Shown in pieces: positions 1 to 64,000 of a stretch of 64,000 nucleotides of DNA. Under the pieces are notes generated by a model. It ran no database searches. It had not been told where the DNA came from and worked only from the letters and a program-made list of their open reading frames with translations. Numbering within the stretch: position 1 is the first letter of the stretch; every line of letters begins with the position of its first letter. Origin of the DNA: Candidatus Moanabacter tarae (GTDB taxonomy: Bacteria > Verrucomicrobiota > Verrucomicrobiia > Opitutales > UBA2987); contig CP029803.1 of NCBI GenBank assembly GCA_003226295.1, forward strand, positions 230,226 through 294,225. The letters are read 5' to 3'. The translations under genes were made by a program, and so were the position numbers.

Positions 1-829
1 GTTCGATTATGTGGACGGCTTTTTTAACAATGAGGTCGGTCATCAGGGTTCGGGTAACAGCTCGTTCACCGGCGGCGATTGGGATTTTGATTTTGGTCCT
101 CGCTTCAACCATCATCTCAGATGATTGGCTCATGACCGGTTCTTCATAGTAGAGCGGGTGGAAAGGTTCAAGTTCCTGAGCCAAGCAGATCGCAGTAGCA
201 GGATTGAGGTCTCGTCCGTGGTAGTCCAGGCAGAGGTCGATCTCTTCACCAACTGCATCCCGGATGCGTTTAATCCTACGAATTGATTGGGCAACGATCT
301 CTGAGGCTGACATGCTCTCCCAACCCTCCGGATGAGGTTCGAATTTAGCAGCGGTAAAGCCCTTTCTTTTCAGGATTCGCATGGATTCAACGATGTCATT
401 CATCTCTGAATCACTTTGTCCAGAACTAAACATATGGGGATTAGCAGCCAATCGGATACGATCGCGGGTGGGACCGCCAAGGAGGGAGTAGACGGGTACA
501 TTAAGCTCCTTTCCCTTTATGTCCCAAAGAGCGTGCTCGATTGCACTCAGAGCGGAAAGTTCGGCCGTACCTAAAGGATACCGAAGTCCTCGGTAGATGC
601 CTTGCCAAAGGTAATTGATTCGAGATGGGTCCTGTCCTATCAGCCAACGTTTATACTTCTTGATGGCTCCTTCAACTAGCTCATCAAGACTGTGGAAAGC
701 TTCGCCGATTCCAGTAATACCGGAATCTGTATGTATTTTCACAAAGGCCCAACTACGGTTATAGCCGGTTCCATAGTTAACTGTTCCACCAGGATTTACA
801 AAGATAGTTCTAACATCGGTGATTTTCAT
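1..829 (-). CDS. Enolase-superfamily sugar-acid dehydratase (galactonate dehydratase-like), partial
   Basis: This minus-strand frame is open from an ATG at 829 to the window edge, so the C-terminal part is missing. Conceptual translation starts MKITDVRTIFVNPGG. It shows the mandelate racemase/muconate lactonizing enzyme layout: an N-terminal capping domain with IGQDPSRIN and ALWDIKGK, then metal-ligand segments DYHGRD, YYEEPV and AAGER. These closely resemble the D-galactonate dehydratase (DgoD) subgroup, which removes water from an aldonic acid to give a 2-keto-3-deoxy acid. The catalytic His segment lies beyond the edge, so the exact subgroup cannot be set. An aldo/keto reductase ends 26 bases upstream on the same strand and probably shares its transcript. 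The exact substrate is inference. Confidence 0.85.
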   Translation of the reverse strand, partial: MKITDVRTIFVNPGGTVNYGTGYNRSWAFVKIHTDSGITGIGEAFHSLDELVEGAIKKYKRWLIGQDPSRINYLWQGIYRGLRYPLGTAELSALSAIEHALWDIKGKELNVPVYSLLGGPTRDRIRLAANPHMFSSGQSDSEMNDIVESMRILKRKGFTAAKFEPHPEGWESMSASEIVAQSIRRIKRIRDAVGEEIDLCLDYHGRDLNPATAICLAQELEPFHPLYYEEPVMSQSSEMMVEARTKIKIPIAAGERAVTRTLMTDLIVKKAVHIIE

Positions 830-855
830 GATTTATACAGAAGAAGTTACCCCCA

Positions 856-1794
856 TTAGGTTCCAACGGGAATAGCGATTCTATTAAAAAGTTCCCGGAA
901 CTTGGAAATAAGATCATCTGGCAGATCCGGAGTGGCGAATATGGAACTGTTTTCTCTAAGATGGGCAATATTGCTGCTCGTCACCATAGCGGTGGTTACA
1001 GCTGCATTTGCAGCGGCGAATTTGTAAGCTACACTAGCCAGTGTTTCTCCTCTTGGAATCAACGCGAGGAACTCGTCTGTAGTAAATTTGTTTTCAAGGA
1101 GGCCACGGCACTTTAAGTTCGCAATGGTCTCCATGAGCCGTTCCTTGTCACGAAAAGCGTTGCGGACGGTGTAAATGCTGAGAACCCCAACGTTCTTTTT
1201 TTGGCATAGTGGAAATATGCTCCTGTCTGCCGACTGATTGAAGATATTATATCCTGCCATAACTACGTCGACGAGGTCGGCCTCGAGCATCCGTTTAAGC
1301 CAGTCATGTGGGCCGTCAACAGATGATTTCTCCGAAGAGCCGACGAAGCGAATTTTCCCATCTTTTTTTAACTTATCGAGAACTGGGAAATGCTCATTCC
1401 GTACCCTTTCAAAGTGACTGGAGAGACATGAACCTGCGACCAGAAGGATATCTAGAGTATCGACTCCTAGTCTCTTCAGACTGTATTCAACGGATTGTCT
1501 GACTTGGGTTGGACTTGGGATCCCTCTCTCCTCGTCGCTCACGACTACCTTATCGCTCAGGAAATAGCTATCACGTGGTACTCCCTTCAAAGATCGTCTT
1601 AGGATTAATTCACTTTCCAGATAATCAGGGGATGTATCAAAAAGATTGTAACCAAGGTCCAATGCCTCACGAATAAGTCTATGGATTTTCTGCTCCGGAA
1701 CACTATCCCGTTGGCCTAAACAAAAGTGTCCGCCGGTTCCGAACCCGAGTTTGGAAACTCTCAATCCAGTTCTGCCTAATTTTGTGTATTCCAT
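856..1794 (-). CDS. Aldo/keto reductase family protein with altered catalytic tetrad
   Basis: The 312-residue protein opens with the aldo/keto reductase signature MEYTKLGRTGLRVSKLGFG and has the family's usual length. D53 and Y58 (in DTSPDY) and K82 (in SDKV) match three members of the Asp-Tyr-Lys-His tetrad of these NAD(P)H-dependent oxidoreductases. At the fourth position, where relatives have His in a segment such as QIHG, this protein reads LVAG with A120. The C-terminal segment AMVTSSNIAHLREN fits the cofactor-binding region. It precedes the galactonate dehydratase-like gene on the same strand, so a role in sugar-acid oxidation is plausible. Loss of the His could mean altered chemistry, as His-lacking relatives are known, or weak activity. 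The family call is firm; the substrate is unknown. Confidence 0.88.
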   Translation of the reverse strand: MEYTKLGRTGLRVSKLGFGTGGHFCLGQRDSVPEQKIHRLIREALDLGYNLFDTSPDYLESELILRRSLKGVPRDSYFLSDKVVVSDEERGIPSPTQVRQSVEYSLKRLGVDTLDILLVAGSCLSSHFERVRNEHFPVLDKLKKDGKIRFVGSSEKSSVDGPHDWLKRMLEADLVDVVMAGYNIFNQSADRSIFPLCQKKNVGVLSIYTVRNAFRDKERLMETIANLKCRGLLENKFTTDEFLALIPRGETLASVAYKFAAANAAVTTAMVTSSNIAHLRENSSIFATPDLPDDLISKFRELFNRIAIPVGT

Positions 1795-2258
1795 AATTAA
1801 GATTGTCGAATTAGTAATTTATTTGAAGAGCACAACACAGAATCAAGTGAATTTCAATCCGCGGCTTTTGGGACTAAATATGGGACAGTTCCTGGTGAAG
1901 AATTAAGTATAAAAGCAGACATAGCTATGCATATTTTTGTGATGGAATGTCGTGTTCTTTTGATTTTTTGTTGAGGTAGTCCTTCCCTAAGGAACTAGGG
2001 AAATTTTAATATTTATAGGCAGAGAGATTAAAAAGTACAATTGTTCCCGATTTACTGCTGGGGGGATCCAGTTCGAAATCTTTTTCGTTGGGGTCTTAGT
2101 TTAAGGTGATAAAGAATAGGAGGAGGACGGTACCGGTGCTTACCCCAATGTGGAAACAGATATGGAAAAAACCCTTTCCCTTCGGGCAAAAATGAGTGAT
2201 ATTTCAAAAGACGCCATCGATAGTGGCATAGCGTGAACTACAAGCTTAAGGAGAAATA
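1795..2258 (+). other. Intergenic region with a short protein-like scrap
   Basis: This stretch lies between divergent genes. Most of it is AT-rich with no recognisable gene. From 2162 to 2236 a short plus-strand frame reads METDMEK-type sequence ending KDAIDSGIA and a stop. It has no upstream coding continuation beyond a stop near 2116 and is too short to assign. It could be the 3' tail of a lost gene or chance. A good ribosome binding site (AAGGAG, 2247-2252) precedes the ATG at 2259 of the next gene and fixes that start. Confidence 0.4.
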
Positions 2259-3011
2259 ATGAAGATTCGTCCCAACAGAATAAAAGAAAAACTAGCGAAG
2301 GGTGAGGTTGCTAGTATAGTTTCTGGAATTACGCACCCCGACGATATAGATGCCTTCGGGCCCAACGGGTTTGATGGTGTATGGTTAGAAGGGGAACACG
2401 GTGCTGTTGATGCAGCGGAGCTCGGAAACTTGACGCGAGCCTGTGATATCTGGGGCATGACTTCGGTATGTCGCATTAATCGTAATGATCAGGCTTTGAT
2501 TTACCGAACCCTGGATCGAGGCGCACAAGGGATCGTGGTGCCACATGTGGATACTAAGGAAGAAGCACAGAACCTTGTCGAGGGCGGCAAGTTTGCTCCG
2601 ATTGGTCGTCGAGGGATGTACACAAGCCGGCAGGGATTTGGGGTGAGCGACTACTTTGAAACATCTAACGATGAGACATTGCTTATTGCTTTAATTGAAG
2701 ATATCGTCGCGGTTGAGAATTTAGATGAGATACTTACCACAGAACACATTGATGTTTTTTTTGTAGCTCCTTCGGACCTGGCGACTTCAATGGGGCACAT
2801 CGGTAATATGAGTCATCCTGAAGTACAAAATACAATCTTCAGGAGTCTTGAACGCATCCAGGCGGCAGGTCGCACAGCAGGGACTTTGACAAATAATAGC
2901 AATGTCGCTGACTTTGTCTCGGCCGGAGTTAAAGTAGTCATGACCAGCGTAGCGGGCTGGTTAGAGGAAGGGGCGAATGATTTTAAGAAACGAATCGAGA
3001 AGGCGGGTTAA
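2259..3011 (+). CDS. HpcH/HpaI-family aldolase
   Basis: The 250-residue protein matches the length and motifs of class II metal-dependent aldolases related to HpaI (4-hydroxy-2-oxoheptanedioate aldolase) and 2-keto-3-deoxy-L-rhamnonate aldolase. The catalytic His lies in EGEHG (H47), the substrate-binding Arg in CRINR (R72), and metal ligands are E147 in LIEDI and D173 in APSDLA. Such enzymes cleave 2-keto-3-deoxy acids to pyruvate or a related keto acid plus an aldehyde. The start is supported by AAGGAG seven bases upstream. A dehydratase of the type that makes such keto-deoxy acids lies at the left edge of the window, on the opposite strand. The true substrate cannot be read from sequence. 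Confidence 0.88.
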   Translation: MKIRPNRIKEKLAKGEVASIVSGITHPDDIDAFGPNGFDGVWLEGEHGAVDAAELGNLTRACDIWGMTSVCRINRNDQALIYRTLDRGAQGIVVPHVDTKEEAQNLVEGGKFAPIGRRGMYTSRQGFGVSDYFETSNDETLLIALIEDIVAVENLDEILTTEHIDVFFVAPSDLATSMGHIGNMSHPEVQNTIFRSLERIQAAGRTAGTLTNNSNVADFVSAGVKVVMTSVAGWLEEGANDFKKRIEKAG

Positions 3012-3160
3012 AGTCTAATCAAGAAGGAACTCTGGGTGGTTTTGCTTGGTAGCCGATTTTTTTAGTTAGCGGCAGCCCTAGATTCAAAGAGGCTTGCCGA
3101 AATTAAATTCTTATGGACGACAGAACTTAAATTCTCCAGACGAGATTAGAGCCGAGGTTC

Positions 3161-3682
3161 ATGCGAATAGCACCCCAAGAACTTAATGTCAGTAGTTTCC
3201 CTTTAGGTGTTACCGGGAAAATGTCAACCGACGGGGCGCTGCCCTTGCTTTATTACCATAGGGTGATTCCGCCGTCAAAAGTAACGGCAGATGCATTCGA
3301 AGAAGTATTGGCTGAGAATGGGTGGGTCCACAGCTGGCGTAACGGGGTCTACGGTTTCCATCACTACCACGCCAACACTCACGAGGTGCTTGGGATATAC
3401 AATGGAACTGCTGTCCTTCAGTTTGGCGGAGAAAATGGAATTGAAAAGGAGGTAGGAGTAGGGGATGCGGTGATTATTCCATCTGGAGTAGTTCATAAGA
3501 ATCTGGGATCAAGTTTTCGATTCGGAGTGGTGGGAGCCTATCCGCGGGGTCAACGGATGGATATGTGCTATGGAGAGAAGGGACAGCGGCCGGGAGAGGA
3601 TGAGATTATTGCTCGTGTTCCTCTTCCCCCGATGGATCCTTTTTGTGGGGAGAGAGGGCCTTTGATCGAGATATGGCATTAG
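3161..3682 (+). CDS. YjlB-type cupin protein
   Basis: The 173-residue protein carries both cupin motifs: HHYHANTHEVLGIYNG (about 67-82), with the two His, one further His and Glu that bind metal, and GDAVIIPSGVVHKN (about 101-114). The flanking segments NGWVHSWRNGVY and VVGAYPRGQ match what I know of the Bacillus YjlB group, a single-domain cupin of unknown function. It is probably a cytosolic metalloprotein. Its last ten bases overlap the start of the ferritin/VIT1 fusion gene, which suggests translational coupling and hints at a metal-related role. That link is inference. Confidence 0.82.
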   Translation: MRIAPQELNVSSFPLGVTGKMSTDGALPLLYYHRVIPPSKVTADAFEEVLAENGWVHSWRNGVYGFHHYHANTHEVLGIYNGTAVLQFGGENGIEKEVGVGDAVIIPSGVVHKNLGSSFRFGVVGAYPRGQRMDMCYGEKGQRPGEDEIIARVPLPPMDPFCGERGPLIEIWH

Positions 3683-4788
3683 CTGAAAAAGAGAATTTGG
3701 CCGTCTGGAAGGATCATCTTCAGGACGAAGCGGATGCTGCCTTCCTTTATCGAAGGCTGGCTGAACTTGAATTGGATTCGAAGAGGTCGGTTATCTATCA
3801 AGAACTTGCCGAAGTTGAAGATCGACATGCCAATATTTGGAGAAATTTGATTTCCGGTGAGGGCTTGGCGGTTCCTGAGGCGAGACCCTCTTTGCGTGCT
3901 CGGCTATTAGCCTGGGTTGCTTCCCGATGGGGGACGGGTGCGCTTTTAGAGATGCTTCTAAAGGAAGAGGGCCAGGAAGTGAAAGGATATATGGCTCTCT
4001 ATAATCAGAGTAAGAGTGGGAATCCAAAGGAAGCTGCGCTATTACTGGCCAAAGAGTCAGCTCAACACGCGCTGACATTGAGCGGGCTTGCAGATCAAAC
4101 AGGGGAGCCCTGGCATCGGATCGAGTCAGGTGGTTTTTTGCGCAATGTTGTTTACGGATTCAATGATGGACTTACAGCGAATTTCGGGCTTGTAGCAGGA
4201 GTTGTTGGGGCGTCAGTGGACTATCGACTGATCTTAGTCACAGGTATCGCTGGAATGATTGCAGATGCGCTCTCTATGGGTTCCTCCGGTTACCTTGCTG
4301 CTAAGAGCGAGCAGGAGGTTTATACCCATGAGATTGAAATGGAGAAGGAGGAGATCAAGCTCATGCCGGAACTTGAGGAGGATGAACTAACTCTGATATA
4401 CCGGTCGAAAGGAATGGATGAAGAAAGGGCGAGGGAACTTGCGAGTATTGTGATGAAGGACCCTGAGCGTGCGCTTCAGGAATTGGTCCGAGAAGAATTT
4501 AGAATTGGAGAACCCCACACCACACCCATAAAGGAGGGATGGGTCACTGGGCTAGCCACGGCGATTGGTGCGCTTATTCCAGTCGTTCCCTTCTTCTTTC
4601 TCGAAGGTAAGTTTGCCATCGTGACCTGCTTTGCTGTCTCCATGTTATCCCATTTTGTTGTGGGAGCAATACGTAGCATCTTTACGGGCCGGAGTCTTAT
4701 TCGCAGTGGAACTGATATGTTTGCTGTTGGACTTGGGGTGGCTATTGTCGCTTATATTGTGGGAGATTTGGTCGTTTGGATGCTGTAG
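3673..4788 (+). CDS. Ferritin-like/VIT1 (CCC1) fusion, MbfA-type iron or manganese exporter
   Basis: The 371-residue protein has two parts. Residues 1-140 form a ferritin-like four-helix region with acidic/His pairs typical of rubrerythrin-type di-iron sites (E19, E49 with H52, E98/E99, E128 with H132). Residues 150-371 form a VIT1/CCC1 transporter: FLRNVVYGFNDGL, a cytosolic acidic segment rich in Glu (HEIEMEKEEIKLMPE) and three C-terminal membrane helices. This order matches the membrane-bound ferritin MbfA of rhizobia, which exports iron under excess iron or peroxide. I chose the ATG at 3673, overlapping the cupin stop by ten bases, because the protein then begins MALAEKENLAVWKDH as related proteins do; a TTG at 3643 would add ten residues. 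Fe versus Mn specificity is not decided by sequence alone. Confidence 0.86.
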   Translation: MALAEKENLAVWKDHLQDEADAAFLYRRLAELELDSKRSVIYQELAEVEDRHANIWRNLISGEGLAVPEARPSLRARLLAWVASRWGTGALLEMLLKEEGQEVKGYMALYNQSKSGNPKEAALLLAKESAQHALTLSGLADQTGEPWHRIESGGFLRNVVYGFNDGLTANFGLVAGVVGASVDYRLILVTGIAGMIADALSMGSSGYLAAKSEQEVYTHEIEMEKEEIKLMPELEEDELTLIYRSKGMDEERARELASIVMKDPERALQELVREEFRIGEPHTTPIKEGWVTGLATAIGALIPVVPFFFLEGKFAIVTCFAVSMLSHFVVGAIRSIFTGRSLIRSGTDMFAVGLGVAIVAYIVGDLVVWML

Positions 4789-4915
4789 GTGTCCAATGGC
4801 AGCTCATTCCATGTAGGTATAAATTCGAGCTCTAGACCAGATTTGTTCGGATTAAGGACCGATTGAATCCGTGGCAAAAATGTATTCGTGGTTCGAAAGG
4901 GTCATTTACCCATGA

Positions 4916-6997
4916 TTAAAAGGCGGTTGAAAGAGTAATTTTCACATGCCTACCCGGAGCCGGAGCAACCTCCTTCAGAGGAGACGTATGTGGACGAATT
5001 TCTTCATCCAGCAGGTTTCGTCCACTGAGAATGAGATGCCAATTACCTGTTTGGAATGGTAAATCGATTAGCAAGGATGCAGACCAATTGGTGTAGGCAT
5101 CGGAGGAGGCTTCGAATGGTGATGTCCTATCTTGGGGAAAACTATGGAGAATAGAAGAATTGATCATCCAGTCCTCGGATCCGAATTGTACCCGGGGTCC
5201 GAGACGCAATGGGGGAATCCTTGGCAGGAGGTCGTTGGTTTTCTCGATATTGGCATTCACGGTGTCTACTTGAAAACTGATGTCGAAATAGGCATTGTTA
5301 GCCTGCCATGCATGCCAGGTCAATGTAGCCTCGAGGCCATAGAAGGTTGTGTTTGCCTGTGTATACTGGTACACGCGAAATCCATGTTGCTCATCCTTTG
5401 TTGGAGCAGCGTAGATAAAATCGGAAAAATCAGTATGAAAAGCCGTTAGGCTGGCGCTCAAGTCGCTTTCGTCCCAATGAAGCGATAAATCAATACCATT
5501 GGCTGATTCAGAACCGAAGGATGAATCGCCAATCTCAAATTGCTGGGTAGCAGCGTGCGGGCCAGATGCATACAATTCTGTCGCCACGGGATGCCGCTCA
5601 GCGTGATTGAAAAGAGTCCCAATCGACCAATGTTCAGTCAATTGAATCTTTGCACCAAGTGATCCTGAGAGTGCCCAGCCATCGTAACCTTCGTCATCCG
5701 TTATTTGGATCTCCCGATGTTCCACTCGTATGCCTCCTTCAACACGGATATTATTGATCTGCATGTCCTGCAACAGGAACAGCGCTGTGTCTGTTGTGGT
5801 CGAGTCTGGAGTGAGCGATTCTTCACCTACTGCCATGGAGTCGAGTGATAGCCACTGTATGCCAAATGCTCCTTGGTCATTCGGTCCGGTAAGATAGGTG
5901 GCGATAAGACGGGCCTCTGTGGATTCACGGTTAAAGTCGGTTCCAATGTCGTCCCCCTCCAGTTCCTGGTGATCATATTCGACATGACGCAATCTCCCTT
6001 CAATGGCATTTAGCCAGGAGTTTTCCATAGTATGCTCAAAATCAAGGTCCACTGTCGATTGGTTCAGATCGATGGAGATACCATGTTCATCGTCTTCGTG
6101 ATGCGATTCTTCCTCTTTATCTTCTTCGTGGTTTCCTTCATGTTCATGCTCCTGATGCGTGCCGTGTTCGTGCCAGGGAACACCGTACTGGGATTCGTAG
6201 GTTGTCCGAGCTATACTGAACCGCGTATTTCCGGAGGCGAACCATGAAAGAGCCACAGAGTTGGCTTTAGATTCCAGAAATGAATTCTCAAGGATTCCTG
6301 TTGGTTCTTCATCATGATCGGAATGCCCGGGAATCGAGTAATTTTTGTGGTCCCTGTCGAGGTAGCTTACCGAAACGACAATATCCTGTAGGGAAACCGT
6401 TGTCAGGCCACCCAAACTCCACCCATCAGATGCTGATTGGTAATCTGTTATAGCTGCCAGTGAAGCATTCTGCAGCGGTCGGGTGCGGGGGATGCGTTTG
6501 TCGATGACATTGACGACACCTCCAATCGCAGAACTGCCAAATAGAAGGGTCGACGCACCGCGCAGGACTTCTATGCGTTCGATGAAGAACGGTTCCAAGG
6601 AAACAGCGTGATCGGGGCTTTCAGCAGAGAGGTCCCCGATGTCCACTCCGCTTTCCATCACTCGTAGGCGGTTGCCCTCTAGTCCGCGAATCACGGGTCG
6701 GCTGGCACCTGCGCCGAACGCAGTGGAGTGCACGCCCGGTTGGTTGTCCAACGCTTCGCCAAGAGTGGGTGCCAAGCTGATTTCCAGCGTATCGAAAGCA
6801 ACCACCGTAGTAGGTGTTAGCATGTCCTGACTACTCCGTGGAGTAAGGGAAGCGTTAACGACAAAGGGGTTCAGTTCATGGATTTCAGTATGTGAATGAT
6901 CACTGGTTATTGTGTCAGCCAGCGAAAAGGATGGTAAGAAAGCAATTGAGCTAAGAATGGTGGATCTAACGGGTTTCGATTTTCTAAAAATATGCAT
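4916..6997 (-). CDS. TonB-dependent outer-membrane receptor, ZnuD-like, with His-rich loop
   Basis: The 693-residue protein has a signal peptide (about 1-27), a plug domain (VIRGLEGNRLRVMESGV, IERIEVLRGASTLLFGSSAIG) and a beta barrel ending in an aromatic C-terminus (STAF). Residues 276-305 contain nine His among many Asp/Glu, and a second short His cluster (HSHTEIH) lies just after the signal peptide. An extracellular loop of this kind is characteristic of the zinc receptor ZnuD of Neisseria. The likely role is TonB-powered uptake of zinc or a related divalent metal across the outer membrane. It follows a small Cys/His secreted protein by 86 bases on the same strand, probably one transcript. 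I found no convincing Zur box upstream. Confidence 0.88.
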   Translation of the reverse strand: MHIFRKSKPVRSTILSSIAFLPSFSLADTITSDHSHTEIHELNPFVVNASLTPRSSQDMLTPTTVVAFDTLEISLAPTLGEALDNQPGVHSTAFGAGASRPVIRGLEGNRLRVMESGVDIGDLSAESPDHAVSLEPFFIERIEVLRGASTLLFGSSAIGGVVNVIDKRIPRTRPLQNASLAAITDYQSASDGWSLGGLTTVSLQDIVVSVSYLDRDHKNYSIPGHSDHDEEPTGILENSFLESKANSVALSWFASGNTRFSIARTTYESQYGVPWHEHGTHQEHEHEGNHEEDKEEESHHEDDEHGISIDLNQSTVDLDFEHTMENSWLNAIEGRLRHVEYDHQELEGDDIGTDFNRESTEARLIATYLTGPNDQGAFGIQWLSLDSMAVGEESLTPDSTTTDTALFLLQDMQINNIRVEGGIRVEHREIQITDDEGYDGWALSGSLGAKIQLTEHWSIGTLFNHAERHPVATELYASGPHAATQQFEIGDSSFGSESANGIDLSLHWDESDLSASLTAFHTDFSDFIYAAPTKDEQHGFRVYQYTQANTTFYGLEATLTWHAWQANNAYFDISFQVDTVNANIEKTNDLLPRIPPLRLGPRVQFGSEDWMINSSILHSFPQDRTSPFEASSDAYTNWSASLLIDLPFQTGNWHLILSGRNLLDEEIRPHTSPLKEVAPAPGRHVKITLSTAF

Positions 6998-7083
6998 GGC
7001 AGTTCTCTTAAAATGATGAAAAAGGCAAAGACATGCCCATCTGATTGCTCAGAATTGGCAGGTCCAAGGGAATGGATCATTTT

Positions 7084-7440
7084 TCAGAGAACCGGAGGTG
7101 CCCGAGCTTGTGTTGTTAGCTGGACCCCTTGAACCAGTTTTTCCAGCATTCTGTGGGTATGGATTGCGACCAGATGCCTTTCTACGGGTAAAGGCTCAAT
7201 TGGATTGTCCAGGATCAGACCGCTAGAAAATAGAACAACAGCACAACTGTTTTTACAGCGATTTTCATCCGATGGATCGTCGGAATTAGAATTACAGGAA
7301 CCTTCGTAGGGGGAGCCAGATCGTGCCTTGTCTTCATGCTCATGAAGCAGCCTGTGCAGATCACCACTGCTGCCTGCATATAGCAAAAGCAAGACGGTAG
7401 CTGCTGAGAGCAAATGCAATAAACTTCTGACGGCTTTCAT
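7084..7440 (-). CDS. Small secreted Cys/His protein upstream of zinc receptor
   Basis: Starting at the ATG at 7440 gives 118 residues. The N-terminus MKAVRSLLHLLSAATVLLLLY is a signal peptide or membrane anchor. The mature part has a His cluster (HRLLHEHEDK) and several Cys (SCNSNS, RCKNSCAV), followed by a conserved-looking CAVVLFSSG segment. From memory, small proteins with a CAVxLFxxG element often precede TonB-dependent receptors in Verrucomicrobiota, but I cannot verify this here. Linkage to the His-rich receptor suggests periplasmic metal binding or sensing. An in-frame start at 7509 would add 23 residues before the hydrophobic stretch and is less likely. Confidence 0.62.
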   Translation of the reverse strand: MKAVRSLLHLLSAATVLLLLYAGSSGDLHRLLHEHEDKARSGSPYEGSCNSNSDDPSDENRCKNSCAVVLFSSGLILDNPIEPLPVERHLVAIHTHRMLEKLVQGVQLTTQARAPPVL

Positions 7441-7465
7441 TAGGGAAAAGGTACAGACTTCGTCG

Positions 7466-7482
7466 TTACACGAAAGTTGTAA
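7466..7482. promoter_or_regulatory. TTACA-N7-TGTAA inverted repeat
   Basis: TTACA at 7466-7470 and TGTAA at 7478-7482 form a short dyad 26 bases upstream of the chosen start of the small Cys/His protein. Its position would suit an operator for the metal-receptor operon. It does not match the Zur consensus I know, and such dyads arise by chance. Confidence 0.22.
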
Positions 7483-7563
7483 AGGCTGGTTTCTTGAACA
7501 AAAAGTCAAGATATTCTAGTAAACTGTTTCCATATTTTCCGACAGCTGATTGGGATGGGAAAA

Positions 7564-7638
7564 TGGCTGCTCGGGCAGGATTCGAACCTGCGACAAAGTG
7601 GTTAACAGCCACCTGCTCTACCGCTGAGCTACCGAGCA
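7564..7638 (-). tRNA. tRNA-Asn (GTT)
   Basis: The minus-strand sequence folds into a full cloverleaf. The acceptor arms TGCTCGG and CCGAGCA pair perfectly, the D-arm is GCTC/GAGC, the anticodon loop is CTGTTAA with anticodon GTT, and the T-arm is GCAGG/CCTGC around TTCGAAT. The discriminator is G and CCA is encoded at the 3' end (7564-7566). Confidence 0.95.
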
Positions 7639-7848
7639 ATTTTAGTTATTATCAAGGAATCGGTATCAACAATTCAATCACTCTTGATTTTCTACCCGTC
7701 AAGGATACAGAAGAGCACCAATGATACAAGGGAAGAAGAATCCTCTAAATTGGAAAGAACCAATGAACGCAAACTCCTCAGAAATACGTGGAGTGGGGTC
7801 TATTACTCCAAGTTCACCATTCTCAGGCAAGCCCAAAGCTTTCATTCT

Positions 7849-9303
7849 TTAACGTATTGCTTCCCAGACCGGTCTATACTCTTCGGCGGCAGCCGGGTCA
7901 ATTGGTGGTAATTTTTCTGAGAGGTCGGGACTTTCGAAAAGATACCTAGCAATTGCCTGTCGTGGGGTCATCCGGAATTCCTCATTTTGACTGATGAGGG
8001 ATTCCCAGCATTTGGTAAGCGCTCGAAGCATCGGCCCCCAGTGCAAACTGATGGGCTGGCGTCTGGCATAGCTCTCAGCTGCTTCGATGAATTTGTGCAA
8101 ATCTACGTCTCGGGCCTGACCTTTTCCGCCCCTTAGAAAGTACGGTTCCGAGGCGATTAGACTTGGCAGAGACATCTGGTAGTCAGCGATGATCTTCTGC
8201 GCATCGATAGAGGTCAGAAAATCGAGCATTATCCACGCTTCAGCTTTTTTTTGAGACAGACTGCTTATAGCCATGCCTTCCCAGAAAAAACGAGTGTAAC
8301 GCCTTCCGCTATTGCCCCTGGGAAGATGTAGCGTATCGTAGTCCACATCAGTCGAATTCAGGAACATCAGAGCCGAAGTGTTAGTGTTTAAGATTGAGAT
8401 CATGCCGGTGAAGAATCCGGTATTTGTATTAAGTGCGCTCAGAGCAGAAGGGGTGGGCATAACCTTGTTCTTGAGGTGGAAATCTTGCCAGAGTCCCAAC
8501 GAGGCTTCGCATTCCGGCCCATAGAATGTGGACCGCGTATAGGTCTCGTCCAGAAAACTTGCCCCCAAGATCCAGTGAAAGGTCTGCCAATGCTTCTGAG
8601 GTACGAATAGTCCGTACTGATCGATTCGACCATCTCCATCCAGATCCATGGTCAGCCGCTTGCAGACTGCGATGAACTCCTCCATGTTCCACTTCTCGTC
8701 ATTGACGTGCCACCAGCCCGAATTCGATTTTCTGAGGCCGGGAGAATCGGGGTGCTCGCTGACTCGAATTCGGGCGCGACTCCAATTCGCCTTGTTGTAG
8801 AAGAGTAAGTTACAACCGCCATACAACGGCATGCCCCATTGCTCCCATTCCCCAATAGCCGAATTGAATTCGCCGAAATCACGGATTGCAGTATTCCAGT
8901 ACTGATTCTTTAAATCTTCTCCGTCTTCTCCCCATCGTCCCATTGCTTTCACAAACGGGGAAATGTTCTCGATCTTTCCCGATATAATTAGTTTTGGAAA
9001 TGTTTCATTCTCCATCATGAAAAGATCAGGAGCGGTGTCGGAGACAATCTGCTGTTGGATCTTCTGGTGGTACCTTGTCGATGGCATATGGCGACTTTCA
9101 AAATCGATCTCCGGATGTTTTAGACGAAACGCCGCAAAGATCTCCTTCCACATTTGATAGTCTTGATAGCCGCCCCAATGAGCCACCACCAAGGGTTGCT
9201 CATCTTTGATCGTCCCGTGCCGACTTAATGTGTCGGCAAAGAGCCAGTATAATAACACACCGGCGAACAAGACGAGAGTGCTTATTCGAACGTGTAATGC
9301 CAT
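7849..9303 (-). CDS. Extracellular solute-binding protein, family 1 (ABC sugar type), orphan
   Basis: The 484-residue protein starts with a hydrophobic anchor (about 7-24) and continues as a family 1 periplasmic binding protein: LVVAHWGGYQDYQMWKEIF, PDLFMMENETFPKL, WGMPLYGGCNLLFYNK and a C-terminal helix set. Such proteins capture sugars or oligosaccharides for ABC importers. It has no lipobox Cys. An unusual DLDGDGRIDQYG segment resembles a calcium-binding EF-hand-type loop and also occurs in some sugar-binding relatives. No permease or ATPase gene flanks it, so its membrane partner must be elsewhere or lost. The gene is isolated, with a tRNA gene downstream. Confidence 0.85.
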   Translation of the reverse strand: MALHVRISTLVLFAGVLLYWLFADTLSRHGTIKDEQPLVVAHWGGYQDYQMWKEIFAAFRLKHPEIDFESRHMPSTRYHQKIQQQIVSDTAPDLFMMENETFPKLIISGKIENISPFVKAMGRWGEDGEDLKNQYWNTAIRDFGEFNSAIGEWEQWGMPLYGGCNLLFYNKANWSRARIRVSEHPDSPGLRKSNSGWWHVNDEKWNMEEFIAVCKRLTMDLDGDGRIDQYGLFVPQKHWQTFHWILGASFLDETYTRSTFYGPECEASLGLWQDFHLKNKVMPTPSALSALNTNTGFFTGMISILNTNTSALMFLNSTDVDYDTLHLPRGNSGRRYTRFFWEGMAISSLSQKKAEAWIMLDFLTSIDAQKIIADYQMSLPSLIASEPYFLRGGKGQARDVDLHKFIEAAESYARRQPISLHWGPMLRALTKCWESLISQNEEFRMTPRQAIARYLFESPDLSEKLPPIDPAAAEEYRPVWEAIR

Positions 9304-9727
9304 GGGAAGTAATCGAAAGGACGAAACGGCTCACGAGGAATCTATCGGTACGGGTATTCGACAAATTCCTCTCAATCAAGATAGGCTGACAATCTGACAG
9401 CTTGCAAAGCAATTAGGCAACCCATTTCCCTTCTCCTCTATAACGGTTCCGACTTCCACCATCTCTATCCGCTGTCGTCCCTCTCTGAGGTGACTGTGGC
9501 GAGACATCTCGACGCAGCGAATCCGGAAGAGGCTGCAAACCTTCCTAGCCAGTGAAAGCGCGGCCTACCCGAGGTTGGAGCCATATGAGGGAAAACTTCG
9601 CGTACGGATCTGAGCGGAGTAGTGTCAGAACAGCCTCTAAAAATTACTGGAGACTATTTTGTGTGACCGTATCGAACATAGAGCCCACAGCTATGATAAA
9701 TCAAGGAGGCCCGTTGGGTAACAAAAA
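9304..9727. other. Intergenic region with a possible intron scrap
   Basis: This stretch lies between two minus-strand genes. No complete gene is visible. A plus-strand frame is open from 9552 past 9727 but runs antisense into the phosphotriesterase-like gene and has no recognisable domain. The hairpin at 9577-9615 is listed separately. The rest carries no pattern I recognise. Confidence 0.5.
9577..9615 (+). mobile_element. Possible group II intron ribozyme remnant (hairpin)
   Basis: The segment reads GGAGCCATATGAGGGAAAAC followed by TTCGCGTACGGATCTGAG. It resembles the hairpin with core GAGCCGTATG...CGTACGGTTC that I recall from bacterial group II introns near the reverse-transcriptase gene. 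CCATA pairs with TACGG apart from one A-C mismatch, TGAGG pairs with CTTCG using wobbles, a CG bulge is kept on the 3' side, and the loop is GAAAA. No reverse transcriptase or domain V is seen nearby, so at most this is a decayed fragment. Confidence 0.35.
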
Positions 9728-10777
9728 TCACACGAACGTCAGCAGCCGCCGAGGCGTCCCGATCGTAATCTGTTGGATCTCAGCCTCCGAAAAGCCGCGT
9801 CGACGCATAAGGGGTAAGACGTTCTCAAAAATATGACCATAACCGTGCCCGCCAAAATGGGTGAGACGCGTTCGATGGCAAATATCGTGAGAGATCGTGA
9901 TCTGTTCGAGATGGCCGCGATCGATTAGGCGGCGGATCCAGCGTAGGCGTGCGGCGTCGTTTGGCAGATCGACTTTAAGATCGCGTGGATAGAAGGATTG
10001 TTCCTGGCCAAAGAGATCAAATTCGATGACGCAGCCTGTATCCGCTAGTCGAAAGAGGCGCTGATCATCGAAGATCGTACGCTCGATATGACTGATGATG
10101 AGGCGCGATGGATCGCCACCGTGTGACGTGACGAAATCAGCCACTTCTTGGGGCTGGTCTGGATCGCGACCCGGATGGATGTTGAGGGATGCGCCGGTCT
10201 CATTCTGGGCTATTAGCGCCCCGTCCATAACGCGTTTCTCTAAATCCGTCCAGGGTGCCTGACAGCCGATCTCTCCGATTAATCCAGCCCGTACATCAGT
10301 GCCCCAGGCCCCTTCGTGGATGTCTGCTACCATCTCGGTGGCGAAATCGTCGATCGCCCGGTTCCGGTTGGTCGCCGCTTGATACGCATCGACGTAATGG
10401 CCACACCCCATAACGATGTGGGTGTCGGTCGCGATCGCGATCTGGACCAGCCCATGGGGGTCGGGTTTCAATCCGCCAACGGTCAGTTCAACGATAGTCC
10501 GCCCTCCGGCGGCGCGCATTTTTTCTACTTCTGCCGTGGCGATGTCCCGATCGAAGAACACGAGGTTGCTTGGCGTTCGGCGCAACCCATAGTTGATGCG
10601 CCAAACGTTATCCAGGCCGATGTCTAGACCCTGATCTGGTTCACCCTGCTCGGTGGGTGTGCGGATATCCCACAGCAGGTGTTCGTGCATTAGTGTGGCG
10701 CCCAACACCGCTGGGTTAATGATCCCTCGCACGGTCTGTGTTTTGCCCTGGAGGTCGCTGTGTGAGAGTTGGTTCAT
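9728..10777 (-). CDS. Phosphotriesterase-family metallohydrolase
   Basis: The 349-residue protein is an amidohydrolase-fold enzyme of the phosphotriesterase group. Binuclear-metal ligands are visible: H31 and H33 in MHEH, E169 in GLIGEIG where phosphotriesterases have a carbamylated Lys, H201 in NIHPG, H230 in ISHIE and D298 in ISHD. Glu at the bridging position is seen in phosphotriesterase-homology proteins. Members act mainly as lactonases or unknown esterases, so a lactone substrate is the best guess. Base composition differs sharply from its surroundings: blocks 9901-9960 and 10321-10380 are 65% and 62% G+C by hand count, against 43% at 20521-20580. Recent acquisition is likely. No mobile gene is adjacent. 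Confidence 0.86.
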   Translation of the reverse strand: MNQLSHSDLQGKTQTVRGIINPAVLGATLMHEHLLWDIRTPTEQGEPDQGLDIGLDNVWRINYGLRRTPSNLVFFDRDIATAEVEKMRAAGGRTIVELTVGGLKPDPHGLVQIAIATDTHIVMGCGHYVDAYQAATNRNRAIDDFATEMVADIHEGAWGTDVRAGLIGEIGCQAPWTDLEKRVMDGALIAQNETGASLNIHPGRDPDQPQEVADFVTSHGGDPSRLIISHIERTIFDDQRLFRLADTGCVIEFDLFGQEQSFYPRDLKVDLPNDAARLRWIRRLIDRGHLEQITISHDICHRTRLTHFGGHGYGHIFENVLPLMRRRGFSEAEIQQITIGTPRRLLTFV

Positions 10778-11536
10778 CTAGAGAAGCAGCTATCGTGCAA
10801 CAGAAACCCCATTACCTGAAGCGTAAATCGCGAGGCAAGAGTGTCAAGAGTGACGGTGGCCAAAGACATTTAAGATGGGGCTGTTATTGCGGACATATTG
10901 TCAGCTAATGTAGTGAGCGAAAATGAATTTGGTGTGAGCACCCGAACGAAGCCGTTTCAAATTCCACTTGGAGCACACTACTTCCTAAGCGGGTTAAAAA
11001 CCTCATTGCAGCGAACAAGAATATAGACACAACTCACATAACGAATGGATGTTATCGTTTACATCCGGTTGAATGGAATACTGTTGGTGGCATTTGCATT
11101 GGAGCAGGATAAGGAACCGCGAGTTATCCAAAAGAACCCTTCAAGTTTACGGTCTTTTCAGCACCCACTGCTCGCTGAAGGGGTACCTCTAAATTGGCTC
11201 ATCGATGTGCCAGTAGAAAGTGGGGGGATTTGAAGCGATTCAGCGGTTGGTCTTGAATTACGGACACGGGGAAAAGAATGACTCGCTGTGTTTCAACCCT
11301 GACTCTCCTCTTACGACGGAAGCTCAAGAATCTTGGATTAGGGATCCCGACAAGTAAACTAGCGAAATGCTTGTGGGCGAAAAGAACCTACATCGGAGAG
11401 ATTTTGCGCGCAGGTTATTGGACCTGGGTCTGATTTGACCATCCAGATTGTTCAATTCAGACTGATGGTTTGGCTAAATAGTGGAGTTTTGTTGTTGGGA
11501 GGAGGTTTTTGTAACGAAGGGATGTAGCATCAGCCC
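10778..11536. other. Long intergenic region with gene debris
   Basis: No intact gene is visible in this stretch between two minus-strand genes. The left part (10778-11040) shows nothing recognisable. The right part contains protein-like frames on the plus strand broken by stops and a shift, listed as a candidate pseudogene. Confidence 0.5.
11045..11438 (+). pseudogene. Candidate decayed gene, family unknown
   Basis: A 62-codon frame from 11045 ends at 11233. In another frame from about 11220, protein-like sequence continues (GGFEAIQRLVLNYGHGEKND ... TTEAQESWIRDPDK), hits a TAA, and resumes in the same frame with EMLVGEKNLHRRDFARRLLD before a stop at 11438. The last segment loosely recalls the C-terminal winged helix of NrtR-like Nudix proteins, but no Nudix box is present. 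The pattern fits a gene broken by a frameshift and a stop. It could also be chance. Confidence 0.25.
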
Positions 11537-12646
11537 TTATCTGGCAGCCTCTAGTCTGCGGATACGGGCTGGCTTGTCGTCCTGATGGATCTCAGCGGAT
11601 AGGATTCTGAGAGAACGATCTTCGACTGGTAGATCGAACCGAACGCATCCTCTCCGGTGGGATTCTCGGAGAGCCACAGCAATTTCGAGGGCGTCGCGAG
11701 CGTCGTATAGAGAACACCTTGGCTGGGATTGAGACTCAATTGCCTGGATGAGATCCCGGACTAGGGTAAGGCCTCCGCCTTCGGGCCGGGCTGGCATCGC
11801 GAGTGGAGACCGAGCCGGGATGCCTCGTCCCTTGGGTCCGCCTGAGGTAAGGTAAGTCCATTCTGTATCTTGCGCATTGGCGATTGACCGGACACGACCT
11901 TTGGTGCCAATGACGTCGATTTCCCAATTGGAGACACCGCATGAAGTTGCTCGAATATATGCCCTGACCCCGTTGTCAAAAGCGAGGTAGCCATTACCCG
12001 ATAGATCGTTTTCTCCGTTGGCGGCTTCGTCAGACTGCATTTCACCAAAAACCCATTGTACGTTACCACCGGCTAGGTACCGCACGATATCAATCGCGTG
12101 ACTCCCGTTATGAGAAAGACCACACTCTGTATACGCTGTCACTTGGAGAATCTCACCGAGAATTCCTTCATCAATCATGCGTCGGGTTTCTACAAAGGAA
12201 GGGCTATAGCGTCGTCCACAGTTAATCACCATGGGAACTCCATTGGCTTCACACTCGTCGACCATAGTGTCGACATCTTCAAGACATAAGGCGATTGGCT
12301 TATCTGCCCAAATACCTTTGGCCCCGGACTGGGCTGTGGCTATAGTAATCTCCGCCCGGACCCTAGCGGTTGTTGCGATACTTACAAGATCAGGCTTCTC
12401 GCGTTCGAGAAGATCACGATAATCTTCGTAAAGATGATCTCTGGCGAGTCCCCAGCGTTGGCCAAAAATCTCACGTTGTTCCTGATGTGGGTCAGCTCCG
12501 GCGATCAGTTTTATGTTGGGGGCTGCAACGTAAGTCGGGGCGTGGCAATAAGGAAGATAGATTGCGCCGCCCTGCTCGATTTCATCATCAAAGGTGCTCC
12601 CTATGCGACCGAGGCCAATGACAGCGGCAGTATATATCTTAGACAT
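11537..12646 (-). CDS. Gfo/Idh/MocA-family NAD(P)-dependent dehydrogenase
   Basis: I start the gene at the ATG at 12646, giving 369 residues beginning MSKIYTAAVIGLGRIGS, the family's N-terminal Rossmann motif. A start 69 bases further upstream would add a tail not usual for the family. WADKPIAL is the variant of the EKP motif that carries the catalytic Lys, and GSHAIDIVRYL supplies the His-Asp segment of the active site. These enzymes oxidise or reduce cyclic sugars, inositols or sugar acids. No obvious Shine-Dalgarno precedes the start. The gene stands alone on the minus strand, with a large FAD/Fe-S dehydrogenase upstream 322 bases away. Confidence 0.85.
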   Translation of the reverse strand: MSKIYTAAVIGLGRIGSTFDDEIEQGGAIYLPYCHAPTYVAAPNIKLIAGADPHQEQREIFGQRWGLARDHLYEDYRDLLEREKPDLVSIATTARVRAEITIATAQSGAKGIWADKPIALCLEDVDTMVDECEANGVPMVINCGRRYSPSFVETRRMIDEGILGEILQVTAYTECGLSHNGSHAIDIVRYLAGGNVQWVFGEMQSDEAANGENDLSGNGYLAFDNGVRAYIRATSCGVSNWEIDVIGTKGRVRSIANAQDTEWTYLTSGGPKGRGIPARSPLAMPARPEGGGLTLVRDLIQAIESQSQPRCSLYDARDALEIAVALRESHRRGCVRFDLPVEDRSLRILSAEIHQDDKPARIRRLEAAR

Positions 12647-12968
12647 GATTGGGTTCAGAGTTTCAGTTAACGTTAAAAGGAAGTTTGTCCTAGGTGTGGC
12701 TGAGGGCAATAGCATACTTTAAGGCATTACTACTGGTCCTAAGTTCTTTTACTAATCAAAGGTAGCTCAAGTCCGATTGCAAGATACTAGAACGGTTGCG
12801 TAACCCAGACAATGAATATCGATCGTTTTGTTGTTTGGTCCACATACTTAGGGCGCATTTTTGCCATTTTATCTGGTGCTGTAAATGGTTCCAGTATCAT
12901 AATTGGGCTTTGCTTTTTGGAGGAATCGGTAATGCACAAGGGGACAGTTCGCAGGTTAAATATCTGAC
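12647..12968. other. Intergenic region, nothing recognised
   Basis: This stretch lies between two minus-strand genes. The only longer plus-strand frame (from 12796) runs antisense into the dehydrogenase gene and has no domain I recognise. Confidence 0.5.
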
Positions 12969-15926
12969 CTACTTTCGGTTCATGAGAGATTCCAGGAGAG
13001 ACACTGATGACAAAGGTTTGATACCGGTAAAGTGGGAAATCTGGTGGCGGCAGGAAAACCCATTTGCGACGACGACTGTATTTTTCGATGCACTCCGAAT
13101 GGCAGGGAAAAGGCGTTGTTCCCCGATGGCTTGAGAGATAGCATAATGTTCTTTTTCATATCCGAAAGAGCCAGCCATACCGCAGCATGTTGTATTTAGT
13201 GTCGAGACTTCACAGTTTGGGAGTTTGTTTAGAAGGGAATTGGTGAAGTCGTTACCCAACAGTGCTTTTTGGTGGCAGTGATTATGGATTATTACCTGTG
13301 ATGGCCCTGATCGGGGGAATAGCAATCTGTTAGAAGCATTTGTCACAGTACGCGACAAATGGATTTTATGCGGATTTTCAATTTGCTTCAGGGCCCAATC
13401 ATCAAAGAGAATAGCGACCTCTGCAACACGCTCAGCGTGTGTTCGACTAGGCCCGGTGAAAAAATTAAGGAAATCATCGGTAACGGCTGAATAACAGCTA
13501 GGCTCACAAAATACTATTGGGATTTGATTTTTGGCAATTGGGTACATTGCTGAAAGAAGCCTCTTAGCCTGAAGCTTAGCCTCTGACAGAAGTCCTTTCG
13601 AGATTAAAGGACGACCACAGCATACGGGTTCTACGAGTGATACTTTGAATCCGAGCCGTCTCGCAATTCGGCTAACAGATTGAGGGATCTCTGGCTCGAA
13701 AAAGTTAGAGAAGGTATCTGGAAACAGGGCGATAGAAGGCTGATTTGGATTTTCCAACTCCGAATCTGGACTGTTTTCCCGCCACCATTTGACAAATGAT
13801 TGAGACGCTAGCATAGGAAGTTCCCTTTGTGCTGAAATACCAAAGAGGGATTCTCGAAGGCTTCTGGAAAGCAGGGATCGGTGGATCCAGTTGGAAAGCG
13901 GTGTAAATTGACTGCCAAATTCCACTAATTTTCTGGTGTGACCCATCATTTGGGAGCGAAAAGAATAACCGTTCTTTTTCGCGTATTGGTAGAGGAACTC
14001 GCTTTTTATCCGGGCCATATCGACCCCAGTAGGGCATTCGGTTTTACAGGCCTTGCACTCAAGACATAGATCGAAGACCGAAAAGAGGTCTGGATCAGAC
14101 AGTCCCTGAAAACCTATTTTTCCACTGAGAGCGATACGGAGTGCATTTGCTCTCCCTCGAGTCGAATCCTTTTCTTCCCGAGTTGCCATGTAAGATGGAC
14201 ACATCGTACCCTCAAGGTTCTTACGACAGTTTCCAACTCCACCACATTGTTCCGCGGCGCGAGCAAGCCCTCCAAAGTCTGAAAAATTGTTCTCAGTCTT
14301 CAGGTCGGGAGTTTTGTAGGTGGCACCAAACCGCAAATTTGATGTCAACTTCGGGGCGTCAACGATTTTTCCAGGATTAAAAACGCCATTAGGATCAAAG
14401 GTCCGCTTTATTTCTTTGAACGCCTGGTAGAGCGCTGATCCAAACATTTTTTCTTGAAAAGGTGCACGGATAAGTCCATCGCCGTGTTCTCCGGAGAGGG
14501 CTCCATTATATTTCAAAACCAGGTCTGAGACTTGTTCTGCAATGGACTGGAATTTTCCTATCCCCTCTGTGGTTTTCATATTGACGATCGGTCTTATGTG
14601 AAGGAGGCCAACAGAGGCGTGAGCATAAAAACCTGCCTTCGTGTCGTGTGCTTTGAGTATCTCAGTGAAGTCTCGAATGTAGTCATGAAGATTCGCCGGA
14701 TCCACTGCTGTATCTTCCACAAATGAAATTGATTTGGCATCGCCCTTCTGAGCCATACAGAGGCCTAATCCCGCTTTGCGGAGATTCCAGATATCCCTTT
14801 GCTCTTTTTTGTTGAGGGCACGGTGAAAGTGATAGCCGTGGCCTTTATCCTTTAATTCTGTGATCAGATTCTCGATTCGATCTGAAAGTTCAGTTTTACC
14901 GTTGTCTGTTAACTCGATGATTAGGACTGCTTTGGGATCCCCATCGATAAAGCTACGAAGAGGTTCATATTTTGGTTTATCCCGAGTCATTCCGAGAATT
15001 AGGTCATCAACGAGTTCCACTGCTGATGGATTGTGTTTTAAGATGAGAGGTGTTGCTGTCATTGCTTCGAGGAGTTCTCGAAACTGAATAGATACGACGG
15101 CGCGTCTTTTAGGAAACTCAACCAGCTTGAGTTTTACGGCCAAAACCTGAGCCAGAGTCCCTTCCGAACCGACGATCATCTTACAAAGGTTGAATTTATC
15201 GACACCTTTACTTGGAGTAAACGCGTCAAGGTTAAATCCGCCTACGCGGCGCTGGATCTTTGGGTAGCGTTTCTCAATCTCTTCCTGATGCGAGGTGGCT
15301 AGGTTTCGCACCACACGATAAGATTGGCCTTCCAGATCATTCTGGTTACACTTTAAATCTAAAGCTCCAGCGTTGAGTGGTTTGAGCCGAACTACGCTAC
15401 CATCGGAGAGGACCACCAAAAGTTCTAGTACATAATCAATTGTGATCCCGTAGAGAATTGATCGGGTTCCGGCGGAGTTATTGTTGACCATCCCTCCGAT
15501 GGTGGCGCAGTTCGATGTGGAGATGTCGAGGGGTAACTGGAGGCCGTGAGGAGCGATTAGGGCATTGAGGTCGTCTAGAACGATACCAGGCTCTACCTCA
15601 ATCGTACGATCCTTTACATCTAATTGAATGATCCGGTTGAGATACTTAGAGTAGTCGAGTTGGATTCCTTGGCCCACCGCTTGTCCTGCTTGGCTTGTTC
15701 CTCCACCTCTTGCTGTAATAGACTTTCCCTGTTCGCGACAGATGTTTACCGTGTTAATAATGTCATCTGGGCATTTTGGTATTACGACTCCCTCAGGTAT
15801 TATCTCAAAGACGCTGGCATCGGTTGAGTAGATGGCTCGGCTAACAGGATCGAAACGGACTTCGCCTTTGATTTCTTCCTGAAGTGTTTGCTCAAGAGAG
15901 CGGCTAGAATAGCGTTTTCGAGTCAT
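12969..15926 (-). CDS. FAD-linked oxidase/Fe-S fusion dehydrogenase (YdiJ-like D-2-hydroxyacid dehydrogenase)
   Basis: The 985-residue protein combines four parts. An FAD-binding PCMH-type domain comes first (ARGGGTSQAGQAVG, TIGGMVNNNSAG, about 40-250). An FAD-oxidase C-terminal domain follows (to about 540; GFYAHASVGLLHIRP, SGEHGDGL). Then a ferredoxin-like region holds LCLECKACKTECPTGVDM (about 630) and an earlier Cys set around GGVGNCRKN. Finally there are two CCG segments of the heterodisulfide reductase/GlpC type (CCGRP and CCGMAGSFGYEKEH). This order and length match E. coli YdiJ, a D-2-hydroxyglutarate dehydrogenase, and related D-lactate dehydrogenases. Electrons probably pass to the quinone pool or a carrier. 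It follows the aminotransferase/deacetylase pair on the same strand, so glyoxylate or 2-keto acid metabolism may be linked. The precise substrate is unproven. Confidence 0.9.
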   Translation of the reverse strand: MTRKRYSSRSLEQTLQEEIKGEVRFDPVSRAIYSTDASVFEIIPEGVVIPKCPDDIINTVNICREQGKSITARGGGTSQAGQAVGQGIQLDYSKYLNRIIQLDVKDRTIEVEPGIVLDDLNALIAPHGLQLPLDISTSNCATIGGMVNNNSAGTRSILYGITIDYVLELLVVLSDGSVVRLKPLNAGALDLKCNQNDLEGQSYRVVRNLATSHQEEIEKRYPKIQRRVGGFNLDAFTPSKGVDKFNLCKMIVGSEGTLAQVLAVKLKLVEFPKRRAVVSIQFRELLEAMTATPLILKHNPSAVELVDDLILGMTRDKPKYEPLRSFIDGDPKAVLIIELTDNGKTELSDRIENLITELKDKGHGYHFHRALNKKEQRDIWNLRKAGLGLCMAQKGDAKSISFVEDTAVDPANLHDYIRDFTEILKAHDTKAGFYAHASVGLLHIRPIVNMKTTEGIGKFQSIAEQVSDLVLKYNGALSGEHGDGLIRAPFQEKMFGSALYQAFKEIKRTFDPNGVFNPGKIVDAPKLTSNLRFGATYKTPDLKTENNFSDFGGLARAAEQCGGVGNCRKNLEGTMCPSYMATREEKDSTRGRANALRIALSGKIGFQGLSDPDLFSVFDLCLECKACKTECPTGVDMARIKSEFLYQYAKKNGYSFRSQMMGHTRKLVEFGSQFTPLSNWIHRSLLSRSLRESLFGISAQRELPMLASQSFVKWWRENSPDSELENPNQPSIALFPDTFSNFFEPEIPQSVSRIARRLGFKVSLVEPVCCGRPLISKGLLSEAKLQAKRLLSAMYPIAKNQIPIVFCEPSCYSAVTDDFLNFFTGPSRTHAERVAEVAILFDDWALKQIENPHKIHLSRTVTNASNRLLFPRSGPSQVIIHNHCHQKALLGNDFTNSLLNKLPNCEVSTLNTTCCGMAGSFGYEKEHYAISQAIGEQRLFPAIRSASKNTVVVANGFSCRHQISHFTGIKPLSSVSLLESLMNRK

Positions 15927-16156
15927 ATTGGATGAACCTGTTAAAATTTCAGGCTAAGAGCCAACTATAAACAAATAGACAAAAATCCTGAGCAATACTC
16001 AGAACTGGTTATTTTCTGAGAAAACTCTACGCAGAGAAACTAGACAATTATGGAAAACGAAAACTTTCTGATACTGATTGACGCCAGTATTTTCCCAACG
16101 CCTGAATTAGAAAGATTAGCTGGTTTCGATCCCGAATAAGTTTTCCCATGTTGAAA

Positions 16157-17335
16157 TTACGGTTTGACATGGGTTGCCAGAAAGTCGAGAGCGGCCTGGA
16201 CACCCCCGGGATGAAAGGGGACTTTCAAGGTAAGTAGTCCCATTTCGATTCCAGAAAGTGTTCCGGCGAGCATGAGATCATTGAGGTCGCCGAGGTGCCC
16301 GATTCTAAAGGTTCGACCTTGCATCTTACCCAAGCCGGTTCCAAGGGCAATATCGAATCGATCAAGGAGGATTTTTCGAAGCTTATCAGCGTTATGACCA
16401 TCCGGCATGAAAATACCCGTCACGCTTTCAGAATATTCTTCCGGGTTTTGGCACATGATTTCCAAGTCCCAGGAATTGACAGCGATTCGAGTTGCCTCAG
16501 CCAGTCTCCGGTGCCGAGCAAAAACTTTTTCCAATCCCTCACTTAATATGAGATCAAGGGCCACATCGAGGCCATAGAGAAGATTGGTTGCAGGAGTGTA
16601 AGGAAAGAACCCGGTAGAGAACAATTTCAAGTAATTTCTCCAATCCCAATAAGATCTAGGAAGCTTTGCATTTTTGGAAGCTTGTAAGGCTCGGTGGCTG
16701 ACTGCATTGAATCCTAGGCCAGGCGGGAGCATGAGTCCCTTTTGTGACGCTCCGACAGTCACATCGATATTCCAATCTTCATGACGATAGTCGATGGAGG
16801 CTAGGGAGGATATTGTATCCACTATGAGGAGTGCTGGATGATCACATCGGTCGATTGCTCCCCTGATCTCGGAGATCTGGCTGGTTACTCCTGTTGATGT
16901 TTCGTTATGTATCACCGCGATCGCTTTTATGCGGTGATCCCTATCCCCTTGGAGTCTTTCTTCAATTTTGTTAGGATCCACCCCGGAGCGCCAGTTCCCA
17001 GCTATCCAATCGACTACCAAATCTAAACTTTCTGCCATTTGCTTCCAGAGCTGGGCGAAATATCCGGTTTCAAACATCAAGATTTGATCGCCTGGGGAGA
17101 GGGTATTGACGAGAGCCGCCTCCCACGCTCCGGTTCCCGATGATGGGAATATAAGGACAGGTTGAGAAGTTTGAAAGATCCCTTGGAGTCGTTCTTGGAC
17201 CCGCTTCGATAGATCCGCGAATTCGGGACCTCGATGATCGATGGTAGGACGAGCCATTGAGCGCAACACCGGATCAGGGATGTTGGTCGGTCCCGGAATC
17301 TGTAGAAAATGGCGTCCTGAGGATATGTTAGGCAT
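16157..17335 (-). CDS. Class V aminotransferase (serine/alanine-glyoxylate type)
   Basis: Starting at the ATG at 17335 gives 392 residues, the usual length for class V alanine-glyoxylate or serine-glyoxylate aminotransferases. Characteristic segments are LQIPGPTNIPDPVLRSMARP near the N-terminus, SSGTGAWEAAL and HNETSTGV, with the pyridoxal-phosphate Lys K199 in GASQKGLMLPPG. The start lies inside the end of the deacetylase gene: ATGCCTAA is shared, an eight-base overlap that implies translational coupling. A longer frame to 17440 would extend deep into that gene and is unlikely. The enzyme probably transfers an amino group between glyoxylate or another keto acid and serine, alanine or aspartate. 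The partner deacetylase might release the amino donor; that is inference. Confidence 0.88.
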   Translation of the reverse strand: MPNISSGRHFLQIPGPTNIPDPVLRSMARPTIDHRGPEFADLSKRVQERLQGIFQTSQPVLIFPSSGTGAWEAALVNTLSPGDQILMFETGYFAQLWKQMAESLDLVVDWIAGNWRSGVDPNKIEERLQGDRDHRIKAIAVIHNETSTGVTSQISEIRGAIDRCDHPALLIVDTISSLASIDYRHEDWNIDVTVGASQKGLMLPPGLGFNAVSHRALQASKNAKLPRSYWDWRNYLKLFSTGFFPYTPATNLLYGLDVALDLILSEGLEKVFARHRRLAEATRIAVNSWDLEIMCQNPEEYSESVTGIFMPDGHNADKLRKILLDRFDIALGTGLGKMQGRTFRIGHLGDLNDLMLAGTLSGIEMGLLTLKVPFHPGGVQAALDFLATHVKP

Positions 17336-18551
17336 CTTCTGGAAAAATGAGAAACTCTCCCGGACGAATGCCATCGGCTGGATCGATCCTGTTATAGTCG
17401 ATACCAGACCTGCCGTTCCAATCCCAGGTGATTTTGCCATCTTTTAGGGTGAGTTCGCAAAACAGTCTTTTGTCTCCTTCCATCCGTCCCCCAAGAGAGT
17501 CATTGTAACCAAAATGACCTTTCATCAGATTGAGTACAGCGATATCGGCGACAGAGCCAATTGAGAGATGGCCTAATTCCGGATGGCCGATTTCGTTGGC
17601 TGGATTGATGGTTGAAGCTCGGATCACTTCAAAAAGAGGCATTCCCATGACAAGGAATTTCGACATTGTAGTTGTCATGTCGAGCATGGCATCGTTCATA
17701 CACTGGGTGTGAAGATCGGTCGAAATCGAGTCTGGATAAAACCCCTGGGCGATGGCAGGTACAGCGTTACGGAAGCAGAAACTGCCGGCACCGTGACCTA
17801 CATCGAGAATAACACCCCGTTCCCGCGCCTGGTGAAGGTAAGGTAGCACTGCGCCTTCCTCATTAAACCAGGGGGTGGGAGCGCGAAAGATGTGTGTACT
17901 GATATCCCCAGGCCTTAGTTTCTCCGTTAGGAGTTGATAGTAGGGGCGTTCTTTTCTGAAGAAACCGAAGTCAATCATGACTGGAAGAAATGCTTTTCCA
18001 GCTGCCTCAAGACAGCGGTCCACTGAGATCCATTCCGGTCCTTGGTAGTGGGCGGTCTTGATGCCGACCACGACGTCACTATGTTTGTTCGCGATTGCTG
18101 CTGTCTTATCGGTATCCATATCATAGGGGTTTTGTTCCAGGTCAGTGGACATCATCCCGGTGCCGGTGATGTTGATTAGGGCAAAAAGACGGGTCTGAGA
18201 TCGGTCGATTACACGGAAGCGAAAGTCTTCGAAATTCCTCCAACCGGCACTCCCTGTATCGACCATGGTTGTCACTCCACTGCGAAAGCTAAAACCATCC
18301 GGAAAAATTGAGTTATCGCCTGCCCAGGCATTCCGATGACCAGCTGTGGCGTAGGCGTGTATGTGTATGTCCACTAAACCGGGAGTCACGTAGTGGCCGT
18401 TGACATCGATGACTTGGCCGGCATTTTCGCAAGGCAGCTCCGATTCAATGGCGGCTATTCTTCCTCCTTTGATTCCGATGTCGTTCAGCCCATCGATGTT
18501 GTTCTTTGGATCAAGAAGGTGGCCGCCTTTAAGGATCAGTTCGAATGACAT
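17328..18551 (-). CDS. Amidohydrolase/deacetylase-family metallohydrolase (COG3964-like)
   Basis: I start at the ATG at 18551, preceded by GGAG seven bases upstream, giving 407 residues. The protein has the dihydroorotase-like layout: a small beta domain (LILKGGHLLDPKNNID), VDIHIHAYATAG with metal ligands H63 and H65, K165 in GIKTAHYQGP as the probable carbamylated bridging Lys, DVGHGAGSF, and STDLHTQC with the catalytic Asp. This matches the COG3964 group, some of which deacetylate N-acyl-D-amino acids or related amides. A frame reaching 18695 adds 48 residues without homology-like features. The coupled downstream aminotransferase suggests that an acylated amino compound is deacylated and then transaminated. 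That pathway is inference. Confidence 0.85.
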   Translation of the reverse strand: MSFELILKGGHLLDPKNNIDGLNDIGIKGGRIAAIESELPCENAGQVIDVNGHYVTPGLVDIHIHAYATAGHRNAWAGDNSIFPDGFSFRSGVTTMVDTGSAGWRNFEDFRFRVIDRSQTRLFALINITGTGMMSTDLEQNPYDMDTDKTAAIANKHSDVVVGIKTAHYQGPEWISVDRCLEAAGKAFLPVMIDFGFFRKERPYYQLLTEKLRPGDISTHIFRAPTPWFNEEGAVLPYLHQARERGVILDVGHGAGSFCFRNAVPAIAQGFYPDSISTDLHTQCMNDAMLDMTTTMSKFLVMGMPLFEVIRASTINPANEIGHPELGHLSIGSVADIAVLNLMKGHFGYNDSLGGRMEGDKRLFCELTLKDGKITWDWNGRSGIDYNRIDPADGIRPGEFLIFPEDA

Positions 18552-19046
18552 AGTTTTCTCCAGGTTCTCTGTATTGACATGCTTTTTACCGAAGGAGAAT
18601 AACGATAAAATTCTGTTTCCTTCTTGCGATCTTTTTCGGTTGGGATTTCGGGTCAAGCAAACCATGTATCGTTTGGGTTCGTCCACTCGGATCAAGGTAA
18701 ACGGGCACTCTGCTTCCTGATCTAGCCGAATTCCTCAGAAGTCGGTTGAGGTTGGTTTAATTCTCAGGCATGAGAGAGCTAGGAACACAAACCTACACTC
18801 CAACCGAGGAAAAGGCCCTTGGAGTAAGTCTCAAGTTTTCGATCAGAGAATTCCCATCTTGTGCTAATTATTCACTGTTGTCACAGGGAGCTTCAGCTCC
18901 CTTCCTTAACCCTATTGATTACTTTGTAACAATTTTCAGGTTGTGTTCATGGTGAAAGAGGATCGAATAGTTAAGGCCCGTAGCCTTACGTTAAAGAAGT
19001 GAAGTGAGATGACGCGAATCAAAGAATATTTCTGGATATTTGGCTA
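18552..19046. other. Intergenic region between divergent genes
   Basis: This region contains the promoters for two divergent genes, although no confident -35/-10 pair could be fixed. A short hairpin at 18885-18902 is listed separately. Short open frames on the plus strand (18770-18955) have no recognisable features. Confidence 0.45.
18885..18902. repeat. Short perfect inverted repeat (AGGGAGCT/AGCTCCCT)
   Basis: AGGGAGCT and AGCTCCCT face each other across TC, giving a GC-rich stem with a tight loop. There is no U-tract and no gene ends just before it, so it is not a convincing terminator. It lies about 145 bases upstream of the nucleotidyltransferase gene and could be in its leader. Confidence 0.35.
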
Positions 19047-20006
19047 ATGAAAGCGTTTGTTCTTGGAGCAGGTGAGGGAAGGCGTTTGAGGCCGTTGACG
19101 CAACTAATTCCTAAGCCCTTAATCCCGGTTTGGAATAAGCCCTTGATCACCTATGCCTTTGATCATCTGTTAGAATTTGGGGTGGAGGAGCTAATAGTAA
19201 ATACTCATCATTTGGCGGAATGCTATGATATTGTGTTTCCGGATGGGAGGTATAGCCAATCTTCTATTACCTTCGTCCGTGAGTTTCCGGAGATACTAGA
19301 TTCAGGAGGAGGGTTGGCAAATATTGCAGAACATGTCCAAGAGGATGGACTCATCGTTTACAACGGCGATATTCTGACTGATTTGCCCTTGGAGAAAGCA
19401 GCCGAAGCTCATCAGCGATCCGATAACTTGGTAACGCTGGTTTTGCGTTCAGAGGGACCGAACAGAAATGTCACTTTGAATGAGGAAACAGGTAAGGTGT
19501 GTGATCTTCGTCATCATTTTGGCGTGGATGGTGGGCTCCGGGTTCAATTTACTGGCGTTAGCTTTGTGAATCGGGAATTCATGGACTTGATTACGCCCAT
19601 CAATGAGTCGATTGTTATGGCTTGGCTTCGACTAATTCGAGAACAGGATGCACTTGGAGGTGTATTGGTGGACGAGGGAAACTGGTGGGATCTTGGTGAC
19701 CGAAGGACCTACCTTGAGGTTTCTCGGTCTTTCGCGAGTACTGGATTTTTGGAGGTTTCGAGTCATACATTGCAGCCATCACGCATTCATCCGACAGCAC
19801 GAATTGATTCTTCTGCATTCGTTGATCCTGTATCCGTTGTGGGATCGAAATGCGATATCGAACCTGGCGTAAGAATACTCGATTCCGTTCTTTGGGAAGG
19901 AGTTCAGGTTGTTCAAGGAACGGAACTTATTGGCTGTATCGTTGCGGGTGTTTCAATAGGTAACAAGCAAAGAATTTCGGGCCGACATATAGGAGTCGAC
20001 CTTTGA
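19047..20006 (+). CDS. Sugar-phosphate nucleotidyltransferase with left-handed beta-helix tail (MurU-like pairing)
   Basis: The 319-residue protein begins MKAFVLGAGEGRRLRPLT and continues PKPLIPV, the nucleotide-binding signature of sugar-1-phosphate nucleotidyltransferases. VYNGDILTDL carries the metal-binding Asp. Residues from about 245 (SRIHPTARIDSSAFVDPVSV) form hexapeptide repeats, as in GDP-mannose pyrophosphorylases. It is followed 76 bases later by an aminoglycoside-phosphotransferase-fold kinase. That pairing recalls MurU-AmgK of Pseudomonas, which turn MurNAc into UDP-MurNAc in cell-wall recycling. Classical MurU is shorter and lacks the beta-helix tail, so mannose-1-phosphate or another sugar phosphate remains possible. 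Confidence 0.83.
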   Translation: MKAFVLGAGEGRRLRPLTQLIPKPLIPVWNKPLITYAFDHLLEFGVEELIVNTHHLAECYDIVFPDGRYSQSSITFVREFPEILDSGGGLANIAEHVQEDGLIVYNGDILTDLPLEKAAEAHQRSDNLVTLVLRSEGPNRNVTLNEETGKVCDLRHHFGVDGGLRVQFTGVSFVNREFMDLITPINESIVMAWLRLIREQDALGGVLVDEGNWWDLGDRRTYLEVSRSFASTGFLEVSSHTLQPSRIHPTARIDSSAFVDPVSVVGSKCDIEPGVRILDSVLWEGVQVVQGTELIGCIVAGVSIGNKQRISGRHIGVDL

Positions 20007-20082
20007 CAGCAAATGGGAATCAATTGTTCTTTAGGCAACTCAAGTCGCTGAATACGGGCTACGAATACTAACGATTACTGCG

Positions 20083-21078
20083 ATGGACTATGATACCATC
20101 ATTCAACTAACTGTGGAGAAATTGCCCGAACTTTTCGGGGACGGACTAAAGGTTTCTGAGATACACGGGGGTGGCTCGGATCGCCATTATTTCCGGATTG
20201 GGAACGATTTTTTAAAGTTAATTTTCTGTAGGTATGGTGTCGAGAAAAAGGAGAATTCATTGTTTGCAGATCATTCTGATTTTTTGGGCGAACATGGGGT
20301 CCGCGTGCCGCGGGTTTTGGCTCAGGATCAGGAAAATCGATGCCTCTGGGTAGAAGATTTGGGGGGTGAGGATCTCTGGTCCTACCGTGACAGTGACTGG
20401 ATCTCTGTGCGACGGCCCCTCTATCAAGCAGCTTTACTAGAGGTAGGAAAACTGCATTCAGTGACCGAACGGTTAATCAGTCATTTGCCGGTTCTAAATC
20501 CACCTTTTAATGTGGATCTTTATCGTTGGGAATTCGAGTATTTCATGGATAATTTCGTGAATCGCTTGAGTGCTGCCACGATAGATGAAATCCGGCCTGT
20601 GCGTGAATCAGCTGAATTGAAACATCTTCGGCTAGAACTCTCAGCCCAACCGCGCTGTCTTGTACACCGTGATTTGCAGAGCCAGAATGTCTTGATTTGG
20701 AAGGGCATGCCGGCGCTGATTGATTTCCAGGGCATGCGTTACGGCCTACCTGAATACGATGTGGCATCATTGATCTTCGATCCATACGTAGTGATGAGCA
20801 AAGAGGAGCGCGAGGATTTGATTCGGTTTTTAGAATCAAGAAGTAATAATGCTGACTTTCGTGGACAATTGCTGCGTTGTGCCGTGCAACGTTTGATGCA
20901 GGTGCTTGGGGCTTATGGGTTTCTGGGGCTAGTGAAAAAGAAATCTGCGTTTCTGAAGTTCATTCCTCGCGGATTGGAAAATCTTCATCATGTAGCAGTG
21001 GAACAAGGAGTGATGCCAGTTTTGGAACCAATGCTTTCTCTAAGAGACGATCGGTTTCTGAAGGTATTAATTTCCTGA
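20083..21078 (+). CDS. APH-fold sugar kinase (AmgK-like)
   Basis: The 331-residue protein has the aminoglycoside phosphotransferase/choline kinase fold. LVHRDLQSQNVLI holds the catalytic loop (H195, D197, N202), and ALIDFQGMRYG holds the metal-binding Asp at D214. DFQG rather than DFD/DFE is typical of the AmgK group, which phosphorylates the anomeric hydroxyl of N-acetylmuramate or N-acetylglucosamine. SEIHGGGSDRHYFRI near the N-terminus fits the nucleotide-binding loop. With the nucleotidyltransferase directly upstream it would make an NDP-sugar from a free sugar. Peptidoglycan recycling is the favoured reading. No amidase or permease for recycling is nearby. Confidence 0.82.
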   Translation: MDYDTIIQLTVEKLPELFGDGLKVSEIHGGGSDRHYFRIGNDFLKLIFCRYGVEKKENSLFADHSDFLGEHGVRVPRVLAQDQENRCLWVEDLGGEDLWSYRDSDWISVRRPLYQAALLEVGKLHSVTERLISHLPVLNPPFNVDLYRWEFEYFMDNFVNRLSAATIDEIRPVRESAELKHLRLELSAQPRCLVHRDLQSQNVLIWKGMPALIDFQGMRYGLPEYDVASLIFDPYVVMSKEEREDLIRFLESRSNNADFRGQLLRCAVQRLMQVLGAYGFLGLVKKKSAFLKFIPRGLENLHHVAVEQGVMPVLEPMLSLRDDRFLKVLIS

Positions 21079-21305
21079 GTTATTTTTTTGATATCCTCTT
21101 AATTATTTATCAGTTGAAAATTTAATTGGTCGTTTGGTTGGATTTGTTAATGGCTATAGGAAAAGTAGTATCGTCTATTTAGGATTAACTTTGGGTACTC
21201 GTTCCACTCGACCCTTGACCCTTGTCATGCATTCACCTATCGGTCACAGCATTTGGTATTTTTGATCGAAAGAACACGGATGTTTAATATGGAAGGACAC
21301 AAACT

Positions 21306-22781
21306 ATGATCGCAACGGCGAGCGAGATATTAGAAATGAAGAAGACTCAGCTCTACATTAATGGAGAGTGGGTAGATGGAGAAGAAGGAACTACTTTTGG
21401 AGTCATTAACCCTGCTACGGAAGAGACGATTGTTGAAGTCTCATATGGGACAGCAGGGGATGCGAGACGGGCTTTGGAAGCTGCCCAGGCAGCACTTGCT
21501 GATTGGCGGGGAATGACTGTCTACGAAAGAGCTCTCCGGCTCAAGAAGATCGCGGATGCTATTCGCGAAAATATCGATTATCTGGCAGTAGCTCTGACTA
21601 TGGAGCAGGGGAAGCCGCTGGTGGAATCGCGTGCCGAAATGCTCGGTTCAGCTGGAACTTTTGAGTGGTTTGCTGAAGAGGCAAAGCGGGCCTATGGAAG
21701 AACGATTCCAGCAAGTTTCTCCCACAAGAGGCTTTTTACAGTACGCCATCCCGTCGGTGTGTGTGCTTCAGTATCTCCCTGGAACTTCCCTATTCTGCTA
21801 CAGGCGCGTAAGATCGCACCGGCTATGGCGGTTGGGTGCACCACAGTATCGCGTCCGTCCAGTCAGACGCCGCTTTCATTGATCCGGCTGTTCGAGCTTA
21901 TTGAGGATGTGGCCGACCTTCCGAAGGGGGTGGTTAATTTGGTGATGGGACCTCCAGCCGAAATCATGGAGGAGTTCATGAGTAATCGGATCTGCCGAAA
22001 AATTTCTTTCACTGGTTCAACGGAGGTGGGGAAAGACCTACTCAAACGATCTAGTGAACAGGTTAAGAGATTAAGTCTTGAATTAGGTGGCCACGCTCCA
22101 GTTCTAGTTTTTCCCGATGTCGATATCGAGGCGGCTGCAAAAGTCTCAGTTTTAGGGAAATTCCGCAATAACGGTCAGGTTTGTATCTGCCCGACTCGGT
22201 TCTATGCTGAAAAATCAATTGAGCAGGATTTTCTAGATGCTTGTGTAGAGGAGACGAAAAAAGTGAAATTAGGGAATGGACTTGAGGAAGAAGTAGACGT
22301 CGGGCCGATGTTCGAAGCGCGTGCACTGGATAAGACGGATGACTTAATTAAGGATGCATTAAGTAAAGGGGCTAATTGTATTCTCGGGGGTAGCCGATCC
22401 GAGAGATTTGATAAGGGCTACTTTTTCGAGCCAACAGTCCTCACTGGCATGCAGGATGACATGAAAATCATGACAGATGAACCATTCGCACCGGTTATGC
22501 CAATTCTCAGTTTCAATGAGATTGATGAAGCAATTGCTAAGGCCAATAACACTGACTTTGGTCTCGCAGCTTATGTACTGACCAATGATTTGACCGCGGC
22601 GATGAAATGTGCAGATGGATTGGAGTTTGGAACTATTGGGATCAACGACACGGTTCCGGCTACGCCCCAAGGGCCCTTTGGAGGACTTAAGGAGTCGGGT
22701 GTTGGTCGTGAAAACGGGATTGAGGGTCTTGATGCATACTTGGAAACCAAGTTTGTGTCGATGGCATTAAGGGAATCCTAA
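21306..22781 (+). CDS. NAD(P)-dependent aldehyde dehydrogenase
   Basis: The 491-residue protein is a full-length aldehyde dehydrogenase. PWNFP lies at 158-162, the general base is E259 in LELGGHAP, and the nucleophile is C293 in NNGQVCICPTR. The closest resemblance is to the succinate-semialdehyde/glycolaldehyde/lactaldehyde dehydrogenase group. The cofactor-binding Lys usually found in KPS/KPA is Arg here (SRPSSQTP), a conservative but uncommon change. GGAAGGA just upstream supports the ATG at 21306. It is a single gene, convergent with the DUF2237 gene, and its end faces the 66-bp palindrome. A role in oxidising an aldehyde released by a nearby aldolase is plausible. Confidence 0.9.
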   Translation: MIATASEILEMKKTQLYINGEWVDGEEGTTFGVINPATEETIVEVSYGTAGDARRALEAAQAALADWRGMTVYERALRLKKIADAIRENIDYLAVALTMEQGKPLVESRAEMLGSAGTFEWFAEEAKRAYGRTIPASFSHKRLFTVRHPVGVCASVSPWNFPILLQARKIAPAMAVGCTTVSRPSSQTPLSLIRLFELIEDVADLPKGVVNLVMGPPAEIMEEFMSNRICRKISFTGSTEVGKDLLKRSSEQVKRLSLELGGHAPVLVFPDVDIEAAAKVSVLGKFRNNGQVCICPTRFYAEKSIEQDFLDACVEETKKVKLGNGLEEEVDVGPMFEARALDKTDDLIKDALSKGANCILGGSRSERFDKGYFFEPTVLTGMQDDMKIMTDEPFAPVMPILSFNEIDEAIAKANNTDFGLAAYVLTNDLTAAMKCADGLEFGTIGINDTVPATPQGPFGGLKESGVGRENGIEGLDAYLETKFVSMALRES

Positions 22782-22930
22782 TTAGCTAGTATCTTCTTAT
22801 TTAGAAAAGGTTTTGATCGCAATACGAGAGAGTCACAAGTCCTGCCGGTAGTCTGTGTAGGTGTTGGGAATTCCCAGGCCTCGGATATCAGGTGTTTGGT
22901 GAGAACACTGATTTCTATGAGTAGACTCCT

Positions 22931-22996
22931 ATTGAGTTTGGATTTCTACCCCTTCTGTAGAAATTTCTACAGAAGGGGTAGAAATCCAAACTCAAT
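22931..22996. repeat. Perfect 66-bp palindrome with nested hairpins
   Basis: Positions 22931-22963 are the exact reverse complement of 22964-22996, with no spacer. Each arm itself contains TTTCTAC-N7-GTAGAAA (22943-22963 and 22964-22984). It lies between the convergent aldehyde dehydrogenase and DUF2237 genes and ends two bases before the latter's stop. Transcripts from either strand could form one 33-bp helix or two small stem-loops whose loops (CCCTTCT, AGAAGGG) are complementary. It may act as a bidirectional terminator or be a small palindromic repeat element. No T-tract follows. Confidence 0.9.
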
Positions 22997-22998
22997 CC

Positions 22999-23358
22999 TC
23001 ACGTCAGTGAGTATTTCGATAGGACATCAAGATCGACATATTCGAGAACAGAAATGTGGGTTGCTTCCAGATTGATTTTTGGTGCGTGATTATTCTGGTA
23101 CGCTTCAATCCATCGCCCCAGGCATATACACCAATGGTCGCCAGGGGAGAGCCCGGAAAATCCTAATTCTAGGTGTGGGGTGGAAAGATCATTGCCTTGG
23201 ATTTTGGAAAAATCGAGGAACTCCTGCGTCATTTCCGCACAGACTGTATGCATACCAACATCTTCGCCATTAGTATCGCATTTCCCGTTGCGGAAGAATC
23301 CCGTCAATGGATCCATGCAACAGTTGATTAGTTCGGTGCCAAGTACGTTTTGAGCCAT
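22999..23358 (-). CDS. DUF2237 family protein
   Basis: The 119-residue protein has the length and conserved segments of the DUF2237 (COG3651) family: NVLGTELINCCMDPLTGFFR at the start, GMHTVCAEMTQEFLDFSK, GNDLSTP, GLSPGDHWCICLGRW and LEATHISVLEYV at the end. The family is cytosolic and of unknown function, with conserved Cys and His that could bind metal. It is a single gene, convergent with the aldehyde dehydrogenase. Confidence 0.9.
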   Translation of the reverse strand: MAQNVLGTELINCCMDPLTGFFRNGKCDTNGEDVGMHTVCAEMTQEFLDFSKIQGNDLSTPHLELGFSGLSPGDHWCICLGRWIEAYQNNHAPKINLEATHISVLEYVDLDVLSKYSLT

Positions 23359-24129
23359 TATAAATTTATCAATTCTGGTTTAGATGCGAAACACTCTCTT
23401 CCAACTTAAAACTCTTTTATCTAGAATATTACGGTACCTCGAATAAGGGAGAAATCTTCCAAGTTTTGTTTTTGAAATTACATTAGAGTTTTGCGAGAGC
23501 AAAGAAGCGGAGGAAACCGAATATTTTAGTAACTGTAGTGTAGATGGTTGAGGAGAACTAGGAAGATCCTCGTTGCAAAGATTCAATCATAATTATCAGA
23601 GGAATAGTGGAGATTGGTTATTATCAAGGAAATGATGGTAATAACAGATGGATCAGACTTAGACCGAGGTGTCTGTTATGGCGATGACTAGTTAACTACT
23701 GAGAAGAGTCTATTGGGTGATGCGAATCTGCTTCAGAGTCAAGCTGGACCTTTGGCCGGTCGGTGATCCCTAACAAATTAATGATAGGGGGGTCTTATTA
23801 GATGAACTGTTTTGATGTTGAAAGATCCGATAGCAATGGCTCTAGAGTGGCTTCAGAGTTGACTGGCTAAAACTACCTGGGTTACGTGGGGCAGGAAAGA
23901 AAATAAAAGCTTTAGGATAAATGGATATATTGAGACCGGGACTTAGCATTGCGTTAGTTCCCTGCTGCTTCCTGCAATCGGCGATCCAGTCCTTTTCCAA
24001 TGAAGAGGTGCCCATCGCCGTAGTGGGAGGAAGGACTTTTGGCCATGCTGCTTTTTTTGGGAAAGGTTTAGTTGCAGAAGAGTGCTCCTTCACGGTTCAA
24101 ACGACAGGCGGGAATATTCATTGCGATTG
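23359..24129. other. Long intergenic region; doubtful small ORF at 23921-24130
   Basis: The region upstream of the rhamnose mutarotase-like gene has no recognised gene. A plus-strand frame at 23921-24130 (69 residues) starts with a weakly hydrophobic segment and ends in TGA that overlaps the next ATG (TGATG), as in coupled genes. It matches nothing I know, and the minus strand is also open here (23842-24093), so it may be chance or debris. The rest shows no pattern. Confidence 0.4.
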
Positions 24130-24453
24130 ATGAAAAGTATGAGCCCAGTTGGATCGGTCCTTAAGTTGCGACCAAACTGTTATGAGGAATACAAGCGGCG
24201 ACACGATGGATTGTGGCCTGAGTTGGCGGATCTAATGCGAGAAAATGGAATCAACATGGTGATTTATCGTTTCGAGGATTTCATCTTTTGCTATGGAACG
24301 GCACCCAGTGATGAAATGTGGGAGCGCGTCAATAGACACTCCATTTCGCAGCGTTGGAACGAGTATATGAAGGACGTTCTTGAAACTGATAAGGAAGGGA
24401 AACTAATCGTGCACCGATTAAATCAGGCCTTTTGCTTTGGGGATTTCCCATAG
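24130..24453 (+). CDS. L-rhamnose mutarotase-like protein (RhaM family)
   Basis: The 107-residue protein (107 codons from the ATG at 24130; an ATG at 24139 is also possible) matches the RhaM/DUF718 ferredoxin-like fold. It has VLKLRPNCYEEYKRRHDGLW near the start, a central NMVIYRFEDFIFCYG strand pair, and QRWNEYM where relatives have the conserved WQ/WxxxM helix. RhaM interconverts anomers of L-rhamnose; relatives serve L-fucose or other sugars. It is followed at 145 bases by an enolase-superfamily enzyme, consistent with a non-phosphorylated sugar oxidation route. The specific sugar is inferred only from family. Confidence 0.82.
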   Translation: MKSMSPVGSVLKLRPNCYEEYKRRHDGLWPELADLMRENGINMVIYRFEDFIFCYGTAPSDEMWERVNRHSISQRWNEYMKDVLETDKEGKLIVHRLNQAFCFGDFP

Positions 24454-24597
24454 TTTAATGTACACGATCGACTTAAGTTTCTGACCAGGATTAAACAAAG
24501 CAGCCTACATTCTTGAAATTTCTCCGGGACTTAATATTAGTTAAAAACTACACTGTTTCTACTGCTGTGTAGCCTACCAAAATCTCGTCTTGAACCA

Positions 24598-25743
24598 ATG
24601 ATAGTAAAACACATAGAGGCCATCCCTCTCGTACGGGAACTAGAGGAGGTATTTCAGGGCGGGACCTACAAGATAACAAGCCGGAATACCATAGTTACCC
24701 GTGTCGAACTCGATAACGGAGTGGTTGGCGAGACCTTTGGTGGCGACGAAGACCAATATCAACTCGAAGTATGTCGGGTCGTGAATACGGTTTACCGCCC
24801 CCTTCTTGTGGGTGGGGACGTTAGGGATGTGGAGGTTCACTGGGAGAGAATGTGGACGACACAAGTCGATTTGAACAATCGTGGGATTCACAGTCTAGAT
24901 CTAGCAAAGCACTGTGTGCTTACGCAAGCAATTGCCGCTGTTGATATCGCTATGTGGGACGCCCTCGGGAAATCGCTTCAACAACCTGTCTATAAACTTC
25001 TCGGTGGCTTCCGCGATCGTATCCCCGTTATCGCGATTGGTGGATACTTACGAGAGGGGGATTCATTTGTTGATCTTGAAACTGAGATCGGGCGTTACAA
25101 AGAGGAACAGATTCAGGGGATTAAGATGAAGGTGGGCAAGTTGTCAGTCGAGGAGGACATCGAGCGGGCCCATCTGGCTCGTAGGGCCGGAGGTCCTAAT
25201 TTCCACCTTTGCTCAGATTCTAATCAAGCCTGGACCGTGGACGAAGCAATGAAATTTGCACGAGGGGTTTACGATCTCAATTTTGCTTGGTTGGAGGAAC
25301 CGGTCCGATGGCACGATCAGATTGAAGGAAATGCGCGTGTACGCATGGTTGGTATTCCGGTCAACGCAGGCCAAGGTGAGATCTCTCGGCATGGCTGTCG
25401 GGAATTGATAACGCGTGGTGCTGTTGATATCATCAATGTCGATGCTACTATTGCAGCTGGCGTTACAGAATGGCGGCGCATAGCCGGGATGGCCCATTCG
25501 TTTGGGGTGACTATGGCCCATCATGAAGAACCACAGGTGGCTCTCCATCTTTTGGCAGGGGTGCCCCACGGACTCTGTGTCGAGATCTTCCCCGATTATA
25601 CCCGGGACCCCATGTGGTTTGATTTGCCAGTAGAGCAACCGGAGATTCGTGATGGTTATATGCTTGTCTCCAATAGACCAGGCTTCGGGTTTAACCTCAG
25701 GGCTGAAACTATTGAAAAGTGGTCTGCAGTGGATGTCAATTAA
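24598..25743 (+). CDS. Mandelate racemase/muconate lactonizing-family enzyme
   Basis: The 381-residue protein shows the full enolase-superfamily active site: the KxK motif (K176, K178 in IKMKVGK), metal ligands D207 (CSDSNQAW), E233 (WLEEPV) and E261 (GQGEIS), and a C-terminal His (H308/H309 in AHHEEP). The KxK plus distal His arrangement is the mandelate racemase subgroup, which includes sugar-acid dehydratases such as L-rhamnonate, L-fuconate and galactarate dehydratases. It lies downstream of the RhaM-like gene and may act in the same pathway. It differs clearly from the galactonate dehydratase-like gene at the left edge. The reaction is probably dehydration of an aldonic acid, but epimerisation cannot be excluded. 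Confidence 0.88.
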   Translation: MIVKHIEAIPLVRELEEVFQGGTYKITSRNTIVTRVELDNGVVGETFGGDEDQYQLEVCRVVNTVYRPLLVGGDVRDVEVHWERMWTTQVDLNNRGIHSLDLAKHCVLTQAIAAVDIAMWDALGKSLQQPVYKLLGGFRDRIPVIAIGGYLREGDSFVDLETEIGRYKEEQIQGIKMKVGKLSVEEDIERAHLARRAGGPNFHLCSDSNQAWTVDEAMKFARGVYDLNFAWLEEPVRWHDQIEGNARVRMVGIPVNAGQGEISRHGCRELITRGAVDIINVDATIAAGVTEWRRIAGMAHSFGVTMAHHEEPQVALHLLAGVPHGLCVEIFPDYTRDPMWFDLPVEQPEIRDGYMLVSNRPGFGFNLRAETIEKWSAVDVN

Positions 25744-25976
25744 CGGATAGTTGGACTGATTACATTGACTAAGAATAAGGGGCTGCCCGAGTCAAATCGC
25801 CTCACCTGCCGCCATCAAACTCTCGGTGTCGCCAGGAATTTCTTGATCAGGTAACTTGGTTGATTTAAGGAGTGAATCGACATTTTAGGTGATCTGGATG
25901 AAACGTATATAGCCTACTGAGTACGGTCATGTATAATTTAAACGGTTTGTAAGTTGGCTGGTGAGCCTCATTAGGA

Positions 25977-26267
25977 CTAGATCTCTCTACTAACTGAAAC
26001 TAATCTAAGAATTCGTCTTGCATGTTCGACGAAAGGAGCGTCAACCAGTTTTCCTTTAAACTGAATAGCCGATACCCCCTTCGCTTCAGCTTCAGCAAAG
26101 GCGTGCATTACCTCTTTTGCTTCGAGGATCTTTTTTTCGCTAGGCGAGAAAATATCATTGCAGATTTTGATCTGGTTAGGGTGAATGCAGAGCTTTCCTT
26201 GGAAACCGAGGTGTTTGGCGCGTATTGCATCCTTTTGGAGTGCATCCAGATCCTTCAAATCAGTCAT
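25977..26267 (-). pseudogene. C-terminal fragment of a CitE-type lyase
   Basis: The 96-residue frame begins with DLKDLDALQKDAIRAKHLGF and continues GKLCIHPNQIKICNDIFSPS, the C-terminal third of citrate lyase beta subunit/malyl-CoA lyase-type HpcH/HpaI proteins (usually about 280-300 residues). The N-terminal two thirds, with the Arg and Glu catalytic residues, are absent: immediately upstream the minus strand meets unrelated sequence that encodes another gene's tail on the plus strand. This is a truncated, presumably dead gene. Confidence 0.75.
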
Positions 26268-26274
26268 TAAAGGT

Positions 26275-26571
26275 GGATCTAATGGGGGATGGGATCCCCG
26301 CTGCGCGGCAGGCTACTGGGATCCGAGAGCACAGGTTACCGATCAGGTTGGTACCCCGCTAGAAGGTTTCACTTTTGAAGACTATAAGCCCTTTTCTGGT
26401 GACGACACTGCCTGGTCTCCAGAGTGGAGATCAGGTAAAAAGATAGGATCGCTAAAAGGGCAGTTTATTCGCATTGAGATTGAGCTGAACAGTGCACGGC
26501 TCTATGCGATAAGGGGTAAATACGTTGAGATTATGGCAATGGCGATAGCGCGCCATCGAGAGTACGGATAA
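26275..26571 (+). pseudogene. C-terminal fragment of a large secreted or glycoside hydrolase-like protein
   Basis: The frame encodes VTDQVGTPLEGFTFEDYKPF, then FSGDDTAWSPEWRSG, KIGSLKGQFIRIEIELNSAR and LYAIRG before a stop at 26571. This resembles the C-terminal beta-sandwich tail common to many uncharacterised glycosidase/BNR-repeat-like proteins, in which a promised-improvement phrase of the type GRPLEGF, a D-rich turn, and LRFxLRDAxLYAFQ follow in order. The rest of the gene is missing upstream, where the broken CitE-type fragment begins on the other strand. The call rests on remembered family patterns. Confidence 0.55.
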
Positions 26572-26643
26572 CTACCCAGTTTGAGAATCGGCTGGTGATT
26601 TTGGCGTGGCTTATTCTTTCTTCAACGCCCCCTTTGAAGCTCA

Positions 26644-27420
26644 CTATGACTTACTTTGAAACGGATGATAGAAATGATAGGAAGTCCAACCACCATCCAC
26701 CCGCAGAATTTCACCGGTTATAAAGGATGATTCCTCATCGTTAGCTAAGAAAAGTACGGATTCGACGACTTCCTGTAAGTTCCCTAGACGGCCCATCGGG
26801 ATTCGCCCTAAGTAGGTCTCTTCGGTGGCAATACCTTTTCTGATTCCTTCCTGAACGAGATCGGTCATGACCACACCCGGAGCTACTGCGTTAACCCGAA
26901 CTCCATGTTCCGCCCATTCAGATGCCAACACTTTCGTTAACATTATCAATCCAGCTTTGGCCGAGCAATAAGAAGCACGAGCTTTCTGAGCTAGGAGCCC
27001 ATTTACCGAAGCGATATTGATCATATTCCCGCTCCCCTGTTCCAGCATGATCTTACCGACTTGGTTAGCGCAATAAAAGGCGCCATTCAGCATTACATCG
27101 ATGTCTGTATCCCATTCGGTTGGATCGAGATCTACGACCGTACCTTTGTGAGCAACTCCTGCATTATTGATCCAAATATCTATACGTTCAAAGCGATCTC
27201 TTATCGAATCCACGGATTTTTTGACCGCAATGGGATTACGAACATCTAATCGTTCGTAGGTCACACCTAGTTTTTTGGCTGCCTTTTTACCAATCTCAGG
27301 GTCAATTTCCGCAATGATAACGGTTGAACCTTCTTTTGCAAAAGCCTCCGCCAGGCTGAAGCCAATACCGCGCCCTGCTCCCGTAATACACGTGACTTTG
27401 TTTTGGAACTTGATACTGAT
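26644..27420 (-). CDS. SDR-family oxidoreductase lacking a normal start codon
   Basis: The frame encodes a complete short-chain dehydrogenase of about 258 residues if read from the ATC at 27420: ISIKFQNKVTCITGAGRGIG (Rossmann TGxxxGIG), NNAG, the catalytic Ser-Tyr-Lys in ASVNGLLAQKARASYCSAKA, and a C-terminus VDGGW. No ATG, GTG or TTG lies in frame upstream of the nucleotide-binding motif; the first is a GTG at 27264, which would delete it. A run of eight G precedes the ATC on the coding strand. Either ATC starts translation or the start codon was lost and this is a new pseudogene. The upstream SDR stops 16 bases before. Confidence 0.72.
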   Translation of the reverse strand: MSIKFQNKVTCITGAGRGIGFSLAEAFAKEGSTVIIAEIDPEIGKKAAKKLGVTYERLDVRNPIAVKKSVDSIRDRFERIDIWINNAGVAHKGTVVDLDPTEWDTDIDVMLNGAFYCANQVGKIMLEQGSGNMINIASVNGLLAQKARASYCSAKAGLIMLTKVLASEWAEHGVRVNAVAPGVVMTDLVQEGIRKGIATEETYLGRIPMGRLGNLQEVVESVLFLANDEESSFITGEILRVDGGWTSYHFYHPFQSKS

Positions 27421-27436
27421 TCCCCCCCCAGTTAAG

Positions 27437-28210
27437 TCAAAAAGGCAAGTTTCCCCATGCCACCCATCCTCCGTCCACGGTTACGACGGTGGCAGTAATA
27501 TAGCTGGCACGGTCGCTGACCAGGAACTGGACCACTGAGGCAATTTCATCTACTTCGCCAACTCTACCCATTGGTGTTCGGCGATTATATTCTTCGAGCG
27601 AGGCAAATCCTTGATCGACCGCATTTTTTAACATAGCTGTCCAGGTCACTCCAGGTGCTACCCCGACCACACGTACACCGCGTCGTGCCCATTCAGCGCC
27701 AATGTTTTCCGTTAGGCTGATAACCGCGGCTTTAGTGCTGTTGTATGAAGCGCGTAGAGGCCAGGCTCCCATACCGCCTATTGAGCAAACGTTAAGAATA
27801 ACTCCTTTCCTCTGTTCCAACATTACTTGTCCAATAGCGCGGATGCACAGAAAGGCTCCATTATACATGATATCTGACTGAGTATACCAGTCATCAAGAG
27901 GGAAGGTTTCAGTGGGCCCCATTTTTGCCACACCGGCATTGTTGATGAGGATATCAATCCGACCGTAATCAGCCATAACGTTATCGACAAGCGAATTTAC
28001 GCTTTCTGGGCTACAGACATCAGTCTCAACCAGTGACGCTTTAAGCCCCGCCCCGTTCAATTTTTGGACGGCTTTCTTTCCAGTTGTTAGATTGATTTCA
28101 GCAACGACGACCTTGGCTCCTGCCCGACCAAGCCTCTCTGCAATTCCAAAACCAATGCCCCCTCCGCTACCAGTTACTATAGCGATTCTTCCTTCTAATT
28201 CCGAGTTCAA
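27437..28210 (-). CDS. SDR-family NAD(P)-dependent oxidoreductase
   Basis: The 257-residue classical short-chain dehydrogenase has TGSGGGIG (Rossmann, residues 13-20), NNAG (about 91), the catalytic Ser-Tyr-Lys in CSIGGMGAWPLRASYNSTKA, and a C-terminal VDGGWVAWG segment. Family members oxidise secondary alcohols of sugars or polyols with NAD(P). It is a tandem paralogue of the SDR directly downstream, and both are preceded by a VOC-family gene on the same strand. The cluster fits a sugar dehydrogenase step, with no substrate determinable. Confidence 0.88.
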   Translation of the reverse strand: MNSELEGRIAIVTGSGGGIGFGIAERLGRAGAKVVVAEINLTTGKKAVQKLNGAGLKASLVETDVCSPESVNSLVDNVMADYGRIDILINNAGVAKMGPTETFPLDDWYTQSDIMYNGAFLCIRAIGQVMLEQRKGVILNVCSIGGMGAWPLRASYNSTKAAVISLTENIGAEWARRGVRVVGVAPGVTWTAMLKNAVDQGFASLEEYNRRTPMGRVGEVDEIASVVQFLVSDRASYITATVVTVDGGWVAWGNLPF

Positions 28211-28364
28211 AGGTTCACGGTTGAGTGGTTAGAAGTAGAGGATTTTTAAACTAAAAGTGGGAATAAAGAATCACCCAAGAACAATGAAGGTGCAATCAAA
28301 AGAGGTAAATACTAGATATGTACCAGAATATAATTAAACGGCCAATTATGAACCTCTAAACCTA

Positions 28365-28817
28365 TCATCTCGCTCCCTGAAACAGTTCGACTATAATCCC
28401 ATCAGGGTCTTTTAGGTAGAGGGCCCACCCCCCTTTGCTGGGTCCTTCATCTAAGTAGACCGGTGGTGAGATAAATTCTATCTCTGCCTTTCGTAGACGC
28501 TCATAGATCGATTGTAGGTTATCAACGATGTAAGCGATGTGACTGCTTCCTGGATTATTAGGTGTCAAATCCTGCTTGACACCCTGAGGGTGTTTGTACT
28601 CAAGCAACTCAAGGACATGGGAAGAACCAGGAATCCTGAGTAAAACAGCGTACACTTTTGCATCGGGAAATCCAACAATTTTACGGAAATAAGTGCTCGT
28701 GACAGCAGGTCGTTCGCTGAAAACCTCGAATCCCATTAGGTCACGATAGAAAGCCAACGAGCGGTTCATATCGCTTACCGTATAGGAGGTGTGGTATGTT
28801 CCTTTAATTTTTCCCAT
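28365..28817 (-). CDS. VOC-superfamily (glyoxalase-like) protein
   Basis: The 150-residue protein starts at the ATG at 28817 (a TTG one codon earlier is less likely). It has paired beta-alpha-beta-beta-beta modules with likely metal ligands His in YHTSYTVSDM, Glu in LELLEY, His in SSHIAYIV and Glu in GIIVELFQ. The DMNRSLAFYRDLMGFEV segment is typical of the glyoxalase/dioxygenase superfamily. The role could be isomerase, epimerase or dioxygenase. It precedes the tandem SDR genes and may share their transcript (154-base gap). Confidence 0.85.
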   Translation of the reverse strand: MGKIKGTYHTSYTVSDMNRSLAFYRDLMGFEVFSERPAVTSTYFRKIVGFPDAKVYAVLLRIPGSSHVLELLEYKHPQGVKQDLTPNNPGSSHIAYIVDNLQSIYERLRKAEIEFISPPVYLDEGPSKGGWALYLKDPDGIIVELFQGAR

Positions 28818-28983
28818 CAAGCTTCAGATTTAGGATTTGTGACCTTTCACGAATAAACAACAAATAGCCAAATCTTATTTGGCTGGGCCGTCGAGCCTTG
28901 AGTAGCTCGGTCTATAGAATTATTTGTGAAATTGGGTAGAGTTGACGGTTGATGTCCGCTTTAAAAGTAGTTTTCTTCGGTGG

Positions 28984-30834
28984 ATGAAAAATTATATGGG
29001 GGGGATCTTTCTTTCTTCGCTGGTGTGTTTTGCTCAGGCGGAAAATCAGAACTCCTTGGCATTCTTTATTCTACCGGAGCTGACAGTAACGGATTCAAGA
29101 GTAGCCAACGCCGATCCTTCAGAGAGCTATCCCACCGTGGTTACGAAGCTCCGCTATGAGCCCCTGATCGATCTCCAGAGTCGGAACTTTGCCGAGGCCC
29201 AAGGCGACGTAACGATTCGGGGGGGCATTTTTGAGAACACTGGTTTTAGGGTTGGGGCAGCAACATTGTTCGATCCGCAGACCGGCCATTATTTCGCGGA
29301 AATTCCGATTGATCCTGCAATGATCTCTGCCCCGGAAGTCATTACTGGAATTCAGAATACTCATGGTGGATTCAATTCCACGGTAGGGACAGTGAACTAT
29401 AACTGGGATGCTATACGTAAGGGAGGTGAGGCTTTCGGCGGTATCGGTGACAACAATACCAGTATCCAAAAGATCTATATAGGTGAGTCGCTAGGGGTCG
29501 GAGATGGTAGGAAAAATCTAGGGTTTGATTTTTCCTTTGCCCGTTCGAATTCCGACGGAACGATTTCTAAAGGGGACCATGATTTCAATAGGTTCTCGGG
29601 AAGAATTCAGTTTCAAGAGGAGCGGGCACGGACGGATCTTTTTGCTGGATATCAATCAAAGTTCTTTGGATGGCCTAACATGTATACTCCTTTTAATGTC
29701 GATGAAACTGAGAATCTCCAATCGACTCTTTACTTGATCAACCATAGACGAGATAGCGTAGAAGGAGATTTTTTTGAATTCACAGGCTATTACCGCCGCC
29801 ATCGAGATGATTATGAATTCAATCGTCATTATCCTGGGCAGTATAATCCTTTTCAACATGAGACGATTGTCTGGGCGGCAGGATTTTCGGGAAGAGAATT
29901 TTTTGAAGTTCTTGCATTAAACTACAGCGGACAATTCGTTTCCGATGAGATAACCTCAACAAACCTCGTATATGGCCCTTTTCGATCGCGAGATTACTAC
30001 AAATTCTCCTTTTTGCCCGAGTGGCGCCATCTCTACGGAAATGGAAGGGAGTTAGCTCTACGCGTCGGCGCTAGTTACGACGACACAAACCGAGAGGGTT
30101 CAGAACTATCTCCTGCGGCTGCAATAGCCTTTTCTAGAAGTGATGGTAATGGTAGCGGTCAGCGTATCTATTTTGAATACGCTGAGAGCAGCCAGGTCCC
30201 CGGATATACGGTTCTTGGTGCAAACTCCAAAGGCGGTCTCTTTCGAGGCAAACCAGATGCCGCGCGCGAGCGCAGCCAAAATTTTGAGGTTGGAGCGGAG
30301 TTTGGTCGTCCAAAATGGAAAGGTAGCGTCGCTTTTTTCTACCGCATCGATCACGATTTGTTGGACTGGACATATAGCTTTGGAAGCACTTCTGCGCGAT
30401 CCGCAAATCATGTCGATATCGATACACTCGGGGGAGAGTTTATGTTTTTTGCAGGTTTAAAGGATATCAATTTAATATTGGGTTACTCTTTCCTTAGTAA
30501 GACAGAAGATTACGAGAGCGCTAATATTAACGCTAGTTTTTACGCATTGAATTATCCACGTCATCGTTTCACGGCTGCTTTCACTTATAGCTTCCTCGAT
30601 CAGTTTGAATTGCGTATGGACACTGAATTACGTTCTCAGGAAGAGAACCTTCTGCGACGCAGTGCAGACACTGCTGTTCTCAGTGCTTTTAGTTTGCATT
30701 GGATAGCGCCTCAGGTCACTGGGTTGCGATTAGGATTTACTGTAGACAACTTGTTCGACAGCGATTTCGAAGAGATTCCAGGTACTCCTGGGGTGGGGAG
30801 GCAGATCTCCTCGTCCTTCTCATACCGATGGTAA
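28984..30834 (+). CDS. TonB-dependent receptor-like outer-membrane protein
   Basis: From the ATG at 28984 the protein has 616 residues, beginning with a signal peptide (MKNYMGGIFLSSLVCFAQA). A plug-like region follows (GDVTIRGGIFENTGFRVG, about 75-130). The rest is a beta barrel with alternating aromatic strands that ends FSYRW, the aromatic terminus read by the BAM machinery. A TTG at 28942 would add 14 residues before the signal sequence and is less likely. It is shorter than many receptors and shows no clear TonB box. It probably imports a sugar or other catabolic substrate, judging from flanking dehydrogenase and MFS genes. Confidence 0.82.
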   Translation: MKNYMGGIFLSSLVCFAQAENQNSLAFFILPELTVTDSRVANADPSESYPTVVTKLRYEPLIDLQSRNFAEAQGDVTIRGGIFENTGFRVGAATLFDPQTGHYFAEIPIDPAMISAPEVITGIQNTHGGFNSTVGTVNYNWDAIRKGGEAFGGIGDNNTSIQKIYIGESLGVGDGRKNLGFDFSFARSNSDGTISKGDHDFNRFSGRIQFQEERARTDLFAGYQSKFFGWPNMYTPFNVDETENLQSTLYLINHRRDSVEGDFFEFTGYYRRHRDDYEFNRHYPGQYNPFQHETIVWAAGFSGREFFEVLALNYSGQFVSDEITSTNLVYGPFRSRDYYKFSFLPEWRHLYGNGRELALRVGASYDDTNREGSELSPAAAIAFSRSDGNGSGQRIYFEYAESSQVPGYTVLGANSKGGLFRGKPDAARERSQNFEVGAEFGRPKWKGSVAFFYRIDHDLLDWTYSFGSTSARSANHVDIDTLGGEFMFFAGLKDINLILGYSFLSKTEDYESANINASFYALNYPRHRFTAAFTYSFLDQFELRMDTELRSQEENLLRRSADTAVLSAFSLHWIAPQVTGLRLGFTVDNLFDSDFEEIPGTPGVGRQISSSFSYRW

Positions 30835-30997
30835 TAAATGAGCCAGAAGAAGAGAATTAATCTATTAAAACGGCATTAGTCGTGTTGGGCTCGATGGAAG
30901 AGCGTGAACCATAGCATCTAGGCTTTTCCTAAGAAGTCGAGATCTTGGGAAAGGTCATTATGTTCCCCATGGAGCAGAGTAATTCGGAATCTTCAAG

Positions 30998-32044
30998 CTA
31001 AGGAGTTTTGACCCCCATTCGGTCAGCCGCTTCACAGAGAGATTGCCAGACATCTTCAGCGATGGGTATGCCGTCGCGCCTGCGTATTTCGCGATTGCGT
31101 GATTCCATATCGCCAGGGGCGAGAACTCCGTCAAATCCTGGGGCGGGTTTGGATGCCTTCACCCTTGCGCGCATTTCCCGGGCTGATTCTGAATAGTCGG
31201 AAAGGTTACGAAAAAGGTCTGATTTCATGACGATCATTGTGACGCCCTGATGTCGAAAAATGGGGCCGCCCCTCCCAGGTTCCACGAAGTCATCAGCGCC
31301 GGTGAAGATTCGTCCGAGGTACTCAACAGCCATCATCAGGCAATAGCCCTTGTGTGCGCCAAAGGGAAGATAGCTTCCGCCGTCTGAAAATCCCGATGCA
31401 TCTGTAGTGGGATTCCCTTCCTTGTCGATAATGCAGTTAGGGGGCAGCGATTCCCCACGCCGCTCGGCATTAATGACTTTGACACCTGAAAGGGCTGTGG
31501 TGGCCCAATCAAACATCATGGGAATTTCTTTGCCGATAGGGAATCCAATCGAAATTGGATTTGTGTGCAGGACTCGTTCTCGTCCTCCGAAGGGTGCTGT
31601 CATAGGTTCTTCTTCACCGAATCCTCCAGCCCAGATCATTCCTATCATCTCTGCTTCGGTGGCCATTTCCACGTAATGTCCTAATCGACCAATGTGGTGA
31701 GTTTTTACTAGGCCCGCAGCTGCGATATTCGATTGCTTTGCTTTTTCGATAGCCACTTTCATCGCATACTTAGCTGAGACCTGACCGAAGCACCAGTTGC
31801 CCTTGATCAATGCGCTTGTGGGAGTTTCTTTGACGATCTCGGGGATAGAGGAGGGTAGAATTTCCCCATCCCGGATCGAATTAAGATACCGCAATACGTG
31901 CCATATTCCATGGGTATCGACTCCGCTCAAGCTGGCTAGAATCAGGTGGTCGGCCAGGTCCTCCGCATTATGCACTGGGCTCCCGGCTTTAGTGAAAATT
32001 TCTTTTACGAGGATATAGAGATCGTCTGCTTTTTTTGTGATCAT
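30998..32044 (-). CDS. Ldh2-family (malate/L-lactate/ureidoglycolate-type) dehydrogenase
   Basis: The 348-residue protein matches the NAD(P)-dependent Ldh_2 family, which is unrelated in fold to classical lactate dehydrogenase. LSGVDTHGIW near residue 40 carries the conserved Ser/Asp/His active-site group, HHIGRLGHYVEMA (about 117) is the family helix, NPISIGFP the cofactor segment and GAHKGYCLMMAVEYL another signature. Members reduce 2-keto acids or oxidise 2-hydroxy acids such as malate, sulfolactate, ureidoglycolate or 2,3-diketogulonate. The substrate is not determined. It is a single minus-strand gene, convergent with the outer-membrane receptor. Confidence 0.88.
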   Translation of the reverse strand: MITKKADDLYILVKEIFTKAGSPVHNAEDLADHLILASLSGVDTHGIWHVLRYLNSIRDGEILPSSIPEIVKETPTSALIKGNWCFGQVSAKYAMKVAIEKAKQSNIAAAGLVKTHHIGRLGHYVEMATEAEMIGMIWAGGFGEEEPMTAPFGGRERVLHTNPISIGFPIGKEIPMMFDWATTALSGVKVINAERRGESLPPNCIIDKEGNPTTDASGFSDGGSYLPFGAHKGYCLMMAVEYLGRIFTGADDFVEPGRGGPIFRHQGVTMIVMKSDLFRNLSDYSESAREMRARVKASKPAPGFDGVLAPGDMESRNREIRRRDGIPIAEDVWQSLCEAADRMGVKTP

Positions 32045-32422
32045 TAGCTTTAGAATCGATGGTTAAAACGGCAGGTCAAAGATTTAGGGTAAATAAAGCA
32101 AGCTCGTTAGAAGAGTTTTGTCGAACCCATGGTCAAACGGTGGCTTGGGAAATAGTACAACAGAGTATTTTTAAGAACATAGTCGAAGTTGATAACGGAT
32201 AAGGGAGAAACTTAGAAGTAGTGGAACGGTGACAAGATGGGTGAAACCTTCCTGCATTCTAAAGAAGCGAATTGGGATTTTTCTTGCTAATGCTGTGTGG
32301 AACTAAGCACCCTTGTAGAAGAATTGCTCCTTCTGTTCATTCCATCGGGTTGCCAAGAGATGCGGATGAGGTAACGCGTTTTCTGGATAAAAAATGGGAA
32401 TTGAAACAAAAACGGAAATTAT
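32045..32422. other. Intergenic region between divergent genes
   Basis: No gene is recognised. A short plus-strand frame (32290-32439) encodes protein-like GLPRDADEVTRFLDKK but overlaps the start of the MFS gene and matches nothing known to me. Promoters for both flanking genes must lie here, but I could not assign clear boxes. Confidence 0.45.
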
Positions 32423-33673
32423 GTGACTGGACGACCTGATAAGAGTAGAGTGAAGACGGAGACAGTATTTCTAAATGAAGCTAGTGAGGTAGCAAGGAGG
32501 ACATTTCGCTTAGACCTGCTACGTGGGAGCATGCAAGGGTTTGTGGAGACCTCTTTACTTACCTTTAGTCTGCTTGTGGCAATCCGAGTTTTTCAGGCGC
32601 CTGATATGCTAAAGGCGATCCTTCCGGGGGCCTATCCTGCTGGGCTTTTGATCTCGCCACTGACGATTATTATCGGTTCAAAACTTGGATGGAGCGCAGG
32701 GCGGATTTGCTCCCTATTTTCTTTTCTAGCAGGGCTTTCTATGGTCGGAGCAATTTCAGTTAAGGCTCTGCCAGCCTTCGTAATTTGTATCTTCTTTGTG
32801 GCAGTTTTCTTGGCGCAGACAATTCCTCTCCTTACTACAATATACGCCTCCAATTATGCGGAGAATGAGCGCGGTTCGAGATATGCAACTACGATGCTCT
32901 TTTCGGCTTTAATCGCCGCTGGCTTTTCCTACGGAGGGGGGAGATTATTAGATTTTGATATTGAGCACTATCAGGTTCTATTCGTAGTTCCGGCTCTGGC
33001 TCTTTTTGTCAATGTCTTTGCATTCAAAGCTATGCCTGATGTCGCGATTCGGCCCGAGCAATCGCCGAGTTCGGTACATGACTTCAAAGAAGCTTTTCGA
33101 AATAGAGTATTCTGTCTGATTCTAACAGGGTGGATGTTTCAGGGATTTGGGCAAATCATGACAGTTCCTATTCGCATCGAGTATCTGGCTAACGATCGCT
33201 ATGGCATCAATGCTACAAATGAGCAGATCGGTCTAATTGTCGGGGCGGTTCCCTTCCTAACCTATATTGGTTCTACCAAGATTTGGGGTTATTGCTTCGA
33301 TCGTTGGAATTTTATCGTTCTTCGAGTTGCAACGAACGTGATCTCTATGATATCTATTTTTACTATCTTTTTTACTTCCTCTCTTTTAGTTATTGCGATT
33401 GGCATGGGTCTGTTTGGTGTCGCGTTAAGTGGTGGACGACTAATATGGATGTTGTGGGTTGTTCAACTAGCTCCATTACGGAACTTGTCTACATACATGA
33501 GTATCAATACATTTACCACAGGCGTCCGCGGGGCAATGGCTCCCTTTGTCGCTTATTGGCTGGTTGGGAAATCAGATCCTATGGTAGTGGGATGGATTGC
33601 GGCGGCCATTATTGCGATCGGCATATGTGTCATGCTCCCATTTCGAGGCCAATTTCAACGTCCTACGGGTTGA
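32423..33673 (+). CDS. Major facilitator superfamily transporter
   Basis: The 416-residue protein has about twelve hydrophobic segments in two halves separated by a polar central loop (about 205-225), the classical MFS layout. The first helix begins after a polar N-terminus of roughly 30 residues. The start is a GTG at 32423; the next in-frame ATG (at residue 37) would cut into the first helix region. MFS carriers move sugars, organic acids or drugs with protons. The neighbours are catabolic enzymes, so uptake of a small organic acid or sugar is likely. No specific subfamily motif was recognised. Confidence 0.85.
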   Translation: MTGRPDKSRVKTETVFLNEASEVARRTFRLDLLRGSMQGFVETSLLTFSLLVAIRVFQAPDMLKAILPGAYPAGLLISPLTIIIGSKLGWSAGRICSLFSFLAGLSMVGAISVKALPAFVICIFFVAVFLAQTIPLLTTIYASNYAENERGSRYATTMLFSALIAAGFSYGGGRLLDFDIEHYQVLFVVPALALFVNVFAFKAMPDVAIRPEQSPSSVHDFKEAFRNRVFCLILTGWMFQGFGQIMTVPIRIEYLANDRYGINATNEQIGLIVGAVPFLTYIGSTKIWGYCFDRWNFIVLRVATNVISMISIFTIFFTSSLLVIAIGMGLFGVALSGGRLIWMLWVVQLAPLRNLSTYMSINTFTTGVRGAMAPFVAYWLVGKSDPMVVGWIAAAIIAIGICVMLPFRGQFQRPTG

Positions 33674-33719
33674 GAAATCTAGATTGCAAAGGGAAGATTA
33701 CTAGTATGGAGTGAAAGTC

Positions 33720-33765
33720 GAAGTTTTGAGAAAACTTCTAAGAGGATTGGTTTCAATATTGAAAC
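33720..33765. repeat. Two adjacent inverted repeats downstream of the MFS gene
   Basis: GAAGTTTT-GAG-AAAACTTC (33720-33738) forms an eight-pair stem with a three-base loop. GTTTCAATATTGAAAC (33750-33765) is a perfect 16-base palindrome. They lie 47-92 bases after the MFS stop. They could serve as a weak terminator or an operator for the following genes. Both are AT-rich and lack a T-run. Confidence 0.35.
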
Positions 33766-33780
33766 TGAGAGAATCATTAT

Positions 33781-33870
33781 ATGAATAGTCCAGCGAAACA
33801 CGCCATCATTATTGGTAGGGATGGTGTCAGCATGGAATTGTTGAAGAACGTCCTCTTCTCAACCTTTTAG
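33781..33870 (+). pseudogene. N-terminal scrap of an alkaline phosphatase-superfamily protein
   Basis: The 29-codon frame reads MNSPAKHAIIIGRDGVSMEL then LKNVLFSTF and a stop. The AIIIGRDGVSMELL part resembles the metal-binding N-terminus of type I phosphodiesterases/nucleotide pyrophosphatases (commonly IGxDGxxxxLL). Everything after it is missing and the next gene starts four bases later. It is probably a deletion remnant, though chance cannot be excluded at this length. Confidence 0.3.
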
Positions 33871-33873
33871 AAA

Positions 33874-34626
33874 ATGACTTCCCTGAATTTCCAGGCGCGA
33901 GTCCCGGTATTTGATGCCAACGTTGGGGTGGGACATCGCCACGATAGGGTTTCGCCCTACTCGGATGCGAATGGGGTTATTGAAGAGATGCAGCGCCATG
34001 GGGTACAGAAGGCCTTGATTTATCATGTTCAGGGTGAGGCTATTAGTTCTATTTGGGCGAATGAAGCATTGCAGGAATGGGATAATGACGCATTCGAGCT
34101 CCAGTTGTGTGCTGGTACTGGAAACGATATGCTTCGGCAGTTAGCAGAGTACCACGCTTCCAAAAGGGTAAAAAGCGTGCGTCTTGATAGCTCGCCGATG
34201 AGAGACGGAATTCCTTTTGTTGATTGGCTTTACGGCCCTCTTCTGGAATGGCTTTCATCTGAAAAAATACCGCTTTGGGTATCTCTGGCTGACTTATCGC
34301 CAGTTCAGATTATGGATACGCTTCCAAAGTTTCCTGAGCTTGTCACCGTGCTTGTTGGGGCACATTATTCGCATTCTGCGGTTTTGGCTCCGATATTGGG
34401 TAAATTACCAAATGCTGTCTTAGAGTTGAGCCGCTTCGAGAATCTTGCCGGCATCGAGAAACTGTCAAAGCAGTTTGGCGCCAAACGATTGCTCTATGGA
34501 TCCTATTTCCCTCGGTATGCAATGGGACCAATGTTGTACTATTTGCACCACGCGGATATAGACGATAAAGGTTTATTGGCCATTTGCGCGGGGAATTTGG
34601 AACGTATACTACAGGGTGAAAAATGA
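33874..34626 (+). CDS. Amidohydrolase_2-like TIM-barrel protein without the HxH metal motif
   Basis: The 250-residue protein has the size and layout of short COG2159 amidohydrolases and ends with the usual GSYFPRY and AGNLERIL segments. The start of the barrel, where active members read D-x-H-x-H, is FDANVGVGHRHD here, and the barrel His segment is VGAHYSHS. The metal centre is therefore incomplete. Its stop overlaps the ATG of the next gene by four bases (ATGA), and that neighbour is a paralogue with intact metal ligands. A non-catalytic subunit of a heteromeric enzyme is one reading; a divergent enzyme is another. Confidence 0.75.
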   Translation: MTSLNFQARVPVFDANVGVGHRHDRVSPYSDANGVIEEMQRHGVQKALIYHVQGEAISSIWANEALQEWDNDAFELQLCAGTGNDMLRQLAEYHASKRVKSVRLDSSPMRDGIPFVDWLYGPLLEWLSSEKIPLWVSLADLSPVQIMDTLPKFPELVTVLVGAHYSHSAVLAPILGKLPNAVLELSRFENLAGIEKLSKQFGAKRLLYGSYFPRYAMGPMLYYLHHADIDDKGLLAICAGNLERILQGEK

Positions 34627-35372
34627 TCGAAGGAAACGAAGTCATTGATTTTCACGGGCACGTGGGACGGTGGGATGATCTCCAAGTAGTGGACGATCCA
34701 AAAAAAATGCTTCAGGCGATGGATGCTATTGGAATTGATCGGAGTTGCGTCTTTAACATCTTCCATCCGGATGGAAGAACAGGAAATAATGAGACTGCTG
34801 AATTTGTCGCTCGTAATCCAAGCCGATTTATTGGGTTTGCATATGTTTCTCCTCTACTTCCCGATTTAATGGTCCCTGAGCTCGAACGAGCTATCGATCA
34901 ACTCGGGTTTTTGGCAATCAAGCTTTATCCTCCCTATACGCCTTACTTGCTTTGTGAATCCATTTGGGATCCGATTTATGCCTTCGCCAATGAGAGGGAA
35001 TTAGCTGTAATTCTTCATACGGGTTCAGAAAAGACGGCGGAGCCAGGCCATCTTCTGAAGGTTGCGCCTAGATTTCCCAATGCGAAATTTGTGGCAGGTC
35101 ACGCGGGCAACTGCGAGCCTTACCGTAGCCAAGCTATCAAAGCAGCCCAGGAATGGGATAATGTCTACCTGGAAACTTGTTCCACTTTTCGCACCCCAGG
35201 AGTAGTCGAAGAATTGGTAGATGGTGTAGGGGCTGATCGAGTTCTTTTTGGCTCCGATACTCCGTTGATGGACCCACGTCCCCAGATTGGGAAAATCATA
35301 ACGGCACCAATTGATGATGAGGCCAAACGGTTAATTTTGGGAAAGAACGCAAAGAAGTTGCTCAAACTTTGA
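34623..35372 (+). CDS. Amidohydrolase_2-family metal-dependent hydrolase
   Basis: The 249-residue protein carries the motifs of COG2159 amidohydrolases: DFHGHVG at the first strand, IKLYPPY, ILHTGSEK, FVAGHAGNCEPY and FGSDTPLMDP, which together hold one divalent metal. Members include decarboxylases (ACMSD, gamma-resorcylate) and lactonases such as those for 2-pyrone-dicarboxylate or sugar lactones. It is translationally coupled (ATGA) to the preceding paralogue, so the two products probably interact. The substrate is unknown. Confidence 0.85.
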   Translation: MIEGNEVIDFHGHVGRWDDLQVVDDPKKMLQAMDAIGIDRSCVFNIFHPDGRTGNNETAEFVARNPSRFIGFAYVSPLLPDLMVPELERAIDQLGFLAIKLYPPYTPYLLCESIWDPIYAFANERELAVILHTGSEKTAEPGHLLKVAPRFPNAKFVAGHAGNCEPYRSQAIKAAQEWDNVYLETCSTFRTPGVVEELVDGVGADRVLFGSDTPLMDPRPQIGKIITAPIDDEAKRLILGKNAKKLLKL

Positions 35373-35387
35373 TTGTAGATTCAGGCT

Positions 35388-36395
35388 TCACCTCGGTTTG
35401 AATCTTGCAATCGCATCGTCGGCGCGGGCACGATTTGCGTCGATCGTTCGGCCTGCGTTGTGCGGAGTATGAACAACATTATGCCGACCGAGGAGGGGTG
35501 AGTCCAGAGGTACGGGTTCCTTGTCAAAAACATCGGCAGCCAGAAATAGTTCATCCTTAAGGACCCGTTTGTAGAGGGCTTCGGTGTCGCAAACCGCAGC
35601 GCGCGTTACCTGAACTACGAGACTTTGGTCCGGAATGGCGTTGATGTGCTCCGCAGTAATTAGCCCGGTTGTACTCTTTGTAAGTGGGACAATGGGTGCA
35701 AATATCTCTGCGTCTTTGACTAGTTCAGAAAGAAAGAAACACCTTGTGACTCCAGCGATGTCAAATGAAGCATCAGAAGCAAATGGATCCCAGACTGAGA
35801 CCTGAGCTCCCATCATGGTACACCATTTTGCGTATCGGCCCCCAATATTGCCAATCCCAACAATGCGTACTTTCTTGCCCTGAAGGGTTCCACTGACGAA
35901 GCCTTTGGTGTCACCGAACTGCGCTCCGCGCTGGCCCGGTTTCCCAACCTTAGGAATATATTCCCATGTTTCGTGACCTTTAATCATGGCTGTTGAAGTG
36001 TGAGGGATACGTCGCAGGGCACATAGAGTTAATCCTAGCGCGTATTCTGCTACAGTCTGGCCCCATTGAATGTCTCCACGAGGGTAGTAAATTGTTACAT
36101 TACGTGCCTTGGCTTCTTCAATACCCTTACTTGAACCACCTAAGTAAGGTTCTGAAGCGTAGCATTCTTTTAGGGTGGTGAATAGCTTGAGATCCCCACT
36201 CTCGACGGAGATACCGAGGAGGACTAGACGCTGGACTGTCTGGGGGTTCTTTACGAGATTGGGCACGCGAGCACCTCTGTCTTCAGTCCGATAGAGTTCG
36301 CACCCGCCCTCTTTTTGCCAGCGTTCGTGCCAATGATCGGCTGTGAAGGGCCAGTGTGCGTCGTAGCTTTCGTGCACACAAATAACGGATCTCAT
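35388..36395 (-). CDS. D-isomer-specific 2-hydroxyacid dehydrogenase
   Basis: The 335-residue protein has the NAD-binding domain signature VRIVGIGNIGGRYAKW and the catalytic triad of the family: Arg in VQVTRAAVCD, Glu in DVFDKEPVP and His in TPHNAGRT. The N-terminal lobe includes GGSSKGIEEAKARNVTIYYP, where the ligand loop is expected. Members interconvert 2-keto and D-2-hydroxy acids such as glyoxylate/glycolate and phosphoglycerate. The C-terminal regulatory domain of SerA is absent. It is a single gene, convergent with the amidohydrolase pair (15-base gap). Confidence 0.88.
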   Translation of the reverse strand: MRSVICVHESYDAHWPFTADHWHERWQKEGGCELYRTEDRGARVPNLVKNPQTVQRLVLLGISVESGDLKLFTTLKECYASEPYLGGSSKGIEEAKARNVTIYYPRGDIQWGQTVAEYALGLTLCALRRIPHTSTAMIKGHETWEYIPKVGKPGQRGAQFGDTKGFVSGTLQGKKVRIVGIGNIGGRYAKWCTMMGAQVSVWDPFASDASFDIAGVTRCFFLSELVKDAEIFAPIVPLTKSTTGLITAEHINAIPDQSLVVQVTRAAVCDTEALYKRVLKDELFLAADVFDKEPVPLDSPLLGRHNVVHTPHNAGRTIDANRARADDAIARFKPR

Positions 36396-36758
36396 TGGAA
36401 TGTTAGATATTGTTTAGGATGCCTGTGTCGTCAAGAAATGACAGCCAGTTCGATAAAGAACAGACTATATTTCCCAATTGAGAAGTATGTCTAATTTGAG
36501 AGGCAGAACCAGTTCCTGGTTCCGTTTCAGAGTTGTAGGAATCAGGGAAGAATCTGAATTCTCAAGCTTGTTACTTATTAAAAGTGCAAAAACAATGGAC
36601 CGAAATTCTAGAACGAGGTTGAAGTTTTATAGGACCAGCTAACATTACTACAAATTATTCTTTATAATGACGCTTTACGGTGTCTTTGTTGTTCGTTGTT
36701 GAGATAAAATGGTTGGCGGATATGTGAACCTTACCAGGTAAGCACAAATGATATCAGG
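36396..36758. other. Intergenic region between divergent genes
   Basis: This AT-rich stretch upstream of both the hydroxyacid dehydrogenase and the Tm-1-like gene has no coding frame of note. It should carry both promoters, but I could not assign boxes with confidence. Confidence 0.45.
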
Positions 36759-37967
36759 ATGGCTGGAAAGACTATAGCTTTAATTGGGGCTCTCGATACC
36801 AAAGGAGTGGAATATGGATTCCTGCGAGATGCTATAGAAGCTCGCGGTCATAATGTGCTACTGATCGATGTCGGTATTTTGGAATCTCCTGTAATTAACC
36901 CGGATGAGACGCGAGAGAGGGTAGCAGAGGCAGCAGGTATCGATCTGAAATCCTTGATCAGGGAACGGGATCGTGGGCGATCGGTAGCAGCCATGAGTGA
37001 GGGAGCGGCGGTGTTATTGCCGCAACTTTATGCCGAAGGCAAATTTGATGCTGTAATGGCTATGGGAGGGACTGGTGGGACTTCAGTAGCATGTGGGGCT
37101 ATGCGTGCCCTACCGTTAGGTGTTCCGAAGGTGATGGTATCAACGGCGGCGGGAACAGATGTATCGGGTTATGTGGGTGTAAAGGATATTGTCATGATTC
37201 CCAGTATTGTTGACGTGGCAGGTATCAACAAAATTAGTAGGCGAATTTTCATGCAGGCGGCTGGAGCAATTTGTGGGATGGTAGAGACTGAGGTTTCGGA
37301 AGGGACTGAAAAGCCTTTAATTGCTGCCACAATGTTTGGTAATACGACTCAAGCAGTCAACTATGCCCGGGAGATCCTGGAATACGCTGGCTATGAAGTT
37401 CTGGTCTTCCATTGCACCGGAACAGGGGGGTTAACTATGGAAAATCTGATCGAATCTGGCCAGGTCGAGGGTGTCCTTGATATGACTACAACAGAATGGG
37501 CAGATGAAATCGCAGGAGGTATTTTCTCTTCGGGACCGACTCGTCTAGAAGCGGCTGCAAAGTCAGGAGTGCCTGCAATTATCGCACCTGGTTGTTTGGA
37601 TATGGTAAATTGGGGGGCGCCTGATACCGTTCCGGAAGAATACAAGGACCGAAAATTCTATCAACATAATCCAAACATTACCCTGATGCGGACTACTGTT
37701 GAGGAGTGTTGTATGCTGGGCAAAGTAATGGCTGAAAAATTGAATCAAAGCACAGCTGCAGTCACTGTTTTGTTGCCTCTAAAAGGATTCAGTATGATCG
37801 ATTTGGAAGGAAAGGACTTTTATCTTCCTGAGGCTAATATAGCATTCTGTGAGACTTTGAAGTCGAATCTGTACGAGGATATCAAAGTCGTTGAGATGGA
37901 CTGCGAAATCAATGATTCAGCATTTGCGGTCCGATGCGCCGAGGAGTTGCTGTTAAATCTCAAATGA
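36759..37967 (+). CDS. Tm-1-like ATP-binding domain protein (UPF0261)
   Basis: The 402-residue protein is a full-length UPF0261/Tm-1-like ATP-binding protein. IALIGALDTKGVEYGFLRDA opens it, GGTGGTSVACGAMRALPLG and KVMVSTAAGTDVSGYVGVKD are the conserved nucleotide-binding segments, and FHCTGTGGLTMENLIESG and APGCLDMVNWG lie in the second half. In tomato this domain forms the N-terminal part of the virus-resistance protein Tm-1, while the bacterial function is unknown. The next plus-strand gene encodes the domain corresponding to the C-terminal part of Tm-1. The two are probably functional partners. Confidence 0.9.
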   Translation: MAGKTIALIGALDTKGVEYGFLRDAIEARGHNVLLIDVGILESPVINPDETRERVAEAAGIDLKSLIRERDRGRSVAAMSEGAAVLLPQLYAEGKFDAVMAMGGTGGTSVACGAMRALPLGVPKVMVSTAAGTDVSGYVGVKDIVMIPSIVDVAGINKISRRIFMQAAGAICGMVETEVSEGTEKPLIAATMFGNTTQAVNYAREILEYAGYEVLVFHCTGTGGLTMENLIESGQVEGVLDMTTTEWADEIAGGIFSSGPTRLEAAAKSGVPAIIAPGCLDMVNWGAPDTVPEEYKDRKFYQHNPNITLMRTTVEECCMLGKVMAEKLNQSTAAVTVLLPLKGFSMIDLEGKDFYLPEANIAFCETLKSNLYEDIKVVEMDCEINDSAFAVRCAEELLLNLK

Positions 37968-37979
37968 ATCTTCCATTAG

Positions 37980-38000
37980 ACGAAAAAACGGGTTTTTCGT
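37980..38000. terminator. Weak hairpin after the Tm-1-like gene
   Basis: ACGAAAAA (37980-37987) pairs with TTTTTCGT (37993-38000) across ACGGG, 13 bases after the stop codon. The stem is AT-rich and no T-run follows the hairpin beyond its own arm, so it would be a weak terminator at best. Confidence 0.35.
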
Positions 38001-38168
38001 ATTCCATCTTATGGGACCACGTCACCCTAGAGAGAAAGTTCGGCTGATCGGGTCTCGTTAGCGTTTCAATGATCATTCGGTTAACCTGATCTTTTATAGA
38101 CAGCTTAGGAATTACCATCGGTATTGCAATTTTAGATCAGTGACATTCTAAATACAGTATTATAGATT

Positions 38169-38999
38169 ATGGCGCAGACACGTTCAGAGATCCTCTCACG
38201 GCTTCGTGAAAAAATCAGCAAAGGGTTCCCCATCATTGGAGGTGGGGCTGGAACTGGTATTTCGGCAAAATGTGAGGAGGCCGGTGGTATCGATTTAATT
38301 GTTATCTACAACTCAGGGCGCTTTCGTATGGCAGGTCATGGTTCATTAGCTGGGGTAATGCCCTATGGTGATGCTAATGCCATTGTCATGGAAATGGCTA
38401 ATGAGGTGTTGCCGGTGACGCGGGAGACGCCGGTCTTGGCTGGAGTCTGTGGAACCGACCCAATGCGGAGAATGGGCCATTTTTTGGCAGACGTAAAAGC
38501 GATTGGATTCGCCGGAGTACAGAATTTTCCCACTGTTGGTCTGATTGACGGTACCTTTAGAGCTAATCTGGAGGAGACTAATATGGGATATGAAAAAGAG
38601 GTCGATATGATTCGGATTGCCCACGATCTGGAGCTGCTGACCTCTCCCTACGTTTTCAATACTGATGAATCTCGAGCAATGACCGAAGCTGGAGCGGACA
38701 TCTTGGTTGCGCACATGGGTCTAACGACTTCGGGTTCAATAGGAGCTAAGACGGCCTTGACATTGGAAGATTGTGTCGAACCTATTAACGACATCATTGG
38801 GACAGCCAAGGCTATACGTGAAGATGTCATTGTGCTATGCCACGGAGGTCCTATCGCAGAACCAGAAGATGCTTCCTTTATAATTGAAAGATGTACCAAT
38901 CTAGATGGCTTTTATGGCGCAAGTTCGATGGAACGGTTGCCTACGGAACGCGCTATAAGGAAGCAAACAGAACGGTTTACATCGATTCGAAAAGGGTAG
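38169..38999 (+). CDS. Phosphoenolpyruvate hydrolase-family TIM-barrel protein
   Basis: The 276-residue protein matches the family annotated as phosphoenolpyruvate hydrolase-like or TIM-barrel signal transduction protein. Segments include [65 protein letters not shown] and [13 protein letters not shown]. It corresponds to the C-terminal domain of plant and fungal Tm-1-type proteins. It follows the UPF0261 gene by 201 bases on the same strand. True catalytic activity of the family is poorly defined, so a hydrolase or aldolase-type reaction on a pyruvate-like compound is a guess. Confidence 0.88.
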
Positions 39000-39213
39000 A
39001 GTCCGGGTGATTAAACTTTCCCGTTGGTTGATGTTTTAGACAGCTTAGGAGATCTTTGCGGCTAACCTTTGATATTGCGGTATTAGGATAAGGTGGCCTC
39101 CGAATTAATCTGAAGCTTTGATTCAGTATACAAGGTGGATGGGTAATACCAAGAAGACTTCTTATTCTGAGGATAAAAATTTCCCTTTTATAGTGGTCTG
39201 AAAAAGCTCTAAG

Positions 39214-40296
39214 CTACCGCTGATACTTTGGCTGACGTGGTTCCCGTTTGCGCATTAGGCGATGCCGACTTCTTCTTAAGGGGAGATTGATGCGAGTTCC
39301 GCCTTGAAGATGCGATTTGATAAATGCAAAAATCAGTTCGGTATTTGCTCGTGCCAGACGAACTCCGCCTCGAGGGGCTTGTCCTGATTCAATTGAATGG
39401 ATCAGATCTTCGATCAGAAGTCGCGTCGAACTATCTGGTTTGAAAGAAGGAAATTCTCCATCAACCAGAACATTTTGTTCCCCGTAATCCGCATTACTCG
39501 GTTCGCGTAACAGCCATTCTTTCTCGTTGTTTCGCGACATTACGCAACCGTTGTCACCGTGGGCTTCCACTTCCATTCCACGACCGGTATTTAGTGCGTA
39601 GGCCGTTACTCCGTTCTCAAACTGCAGAATTCCCTGGCCTATCGGATCTTCTATCAGCTTTTCTCCGTCGATGACTTCATCTCCGTTTGGTAGATGGGCC
39701 TGAACCCAGGATACAGGGCAGTCCGAGTTTAGCCGTTGCAAGAGATCGAAACTATGGCTAGCCGTGTTAAAAAGATGGCCGGTTGAGTGGATAACCAGGG
39801 CTATCAGCTTGCCGATACGTCCGCTATCGACAACGGCCTTCATAGTGTCATAACCAGGATCCCATCGCCGGTTAGTGCCCATGTTAAAGAAGACGTTGTT
39901 TTTTTCCACTGCTTCGACCATGGCGTCGGCATCAGCCATTGAAGCTGCCATTGCTTTCTCTGCATATATAGCTTTTGCTCCGTGTTCTGCAGCGTAGATA
40001 ACGATTTCACTCCTATGCTCGGGTTGGGTAGCAATGCTGATGATCTCGGGTTGCTCTCGATCGATCATCTCTTTGTAGTCGAGGTATTGTTTTTGCTTCG
40101 GAATGTTGTAGCGAAGACCGGTTTGCTCCAAAACCTCGGTGCGGAGATCGGAACAGGCCACTAATTCGGTGTGGTTGCTGGCTTCATAGCCGGCAGCATG
40201 CGAATACGCTCCTTGTCTTCTTTCTTTCGGTCCCTCATTATCGATAAATGCTCCCATTCTGCTGCAACCGATTAGTGCGGCTTTAAATCTTTTCAT
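39214..40296 (-). CDS. Gfo/Idh/MocA-family dehydrogenase with variant EKP motif
   Basis: The 360-residue protein begins MKRFKAALIGCSRMGAFID, a Rossmann motif of the Gfo/Idh/MocA family. The usual EKP is EKAM here (YAEKAMAASM), keeping the catalytic Lys but losing the Pro. HSFDLLQRL supplies the His-Asp pair. It is related in overall plan to the dehydrogenase at 11537-12646. The C-terminus is basic (RRSRHRLMRKREPRQPKYQR). The gene is alone on the minus strand between divergent and convergent neighbours. Substrate unknown. Confidence 0.85.
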   Translation of the reverse strand: MKRFKAALIGCSRMGAFIDNEGPKERRQGAYSHAAGYEASNHTELVACSDLRTEVLEQTGLRYNIPKQKQYLDYKEMIDREQPEIISIATQPEHRSEIVIYAAEHGAKAIYAEKAMAASMADADAMVEAVEKNNVFFNMGTNRRWDPGYDTMKAVVDSGRIGKLIALVIHSTGHLFNTASHSFDLLQRLNSDCPVSWVQAHLPNGDEVIDGEKLIEDPIGQGILQFENGVTAYALNTGRGMEVEAHGDNGCVMSRNNEKEWLLREPSNADYGEQNVLVDGEFPSFKPDSSTRLLIEDLIHSIESGQAPRGGVRLARANTELIFAFIKSHLQGGTRINLPLRRSRHRLMRKREPRQPKYQR

Positions 40297-40513
40297 AACC
40301 CAAAATATTAAGAATTAGTCGCTAAAAGGTCTACATTTTCTTTTTAGGTGAAAAAGAGGCTCTTGCAGTAGGCTCAGAATTTTTACCATAATCACCCAAA
40401 CTTACATTCTGAACCCGAATGTTCCAGGTAGCGAGAACTGGATGGTATGGGGTTTTGAGTAAGAAGGAAGCTATGAAGATAGCAAAATAACTAAAACTTA
40501 ACGGGGAAGTAGA

Positions 40514-41410
40514 ATGGCTAGAAAGCGAATAAACCGAAGTATTGAATTACTGGAACAAGGGGAGTACCTATACTATACTGGACCCGGTGAACTGAGTTAC
40601 GAAAATGGAAAAAAGCAAACAGATACATGGGCAGATTTCCTCCTTGTTGATTTCGAACACAGCCCTTTTGATATAAAGGGACTTCGGCTTTTCTTACAAG
40701 GGCTTGTTGATGGAGGTCCGACTAAATCGGGCCACCGCCTTCCTCCAGTCTTCGTTACGCTACCCTCTAATGCTAAGACTGTAGAAGAGGTTCGATCTAA
40801 TTCATGGCAGATACGGCAAGTCCTTGCCTCTGGCTGTATGGGTATCCTCCACACCCATGCAAGGCAAGCGAACGCAGTCCGGGCATTTGTTGAGGAATGT
40901 CGCTACCCATTCCAGGAGGCAGGTCTTGGAGGTGGATTGCAGCAGGGTCAACGGGGAGCTGGAGGTCAGGGTTTCGCGGCTGATATCTGGGGACTTACAC
41001 CCCAGGAATACACCAATTTAGCTGACCCATGGCCTCTCAATCCAGACGGTGAATTAATATTAGGGCTAAAGATTGAAGACAGAGAGGGTGCGGCGAATGC
41101 AAGGTATATCGCAAATGTACCAGGTATTGCTTTCGCCGAATGGGGACCTGGCGACATGGGCATGTCGTTTGGACACTCAGATGCTCACGATCCACCTTAT
41201 CCAGCCGAAGTAGACTCCGCAAGAAATATAGTGAAATTTGCTTGCGACAGAGCGGGAGTCGCATTCTTGAGTTCTTGGAATGACCCTTCGTTAGATACTG
41301 AAGCTCAGGTCAGATTCCTAATGGATTGGGGTGTTAGAATTATTTCTGGAGGAGGCGAAGAACAAGCAAAAATTGGACGCAAAATCTCAAGAAAAACAAA
41401 GTCGGGTTAA
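40514..41410 (+). CDS. HpcH/HpaI-type aldolase/citrate lyase family protein
   Basis: The 298-residue protein is a longer, divergent member of the HpcH/HpaI TIM-barrel family. LLVDFEHSPFD carries the His-containing loop (EHG in classical HpaI), LGLKIEDREGAANA the metal Glu, and FAEWGPGDMGMSFGH the metal Asp. An insertion around residues 135-165 rich in Gly/Gln (GGGLQQGQRGAGGQG) distinguishes it from the gene at 2259-3011. It probably cleaves or makes a bond next to a keto acid carbonyl. Downstream on the same strand lie PHP and COG0523 genes (gaps of 90 and 30 bases). Confidence 0.82.
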   Translation: MARKRINRSIELLEQGEYLYYTGPGELSYENGKKQTDTWADFLLVDFEHSPFDIKGLRLFLQGLVDGGPTKSGHRLPPVFVTLPSNAKTVEEVRSNSWQIRQVLASGCMGILHTHARQANAVRAFVEECRYPFQEAGLGGGLQQGQRGAGGQGFAADIWGLTPQEYTNLADPWPLNPDGELILGLKIEDREGAANARYIANVPGIAFAEWGPGDMGMSFGHSDAHDPPYPAEVDSARNIVKFACDRAGVAFLSSWNDPSLDTEAQVRFLMDWGVRIISGGGEEQAKIGRKISRKTKSG

Positions 41411-41500
41411 CTTAGCTTTCCGCGATTCAGGTTCCGTTGACAAGGGATCACGCGATGTAGGTTATCCTCACTGTCTCGCAATTACTAAAGATAGGAAAAA

Positions 41501-42469
41501 ATGAAGATGAACAATCCTGATAATTCTCTAATAAGCCCATTTGGGTTGAGTTCGACTGATGGGTATTTTTGGCTTAAGGGCAATTTACATTCCCATACGA
41601 CTAATTCTGACGGCAAGCCGACGCCTCAGCAGCGACTAGACGGATATGTTGAACATGCGTATGACTTCCTCTGTCTTTCTGACCACTATACCATCACTCG
41701 CATCGAGACGGTCAAAGCACCGAAGGATTTCGTGATGATACAGGGTGCCGAGTTGCATCCAAAAAATCCATTCGGAGGTCAGGTTCATCACTTCGTCTGT
41801 CTCAATATTCACGAAGACATGGATTCTGAGAATATGGCTCCCCAGCACGTGATCGATCGTGTCAATGAGCAGGGAGGCTCAGTTTGGCTTGCACATCCCC
41901 ATTGGAGTTCTGTCAAGATCATGCGTGATACACTTCCCCTGAACGGGTTTTCGGGAGTGGAGGTCTTCAATACGATCTGCCGGACTCACGGGCGTGGTGA
42001 ATCGTCTGTGATTTGGGACGATTGGATGGAGCTTGAAAATCGCCTCTACCCTGCTCTGACTGATGACGACGCCCATAGTCTCAATAACGAGAGAAATGAT
42101 ACCTACCAGGGATGGACTATGGTCCGGGTTAAAGAACGCACGGCAGAAGCTATATGCGAGGCTCTACAAAACGGTACGAGTTACGGCAGTACTGGACCTG
42201 AGATACATAATATAGATCTTCGCCGTATCGATCGGTGTGGGGATCAAGACCAATTGGTGGAAGCAACTGTATGTTCAACGGAGGCCCAAGGAGTTACAGC
42301 GGTCCATGATGTGTACGGTACGGAATATCGGAAACCAGGAGAGACCTTCGAGACTGCAACTTTCACCTTAAGACCCAATGCACGGTGGGTGCGGTTTGAG
42401 ATAATCGGCCCGGATGGCTCTAAAGCCTGGTCGAACCCCTTTGATCTGACTAGTCTTAAACGTGAATAA
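41501..42469 (+). CDS. PHP-domain metallohydrolase
   Basis: The 322-residue protein has the polymerase/histidinol phosphatase (PHP) motifs: GNLHSHTTNSDGKP (H30, H32, D37), FLCLSDHYT, IQGAELH, WLAHPHW and LTDDDAH, forming a multi-metal phosphoesterase-like site. Residues beyond about 235 add a beta-rich tail. Related CehA/McbA-type proteins hydrolyse esters. It is followed at 30 bases by a COG0523 GTPase, which in other genomes delivers or inserts metals. A metal-dependent hydrolase paired with its metallochaperone is a tempting but untested reading. Confidence 0.85.
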   Translation: MKMNNPDNSLISPFGLSSTDGYFWLKGNLHSHTTNSDGKPTPQQRLDGYVEHAYDFLCLSDHYTITRIETVKAPKDFVMIQGAELHPKNPFGGQVHHFVCLNIHEDMDSENMAPQHVIDRVNEQGGSVWLAHPHWSSVKIMRDTLPLNGFSGVEVFNTICRTHGRGESSVIWDDWMELENRLYPALTDDDAHSLNNERNDTYQGWTMVRVKERTAEAICEALQNGTSYGSTGPEIHNIDLRRIDRCGDQDQLVEATVCSTEAQGVTAVHDVYGTEYRKPGETFETATFTLRPNARWVRFEIIGPDGSKAWSNPFDLTSLKRE

Positions 42470-42499
42470 GGAGGACGCCAGAGGTGTGATTGTCTGAGT

Positions 42500-43447
42500 A
42501 TGTTCCGAACACCAATTTGGTTAGTCACGGGGTTCCTGGGCTCAGGTAAGACGACTTTGATCAGTCGCCTTATGACGAGAAATTGGGCGGGGGAGCGTGT
42601 AGCGATTGTGGTCAATGACCTTGGCATGGTTTCGGTCGATGCGCAGCGAATGGCTGATACGGCATCAGGTTTGCTTGAATTGTCTGGGGGTTGTGTCTGC
42701 TGCAATATTCAGGACGAGTTGTTGTTTGGATTGGAAGATCTTCTTCAATCTGAATCAGCTCCATTTAACCGTATTGTGCTAGAGGCATCTGGAATTTCGG
42801 ATCCTGCTAGAATTGCACAGATTTTGGAGAGTGAACCTTTGAATGAATGGGTCGAACTGAATCGCCAAATCACGGTTGTTCACACTATTAGGCACGTTGC
42901 CTCTCGCGGTGCCATTGTGCAGATAGATAACCAGGTTAAGGGGGCAGATATTATCTTAATGAACCACTATGACGAGGCAACCGAAGAGTGTCGTCGGACA
43001 GCACGATACGCAGTGCGTGAGGTGAATTCATTAGCTCCAATTATCGCGGCCAATTACTGCCGAGTGGAAATAGAAGAGCTGGTCTTGGCGGCACCGCGAG
43101 TACAAAATCGAGATACAGCCCATACAGGACCTGCCGTTGGATGGAAGAGCTGTCGTATTTTTTTCCCCGATCCGGTCGATCAGGTAGCTCTGGAGGAGGC
43201 AATGCGTGAACTGCCCGAAACCTTGGTGCGTCTAAAGGGCTTTCTCCGTGCAGAAACAGGAAGAATTCTGCACGTTGAAAGAGTTGGTAGAGACCTTTAC
43301 ATCGAGTATTGGGAGGGAACTGTTGATCCGCAAGTAGTTGGAGCCTTGGTTGCCATTGGAGCATCTAGTTTGCAGGAGTTGACGTCTGTATTCTGTTTTA
43401 TGCCTAATGTACGTATGGAGTATGATACCTCCCTTCACTTGCATTGA
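42500..43447 (+). CDS. COG0523/CobW-family GTPase, putative metallochaperone
   Basis: The 315-residue protein has Walker A GFLGSGKTT (11-19), the metal-binding CxCC motif in GGCVCC (63-68), ASGISDP as the switch region, and a C-terminal CobW domain. The guanine-specificity motif NKxD is NHYD here (N155-D158), an unusual Lys to His change that may weaken GTP preference. Family members insert or traffic zinc, cobalt or nickel. No His-rich tail is present apart from a terminal HLH. It probably forms one transcript with the PHP gene upstream. Confidence 0.87.
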   Translation: MFRTPIWLVTGFLGSGKTTLISRLMTRNWAGERVAIVVNDLGMVSVDAQRMADTASGLLELSGGCVCCNIQDELLFGLEDLLQSESAPFNRIVLEASGISDPARIAQILESEPLNEWVELNRQITVVHTIRHVASRGAIVQIDNQVKGADIILMNHYDEATEECRRTARYAVREVNSLAPIIAANYCRVEIEELVLAAPRVQNRDTAHTGPAVGWKSCRIFFPDPVDQVALEEAMRELPETLVRLKGFLRAETGRILHVERVGRDLYIEYWEGTVDPQVVGALVAIGASSLQELTSVFCFMPNVRMEYDTSLHLH

Positions 43448-43672
43448 GTTGGAGGAGTCAGTTAATCACGTGCCTTTTGATGTGTTTTGGGGTAATGAGG
43501 CCTGCCGATTGAAAAACCAGGCTAGGTCGCTAGTTCATCTTCGGAACAAGGTTCAGAGCTCGTAGAAACTCGGATCAATTGGGGCGGAGACCTAAGGGGA
43601 TATCTGCTTTTTTTGACATACAATAGGACTGCCGAGGATAACAACGAGCAGGGGAGCTAAATTCGTGATCTT

Positions 43673-44461
43673 TTAACCCGGGACCCGATCCAAGGGTACA
43701 TATCCCAGTTCGCGCTTTGCACTCTCAATGTCAAAACTACGCCATAAACTTTCCGAGACAGCGTAGTGAATCCCAAACTTGGCAGAGGGTTTTGCATCAA
43801 TGCATTTTTCGACAATTTGGGATATGTCCCGATGACTACACCAGCAGTCCCGACATCCTGGACTCGGTCGATCTTCTGAATTTACAGCACCGATTCGAAG
43901 ACAGAAGATTGAGATTGGATGGGTAGAAGTGTAGGTTTTGGCCATAGCCTCTAAGCATACTTTGCTGGAAGCATAAAGGCAGGTGGGTTGAACGGGATCG
44001 GTAGGTAAGATTCGATATTTCTCTACTGTTTGAGAATCCGCGGTTCCTAATCGGATTGATTTATGAGGGTCCTTGTCGAAATATCCCCAAGAGACCATTA
44101 CGGTACTAGCTGCTATGACTCGTTTAACGCCAGCCCGCATGCTACCTTCGAGGATGTTGTAGGTTCCTAAAATGTTGCTTTTAAGGATGCTTTCCCAAGG
44201 GGCGTCGGGTCGTGGGTCAGCTGCCATGTGGACAACAGTATCGAAGCCTCTAAGTATTTCATAGACTTCTTCGAGATTTGACAAATCCGAAATGAAAAGA
44301 CGGTTTTCGGGAATATCGAAGGTTTTTCTTGGGTCTATGCGGTCGGAGATTTGGCGCCTGCGTCCAAGACCAAAGATCTTTGCTTCTGGCTTCACTTTCA
44401 AGAGATGTTGGTAGACAACGCTACCGACAAGTCCGTAAGCACCGGTGATAAGTATCTTCAT
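43673..44461 (-). CDS. NAD-dependent epimerase/dehydratase (uronate dehydrogenase-like)
   Basis: From the ATG at 44461 the protein has 262 residues, starting MKILITGAYGLVGSVVYQHL. The catalytic Ser/Tyr/Lys group is in AASTVMVSWG and YASSKVCLEAMAK. The length and the HRDISQIVEKCIDA segment resemble uronate dehydrogenases and short NAD-dependent epimerases. A Cys-rich stretch (GCRDCWC) just before this segment is uncommon. A frame extending to 44533 is less likely because the extra residues precede the Rossmann start. It is downstream of the GH32 gene on the same strand and could oxidise a released sugar acid. Confidence 0.82.
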   Translation of the reverse strand: MKILITGAYGLVGSVVYQHLLKVKPEAKIFGLGRRRQISDRIDPRKTFDIPENRLFISDLSNLEEVYEILRGFDTVVHMAADPRPDAPWESILKSNILGTYNILEGSMRAGVKRVIAASTVMVSWGYFDKDPHKSIRLGTADSQTVEKYRILPTDPVQPTCLYASSKVCLEAMAKTYTSTHPISIFCLRIGAVNSEDRPSPGCRDCWCSHRDISQIVEKCIDAKPSAKFGIHYAVSESLWRSFDIESAKRELGYVPLDRVPG

Positions 44462-44686
44462 TGTTAGAGTGTACTCAGGAATCGCAAATTTCCACCAACC
44501 AGAGATAGTGCGAAGGAGTAGACTCGTAAACAAAGAAAATACCTAGGACTCGAAAAAATAAAACCTTGATCGTAATAAGCTATTTTCACAATTGCGATGA
44601 TTCTATTCAAGGGGAATTAGGCCGTTCTAACCCTATGGGCCCTGGTTCTAGATTTGTAAGCGTTTTAACTTGAAGAAAGCAGGCTA

Positions 44687-46186
44687 TTATTCCGCATCAG
44701 GTTCCCAGATCGGATTCTTCTGAGCTTCAAAGAACCCCTCATTTGTAGGCCGTAATTTCCAGATCTCAATCTTTCGAAAAGTTATACTGGTGCCGAAGCA
44801 ATAGGCCGATAGGCCATTGGCGGATTGGTAGTCCGCATATGTAGTCAGAACCGCTTGGCGGTTGGATGCGAAAACCTCTACGAGATACTTGTCAATGAAT
44901 ATGCGCAAATCGAGGTCTTCTTTATCCGAAAGATTCGACACATCGAATGGAGCTTCTACTGTGCCCAGCCGGATGGTGCGTGTTTCAGGGTGAATGACGA
45001 TGGGCAGTCCGTCGTTCTCGTCGTTGGTAAAGAGCAGAACTCCGAAGCGTTTTCTTAAAGTTTGCTTGTGGTCTATGGTAATCCTAATCTCAAAAGCGTC
45101 TCCATCGAGATTGGTTATTTTTTGGAGACCCTTGTTGTCGTGGGCAGGTCGGTCTGGCGATGAGACTGTAATTTCTTTGAGAATCTTTGCACTGTAACGT
45201 AAAGATTCCAATTCTCGTAGAGGTTGTATGCGTAGTGATCCATCGTCCGCTAGTTTCAATTCGCGCGGAAGCGATTGAATTGACTTTAAGTTCAGTGGTG
45301 GATCCGCAGTACAAAGCCAAGCCCACATAATCCTTCGTCCGTCAGCCGCAAGCAGGCTTTCTGGAGCGAAGAAATCGCGATATTCAGTTTTTATGATTCC
45401 TTGATGCGGCCGTTTCCAATTCATCCGCTCGTGGGTTTCCGGAACAAACTGCTCCACCTCAGGATCCCACTCGCCAAGATAGTAACGGCAGCCGAATTGG
45501 TGGCTGATGCACAGCAACATCCATTTGCCACCAAGTTCAAAGAAATTAGCGCACGAGACATCTTCTCCGATTGCAACATCAGGAAGATGGTGTTTGAACA
45601 TCGGACCAACATAGGCCCAATTTTTTAGGTCGGTAGATTTAAACAGAGGGACGTCGTTAGCAGCCGAAAAAGCGTAGTAGGTATCGCCGATCAGGAAGCA
45701 GTCAGGATCTCCGAGAAGGTTAATATCCTTGCCGGAAGGCCCACCTTTCGGAAGCACTGGGAAAGGCTTTTCCCAGCAACTTAGACGATTGTTTTTAGCG
45801 ACAATGATGTAGCTATTCCGGGGATTTGAAAGTCCAGCGTAAATAGCTGCCGGCCTTCCCTCTTTGGTGAAGAACCCAGTGCCACTGAACATGCCGTGGC
45901 CTGTAAAGGAGGGCTGTAATTTGGTCGGCTCCCAAGTCCAGTGCAACATGTCGGGGCTGGTTACATGGATGAAAGAGTAAGATCTTACCTTATCTTGGGG
46001 CCTGTAGACCCTCGAGGGTTGTTCGCCATGCCAAGGATGACGAAGGATATAGTGAAGATGATAGGTGCCATCCAAGAAATAGGCGGGGTTGGGATCACCA
46101 GGTGCGCTGTCTCCTCCAGGATGCATGAGGTGGAAGTTAAGCGCTAACTCCTTTGATACGTATTGAGACTTTTCTTCAATGCTCAT
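44687..46186 (-). CDS. Glycoside hydrolase family 32-like protein (fructan or sucrose-active type)
   Basis: The 499-residue protein shows a GH32 five-bladed propeller pattern: PGDPNPAYFLDGTYHLHY with the nucleophile D31 (family WMNDPNG), LLGDPDCF with the stabiliser D160 (family RDP) and GEDVSCANFFELGGK with the acid/base E208 (family ECP), followed by a C-terminal beta-sandwich (from about 350). The sequence around D31 departs from the classical motif. No signal peptide is visible, so it is probably cytosolic. GH32 enzymes hydrolyse beta-fructosides, but such divergent cytosolic members may have other substrates. Confidence 0.85.
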   Translation of the reverse strand: MSIEEKSQYVSKELALNFHLMHPGGDSAPGDPNPAYFLDGTYHLHYILRHPWHGEQPSRVYRPQDKVRSYSFIHVTSPDMLHWTWEPTKLQPSFTGHGMFSGTGFFTKEGRPAAIYAGLSNPRNSYIIVAKNNRLSCWEKPFPVLPKGGPSGKDINLLGDPDCFLIGDTYYAFSAANDVPLFKSTDLKNWAYVGPMFKHHLPDVAIGEDVSCANFFELGGKWMLLCISHQFGCRYYLGEWDPEVEQFVPETHERMNWKRPHQGIIKTEYRDFFAPESLLAADGRRIMWAWLCTADPPLNLKSIQSLPRELKLADDGSLRIQPLRELESLRYSAKILKEITVSSPDRPAHDNKGLQKITNLDGDAFEIRITIDHKQTLRKRFGVLLFTNDENDGLPIVIHPETRTIRLGTVEAPFDVSNLSDKEDLDLRIFIDKYLVEVFASNRQAVLTTYADYQSANGLSAYCFGTSITFRKIEIWKLRPTNEGFFEAQKNPIWEPDAE

Positions 46187-46514
46187 TGTTTTATTAGTCT
46201 AGTTGAGCGCGAATATTGAAACATTTTAATGTCATAATCAGAATAGGACAAGGCTCATATTGGTTGGGAATTTCTCCGTTTGGCGCTACTCAGGTATTTC
46301 CCGATTATAAATTAAAAGAAAGTTTAGTTCTGTGGTCTTCGTCCCGAGTACCTTGAAGCGATATCCTAGCAATTGCGAATACCATTACTAAAAAGGTTTG
46401 CTTACAAGTTTATAAAGTTAAGCCTTAGAGACAGAGAATTTGAATCGTTTGAGGAGGTTGCGCTGACACCTTAACCGGACCGGTTGCGTTTATTTGACTA
46501 AATAGATTTTCTAC
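46187..46514. other. Intergenic region between divergent genes
   Basis: No gene or repeat is recognised. It separates the GH32 and SDR genes and must hold their promoters. Confidence 0.45.
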
Positions 46515-47303
46515 ATGATGGATAGTCTTAAGGACAAGGTTGCTTTCGTTTCCGGTGGGTCACGGGGAATAGGATTTGCCTGTGCAATGCGTCTTGCATC
46601 TGGAGGTGCCAATGTGTTTCTTGTGTCCTCAAACCCTAAGAAGCTGAAACTTTCGGCGGAAGCGATTCGAAAAAAAAACGAAACGCTAGTGGAAATCCAT
46701 GCCGCTGATTTACGTCTTTTGGAAGGATGTGAAGCAGCAGTGGGTTCATTCTTGAAAGCTTTCGGGAAGTGTGACATTTTAATTAATTCGGCTGGAGCCA
46801 CCAAAGCTGGTAAATTCATGGATCAGCCAGATGAGGAAATGTTAGATGGTTTCTCTCTAAAGTTTCACTCCGCAGTCCGACTGTGCCGTCTATTGTGGTC
46901 GGAATTGAAGAAGACTAAGGGCTGTGTCATCAATATCGTAGGAGGGATGGCTCGTACCCCGACTAACGACTTCCTTGTTGGCGGCGCGGTAAATGCTGCC
47001 TTAGCAAACTTTTCCAAGGGGCTGGCGAACCAAGGATTGATTGATGACGTCAATGTTAACTGGATTAACCCAGGATTGACTGAAACCGAACGCTCTCAAG
47101 CTATATTTGAGAAACGGGCACATCTGCAAAACAAGAGTGTCCAGGATATTCGTCAGGATGCGATTGTTTCAGATGGGTTGCGTCGACTAGGGCGACCAGA
47201 AGATATTTCTGAATTGGTTGCCTACTTGTGCGGCCCCCACGCACGCCATATCCATGGAACGGGGATTTCAGTAGATGGGGGTGGAAGCAAAGGTTATTAT
47301 TGA
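46515..47303 (+). CDS. SDR-fold protein lacking the catalytic Tyr-Lys pair
   Basis: The 262-residue protein has the classical SDR cofactor motif (SGGSRGIG), ILINSAGAT and the C-terminal ISVDGGG. At the active site, where SDRs carry Y-x-x-x-K, it reads GGAVNAAL, with Gly and Asn aligned to Tyr and Lys. Proteins of this divergent subgroup keep the fold but cannot use the standard mechanism. The following DapA-family gene starts 116 bases later. Whether the protein binds NAD(P) catalytically or in a regulatory role is open. Confidence 0.85.
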   Translation: MMDSLKDKVAFVSGGSRGIGFACAMRLASGGANVFLVSSNPKKLKLSAEAIRKKNETLVEIHAADLRLLEGCEAAVGSFLKAFGKCDILINSAGATKAGKFMDQPDEEMLDGFSLKFHSAVRLCRLLWSELKKTKGCVINIVGGMARTPTNDFLVGGAVNAALANFSKGLANQGLIDDVNVNWINPGLTETERSQAIFEKRAHLQNKSVQDIRQDAIVSDGLRRLGRPEDISELVAYLCGPHARHIHGTGISVDGGGSKGYY

Positions 47304-47419
47304 GAATAACAGTATTGATACAGGGTGGGTATTAACATGTTCTGTATAGGTGCCTCGACAAAAGTGAAGATTCTTGGCATCACCGATTCTGACTTAAGAT
47401 TGAGGAAAGGATAATTAAC

Positions 47420-48304
47420 GTGCTAGAGTTTAAAGGAGTTTACCCAGCAAGCATTACACCTATGAGTCCGGAGGGTAGCCTCAACGAGGAGGTGTTTTGC
47501 AAGGTAATGGAGTTCAATATTGAAGCTGGCGTCCATGGGTTTTGGGTAGCGGGCGGTGCTGGAGAGAGTGTTTTATTGGACGATGACGAGAATAAGAGAA
47601 TAGCTAAGCTCGCCGTGGGCCAGGCAAGAGGAAGGGCGAAAAATATAATGCATGTCGGGGCTCCGACAACGAAGCGGGCGGCTTATATGGCCGAGCATGC
47701 TGCGGGGGCTGGGGTCGATGCCATTTGTTGTGTGCCCCCATTTTTCTCTAAAACGAGTGAGAAGGGAATTGTAGAGCACTATAGGGTAATAGGCGCCGCC
47801 GCAAATCTGCCCCTCTTTGTTTACAATCTTCCGGAATGCACGGGAGTCGAGATAACCCCCGAATTGATGGGGAAAATCCAAGATGGCGTTCCACAATTGA
47901 CCGGACTCAAGCACTCTGCTCCAACTCTTTCTTATATCCGCGATTTCGCTAAGATGGGACTGTCTTGTTTTGTTGGGAATAGTAACCTAATGCTGCCAGC
48001 CCTAACTATTGGTGGGAGTGGCTGTATCGATGGACCGCTGAATGTAGCGCCTGAATTCTGGCTCGAAATTTGGAATGCATATCAGGAGGGAGATTTGAAG
48101 CGCGCAGAGGATGCTCAGGCCCGCGCTACGGAAGTGAGCAACTTCGAACTCGAAGGACTATACCACGCTAGCCTTAAAACGGCCTTGAGCGAGAGACTCG
48201 GAGTCGAATGTGGGGAACCTCGCCCACCGCAGCCAGCTTTGACCTCAGAAGAACGCGAAATCCTGAAGGGCAATCTCGTAAAGCTCGGGTTATTAAAGCA
48301 ATAG
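47420..48304 (+). CDS. DapA-family (dihydrodipicolinate synthase/N-acetylneuraminate lyase) aldolase
   Basis: The 294-residue class I aldolase has the Schiff-base Lys K164 in TGLKHSAP and Tyr Y135 in FVYNLP. GGAGES corresponds to the GTTGE loop. The start is GTG at 47420 preceded by GAGGAAAGG ten bases upstream. Catabolic members cleave 2-keto-3-deoxy acids, sialic acid or hydroxyproline intermediates, whereas DapA makes a lysine precursor. Its neighbours (a divergent SDR and GH32) suggest a catabolic role rather than lysine synthesis. Confidence 0.87.
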   Translation: MLEFKGVYPASITPMSPEGSLNEEVFCKVMEFNIEAGVHGFWVAGGAGESVLLDDDENKRIAKLAVGQARGRAKNIMHVGAPTTKRAAYMAEHAAGAGVDAICCVPPFFSKTSEKGIVEHYRVIGAAANLPLFVYNLPECTGVEITPELMGKIQDGVPQLTGLKHSAPTLSYIRDFAKMGLSCFVGNSNLMLPALTIGGSGCIDGPLNVAPEFWLEIWNAYQEGDLKRAEDAQARATEVSNFELEGLYHASLKTALSERLGVECGEPRPPQPALTSEEREILKGNLVKLGLLKQ

Positions 48305-48434
48305 TGAGAACTGCCTTTTCGCGTGAATAGAGCAAGGTGCCTGCATTTAAGTGGAATCTTCAAAACAGGCTATTAAGCCTTCTTAATTCTCTCAAATTAA
48401 GTTTCTTAACTAGTTGATGGGAAAACTGTTAAGG

Positions 48435-48511
48435 TGGTGGGAGATACTGGACTCGAACCAGTGACCTCTTGCGTGTGAAGCAAGCGCTCTAACCAACTGA
48501 GCTAATCCCCC
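48435..48511 (-). tRNA. tRNA-Val (CAC)
   Basis: The minus-strand cloverleaf has acceptor arms GGGGGAT and ATCTCCC (one G-U), D-arm GCTC/GAGC, anticodon stem CTTGC/GCAAG around TTCACAC with anticodon CAC, and T-arm ACTGG/CCAGT around TTCGAGT. The discriminator is A and CCA is encoded. Confidence 0.95.
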
Positions 48512-48682
48512 GGAATTCCACTGGCACAAAATTCTAGCGACGTTGCTTCGCGGTAGGGAGGGTGTTCCTAGTCTCCTAGCAGGGAGGTAAACATGCCAAC
48601 GATGTGACGGGCAAGAGCAAAATTGGAGGGAATAGAAGACCTTTGACAGTGTGCTGATTCTTTGATTGGAAGAAAAAGAAAG

Positions 48683-49705
48683 ATGAAAAAAGCATTGATA
48701 ACAGGAATTACGGGGCAGGATGGTTCTTATCTGGCAGAGTTTTTGTTAGAGAAAGGATATGAGGTGCATGGGATCAAGCGCAGATCGTCGACTATTAGTA
48801 CCTCTCGAATTGACCACCTCTACCAGGATCCTCACATCAATGGTAACCGTTTGTTTCTTCATTACGGGGATCTTGCAGATAGCGTCCATTTAGTGAAGCT
48901 GCTGTATGATTTAACTCCGGATGAGATCTATAACCTTGGTGCCCAAAGTCATGTGCGAGTCTCATTTGATATCCCTTTGTATACTGGTGATGTGACTGGT
49001 TTGAGTACGGTACGGATTCTGGAAGCGATTCGGGAGGCGGGGTTAGAGGGGAGAATCCGTTTTTATCAGGCTTCTTCATCCGAGATGTTTGGAAAGGTTC
49101 ATGAGGTTCCTCAGTCGGAGACAACTCCTTTCCATCCGCGTTCTCCATACGGCTGCGCTAAGGTTTTTTCCTATTGGCTGACGGTTAATTACCGTGAGGC
49201 CTATAAGCTCCATGCAAGTAATGGGATCCTTTTTAATCACGAGTCTCCTAGAAGGGGCGAGACCTTTGTAACCCGTAAGATTAGTCGTGCTGCAACGCGG
49301 ATTAAAATGGGGCTACAGAGTAAGCTCTACATGGGTAATCTCGATGCCCGTAGGGATTGGGGCTACGCTCCAGAGTATGTGGAGGCGATGTGGTTGATGC
49401 TTCAGCAGGACGATCCAGACGATTATGTGATTGCTACTAATGAAACGCACTCGGTTAAGGAGTTCTGCGAGGTCGCATTCGAGCTTCTCGATCTGGATTG
49501 GAAGTCCTACGTCGAGCACGATTCAAGGTATGAGAGACCTTCGGAGGTAGATCTGCTGATCGGTAATGCATCGAAAGCGAAAAAGAAACTGAATTGGGAG
49601 CCAAAGGTTACATTCGAGGGCCTGGTCAAGATTATGGTCGAATCCGATCTGGCGCTGGCCAAAAAGGAGCTCGCATATCAACAGGCTACTGCGGAGGTTT
49701 CTTAG
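48683..49705 (+). CDS. gmd: GDP-mannose 4,6-dehydratase
   Basis: The 340-residue protein, read from the ATG at 48683 (a TTG at 48662 would add seven residues), begins [61 protein letters not shown] (active-site Tyr and Lys) and [15 protein letters not shown] are hallmarks of Gmd. It converts GDP-mannose to GDP-4-keto-6-deoxymannose, the first step to GDP-L-fucose. GDP-L-fucose synthase follows 228 bases later. The pathway feeds surface polysaccharide or glycan synthesis. No glycosyltransferase is adjacent. Confidence 0.95.
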
Positions 49706-49933
49706 TTCACAAGGATTGCTGCGTGCTCCGGTTTGGGTGGAGATTACATCCAGATGCAGAACTGACGTTATTAATGGATGTATTGAGAGGAGGATAAAAA
49801 ATCCTAAGGAGCAAAGACAAAGGAGAAAACTTGGATGATTTTCTAGAATGGATATTTTTAGGAACTTTTTAGAATTTGAGCGAATGTGGTTTAGAATTGA
49901 GCGGGGCGTTTGTACCTGATTTAAAGGAGTGGG

Positions 49934-50884
49934 ATGGAAAAGGAAGATAGAGTCTATGTTGCCGGGAGTCGGGGCATGGTCGGGTCGGCGCTGATGCGGA
50001 AGTTGATAGAATCAGGGTTTAAGAATCTGCTGACCCAGACTCGAGAGGAATTGGATCTTTGTGATGCTAGCGCTGTAAATCGATTCTTCGAGAAGGAGGA
50101 GCCTGAGATCGTCATCGTGGCTGCTGCTAAGGTTGGAGGTATCCAAGCGAATGCGACCTATCCTGCGGAATTTCTTCGCGTTAACCTCTCGATTGCACTT
50201 AACATGGTCGAAGCAGCGTATCGGTACGCGTCAAAGCGTCTGCTTTTTCTGGGCAGTTCTTGCATTTACCCGCGCGAGGCGACTCAACCGATAGTGGAAG
50301 AGTCCCTTCTCGAGAGCCCTTTGGAACCGACCAATGAGGCTTACGCTATAGCAAAGATTGCTGGGCTTAAACTCTGTCAAAAGTATCGGGAGCAGTTTGG
50401 GGTCCTCTTTCACTCCGCTATGCCTACTAACCTTTATGGTCCAGGAGACAACTATCACTTGGGAAATAGCCATGTGATTCCAGCTTTGATCCGTAAATTC
50501 CATGAGGCCAAGGTGCGTCGTGATCCTTCAGTTGTGATTTGGGGAACTGGACGGCCGAAACGCGAATTCATGCATGTTGACGATCTTGCAGATGCTATTC
50601 TTCATTTACTTAACCTTGAGAATCCGCCGGATTGGATTAATTTAGGATCCGGAAAGGATCTGAGCATCTTAGAGTTGGCGAAAACTATTAGGAAAGTAGT
50701 AGGGTACGAAGGAGAAATCGAGTTTGATACCTCCAAGCCAGATGGTCCGATGAGAAAGCTGCTAGACATCTCACGCCTCAAAGAGACCGGATGGTTCCCA
50801 AAGATCGGATTGGAGAAAGGTCTGACATCGACCTACGCAGATTTTGTATATGAATTGGAAAAAGAAGTGCTGAGAATGGTTTAG
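49934..50884 (+). CDS. fcl: GDP-L-fucose synthase
   Basis: The 316-residue protein starts with [14 protein letters not shown] and has the characteristic [39 protein letters not shown] (Tyr and Lys of the SDR triad) and [13 protein letters not shown] segments. It performs the epimerisation and NADPH reduction that turn GDP-4-keto-6-deoxymannose into GDP-L-fucose. It follows gmd on the same strand, so the pair supplies activated fucose. An AAAGGAG ten bases upstream supports the ATG at 49934. Confidence 0.95.
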
Positions 50885-50986
50885 AGATCAGTAGGTTGCT
50901 CTAGTGAAACCTGATAGGATTCAAGGTCGCTTACGGCTTTTCTAGCCGATCCTTTGGTTTCCCTTCGTGGTGTCTGTCTGTCGATG

Positions 50987-51544
50987 TCAGTTGGTAACTA
51001 TCGCGACACCAGCTTCTTTCATTTCTTCAATTGAGTTTGGGATATCATCAGGTTTGAGTCCGACGCCTCGACAAGCATGGAGAAGCACGCGGGTTTTGAA
51101 GCCGGCCTTTTGGACAGCCTCAATGGCAGTTGCTCTGACACAATAATCTGTCGCTACACCGACAATGTCCACCTCGTCAATTTGATTAGTTAGGAGAAGC
51201 TCTGCTAGTCCATTGCTGTGCCCTTGTTCATCATAGAATCCACTGTAGCTATCAGCATTTCTGGTAAATCCCTTTTTAATCACCGCGTGGACATTCTTTG
51301 TGTCAAAAGAGGGGTGAAGTTCAGCGCCGCGTGTCTCCGCAACGCAGTGGACGGGCCAGCTTTTAAATGAGATATGGTCTTTGGGATGCCAGTCTTGGGT
51401 CGCGACTACGTAACTGTATTCGCCTTCCGCGGCTAGCTGATTGATAAAACCCAGGATCTCATCCGCTCCCTTCACGGCAAGCGCGCCACCTGGCATAAAG
51501 TCATTGTTGAGATCGACGATGATCAATGCGCTTCGGAACGGCAT
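50987..51544 (-). CDS. pncA: Nicotinamidase
   Basis: The 185-residue protein has the isochorismatase-like fold with the nicotinamidase triad: D11 (VDLNNDF), K90 (VIKKGF) and C135 (ATDYCVRAT). TQDWHP (D51, H53) binds the metal, and WPVHC is a family signature. It hydrolyses nicotinamide to nicotinate. The gene directly upstream on the same strand encodes nicotinate phosphoribosyltransferase (86-base gap), which consumes the product. Together they form the two-step Preiss-Handler entry to NAD. Confidence 0.93.
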   Translation of the reverse strand: MPFRSALIIVDLNNDFMPGGALAVKGADEILGFINQLAAEGEYSYVVATQDWHPKDHISFKSWPVHCVAETRGAELHPSFDTKNVHAVIKKGFTRNADSYSGFYDEQGHSNGLAELLLTNQIDEVDIVGVATDYCVRATAIEAVQKAGFKTRVLLHACRGVGLKPDDIPNSIEEMKEAGVAIVTN

Positions 51545-51630
51545 ACAAAGTGCAAATTTGAGTACTCAAATCTAGACGATTAAATGAAGGACTAAGAGTC
51601 AAGGTGGGAATGTTTTGAAAGAGGCGATTG

Positions 51631-52827
51631 TTATACCGGTGCATTAGTTGGAGATCCTCCCAACGCCTGTTTAATGGTCGCGAGCGATTCTTCGATTGCT
51701 TTTGGAAGACCACTTGCCTTATGCGGATTATCGCTAATTTTGGTGACGGGGCGCCCGTTGATTTGGGTCAATTTAATCACTATATCGAGTGCTGGGCTCC
51801 CAGGGAAGTCATTGGTGAAGTGATTTCCGATTCCAAAAAGGGGCTGGATGTTGCTCCCGACTCTTCGCTGTATGGCGATGGCGCGTTCGACGGTTAGATT
51901 GTCGCTAAATATAGCTGTTTTGGTCGATGGATCGATTCCCTCACAACGGTAGAAGCTAATCACGTTCTGAGCAAAAGAAAAAGGATCCCCACTGTCATGG
52001 CGTACTCCTTCGTACTGTCGAGCTAGAGGACCGGAAAATTCCTTCAGAAAGAGTTTGGTTGTGTAGGTATCGGTGAGAGCAATGAGAAGCTTGTTTCCGT
52101 AGACATTCCTCCAAGCCTGAAGGGCTTCACGATTTGCTCCAGAGATACCATAAATTCCCGCATGAGCTATGATCCATTCATGTGCCATAGTTCCGATGGG
52201 CGTAATTCCAAATTCCCTGGCTAGATACATATTGCTGGTACCTAGAAAACAGCCTTTCTGACCCTTCTTTAATTTAGTGAAGGCATCAATAACGGTTTGA
52301 TGTACGGCTAAGCTACGTCTTCGCCTGGTCCCGAAATCACTAAATTGGCAACCGGCTTGTGCCAGTTTATTCCCTTTTTCACTGGATTTCTCACGATAGT
52401 GACCGAGATTTCTATCCCATCCCTTCCTGATCTTGGTAAAGTAAATTTCATTAATGAGGGCCATCAGGGGAACTTCCCAGAGAATGGTTTCCAACCATGA
52501 GCCTGAGATATCGATTTCAAGGCTCAAATTTCTAGAAAGTCGTATGTTGATCTTTGAAGGATCCAGTTTAAACGAGGTAAGAAATTCAATAAATTCCTTT
52601 CTGAATAATCCTGTATTCTCTAGCCAATCTCTCTCATCGCTACGGAAACCTAATTTGCTAAAGACCGAGAGTTCATCTCTAAGGCGATCGCAGAATGATT
52701 CGGTGAATAGGTTGTTTGGTTGGCGGTTAATCAACTCGTAGGTGGCTTTCTCATGGCGATATTTTTGCCAAACAGCCTGCATCATGGTCATTTTGTAGAG
52801 GTCGTTATCGAGAAGACTTAAGATCAT
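51631..52827 (-). CDS. pncB: Nicotinate phosphoribosyltransferase
   Basis: The 398-residue protein begins MILSLLDNDLYKMTMMQAVW, the family's N-terminal signature. FSDFGTRRRRSLAVHQ and PIGTMAHEWI contain phosphoribosyl-pyrophosphate and catalytic His regions, and VRHDSGDPF and FSDNLT follow. It condenses nicotinate with PRPP to nicotinate mononucleotide, usually with ATP hydrolysis. Length matches the bacterial enzyme (about 400). It is cotranscribed with pncA by position. Confidence 0.94.
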   Translation of the reverse strand: MILSLLDNDLYKMTMMQAVWQKYRHEKATYELINRQPNNLFTESFCDRLRDELSVFSKLGFRSDERDWLENTGLFRKEFIEFLTSFKLDPSKINIRLSRNLSLEIDISGSWLETILWEVPLMALINEIYFTKIRKGWDRNLGHYREKSSEKGNKLAQAGCQFSDFGTRRRRSLAVHQTVIDAFTKLKKGQKGCFLGTSNMYLAREFGITPIGTMAHEWIIAHAGIYGISGANREALQAWRNVYGNKLLIALTDTYTTKLFLKEFSGPLARQYEGVRHDSGDPFSFAQNVISFYRCEGIDPSTKTAIFSDNLTVERAIAIQRRVGSNIQPLFGIGNHFTNDFPGSPALDIVIKLTQINGRPVTKISDNPHKASGLPKAIEESLATIKQALGGSPTNAPV

Positions 52828-53066
52828 ATGATTGGAAATTTGAATTAGACTTAAATCATAGATTATACATGGGAACGATCGTCGAAATTGTAAGTGTGAT
52901 CGAAACTTTAAGGATATTGAATGTCGACCGGTTCCAAAGTTTCACCAGAAGAAGGTGCAATTGACCTAAGATTGGAATCATTTTGTAAAGTTGAGAGACT
53001 TTTTGCTTGTTCCACCGTATTGGTTCTCCGATATTTCGGTTTCGAACTTAAAGGAATCTTAGTCAA

Positions 53067-54041
53067 ATGAAACTCGTATCTTATACCCATAAGGGTTCCA
53101 ATTCAATAGGAGCCGTAATAGCTGAGGACAGTATATTGGTGGATCTGGCAGTTGCTGATCAAACCATCGCTAGAAGGGAGAAGCGGAAAGTGTATCCATT
53201 CTTTTCCGACATGATCTCGCTGCTTGAGGCGGGATCTAAAGGGATCGAAGCGGCGAAATCAGCCGTAGCTTCGGCTGTCAGGAGAGGTGGGGAGAATCCA
53301 ACAGCAGATGGCAAAAGGTTCCATCGTATAAGTTCCATTCGATTGAGGGCTCCCGTCCCTCATCCTCGTGCTATCTACTGTCTAGCAGGCAACTATCAGG
53401 ATCATATTGAGGAGGGTGGCAAGAGGATGCAGGTTCAGGATAAGGAGACGCCTCGAGTTTTTATGAAACCGCCTGCTACTACTGTTATTGGTCCTGGCGA
53501 TCGCATCAAAATACCTCCGATTGCTAACTCGATCGATTGGGAGGGCGAACTTGCTGTCGTGATGGGGCGGAAGGCGAAGGGAGTAAAGGCCTCTGCTGCG
53601 CTTCGCTATGTTGCCGGCTACACGGTTATGAATGATGTATCGGAGAGAAAATTGCTAATTAGAAAGCGTACTGAAAACCGGGAACGGGATCTTTGGTTCG
53701 ATTGGTTGAATGGTAAATGGCTAGACACTGCGGGTCCGCAGGGGCCGTGGATCGTGACAAAGGATGAGATTCCGGATCCACAGGTCTTGGATATCAGCAC
53801 CTACATTAATGGCGAGCGACGGCAGCACAATAATACTGGGCAAATGCTCTATCAGGTGGCTCAGATTATCGAGTATATATCGGCTTTCCTCACTCTTTTA
53901 CCGGGCGATCTCATTAGTACCGGGACAGTATCGGGAGTGGGGGCGACGACTGGCGAATTTTTGAAACCGGGTGACCGAGTTGAGATTGAGATTTCTGGAA
54001 TTGGAAGGCTCCGCAATCGGGTTGCTGCGAGTCGAAAATAA
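53067..54041 (+). CDS. Fumarylacetoacetate hydrolase-family protein
   Basis: The 324-residue protein has the FAH fold signature: IYCLAGNYQDHIEEGG, metal ligands in DWEGELAVVMGR, NDVSER, KWLDTAGPQGPW and a C-terminal STGTVSGVGATTG with LKPGDRVEIEISGIG. Members include 2-keto-3-deoxy-sugar-acid hydrolases, oxaloacetate decarboxylases and ureidoglycolate lyase-like enzymes. It probably acts on a 2,4-diketo or enol acid from sugar catabolism. A dehydrogenase-related protein starts 13 bases downstream, suggesting one operon. Confidence 0.88.
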   Translation: MKLVSYTHKGSNSIGAVIAEDSILVDLAVADQTIARREKRKVYPFFSDMISLLEAGSKGIEAAKSAVASAVRRGGENPTADGKRFHRISSIRLRAPVPHPRAIYCLAGNYQDHIEEGGKRMQVQDKETPRVFMKPPATTVIGPGDRIKIPPIANSIDWEGELAVVMGRKAKGVKASAALRYVAGYTVMNDVSERKLLIRKRTENRERDLWFDWLNGKWLDTAGPQGPWIVTKDEIPDPQVLDISTYINGERRQHNNTGQMLYQVAQIIEYISAFLTLLPGDLISTGTVSGVGATTGEFLKPGDRVEIEISGIGRLRNRVAASRK

Positions 54042-54054
54042 AGGTTTTCGGTCG

Positions 54055-54522
54055 ATGGAAGGTGTTCGATTATCTTATTGGGATTCCGTCGATCAAGGGG
54101 TCAAGAATGCTCTTTCAAATGGAAGAGTCGGAACCCCAGTATTTGTGCGGTGGACCCTTTTAACGGCAGTGGGAACAGAATTGGTCGACGGCTATATTTG
54201 CCTGATGGCTGAGAGAGTGATTAGTTGGTTCGGATCTGGCCCTGAACGGGTCTATTCGTTGCCAACCGATCGATCGGGTTTCCTTTCTGTAAGTGTGGAG
54301 TTCATTTCTGGGCAAACGGCATTGCTCACTGCCGGGCCATCTCAGGGGTGCCCTTCAGTGGATTTTTTCATGTTGGGTAGTGAAGGGGCTGCTTATAAAA
54401 GAGAAAATCAAATAGGTTTTGATCGTGAGGACTTTGAAAGCGAAGAATCGAATACTTCAAGGGTCATGAGAATGCTCGTGAAAGATTCCCTTTCTTCGGG
54501 GAACCCGGTGTGTGCGGTGTAA
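54055..54522 (+). CDS. Stand-alone Gfo/Idh/MocA C-terminal-domain-like protein
   Basis: The 155-residue protein (ATG at 54055, with AAAGG upstream) has no Rossmann motif. Its sequence (NGRVGTPVFVRWTLL, then LVDGYICLMAERVISWFG, SVSVEFISGQTALLTAG and FFMLGSEGAAYKREN) matches the alpha/beta substrate-binding domain that follows the nucleotide-binding domain in Gfo/Idh/MocA dehydrogenases. It could be a non-catalytic partner of the full dehydrogenase 125 bases downstream, or a truncated gene. Family assignment is by pattern only. Confidence 0.6.
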   Translation: MEGVRLSYWDSVDQGVKNALSNGRVGTPVFVRWTLLTAVGTELVDGYICLMAERVISWFGSGPERVYSLPTDRSGFLSVSVEFISGQTALLTAGPSQGCPSVDFFMLGSEGAAYKRENQIGFDREDFESEESNTSRVMRMLVKDSLSSGNPVCAV

Positions 54523-54647
54523 GGTGTTCAGCCTTCGCCTTTTTAGAGGTAATTCATTTCTATTTCCCAGAAGAGTGATCTCTTGGTTGAGGGGTTAAGT
54601 TAGTTGAAATCGATGAGTAATATGACGAAGAGAAAGAAGAAGATTAA

Positions 54648-55808
54648 ATGACCCAATCTCACCATGGCGTCCTCCTTGTTTCCGGTCTCCGAACTCACCA
54701 AGAGAATTACGGCCTTTTGTTTCAATCAGATCCTAGGTGTCGACTGGTTGCCATGACTGATGAAGCTGATGTTGGTGATGAGCGGACCAATTGGAATCGC
54801 GCCCTTGCTGACCAATTCGATATTCCTTTCGTTCCCGATTTAGATGAAGCGCTTCGAATGCCGGGTGTTGATATTGTATCCGTATGTGCTGAGCCGGAGC
54901 GGCGAGGCAGAGTTGTGACTAAATGTGCTAGAGCCGGGAAGCACGTCTACATCGACAAGCCGATGACTCCGTATCTTGCGACGGCGGACGATGTGGTGAG
55001 AACAGTCCATAAAGCAGGTGTGAGGAGCCAAATGTTCAGTTTTATTAATCAAGCGTGGTGTCGTCGTGCCCGATCCATTGTGGACTCTGGTGAATTGGGC
55101 GAGTTGATAGCGATCCATGCTGACTGGTTGTTTGCCAAGGGTCATCCTGGTTCCGCGGATTTGACAAAGAGACGAGTCCAACCGTACCCGTGCGAGAGGT
55201 TTTCCTTCATTGATTCGAAGGCTGAATTCTACGCGATTGGTGTTTATGCGCTGGGTCTTGTCTGTTGGCTCGCTAGGGATCGCGTTAGTTCTGTCTATGG
55301 TTGCACTAGGAATTACTTTTTTGATGCGCACCAGAAAAATGGGCAGGAGGACTTTGGGTTCCTATCCCTTAAATTGGGCAACGGGCTCGTTGCGACAGTA
55401 TCTGGTGGAAGAATAGGCTGGTCGAGTCATCCCGCATCAGGTGAAAATAAAGTTTTCCTGATTGGCAGCAAAGGATCGCTCTGTATCGATGGCAATAGGA
55501 TGCGGCTAGAGACCTTTTCAAATTTGGCGCCATGGACTCCGCCGGAAGCTCATCCCGGAGATCCTATGGGCTTTTGGTCTTCGACAAACCAAGAGGCAGC
55601 AGCAAGTCCCAAAGAGAGCTGGGCGGTTCTTCCGTTGGAAACTAACGAGCCGAATGACGCCAACCATTTTGTAGATTGTATTGAGAATGAAAAGGAAAGT
55701 GAAATGAACGCTGATGCCGCTGCACATTTAACTGAGATTCTATTGGCGGGATATAAGTCAGCCGCCACAGGTCAAGTGGTTGATCTACCTTTGGAACGGG
55801 AGGAGTAA
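54648..55808 (+). CDS. Gfo/Idh/MocA-family dehydrogenase
   Basis: The 386-residue protein has the family's two domains. VYIDKPMTPYLATADDVV is the EKP-type motif (here DKP), and SFINQAWCRRARSIVDSGEL opens the C-terminal domain with a GSKGSLCIDGNRM strand pair. The N-terminal motif (GVLLVSGLRTHQ) departs from the classical GxGxxG. It follows the C-terminal-domain-like protein on the same strand and with the FAH gene forms an apparent three-gene unit. Substrate unknown. Confidence 0.84.
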   Translation: MTQSHHGVLLVSGLRTHQENYGLLFQSDPRCRLVAMTDEADVGDERTNWNRALADQFDIPFVPDLDEALRMPGVDIVSVCAEPERRGRVVTKCARAGKHVYIDKPMTPYLATADDVVRTVHKAGVRSQMFSFINQAWCRRARSIVDSGELGELIAIHADWLFAKGHPGSADLTKRRVQPYPCERFSFIDSKAEFYAIGVYALGLVCWLARDRVSSVYGCTRNYFFDAHQKNGQEDFGFLSLKLGNGLVATVSGGRIGWSSHPASGENKVFLIGSKGSLCIDGNRMRLETFSNLAPWTPPEAHPGDPMGFWSSTNQEAAASPKESWAVLPLETNEPNDANHFVDCIENEKESEMNADAAAHLTEILLAGYKSAATGQVVDLPLEREE

Positions 55809-55847
55809 TAACGTAACTGAACCCTTGTTTTCCAGATTACTCAAATC

Positions 55848-55994
55848 ATGGATATCCAGTGTGATATCTCCTCGAATGACAATGCCTCGGTTATTCTAGA
55901 TTGTTTAGACAAAGTTTCCGATCCGGAGTTAGATGAGTCGGTTCTAGAGTTGGGATTCATCAGAAATCTTAGAGTTTCTGATGGGCGTGCCTGA
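55848..55994 (+). pseudogene. N-terminal fragment of a DUF59/MIP18-type Fe-S assembly protein
   Basis: The 48-codon frame reads VILDCLDKVSDPELDESVLE then LGFIRNLRVSDGRA and a stop. DPEL...ELGFIRNLRVSDG is the typical start of DUF59 domains found in SufT/PaaD/MIP18 proteins and at the N-terminus of Mrp/ApbC. The domain needs about 50 more residues, which are absent. It is probably a truncated remnant of an Fe-S cluster assembly gene. Confidence 0.55.
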
Positions 55995-56191
55995 TTTTCC
56001 TTTAGTTGTTGAGTAAGATATCTGAGGTCTGTTCAGCTAGGTACGACCGACGGCCGCACCTAGCTAATGGTTAGCAGGGGAAGTGCCAAGTATGATGGTC
56101 ATCGTCCTTCTGTTCCAAGCAAAATAGGGGGAAGGAAACGAACTCCGCACGTGGCACCGTAGTGCACTTTTATTTTCTATAAGTAAGAAAA

Positions 56192-56268
56192 TGGTGGGAG
56201 ATGCTGGAGTCGAACCAGCGACCTCTTGCGTGTCGAGCAAGCGCTCTAACCAGCTGAGCTAATCCCCC
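56192..56268 (-). tRNA. tRNA-Val (GAC), with C33 in place of U33
   Basis: The minus-strand cloverleaf has acceptor arms GGGGGAT and ATCTCCC, anticodon stem CTTGC/GCAAG around TCGACAC with anticodon GAC, and T-arm GCTGG/CCAGC around TTCGACT; CCA is encoded. Compared with the CAC gene the outer T-stem pair changed from A-T to G-C on both sides, a compensatory change that argues for function. Position 33 is C, where nearly all tRNAs have U. Confidence 0.9.
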
Positions 56269-56461
56269 GGAAGCACTTTGCTTTTCCTAGTAAGAGGAAA
56301 ACGAGAAACCGTTGGATTCCTCTCGGATAGGATAGCATTGGTACTGGGAAAGAAGGAAGCAATTCAAAAATCGGATTCATGAGTTTGGACTATACAGGTT
56401 AGAGGAGGAGGAATATAGGAAATTCTGGGGACAGGAAGATAACGAGAGAGATGATCTCGCT

Positions 56462-58333
56462 TTACAGCCGGCCCTGGGCCTGTTGGCTACGCCATTGTTC
56501 TGAAGGGAGAAGGGTTAGGACAATGAGTAGGACTTGGCTGCCTATGAAGGTGAGGAGCCAGAAGACAGCTCTGTCCATATGCCCATACGAGTGAAGACCA
56601 ATACCGAGCATGTTGGTGCCGAACCAGGACCATGCGGTAATGATGTTTCCTCCAATTGCGAGGGCCATTAATCCTTGTCTCCTGACCAATCCTCCCCATC
56701 GGGTGTGTAGAATTATGGCGTTCCAAATTACAATCATTAGAGCACCGTTTTCCTTAGGATCCCAACCCCAAAATCGACCCCATGATTGGTCAGCCCAAAT
56801 GCCTCCTAAAACGGTCCCAACGAAACTAAAAAGAAGGGCAAAACAGATGACTCCATAGACCGTGCGTGCCAGCGCTTGGGCAGTGTTTTCATCCAATCCT
56901 TTGGTGAAAAACCCCCGGAGGGTGAAGATTAATGCTAGGAACCCAGCAAGGAAGGTGGCAGAGTAGCCGATGTTGATGATGACAACGTGGGTAGCGAGCC
57001 AGAAATTATCGTCCAGAACCGCCTGCATCATCTCCAGAGTGTCTCCGCTGTTCGTTAGATTGTGAGCAATGATGAGAGTGGCAAATCCAATTAGGGCGGC
57101 TACAGCACTTCCAATTCCGTTGCGGCTTATGCGCTCAAGAATCATACTCAAAAGGACAGCAGCCCATCCGACAAAGACCGCTGACGAGTATAAATTGGTA
57201 ATTGGGGGACGGCCCTGAAGATACATGCGTACGAGAAGGCCAATCGTATGCAGTAAGAAGGTTGCTAAAAGAAGGAGAAATGCAGTATGGCCGAGTTTCT
57301 TTGGCCAGACTGCCCAGGATGCGGCAGCTACCAGAAATACAATCGTATAGAGTACGGTTGCAATGAGGAACGGTTTCGTGGAATTGAATAGATATTCAAT
57401 TCCGATCTTGCTTTGATCGGTTTGAAAGCGTCTATCCAGTTTTTCGATGAGTGAAGTGAGAATTAGATTAAACTGGGTGGGATTATTAGATCGATAGGCA
57501 TCGGCTAGCTTGGCATATTCCATAACCACTGGATCGATCCGCATTGAATTGAAAGTTCCTGCCATAACAGAGGTTCCGATATCGGACCAATCGTCGGTTG
57601 ATCCGTTTGCATCTGGTGGCGGAATGGCGCGAAGGCCGGCTATTTCGGAGAGATCACGATAACGTTTGGCGAAAGACATAAAACGGGTGAATACTTCTTC
57701 GTTGTATTCCTGACCGCTTTGTTGTTGGCGAAACGCCTTAATAGATTCAGGAATAATGCTTTCGAAAAAACGATACTCTTCCTCGATGTTTGCACCTGTG
57801 GTGGGCGAATGGAGGCTATAAACTAATCGGTGATATAGGATGAGTGAGTTGCGGAGTTTTACAAGCGCCCGTTCGTATGGGGTGCGAAGTTGGGCTTCCT
57901 CATTGACCTGTTGGACCTGCTTTTCAACCTCCTGTAAATGGGGTCTTAGTTCGTTAAATGAGAAGTATCTGATTTCGTTTGTTTGGTGTCCTAGGAGTCC
58001 GAGTAGGTCGCGATTGGTCACGCGGTATACAGCATGAGTGTCAGCGGCTTCTGGGTTCAGTAAGGTGTCAATTAGCCAGACGATTGCTTCTCTCTTTACG
58101 CTAGTTGAATCCGTAAAAGTCTGACGTCCCCTCAAAACAAGAAGGGAATTTCTTGCCACAGAATCAAGGGGTTTGAGACGACCACCTTCAAGAACAGGAA
58201 GTGTGGCAAAGGATCTTAAATTGTAATCACCTTTGTACCTGATAGGAAGAAAGCCACCAATTATGACCAAGATCCCAAGAACGAGAATGCCGCCCGAAAT
58301 AAACTTACTCATGACAAGATGAGATTGATGCAT
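56462..58333 (-). CDS. ccsA: Cytochrome c biogenesis protein CcsA
   Basis: The 623-residue membrane protein has an N-terminal helix (8-30), a large extracytoplasmic part (about 35-315) and then at least seven membrane helices. GGIWADQSWGRFWGWDP is the WWD haem-handling motif and is followed by helices with conserved His in LHTRWGG and LHSYGHMD. It belongs to System II cytochrome c maturation, where CcsA and ResB carry haem across the membrane and attach it to apocytochrome. The start at 58333 or the ATG at 58312 is possible; neither has a clear ribosome site. resB lies directly upstream (79-base gap). Confidence 0.9.
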   Translation of the reverse strand: MHQSHLVMSKFISGGILVLGILVIIGGFLPIRYKGDYNLRSFATLPVLEGGRLKPLDSVARNSLLVLRGRQTFTDSTSVKREAIVWLIDTLLNPEAADTHAVYRVTNRDLLGLLGHQTNEIRYFSFNELRPHLQEVEKQVQQVNEEAQLRTPYERALVKLRNSLILYHRLVYSLHSPTTGANIEEEYRFFESIIPESIKAFRQQQSGQEYNEEVFTRFMSFAKRYRDLSEIAGLRAIPPPDANGSTDDWSDIGTSVMAGTFNSMRIDPVVMEYAKLADAYRSNNPTQFNLILTSLIEKLDRRFQTDQSKIGIEYLFNSTKPFLIATVLYTIVFLVAAASWAVWPKKLGHTAFLLLLATFLLHTIGLLVRMYLQGRPPITNLYSSAVFVGWAAVLLSMILERISRNGIGSAVAALIGFATLIIAHNLTNSGDTLEMMQAVLDDNFWLATHVVIINIGYSATFLAGFLALIFTLRGFFTKGLDENTAQALARTVYGVICFALLFSFVGTVLGGIWADQSWGRFWGWDPKENGALMIVIWNAIILHTRWGGLVRRQGLMALAIGGNIITAWSWFGTNMLGIGLHSYGHMDRAVFWLLTFIGSQVLLIVLTLLPSEQWRSQQAQGRL

Positions 58334-58412
58334 ATCTGTTTGGAAATCTTTCTCCAGAGGAAAATTCTGACCAGAAGAAACGAGAATTTAGCTGTAGATG
58401 AAATTTTCACGC

Positions 58413-59618
58413 TTATCGTTTTCGTTCTTCGGAAAGGATCGAGGTCCATCGAGTATTGACATAGCGCAAGAGATGTGTGCCGAACTGAAAAAGTAGGCCA
58501 GCCGCAACCAGAATGCAGGAGATATAGGGAAGGGGCCAACCAGGATTTTTAATTACCTGAAACATAGAGGCAGTGTCACCACGGGCAAACTTAGCCTGAT
58601 AAAAAGTCCTTCCTTCATAACGCAGTGGGTTATTCATGTAGATTAAAGCCTGCCGCTCCTCTTTTGTTTCTTGATGCAAAATATTTACCAGGCTGGAGAA
58701 GTTTTTTGGAATTTCCGTGCCCGAGTAGCGATCGTGTGAGAAGTCTATCAATTTAATGGTATAGGGTAGATAGGTTCGCTTTACCCGAAGACCAATTTCA
58801 AACTCGCGATCCTTATGTTTGAAGATTTGGGGCGGAAGGTTTTCGCTCAGGGTAGCCGAGGTTAACCAAGTTCCTAGGGTCCCAATGCTTCCGACTAATC
58901 GAACGATGGCGCTAGGACGGTTACGCTCATCCTGTTTGAACGTCCTGGGAATTTCTCGGGGAAAGATTTTCCTTTCGACTCCAATACCTCGATCGACTGA
59001 AAATATCTCTGTGTCCGCATCTAGCTCACTCTGCAAGAGGATGGAGTTGGGAAAATAGGCAATGATTTCAATTCGGAAAGGAAGTGTTGGATGCTCAAAT
59101 GAGGACGATTTTTCAATCAGTTCGGTGGGAATACTGACTGTCTTATCGATACTGGGGTCAGATCTATCGAGAATGAATAGCTCATCAAGGGTAAAGCTTT
59201 CAATGTAGTTGGCAGACTCTCCTTCTGTGATCCACATGCTATCCTCTTCCTGAACTAAGTTTGTAACAAGTTGACCTACAATAAGTAAAAGGATTCCAGC
59301 ATGAATCATGGCGATTCCGGACTTTTTAAAACTCGGCCTAAAAAATCTGAAATGCGCGACCAACAAATTAACGGTTAAAAGAGGGCCAATTAAATAGCCT
59401 CCTGGAATGGGTAGGTGGAGCCAACTTAAATATTCGCCGAAGAACCAATCGTCTGGAAATTGCCACAGTGCCAAAACATGTTCGAAGTATTTTTCCTGGG
59501 CACCTCGGATTCCGATATTGACCTGGTCGAGTGTACCAAAAAAGACCAATAGTAGACCTAAGGTCAGGAGGGTTACAGTGAGACGTATTGAACTGAAGAA
59601 TCGATAGAGTGGATTCAT
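58413..59618 (-). CDS. resB: ResB/Ccs1-family cytochrome c biogenesis protein
   Basis: The 401-residue protein has three N-terminal membrane helices (about 12-30, 70-90, 100-122), a large periplasmic domain and one C-terminal helix (about 362-382), the ResB/Ccs1 layout. FRPSFKKSGIAMIHAGILLL contains the conserved His of the second or third helix. It works with CcsA in haem delivery. GRTFYQAKFARGD near the end is the ResB C-terminal segment. It is followed by ccsA on the same strand. Confidence 0.88.
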   Translation of the reverse strand: MNPLYRFFSSIRLTVTLLTLGLLLVFFGTLDQVNIGIRGAQEKYFEHVLALWQFPDDWFFGEYLSWLHLPIPGGYLIGPLLTVNLLVAHFRFFRPSFKKSGIAMIHAGILLLIVGQLVTNLVQEEDSMWITEGESANYIESFTLDELFILDRSDPSIDKTVSIPTELIEKSSSFEHPTLPFRIEIIAYFPNSILLQSELDADTEIFSVDRGIGVERKIFPREIPRTFKQDERNRPSAIVRLVGSIGTLGTWLTSATLSENLPPQIFKHKDREFEIGLRVKRTYLPYTIKLIDFSHDRYSGTEIPKNFSSLVNILHQETKEERQALIYMNNPLRYEGRTFYQAKFARGDTASMFQVIKNPGWPLPYISCILVAAGLLFQFGTHLLRYVNTRWTSILSEERKR

Positions 59619-59892
59619 TCTGGGGATGGCGCAAAAAGAAGGTAAGGATCCGATTGCGACTTAGGAGGAAAACAGTGAGGAGTAAATCAAGAAAATGTTG
59701 TCTGCGGATAATAAAGGGTTCTGCTGGGACATGGAGAAAGAAGGGATTGGAACAACCGTGAATCTAGCCTTATGGTGTGAGGGATAAGATCACCAGAAAA
59801 GATAAGATTTAAGGATCGGAGTTCTGATCCGAAAAAAAATTGTTAACTATTCGAGGGTTTTCAAGTGTATAACAATTTTCTAAATCTATGGT

Positions 59893-60516
59893 TTACTGGA
59901 ACTTCACTGTTTCCAGGAATTCCAGAAAGGGTTTTCTTTGTTTTTCGACAAGGATAGTGTCGCCGGAAATCTTGAAAAACCATGTGTTGTCCTGATGAGA
60001 TAGCATCGCGATTAGGCTGTTTTGGGGATGGGGTTTCCCTTGAGATTCAATTGTGTTATGTAGATCGATAAGGTGGAACCGATTCTCTGCAAAATCTACT
60101 TCGGTCAAGTAGTTCGAAACTTCATCAGCTGGTATGGAATCGAGTCCGATCTGGCGGCGCCAGCGATTGATATTAAGAAGGATTCCTCCTACGTCACCCG
60201 GGAATGTTGTGATTGTAATCTCTGCGGTTTGTCCACCCGTGTCATTGACCATAAAACTGGCAACTCGGAGCGGTGATGCAGGACCGGGATTCCAAGAATC
60301 TGGCACTTCCCAAAACGGTTGGGACAGTGGGGTTGCTGAGTCCGGTTGAGTCTCCTTGGGGATCGGATGACCCTCAGGAAGCCGAGTTGAACCTTTTCCA
60401 GAACTTGGCCCTGTTCTCTCCTCCTTTGGAATTTCATAATACGTGACTTCTGGCTTGCCACATCCAAACAAGCAGAGAATCAAACTAGCTAAAACTTGGT
60501 TTATAAAAAAGCGCAT
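59893..60516 (-). CDS. Secreted lipoprotein of unknown function
   Basis: The 207-residue protein has a lipoprotein signal peptide, LILCLFGCGKPE, with the lipobox Cys at residue 19. A Pro/Ser-rich linker (about 30-75) is followed by a globular domain with PLRVASFMVNDTGG, TTFPGDVGGILLNINRWRRQ and GDTILVEKQRKPFLEFL. I do not recognise the domain; similar lipoproteins precede resB-ccsA in Verrucomicrobiota and Planctomycetota as far as I recall. It overlaps the ychF stop by one base (TAATG), so translation is probably coupled. Confidence 0.75.
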   Translation of the reverse strand: MRFFINQVLASLILCLFGCGKPEVTYYEIPKEERTGPSSGKGSTRLPEGHPIPKETQPDSATPLSQPFWEVPDSWNPGPASPLRVASFMVNDTGGQTAEITITTFPGDVGGILLNINRWRRQIGLDSIPADEVSNYLTEVDFAENRFHLIDLHNTIESQGKPHPQNSLIAMLSHQDNTWFFKISGDTILVEKQRKPFLEFLETVKFQ

Positions 60517-61631
60517 TACTGAAAGCGAAAAAGGGTAACATCGCCGTCTTGAAGGCGGTAATCTTTTCCCTCGATTCGATAGCGGCCTTTCTCGCGAGCG
60601 GAGAGAATCGAGCCAATGTTAATGAGTTCATTGTAGGAGACAACTTCAGCTTTGATAAAGCCTTTTTCAAAGTCGGTGTGGACAATTCCAGCACATTGTG
60701 GCGCGGTCATACCCTTGGTGAAGGACCAAGCCCGAACCTCGTCTTCACCTATGGTGAAGAATGTAGCAAGGCCGAGAAGACTATAGGTAGCACATATAAG
60801 ATTATCGATTCCTGAATTGAGAACCCCAAGTTCCTTAAGGAACTGCGTCGCTTCTTCTGGGCTTAGGTAAGCCAGATCCTCCTCCAATTTACCACAAATA
60901 ACGCACTGATTAGCCTTCTCGTTTCGGCGGACAAACTGATAGACATCGGATACATAAGTATTGGAGATAGGATCCGAGGCATCAGATTCTGCGATATTGC
61001 AGGCATAGAGTACCGGTTTTGAAGTCAAAAGGAAGAGTTTTTTCAGAATGGTAGATTCTTCCTCGTGAAGTTCGAGGGTGCTAGCAGGATGTCCAGCGTT
61101 TAAATGAGGCTGTAGGCGTTCCAGGAGATTAAGGATTTCAGTAGATTCGCGGTCTCCACCACGTGCTCTTTTTATGGTTTTATCTATTTGCCTCTCAACT
61201 GACTGGAGATCGGAAAGAATGAGTTCGGTCGATACGATTTGGATATCACGTACTGGATCTATTGAACCAAGGTGATGAATCACTTCTTCGTCATTATAGC
61301 AACGAATCACTTCAATTATTGCGTCCACTTCACGGATATTACCGAGAAACTGGTTGCCTAACCCTTCCCCTTTGCTCGCTCCTGGGACCAGTCCAGCAAT
61401 GTCAACAAACTCAATCGTGGCAGGAATTTGCTTATCCTTCGCTACAAGACTAGCCAAAGGTCCTAATCTGGCTTCTGGAACACTTACTACCCCAACATTA
61501 GGTTCAATAGTACAAAAGGGATAATTCGCGACCTCCGCTTTGTGTGTCCGTGTGAGCGCGTTTAAAAGAGTAGACTTTCCCGTATTAGGGAGTCCAATGA
61601 TACCTGCCTTGAGTAGGTGCAGCCCGTTAAT
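60516..61631 (-). CDS. ychF: Ribosome-binding ATPase YchF, with unusual ATT or CTG start
   Basis: The frame encodes about 371 residues, the normal YchF length (E. coli 363). The P-loop is LKAGIIGLPNTGKSTLLNAL, the Obg-like G3 region is VDIAGLVPGASKGEGLGN, and NIAE replaces NKxD as in ATP-preferring OLA1/YchF proteins. The C-terminal TGS domain ends YRIEGKDYRLQDGDVTLFRF. Upstream of the P-loop the frame has no ATG, GTG or TTG before a stop. AGGAAGG sits four bases before an ATT at 61631, and a CTG at 61622 follows. The first standard start (TTG, 61457) would remove the P-loop, so ATT is the best candidate. Confidence 0.85.
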   Translation of the reverse strand: MNGLHLLKAGIIGLPNTGKSTLLNALTRTHKAEVANYPFCTIEPNVGVVSVPEARLGPLASLVAKDKQIPATIEFVDIAGLVPGASKGEGLGNQFLGNIREVDAIIEVIRCYNDEEVIHHLGSIDPVRDIQIVSTELILSDLQSVERQIDKTIKRARGGDRESTEILNLLERLQPHLNAGHPASTLELHEEESTILKKLFLLTSKPVLYACNIAESDASDPISNTYVSDVYQFVRRNEKANQCVICGKLEEDLAYLSPEEATQFLKELGVLNSGIDNLICATYSLLGLATFFTIGEDEVRAWSFTKGMTAPQCAGIVHTDFEKGFIKAEVVSYNELINIGSILSAREKGRYRIEGKDYRLQDGDVTLFRFQ

Positions 61632-61996
61632 CCAGCCTTCCTAAAAAGGTGCTATTGGGTACAATGAGAACACCCGCAGTCAAGGACGATGTTAGAGGGC
61701 TTACAAAAAAAGCCGAGAAAGTGTAATTGCTGATGAAAAAAAGCATGCCCAGAGGGTTATAACATTTAGTAGATCACACTTATCCTCTGTGGTCTTGAAC
61801 GAGCCAAGGCCTAGCTGCCTTGATAAAACCTCCCAGCGACATTTCCTCAATAGAGCTTAATAGAACTGAAAGGCCGAAGCTCCTAAGGCGCTGTAATTCT
61901 AAAGGATTTTGAGGTAGATTGGTCCCAAACTTTAAAGATTACTCCCAGCGGTAGGTCTGCATTTGCTTTCCCTTCTCCTAGGCCCCGGTTCTGATG
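61632..61996. other. Intergenic region, nothing recognised
   Basis: No convincing gene is visible between ychF and the Nramp-like gene (both minus strand). A tiny frame at about 61661-61723 (20 codons) is probably chance. The ychF promoter should lie here. Confidence 0.45.
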
Positions 61997-63454
61997 TCAC
62001 CCTCCCGCTAGCTTCCCAATTAGTCCCCATCCGCTGATGAATGAGGAAGCAAAAAGTATTACGGTAGATATTATGCTACCAATAAGTACAAATTTATGGG
62101 TTCGGTAGGGTGGAGGAAGCTTAAAGTTTAGGTAGAGGGCCCCTGCCATGATTAGGGCGATGGCGATGTTAGTGATGAGGAAGCCTGCCACCTGGGTAAG
62201 GATATCGAAAGGAATATTATTCCATACGATGACCATGGTAGTAATGAATGTATAGAGGCAGATGATTTTCTTAAACTTGAGGTAGTCCCATTTACGATTA
62301 GGCCAAATGGCCTGAAAGAATTCCTGTCCAACTCGGGCGTAGATCTCGGGAAGGGCCTGAAGGGTTCCCCAAAGGGCGGCGATAATACAAATATAGTAGA
62401 TCCAGTTAAGGGAGGGATGAATATTATTCCAAACATCGGCTTGGTGTGTAAGCAAACTCCAGCCCTCGAACCGGGTTTCTAAGGGAAAAAGTACTGCGGC
62501 TCCAGAGATCATGAAAGTTCCGGTGACAATAAAGAGAACAATTGCTCCCATTCCGACATCCCAGCGGAGTGGGGCAACAAGTTTTCGAAGTCGACTCACT
62601 TGATCAGGATCCTCCGGGAGATAGTCAATAGAGTCGCTGGTGAATGCCTGGAGGCGGATCTTTTCGATCTCCTTATGGCCGGTTAATCCCCAACGACGAA
62701 TACCGACCCAGTTGGAGTAGACGATATAGGCGATAACTGAGCCCCCAACATAGCCGAAAGTTGTTGCCATGGTAAGCATAGGGTGGCGGATAGCGTCCAC
62801 GGGTGCCCACTCTGGGAAGGTTGGTATGTATCCGAAGCTAATTGTACCAATAAATGCCTTAACAAAATCCGGACGGACTAGAAGCGTGCCCAGAATGGTT
62901 CCAGTAATCAGAATACCGCAGATTGTCAGTTGTTGTTTCTCGAGTCTTTCAAATGAGAGTCTAAGACTAAGGCCTAGAGCCAGGGCGATAAATATGGTAG
63001 TGATGATATTTTCCCAGGTGGATTCCTGGATGGAGGTGGAAAGAGTATCACTAAGGAGAAAATGGAATAGATCCCCGCAAGGCTTTGCGATCGGAACCCA
63101 TCCGAGAGGAGCTCCTATCATTTCGAGGATTAAGAGAGTAATGAGTAGCCAGCCCCTAGGGCCTGGTGCACGAACAAGGCGGTGGCCAATGTACTCTCCA
63201 CTGATGGCAGTGTAGCGACCGATCAAATAGGTTACGAATACGCCTTTGACTAGGCAGGCGAGGAGAACAAGCCATAGAAGATCGTAACCAGCCCACGTTC
63301 CGGCTCGTGTAACCACGATGGTTTCCCCCGCTCCAATAGCTACCGATGCTACGATTGCAGCAGGACCAAAAATTGCTAGGAGCCCGATGATTTTTTTGAA
63401 CGACCAAGGCTCATCAAAGACGCTCGGATCTTTTGGAATCTCGATTTTATTCAT
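61997..63454 (-). CDS. Atypical Nramp-family transporter
   Basis: Read from the ATG at 63454 the protein has 485 residues and about eleven membrane helices in the Nramp/LeuT-like plan. The first helix, where metal-transporting Nramps carry DPGN, reads GPAAIVASVAIGAGETIV, so the metal-binding Asp and Asn are missing. A TTG at 63550 would add 32 residues rich in Pro without obvious function. Divergent Nramp relatives of this GxGE kind are known but their substrates are unclear. A second relative is transcribed away from it, cut by the window edge. Confidence 0.8.
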   Translation of the reverse strand: MNKIEIPKDPSVFDEPWSFKKIIGLLAIFGPAAIVASVAIGAGETIVVTRAGTWAGYDLLWLVLLACLVKGVFVTYLIGRYTAISGEYIGHRLVRAPGPRGWLLITLLILEMIGAPLGWVPIAKPCGDLFHFLLSDTLSTSIQESTWENIITTIFIALALGLSLRLSFERLEKQQLTICGILITGTILGTLLVRPDFVKAFIGTISFGYIPTFPEWAPVDAIRHPMLTMATTFGYVGGSVIAYIVYSNWVGIRRWGLTGHKEIEKIRLQAFTSDSIDYLPEDPDQVSRLRKLVAPLRWDVGMGAIVLFIVTGTFMISGAAVLFPLETRFEGWSLLTHQADVWNNIHPSLNWIYYICIIAALWGTLQALPEIYARVGQEFFQAIWPNRKWDYLKFKKIICLYTFITTMVIVWNNIPFDILTQVAGFLITNIAIALIMAGALYLNFKLPPPYRTHKFVLIGSIISTVILFASSFISGWGLIGKLAGG

Positions 63455-63762
63455 AGCCGAGTAATGGAGAGGTGTTGGGACCGAGGGATCGTGCAGTCTA
63501 GATGGTGGAAATCTAGATTGATAGGTCGGGATAGTAATTTGATTACTCAAGTAATCAAGTCTCTGTTCTTATTTTAAGGATAGTATTATATTGGATGGTT
63601 ATTAGACTTTGTTACTTACATACACAGAATATTCAGTGTCCTAATTAAGACACTTTAATAACGACCCTGATATTTTCCAGGTTTGAGGTTTTGACAGATG
63701 AATCGAAGTATTGAAGATTTTTGAAAGATCCGGGACATTCTTGTCCAAAAAACAACACTACC

Positions 63763-64000
63763 ATGGTTGAAAAATCTGTTCCGCACGAAGTTATCCCGTC
63801 TGATAATCTACCACCAGTTCGCTACCGTGATTTGCCGGAAGCTCCGTCATGGCGAAAACTGGTGGGACCGAGCGTATTGCTCTTAGGTTTGGCTTTGGGT
63901 AGTGGTGAGTTTGTGCTCTGGCCGTTTATCACCTATAAATATGGATTCACTATTTTCTGGGCCTGCATGTTGGGAGTGACAACTCAGTATTTCATTAACA
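63763..64000 (+). CDS. Atypical Nramp-family transporter, partial
   Basis: The plus-strand frame opens with an ATG at 63763 and runs off the window. The visible 79 residues include LVGPSVLLLGLALGSGEFVL, a first membrane helix of the same GxGE type as the divergent neighbour, then WPFITYKYGFTIFWACMLG. It is probably a second Nramp-like carrier; only the N-terminus can be seen. Confidence 0.72.
   Translation, partial: MVEKSVPHEVIPSDNLPPVRYRDLPEAPSWRKLVGPSVLLLGLALGSGEFVLWPFITYKYGFTIFWACMLGVTTQYFIN

Follow-up and report, generated by a model that had tools for sequence, protein, structure and literature searches.

A single-copy, spacerless 66-bp palindrome between convergent genes of Candidatus Moanabacter tarae is probably a local inverted duplication

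Between two convergent genes in the 64-kb stretch of DNA analysed here (the window), positions 22931-22996 form a perfect 66-bp palindrome, a real and probably biological feature that was correctly described by an earlier sequence-only reading. It is likely a local inverted duplication produced by template switching during replication, and we also favour, with rather more reserve, the fuller reading in which a genuine, single-copy duplication, laid down between convergent genes by a template switch, would act as a hairpin at transcript 3' ends. The palindrome is not a mobile element, nor is it a terminator of the standard type. It represents an unusual form of a known kind, the local inverted duplication at the ends of genes: it is perfect and spacerless, lacks a U-tract and has counterparts of different sequence elsewhere in the genome. 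Long spacerless palindromes are unusual in bacteria, and they bear on how perfect gene-end hairpins originate. Several unrelated palindromes in one genome, one of them with a recognisable coding arm, may capture 3'-end hairpins soon after their birth. This makes two ideas testable, namely template switching as a source of hairpins at convergent gene ends and the absence of the hairpin nuclease SbcCD as a permitting factor.

The left arm (22931-22963, forward strand, ATTGAGTTTGGATTTCTACCCCTTCTGTAGAAA) and the right arm (22964-22996, forward strand, TTTCTACAGAAGGGGTAGAAATCCAAACTCAAT) are exact reverse complements of each other, giving 33+33 bp with 100 % complementarity and 0 nt between the arms, just as had been claimed. 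No other perfect hairpin in the window has arms that reach 12 bp, and 33 matching pairs within 64 kb are far beyond what chance can produce. At its centre lies a 14-bp palindrome, GTAGAAATTTCTAC (22957-22970, forward strand), read from the sequence itself, which we propose as the point of the template switch. As reported earlier, each half contains the motif TTTCTAC-N7-GTAGAAA, a small stem-loop with a 7-bp stem and a 7-nt loop; it occurs exactly twice, at 22943-22963 (forward strand) and as the mirror at 22964-22984, and a search allowing up to 2 mismatches gave 3 matches against 0.20 expected. The fully complementary loops are indeed present but constitute no independent feature, because a stem-loop in one arm forces its reverse complement in the other. 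The independent element is the 7-bp stem within one arm, which was found in 150 of 20000 shuffled arms (0.75 %) and is thus mildly unusual. In the left flank (window positions 22910-22925), GATTTCTATGAGTAGA resembles the start of the arm's small stem-loop (GATTTCTAC...GTAGA); this likeness could go back to an earlier local duplication or have arisen by chance.

An aldehyde dehydrogenase (ALDH) gene (21306-22781, forward strand; PF00171, 1.5e-161) converges on the palindrome from the left, and a DUF2237 gene (22999-23358, reverse strand; PF09996, 4.6e-51) does so from the right. The palindrome had been placed exactly between convergent genes and two bases from one stop codon; the convergence and the 2-bp distance to the DUF2237 stop (22999-23001) held, but the symmetry was overstated, the ALDH stop being 149 bp off. 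The DUF2237 domain is complete, and the gene has therefore not been cut into by the palindrome. The DUF2237 gene was missing from the three same-family genomes examined, which belong to another genus, and the DUF2237 loci in the order's other families were without a spacerless palindrome whose arms reach 12 bp. On a contig of a Saprospiraceae MAG, an unrelated perfect palindrome, likewise spacerless and with arms of 22 bp (L152:2595-2638), was seen about 1.7 kb from a DUF2237 gene.

Folding of the RNA from both strands with flanks yielded one 31-bp helix with a 4-nt loop, at -55.4 and -56.9 kcal/mol, compared with shuffle averages of -15.7 and -18.7 kcal/mol (z -14.3 and -11.3). The sequence-only reading had envisaged, for either strand, one helix or two kissing hairpins. 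The single helix was recovered, whereas the two-hairpin form reached only -10.0 kcal/mol against -53.2 kcal/mol for the helix without flanks; being about 43 kcal/mol less stable, kissing loops could therefore form only transiently during transcription or between two RNAs. When growing prefixes were folded, the first small hairpin appeared at 33-42 nt and gave way to the long helix from 45-48 nt onwards. The Rfam families matching the palindrome were only eukaryotic microRNA precursors and a snoRNA. The matches fell far short of the gathering scores and were similar for the two strands, as any long perfect hairpin attracts them.

The suggestion of a mobile palindromic element had to be given up. 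GTAG-type REP elements with RAYT transposases are likewise palindromic and located close to the 3' ends of genes, in many cases convergent ones (PMC3733652), and the palindrome does adjoin a gene 3' end as REPs often do. However, REPs measure 20-40 bp and exist as many related copies in a genome, whereas the palindrome occurs once in the 2.63-Mb single-contig genome. The half-arm was absent from GTDB contigs and from viral contigs, a plasmid search gave no match, and a pattern search of the other 372 genomes of the order returned no copy beyond one chance-level match with 2 mismatches, in G246 (the reversed control pattern gave three matches in other genomes). Phages gave no copy either, six weak matches (about 26 bp, E 0.2-0.7), including the left flank, being attributable to chance. 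Searches of the genome found neither a RAYT-type Y1 transposase (PF01797; 5 of 14 controls gave a signal) nor a telomere resolvase (PF16684), and a telomere resolution site or junction was rejected, the resolvase not having been found and the contig being uninterrupted at the palindrome. A mobile or repeated palindromic element, whether a REP, a MITE or a telomere junction, is accordingly hardly credible. REP-like palindromic families were observed in relatives, with hairpins of the CTGTAGGAGG type in G033 and of the TCAGCGATTA type in G022 (e.g. L064:17550-17626, L197:7916-7959), and nothing comparable was seen in the sampled part (48 %) of the present genome.

The count of perfect palindromes that lack a spacer and have arms of 12 bp or longer covered 1.26 Mb, or 48 % of the genome, including the 64-kb window, and for the gene-placement test the DUF2237 and HNH genes were added by hand to the called genes. 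Six such palindromes were found, against 0.08 expected from base composition, and all are unrelated in sequence. Four of the six lie in convergent gaps, which account for 3.5 % of the sampled DNA (P = 2.2e-5); the three longest (66, 60 and 32 bp) are all in such gaps (P = 4.4e-5), and the same is true of the two longest (66 and 60 bp) taken by themselves (P = 0.0012). Tandem and divergent gaps hold several times more DNA than convergent gaps. The placement test was prompted by the window palindrome, and fair weight therefore rests on the other five.

Among these, the second longest, of 60 bp (L057:9654-9713; genome positions 2049654-2049713), lies between the convergent glnD (forward strand) and an HNH endonuclease gene (reverse strand); it begins within the last glnD codons, finishes 1 bp before the HNH stop and is also single copy. 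The third, of 32 bp (L110:2334-2365), is again between convergent genes, and its right arm contains the 3' end of an alcohol dehydrogenase coding sequence. The fourth (L105:18934-18957) measures 24 bp and is located between two enolase-superfamily genes that run convergently. Relatives contained one spacerless palindrome against six in this genome in similar amounts of DNA (P = 0.045), a contrast that is weak; G080, which reads as N, was left out.

These palindromes also bear on the earlier suggestion of an inverted-duplication artefact, of which the duplication is retained as a biological event and the assembly artefact is disfavoured, because an independent 60-bp spacerless palindrome occupies a similar place in the genome. 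Sequencing libraries can contain fold-back artefacts, and one arm could in principle have been written twice by a fold-back error during library preparation or assembly. Such errors should land mostly in genes, which make up most of the DNA, whereas the two and the three longest palindromes are in convergent gaps; moreover, the contig runs on normally on both sides of the palindrome. We consider an artefact very unlikely.

A local inverted duplication can be read at glnD, the C-terminus of which can be aligned with relatives up to a point close to its end. One arm of the 60-bp palindrome is the coding 3' end of this gene and is old; the other arm is therefore the inverted copy. Both arms in the window are non-coding, and it is this sister case that offers a coding arm alignable to relatives. 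Perfect stems that arise in one event, through a template switch to the complementary or the nascent strand, are described (PMC8794818), and the hairpin mutations reported there share with the palindrome a neighbouring stretch copied as its reverse complement in one event, with a perfect stem as the outcome; here, the adjacent sequence is reproduced exactly as its reverse complement. Those cases were inferred on phylogenies, whereas the palindrome described here is spacerless and the relatives show no pre-duplication form of its locus. Simple self-snapback is excluded for a palindrome with zero spacer, because a hairpin needs a loop. Under template switching, a nascent strand with a small palindrome at its end (GTAGAAATTTCTAC in the window, the sequence around CAATTG in L057) would anneal to the complementary parental strand and would copy back, over about 33 nt in the window, giving a spacerless perfect palindrome in one event. 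The duplication would then be tolerated or kept at convergent gene ends.

The palindrome had further been proposed as a bidirectional terminator. Its position and its strong, symmetrical hairpin fit this proposal: a stable hairpin lies downstream of a stop codon, and in common with the bidirectional intrinsic terminators known between convergent genes (PMC1852404, PMC6060812) it is a gene-end inverted repeat able to serve both strands. It differs from them in having no U-tract, no spacer and arms of 33 bp. No U-tract directly follows the stem, the flanks being CCTCACGT on the forward strand and AGGAGTCT on the reverse strand, and with the tract missing on either strand the palindrome is therefore not a canonical intrinsic terminator. 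Its stem is also much longer than usual and AT-rich at the base, and the few ordinary hairpin-plus-U terminators of the genome look different. An ordinary bidirectional intrinsic (Rho-independent) terminator is thus improbable, although the genes converge and the hairpin is very stable whichever strand is transcribed; the palindrome may have a non-canonical 3'-end role. E. coli is reported to be poor in inverted repeats with arms of at least 13 and spacers of at most 8, and downstream of genes bacteria generally favour 4-bp spacers (PMC13155455). Strong 3' hairpins are rare in the present genome (10 of about 660 ends) and Rho is encoded, so that most termination is probably carried out by Rho. 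Two Rho-like genes were observed, at genome positions 1510470-1511711 and 2178392-2179504, one above and one below the curated cut-off.

If the palindrome acts at 3' ends, transcripts from either converging gene would acquire an identical hairpin, about 31 bp long and very stable. This hairpin would impede read-through into the opposing gene, perhaps alongside Rho, and/or shield RNA 3' ends. We regard such a function, as opposed to a neutral scar, as a tentative proposition that falls just short of an even call. The serious rival is that the identical inverted duplication is a functionless scar, tolerated in convergent gaps where nothing coding or regulatory is disturbed. This is possible, if somewhat doubtful. 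The lack of a U-tract agrees with it, as do the different sequence of every palindrome, the perfect arms, which are consistent with a recent event, and the lack of conservation at the one ortholog checked, glnD of G022, which has no hairpin downstream. Neutrality sits less well with the three longest palindromes all being in convergent gaps although tandem and divergent gaps cover more DNA, and with two palindromes extending into a coding 3' end.

A more far-reaching proposal, which we think unlikely, is that an ongoing process with a location bias operates in this lineage and deposits inverted copies of the 3' ends of genes, spacerless and between convergent genes, the palindromes serving as U-tract-free bidirectional transcription barriers that are tolerated as SbcCD is missing.

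The favoured reading, too, draws on the state of SbcCD. In E. coli, this nuclease makes a break at a long palindrome (as cited in PMC7999016). SbcD was not found in the genome by a search in which 13 of 14 controls gave a signal, and it is mostly missing in the order, exceeding the cut-off in 2 of 35 genomes; its absence may provide a permissive background for palindromes. Samples of 0.1-0.6 Mb per genome from relatives without SbcD yielded few spacerless palindromes or, mostly, none, and loss of SbcCD is therefore insufficient by itself. For SbcC, the sole match was weak and fell in a 1264-aa frame, as expected of an SMC protein.
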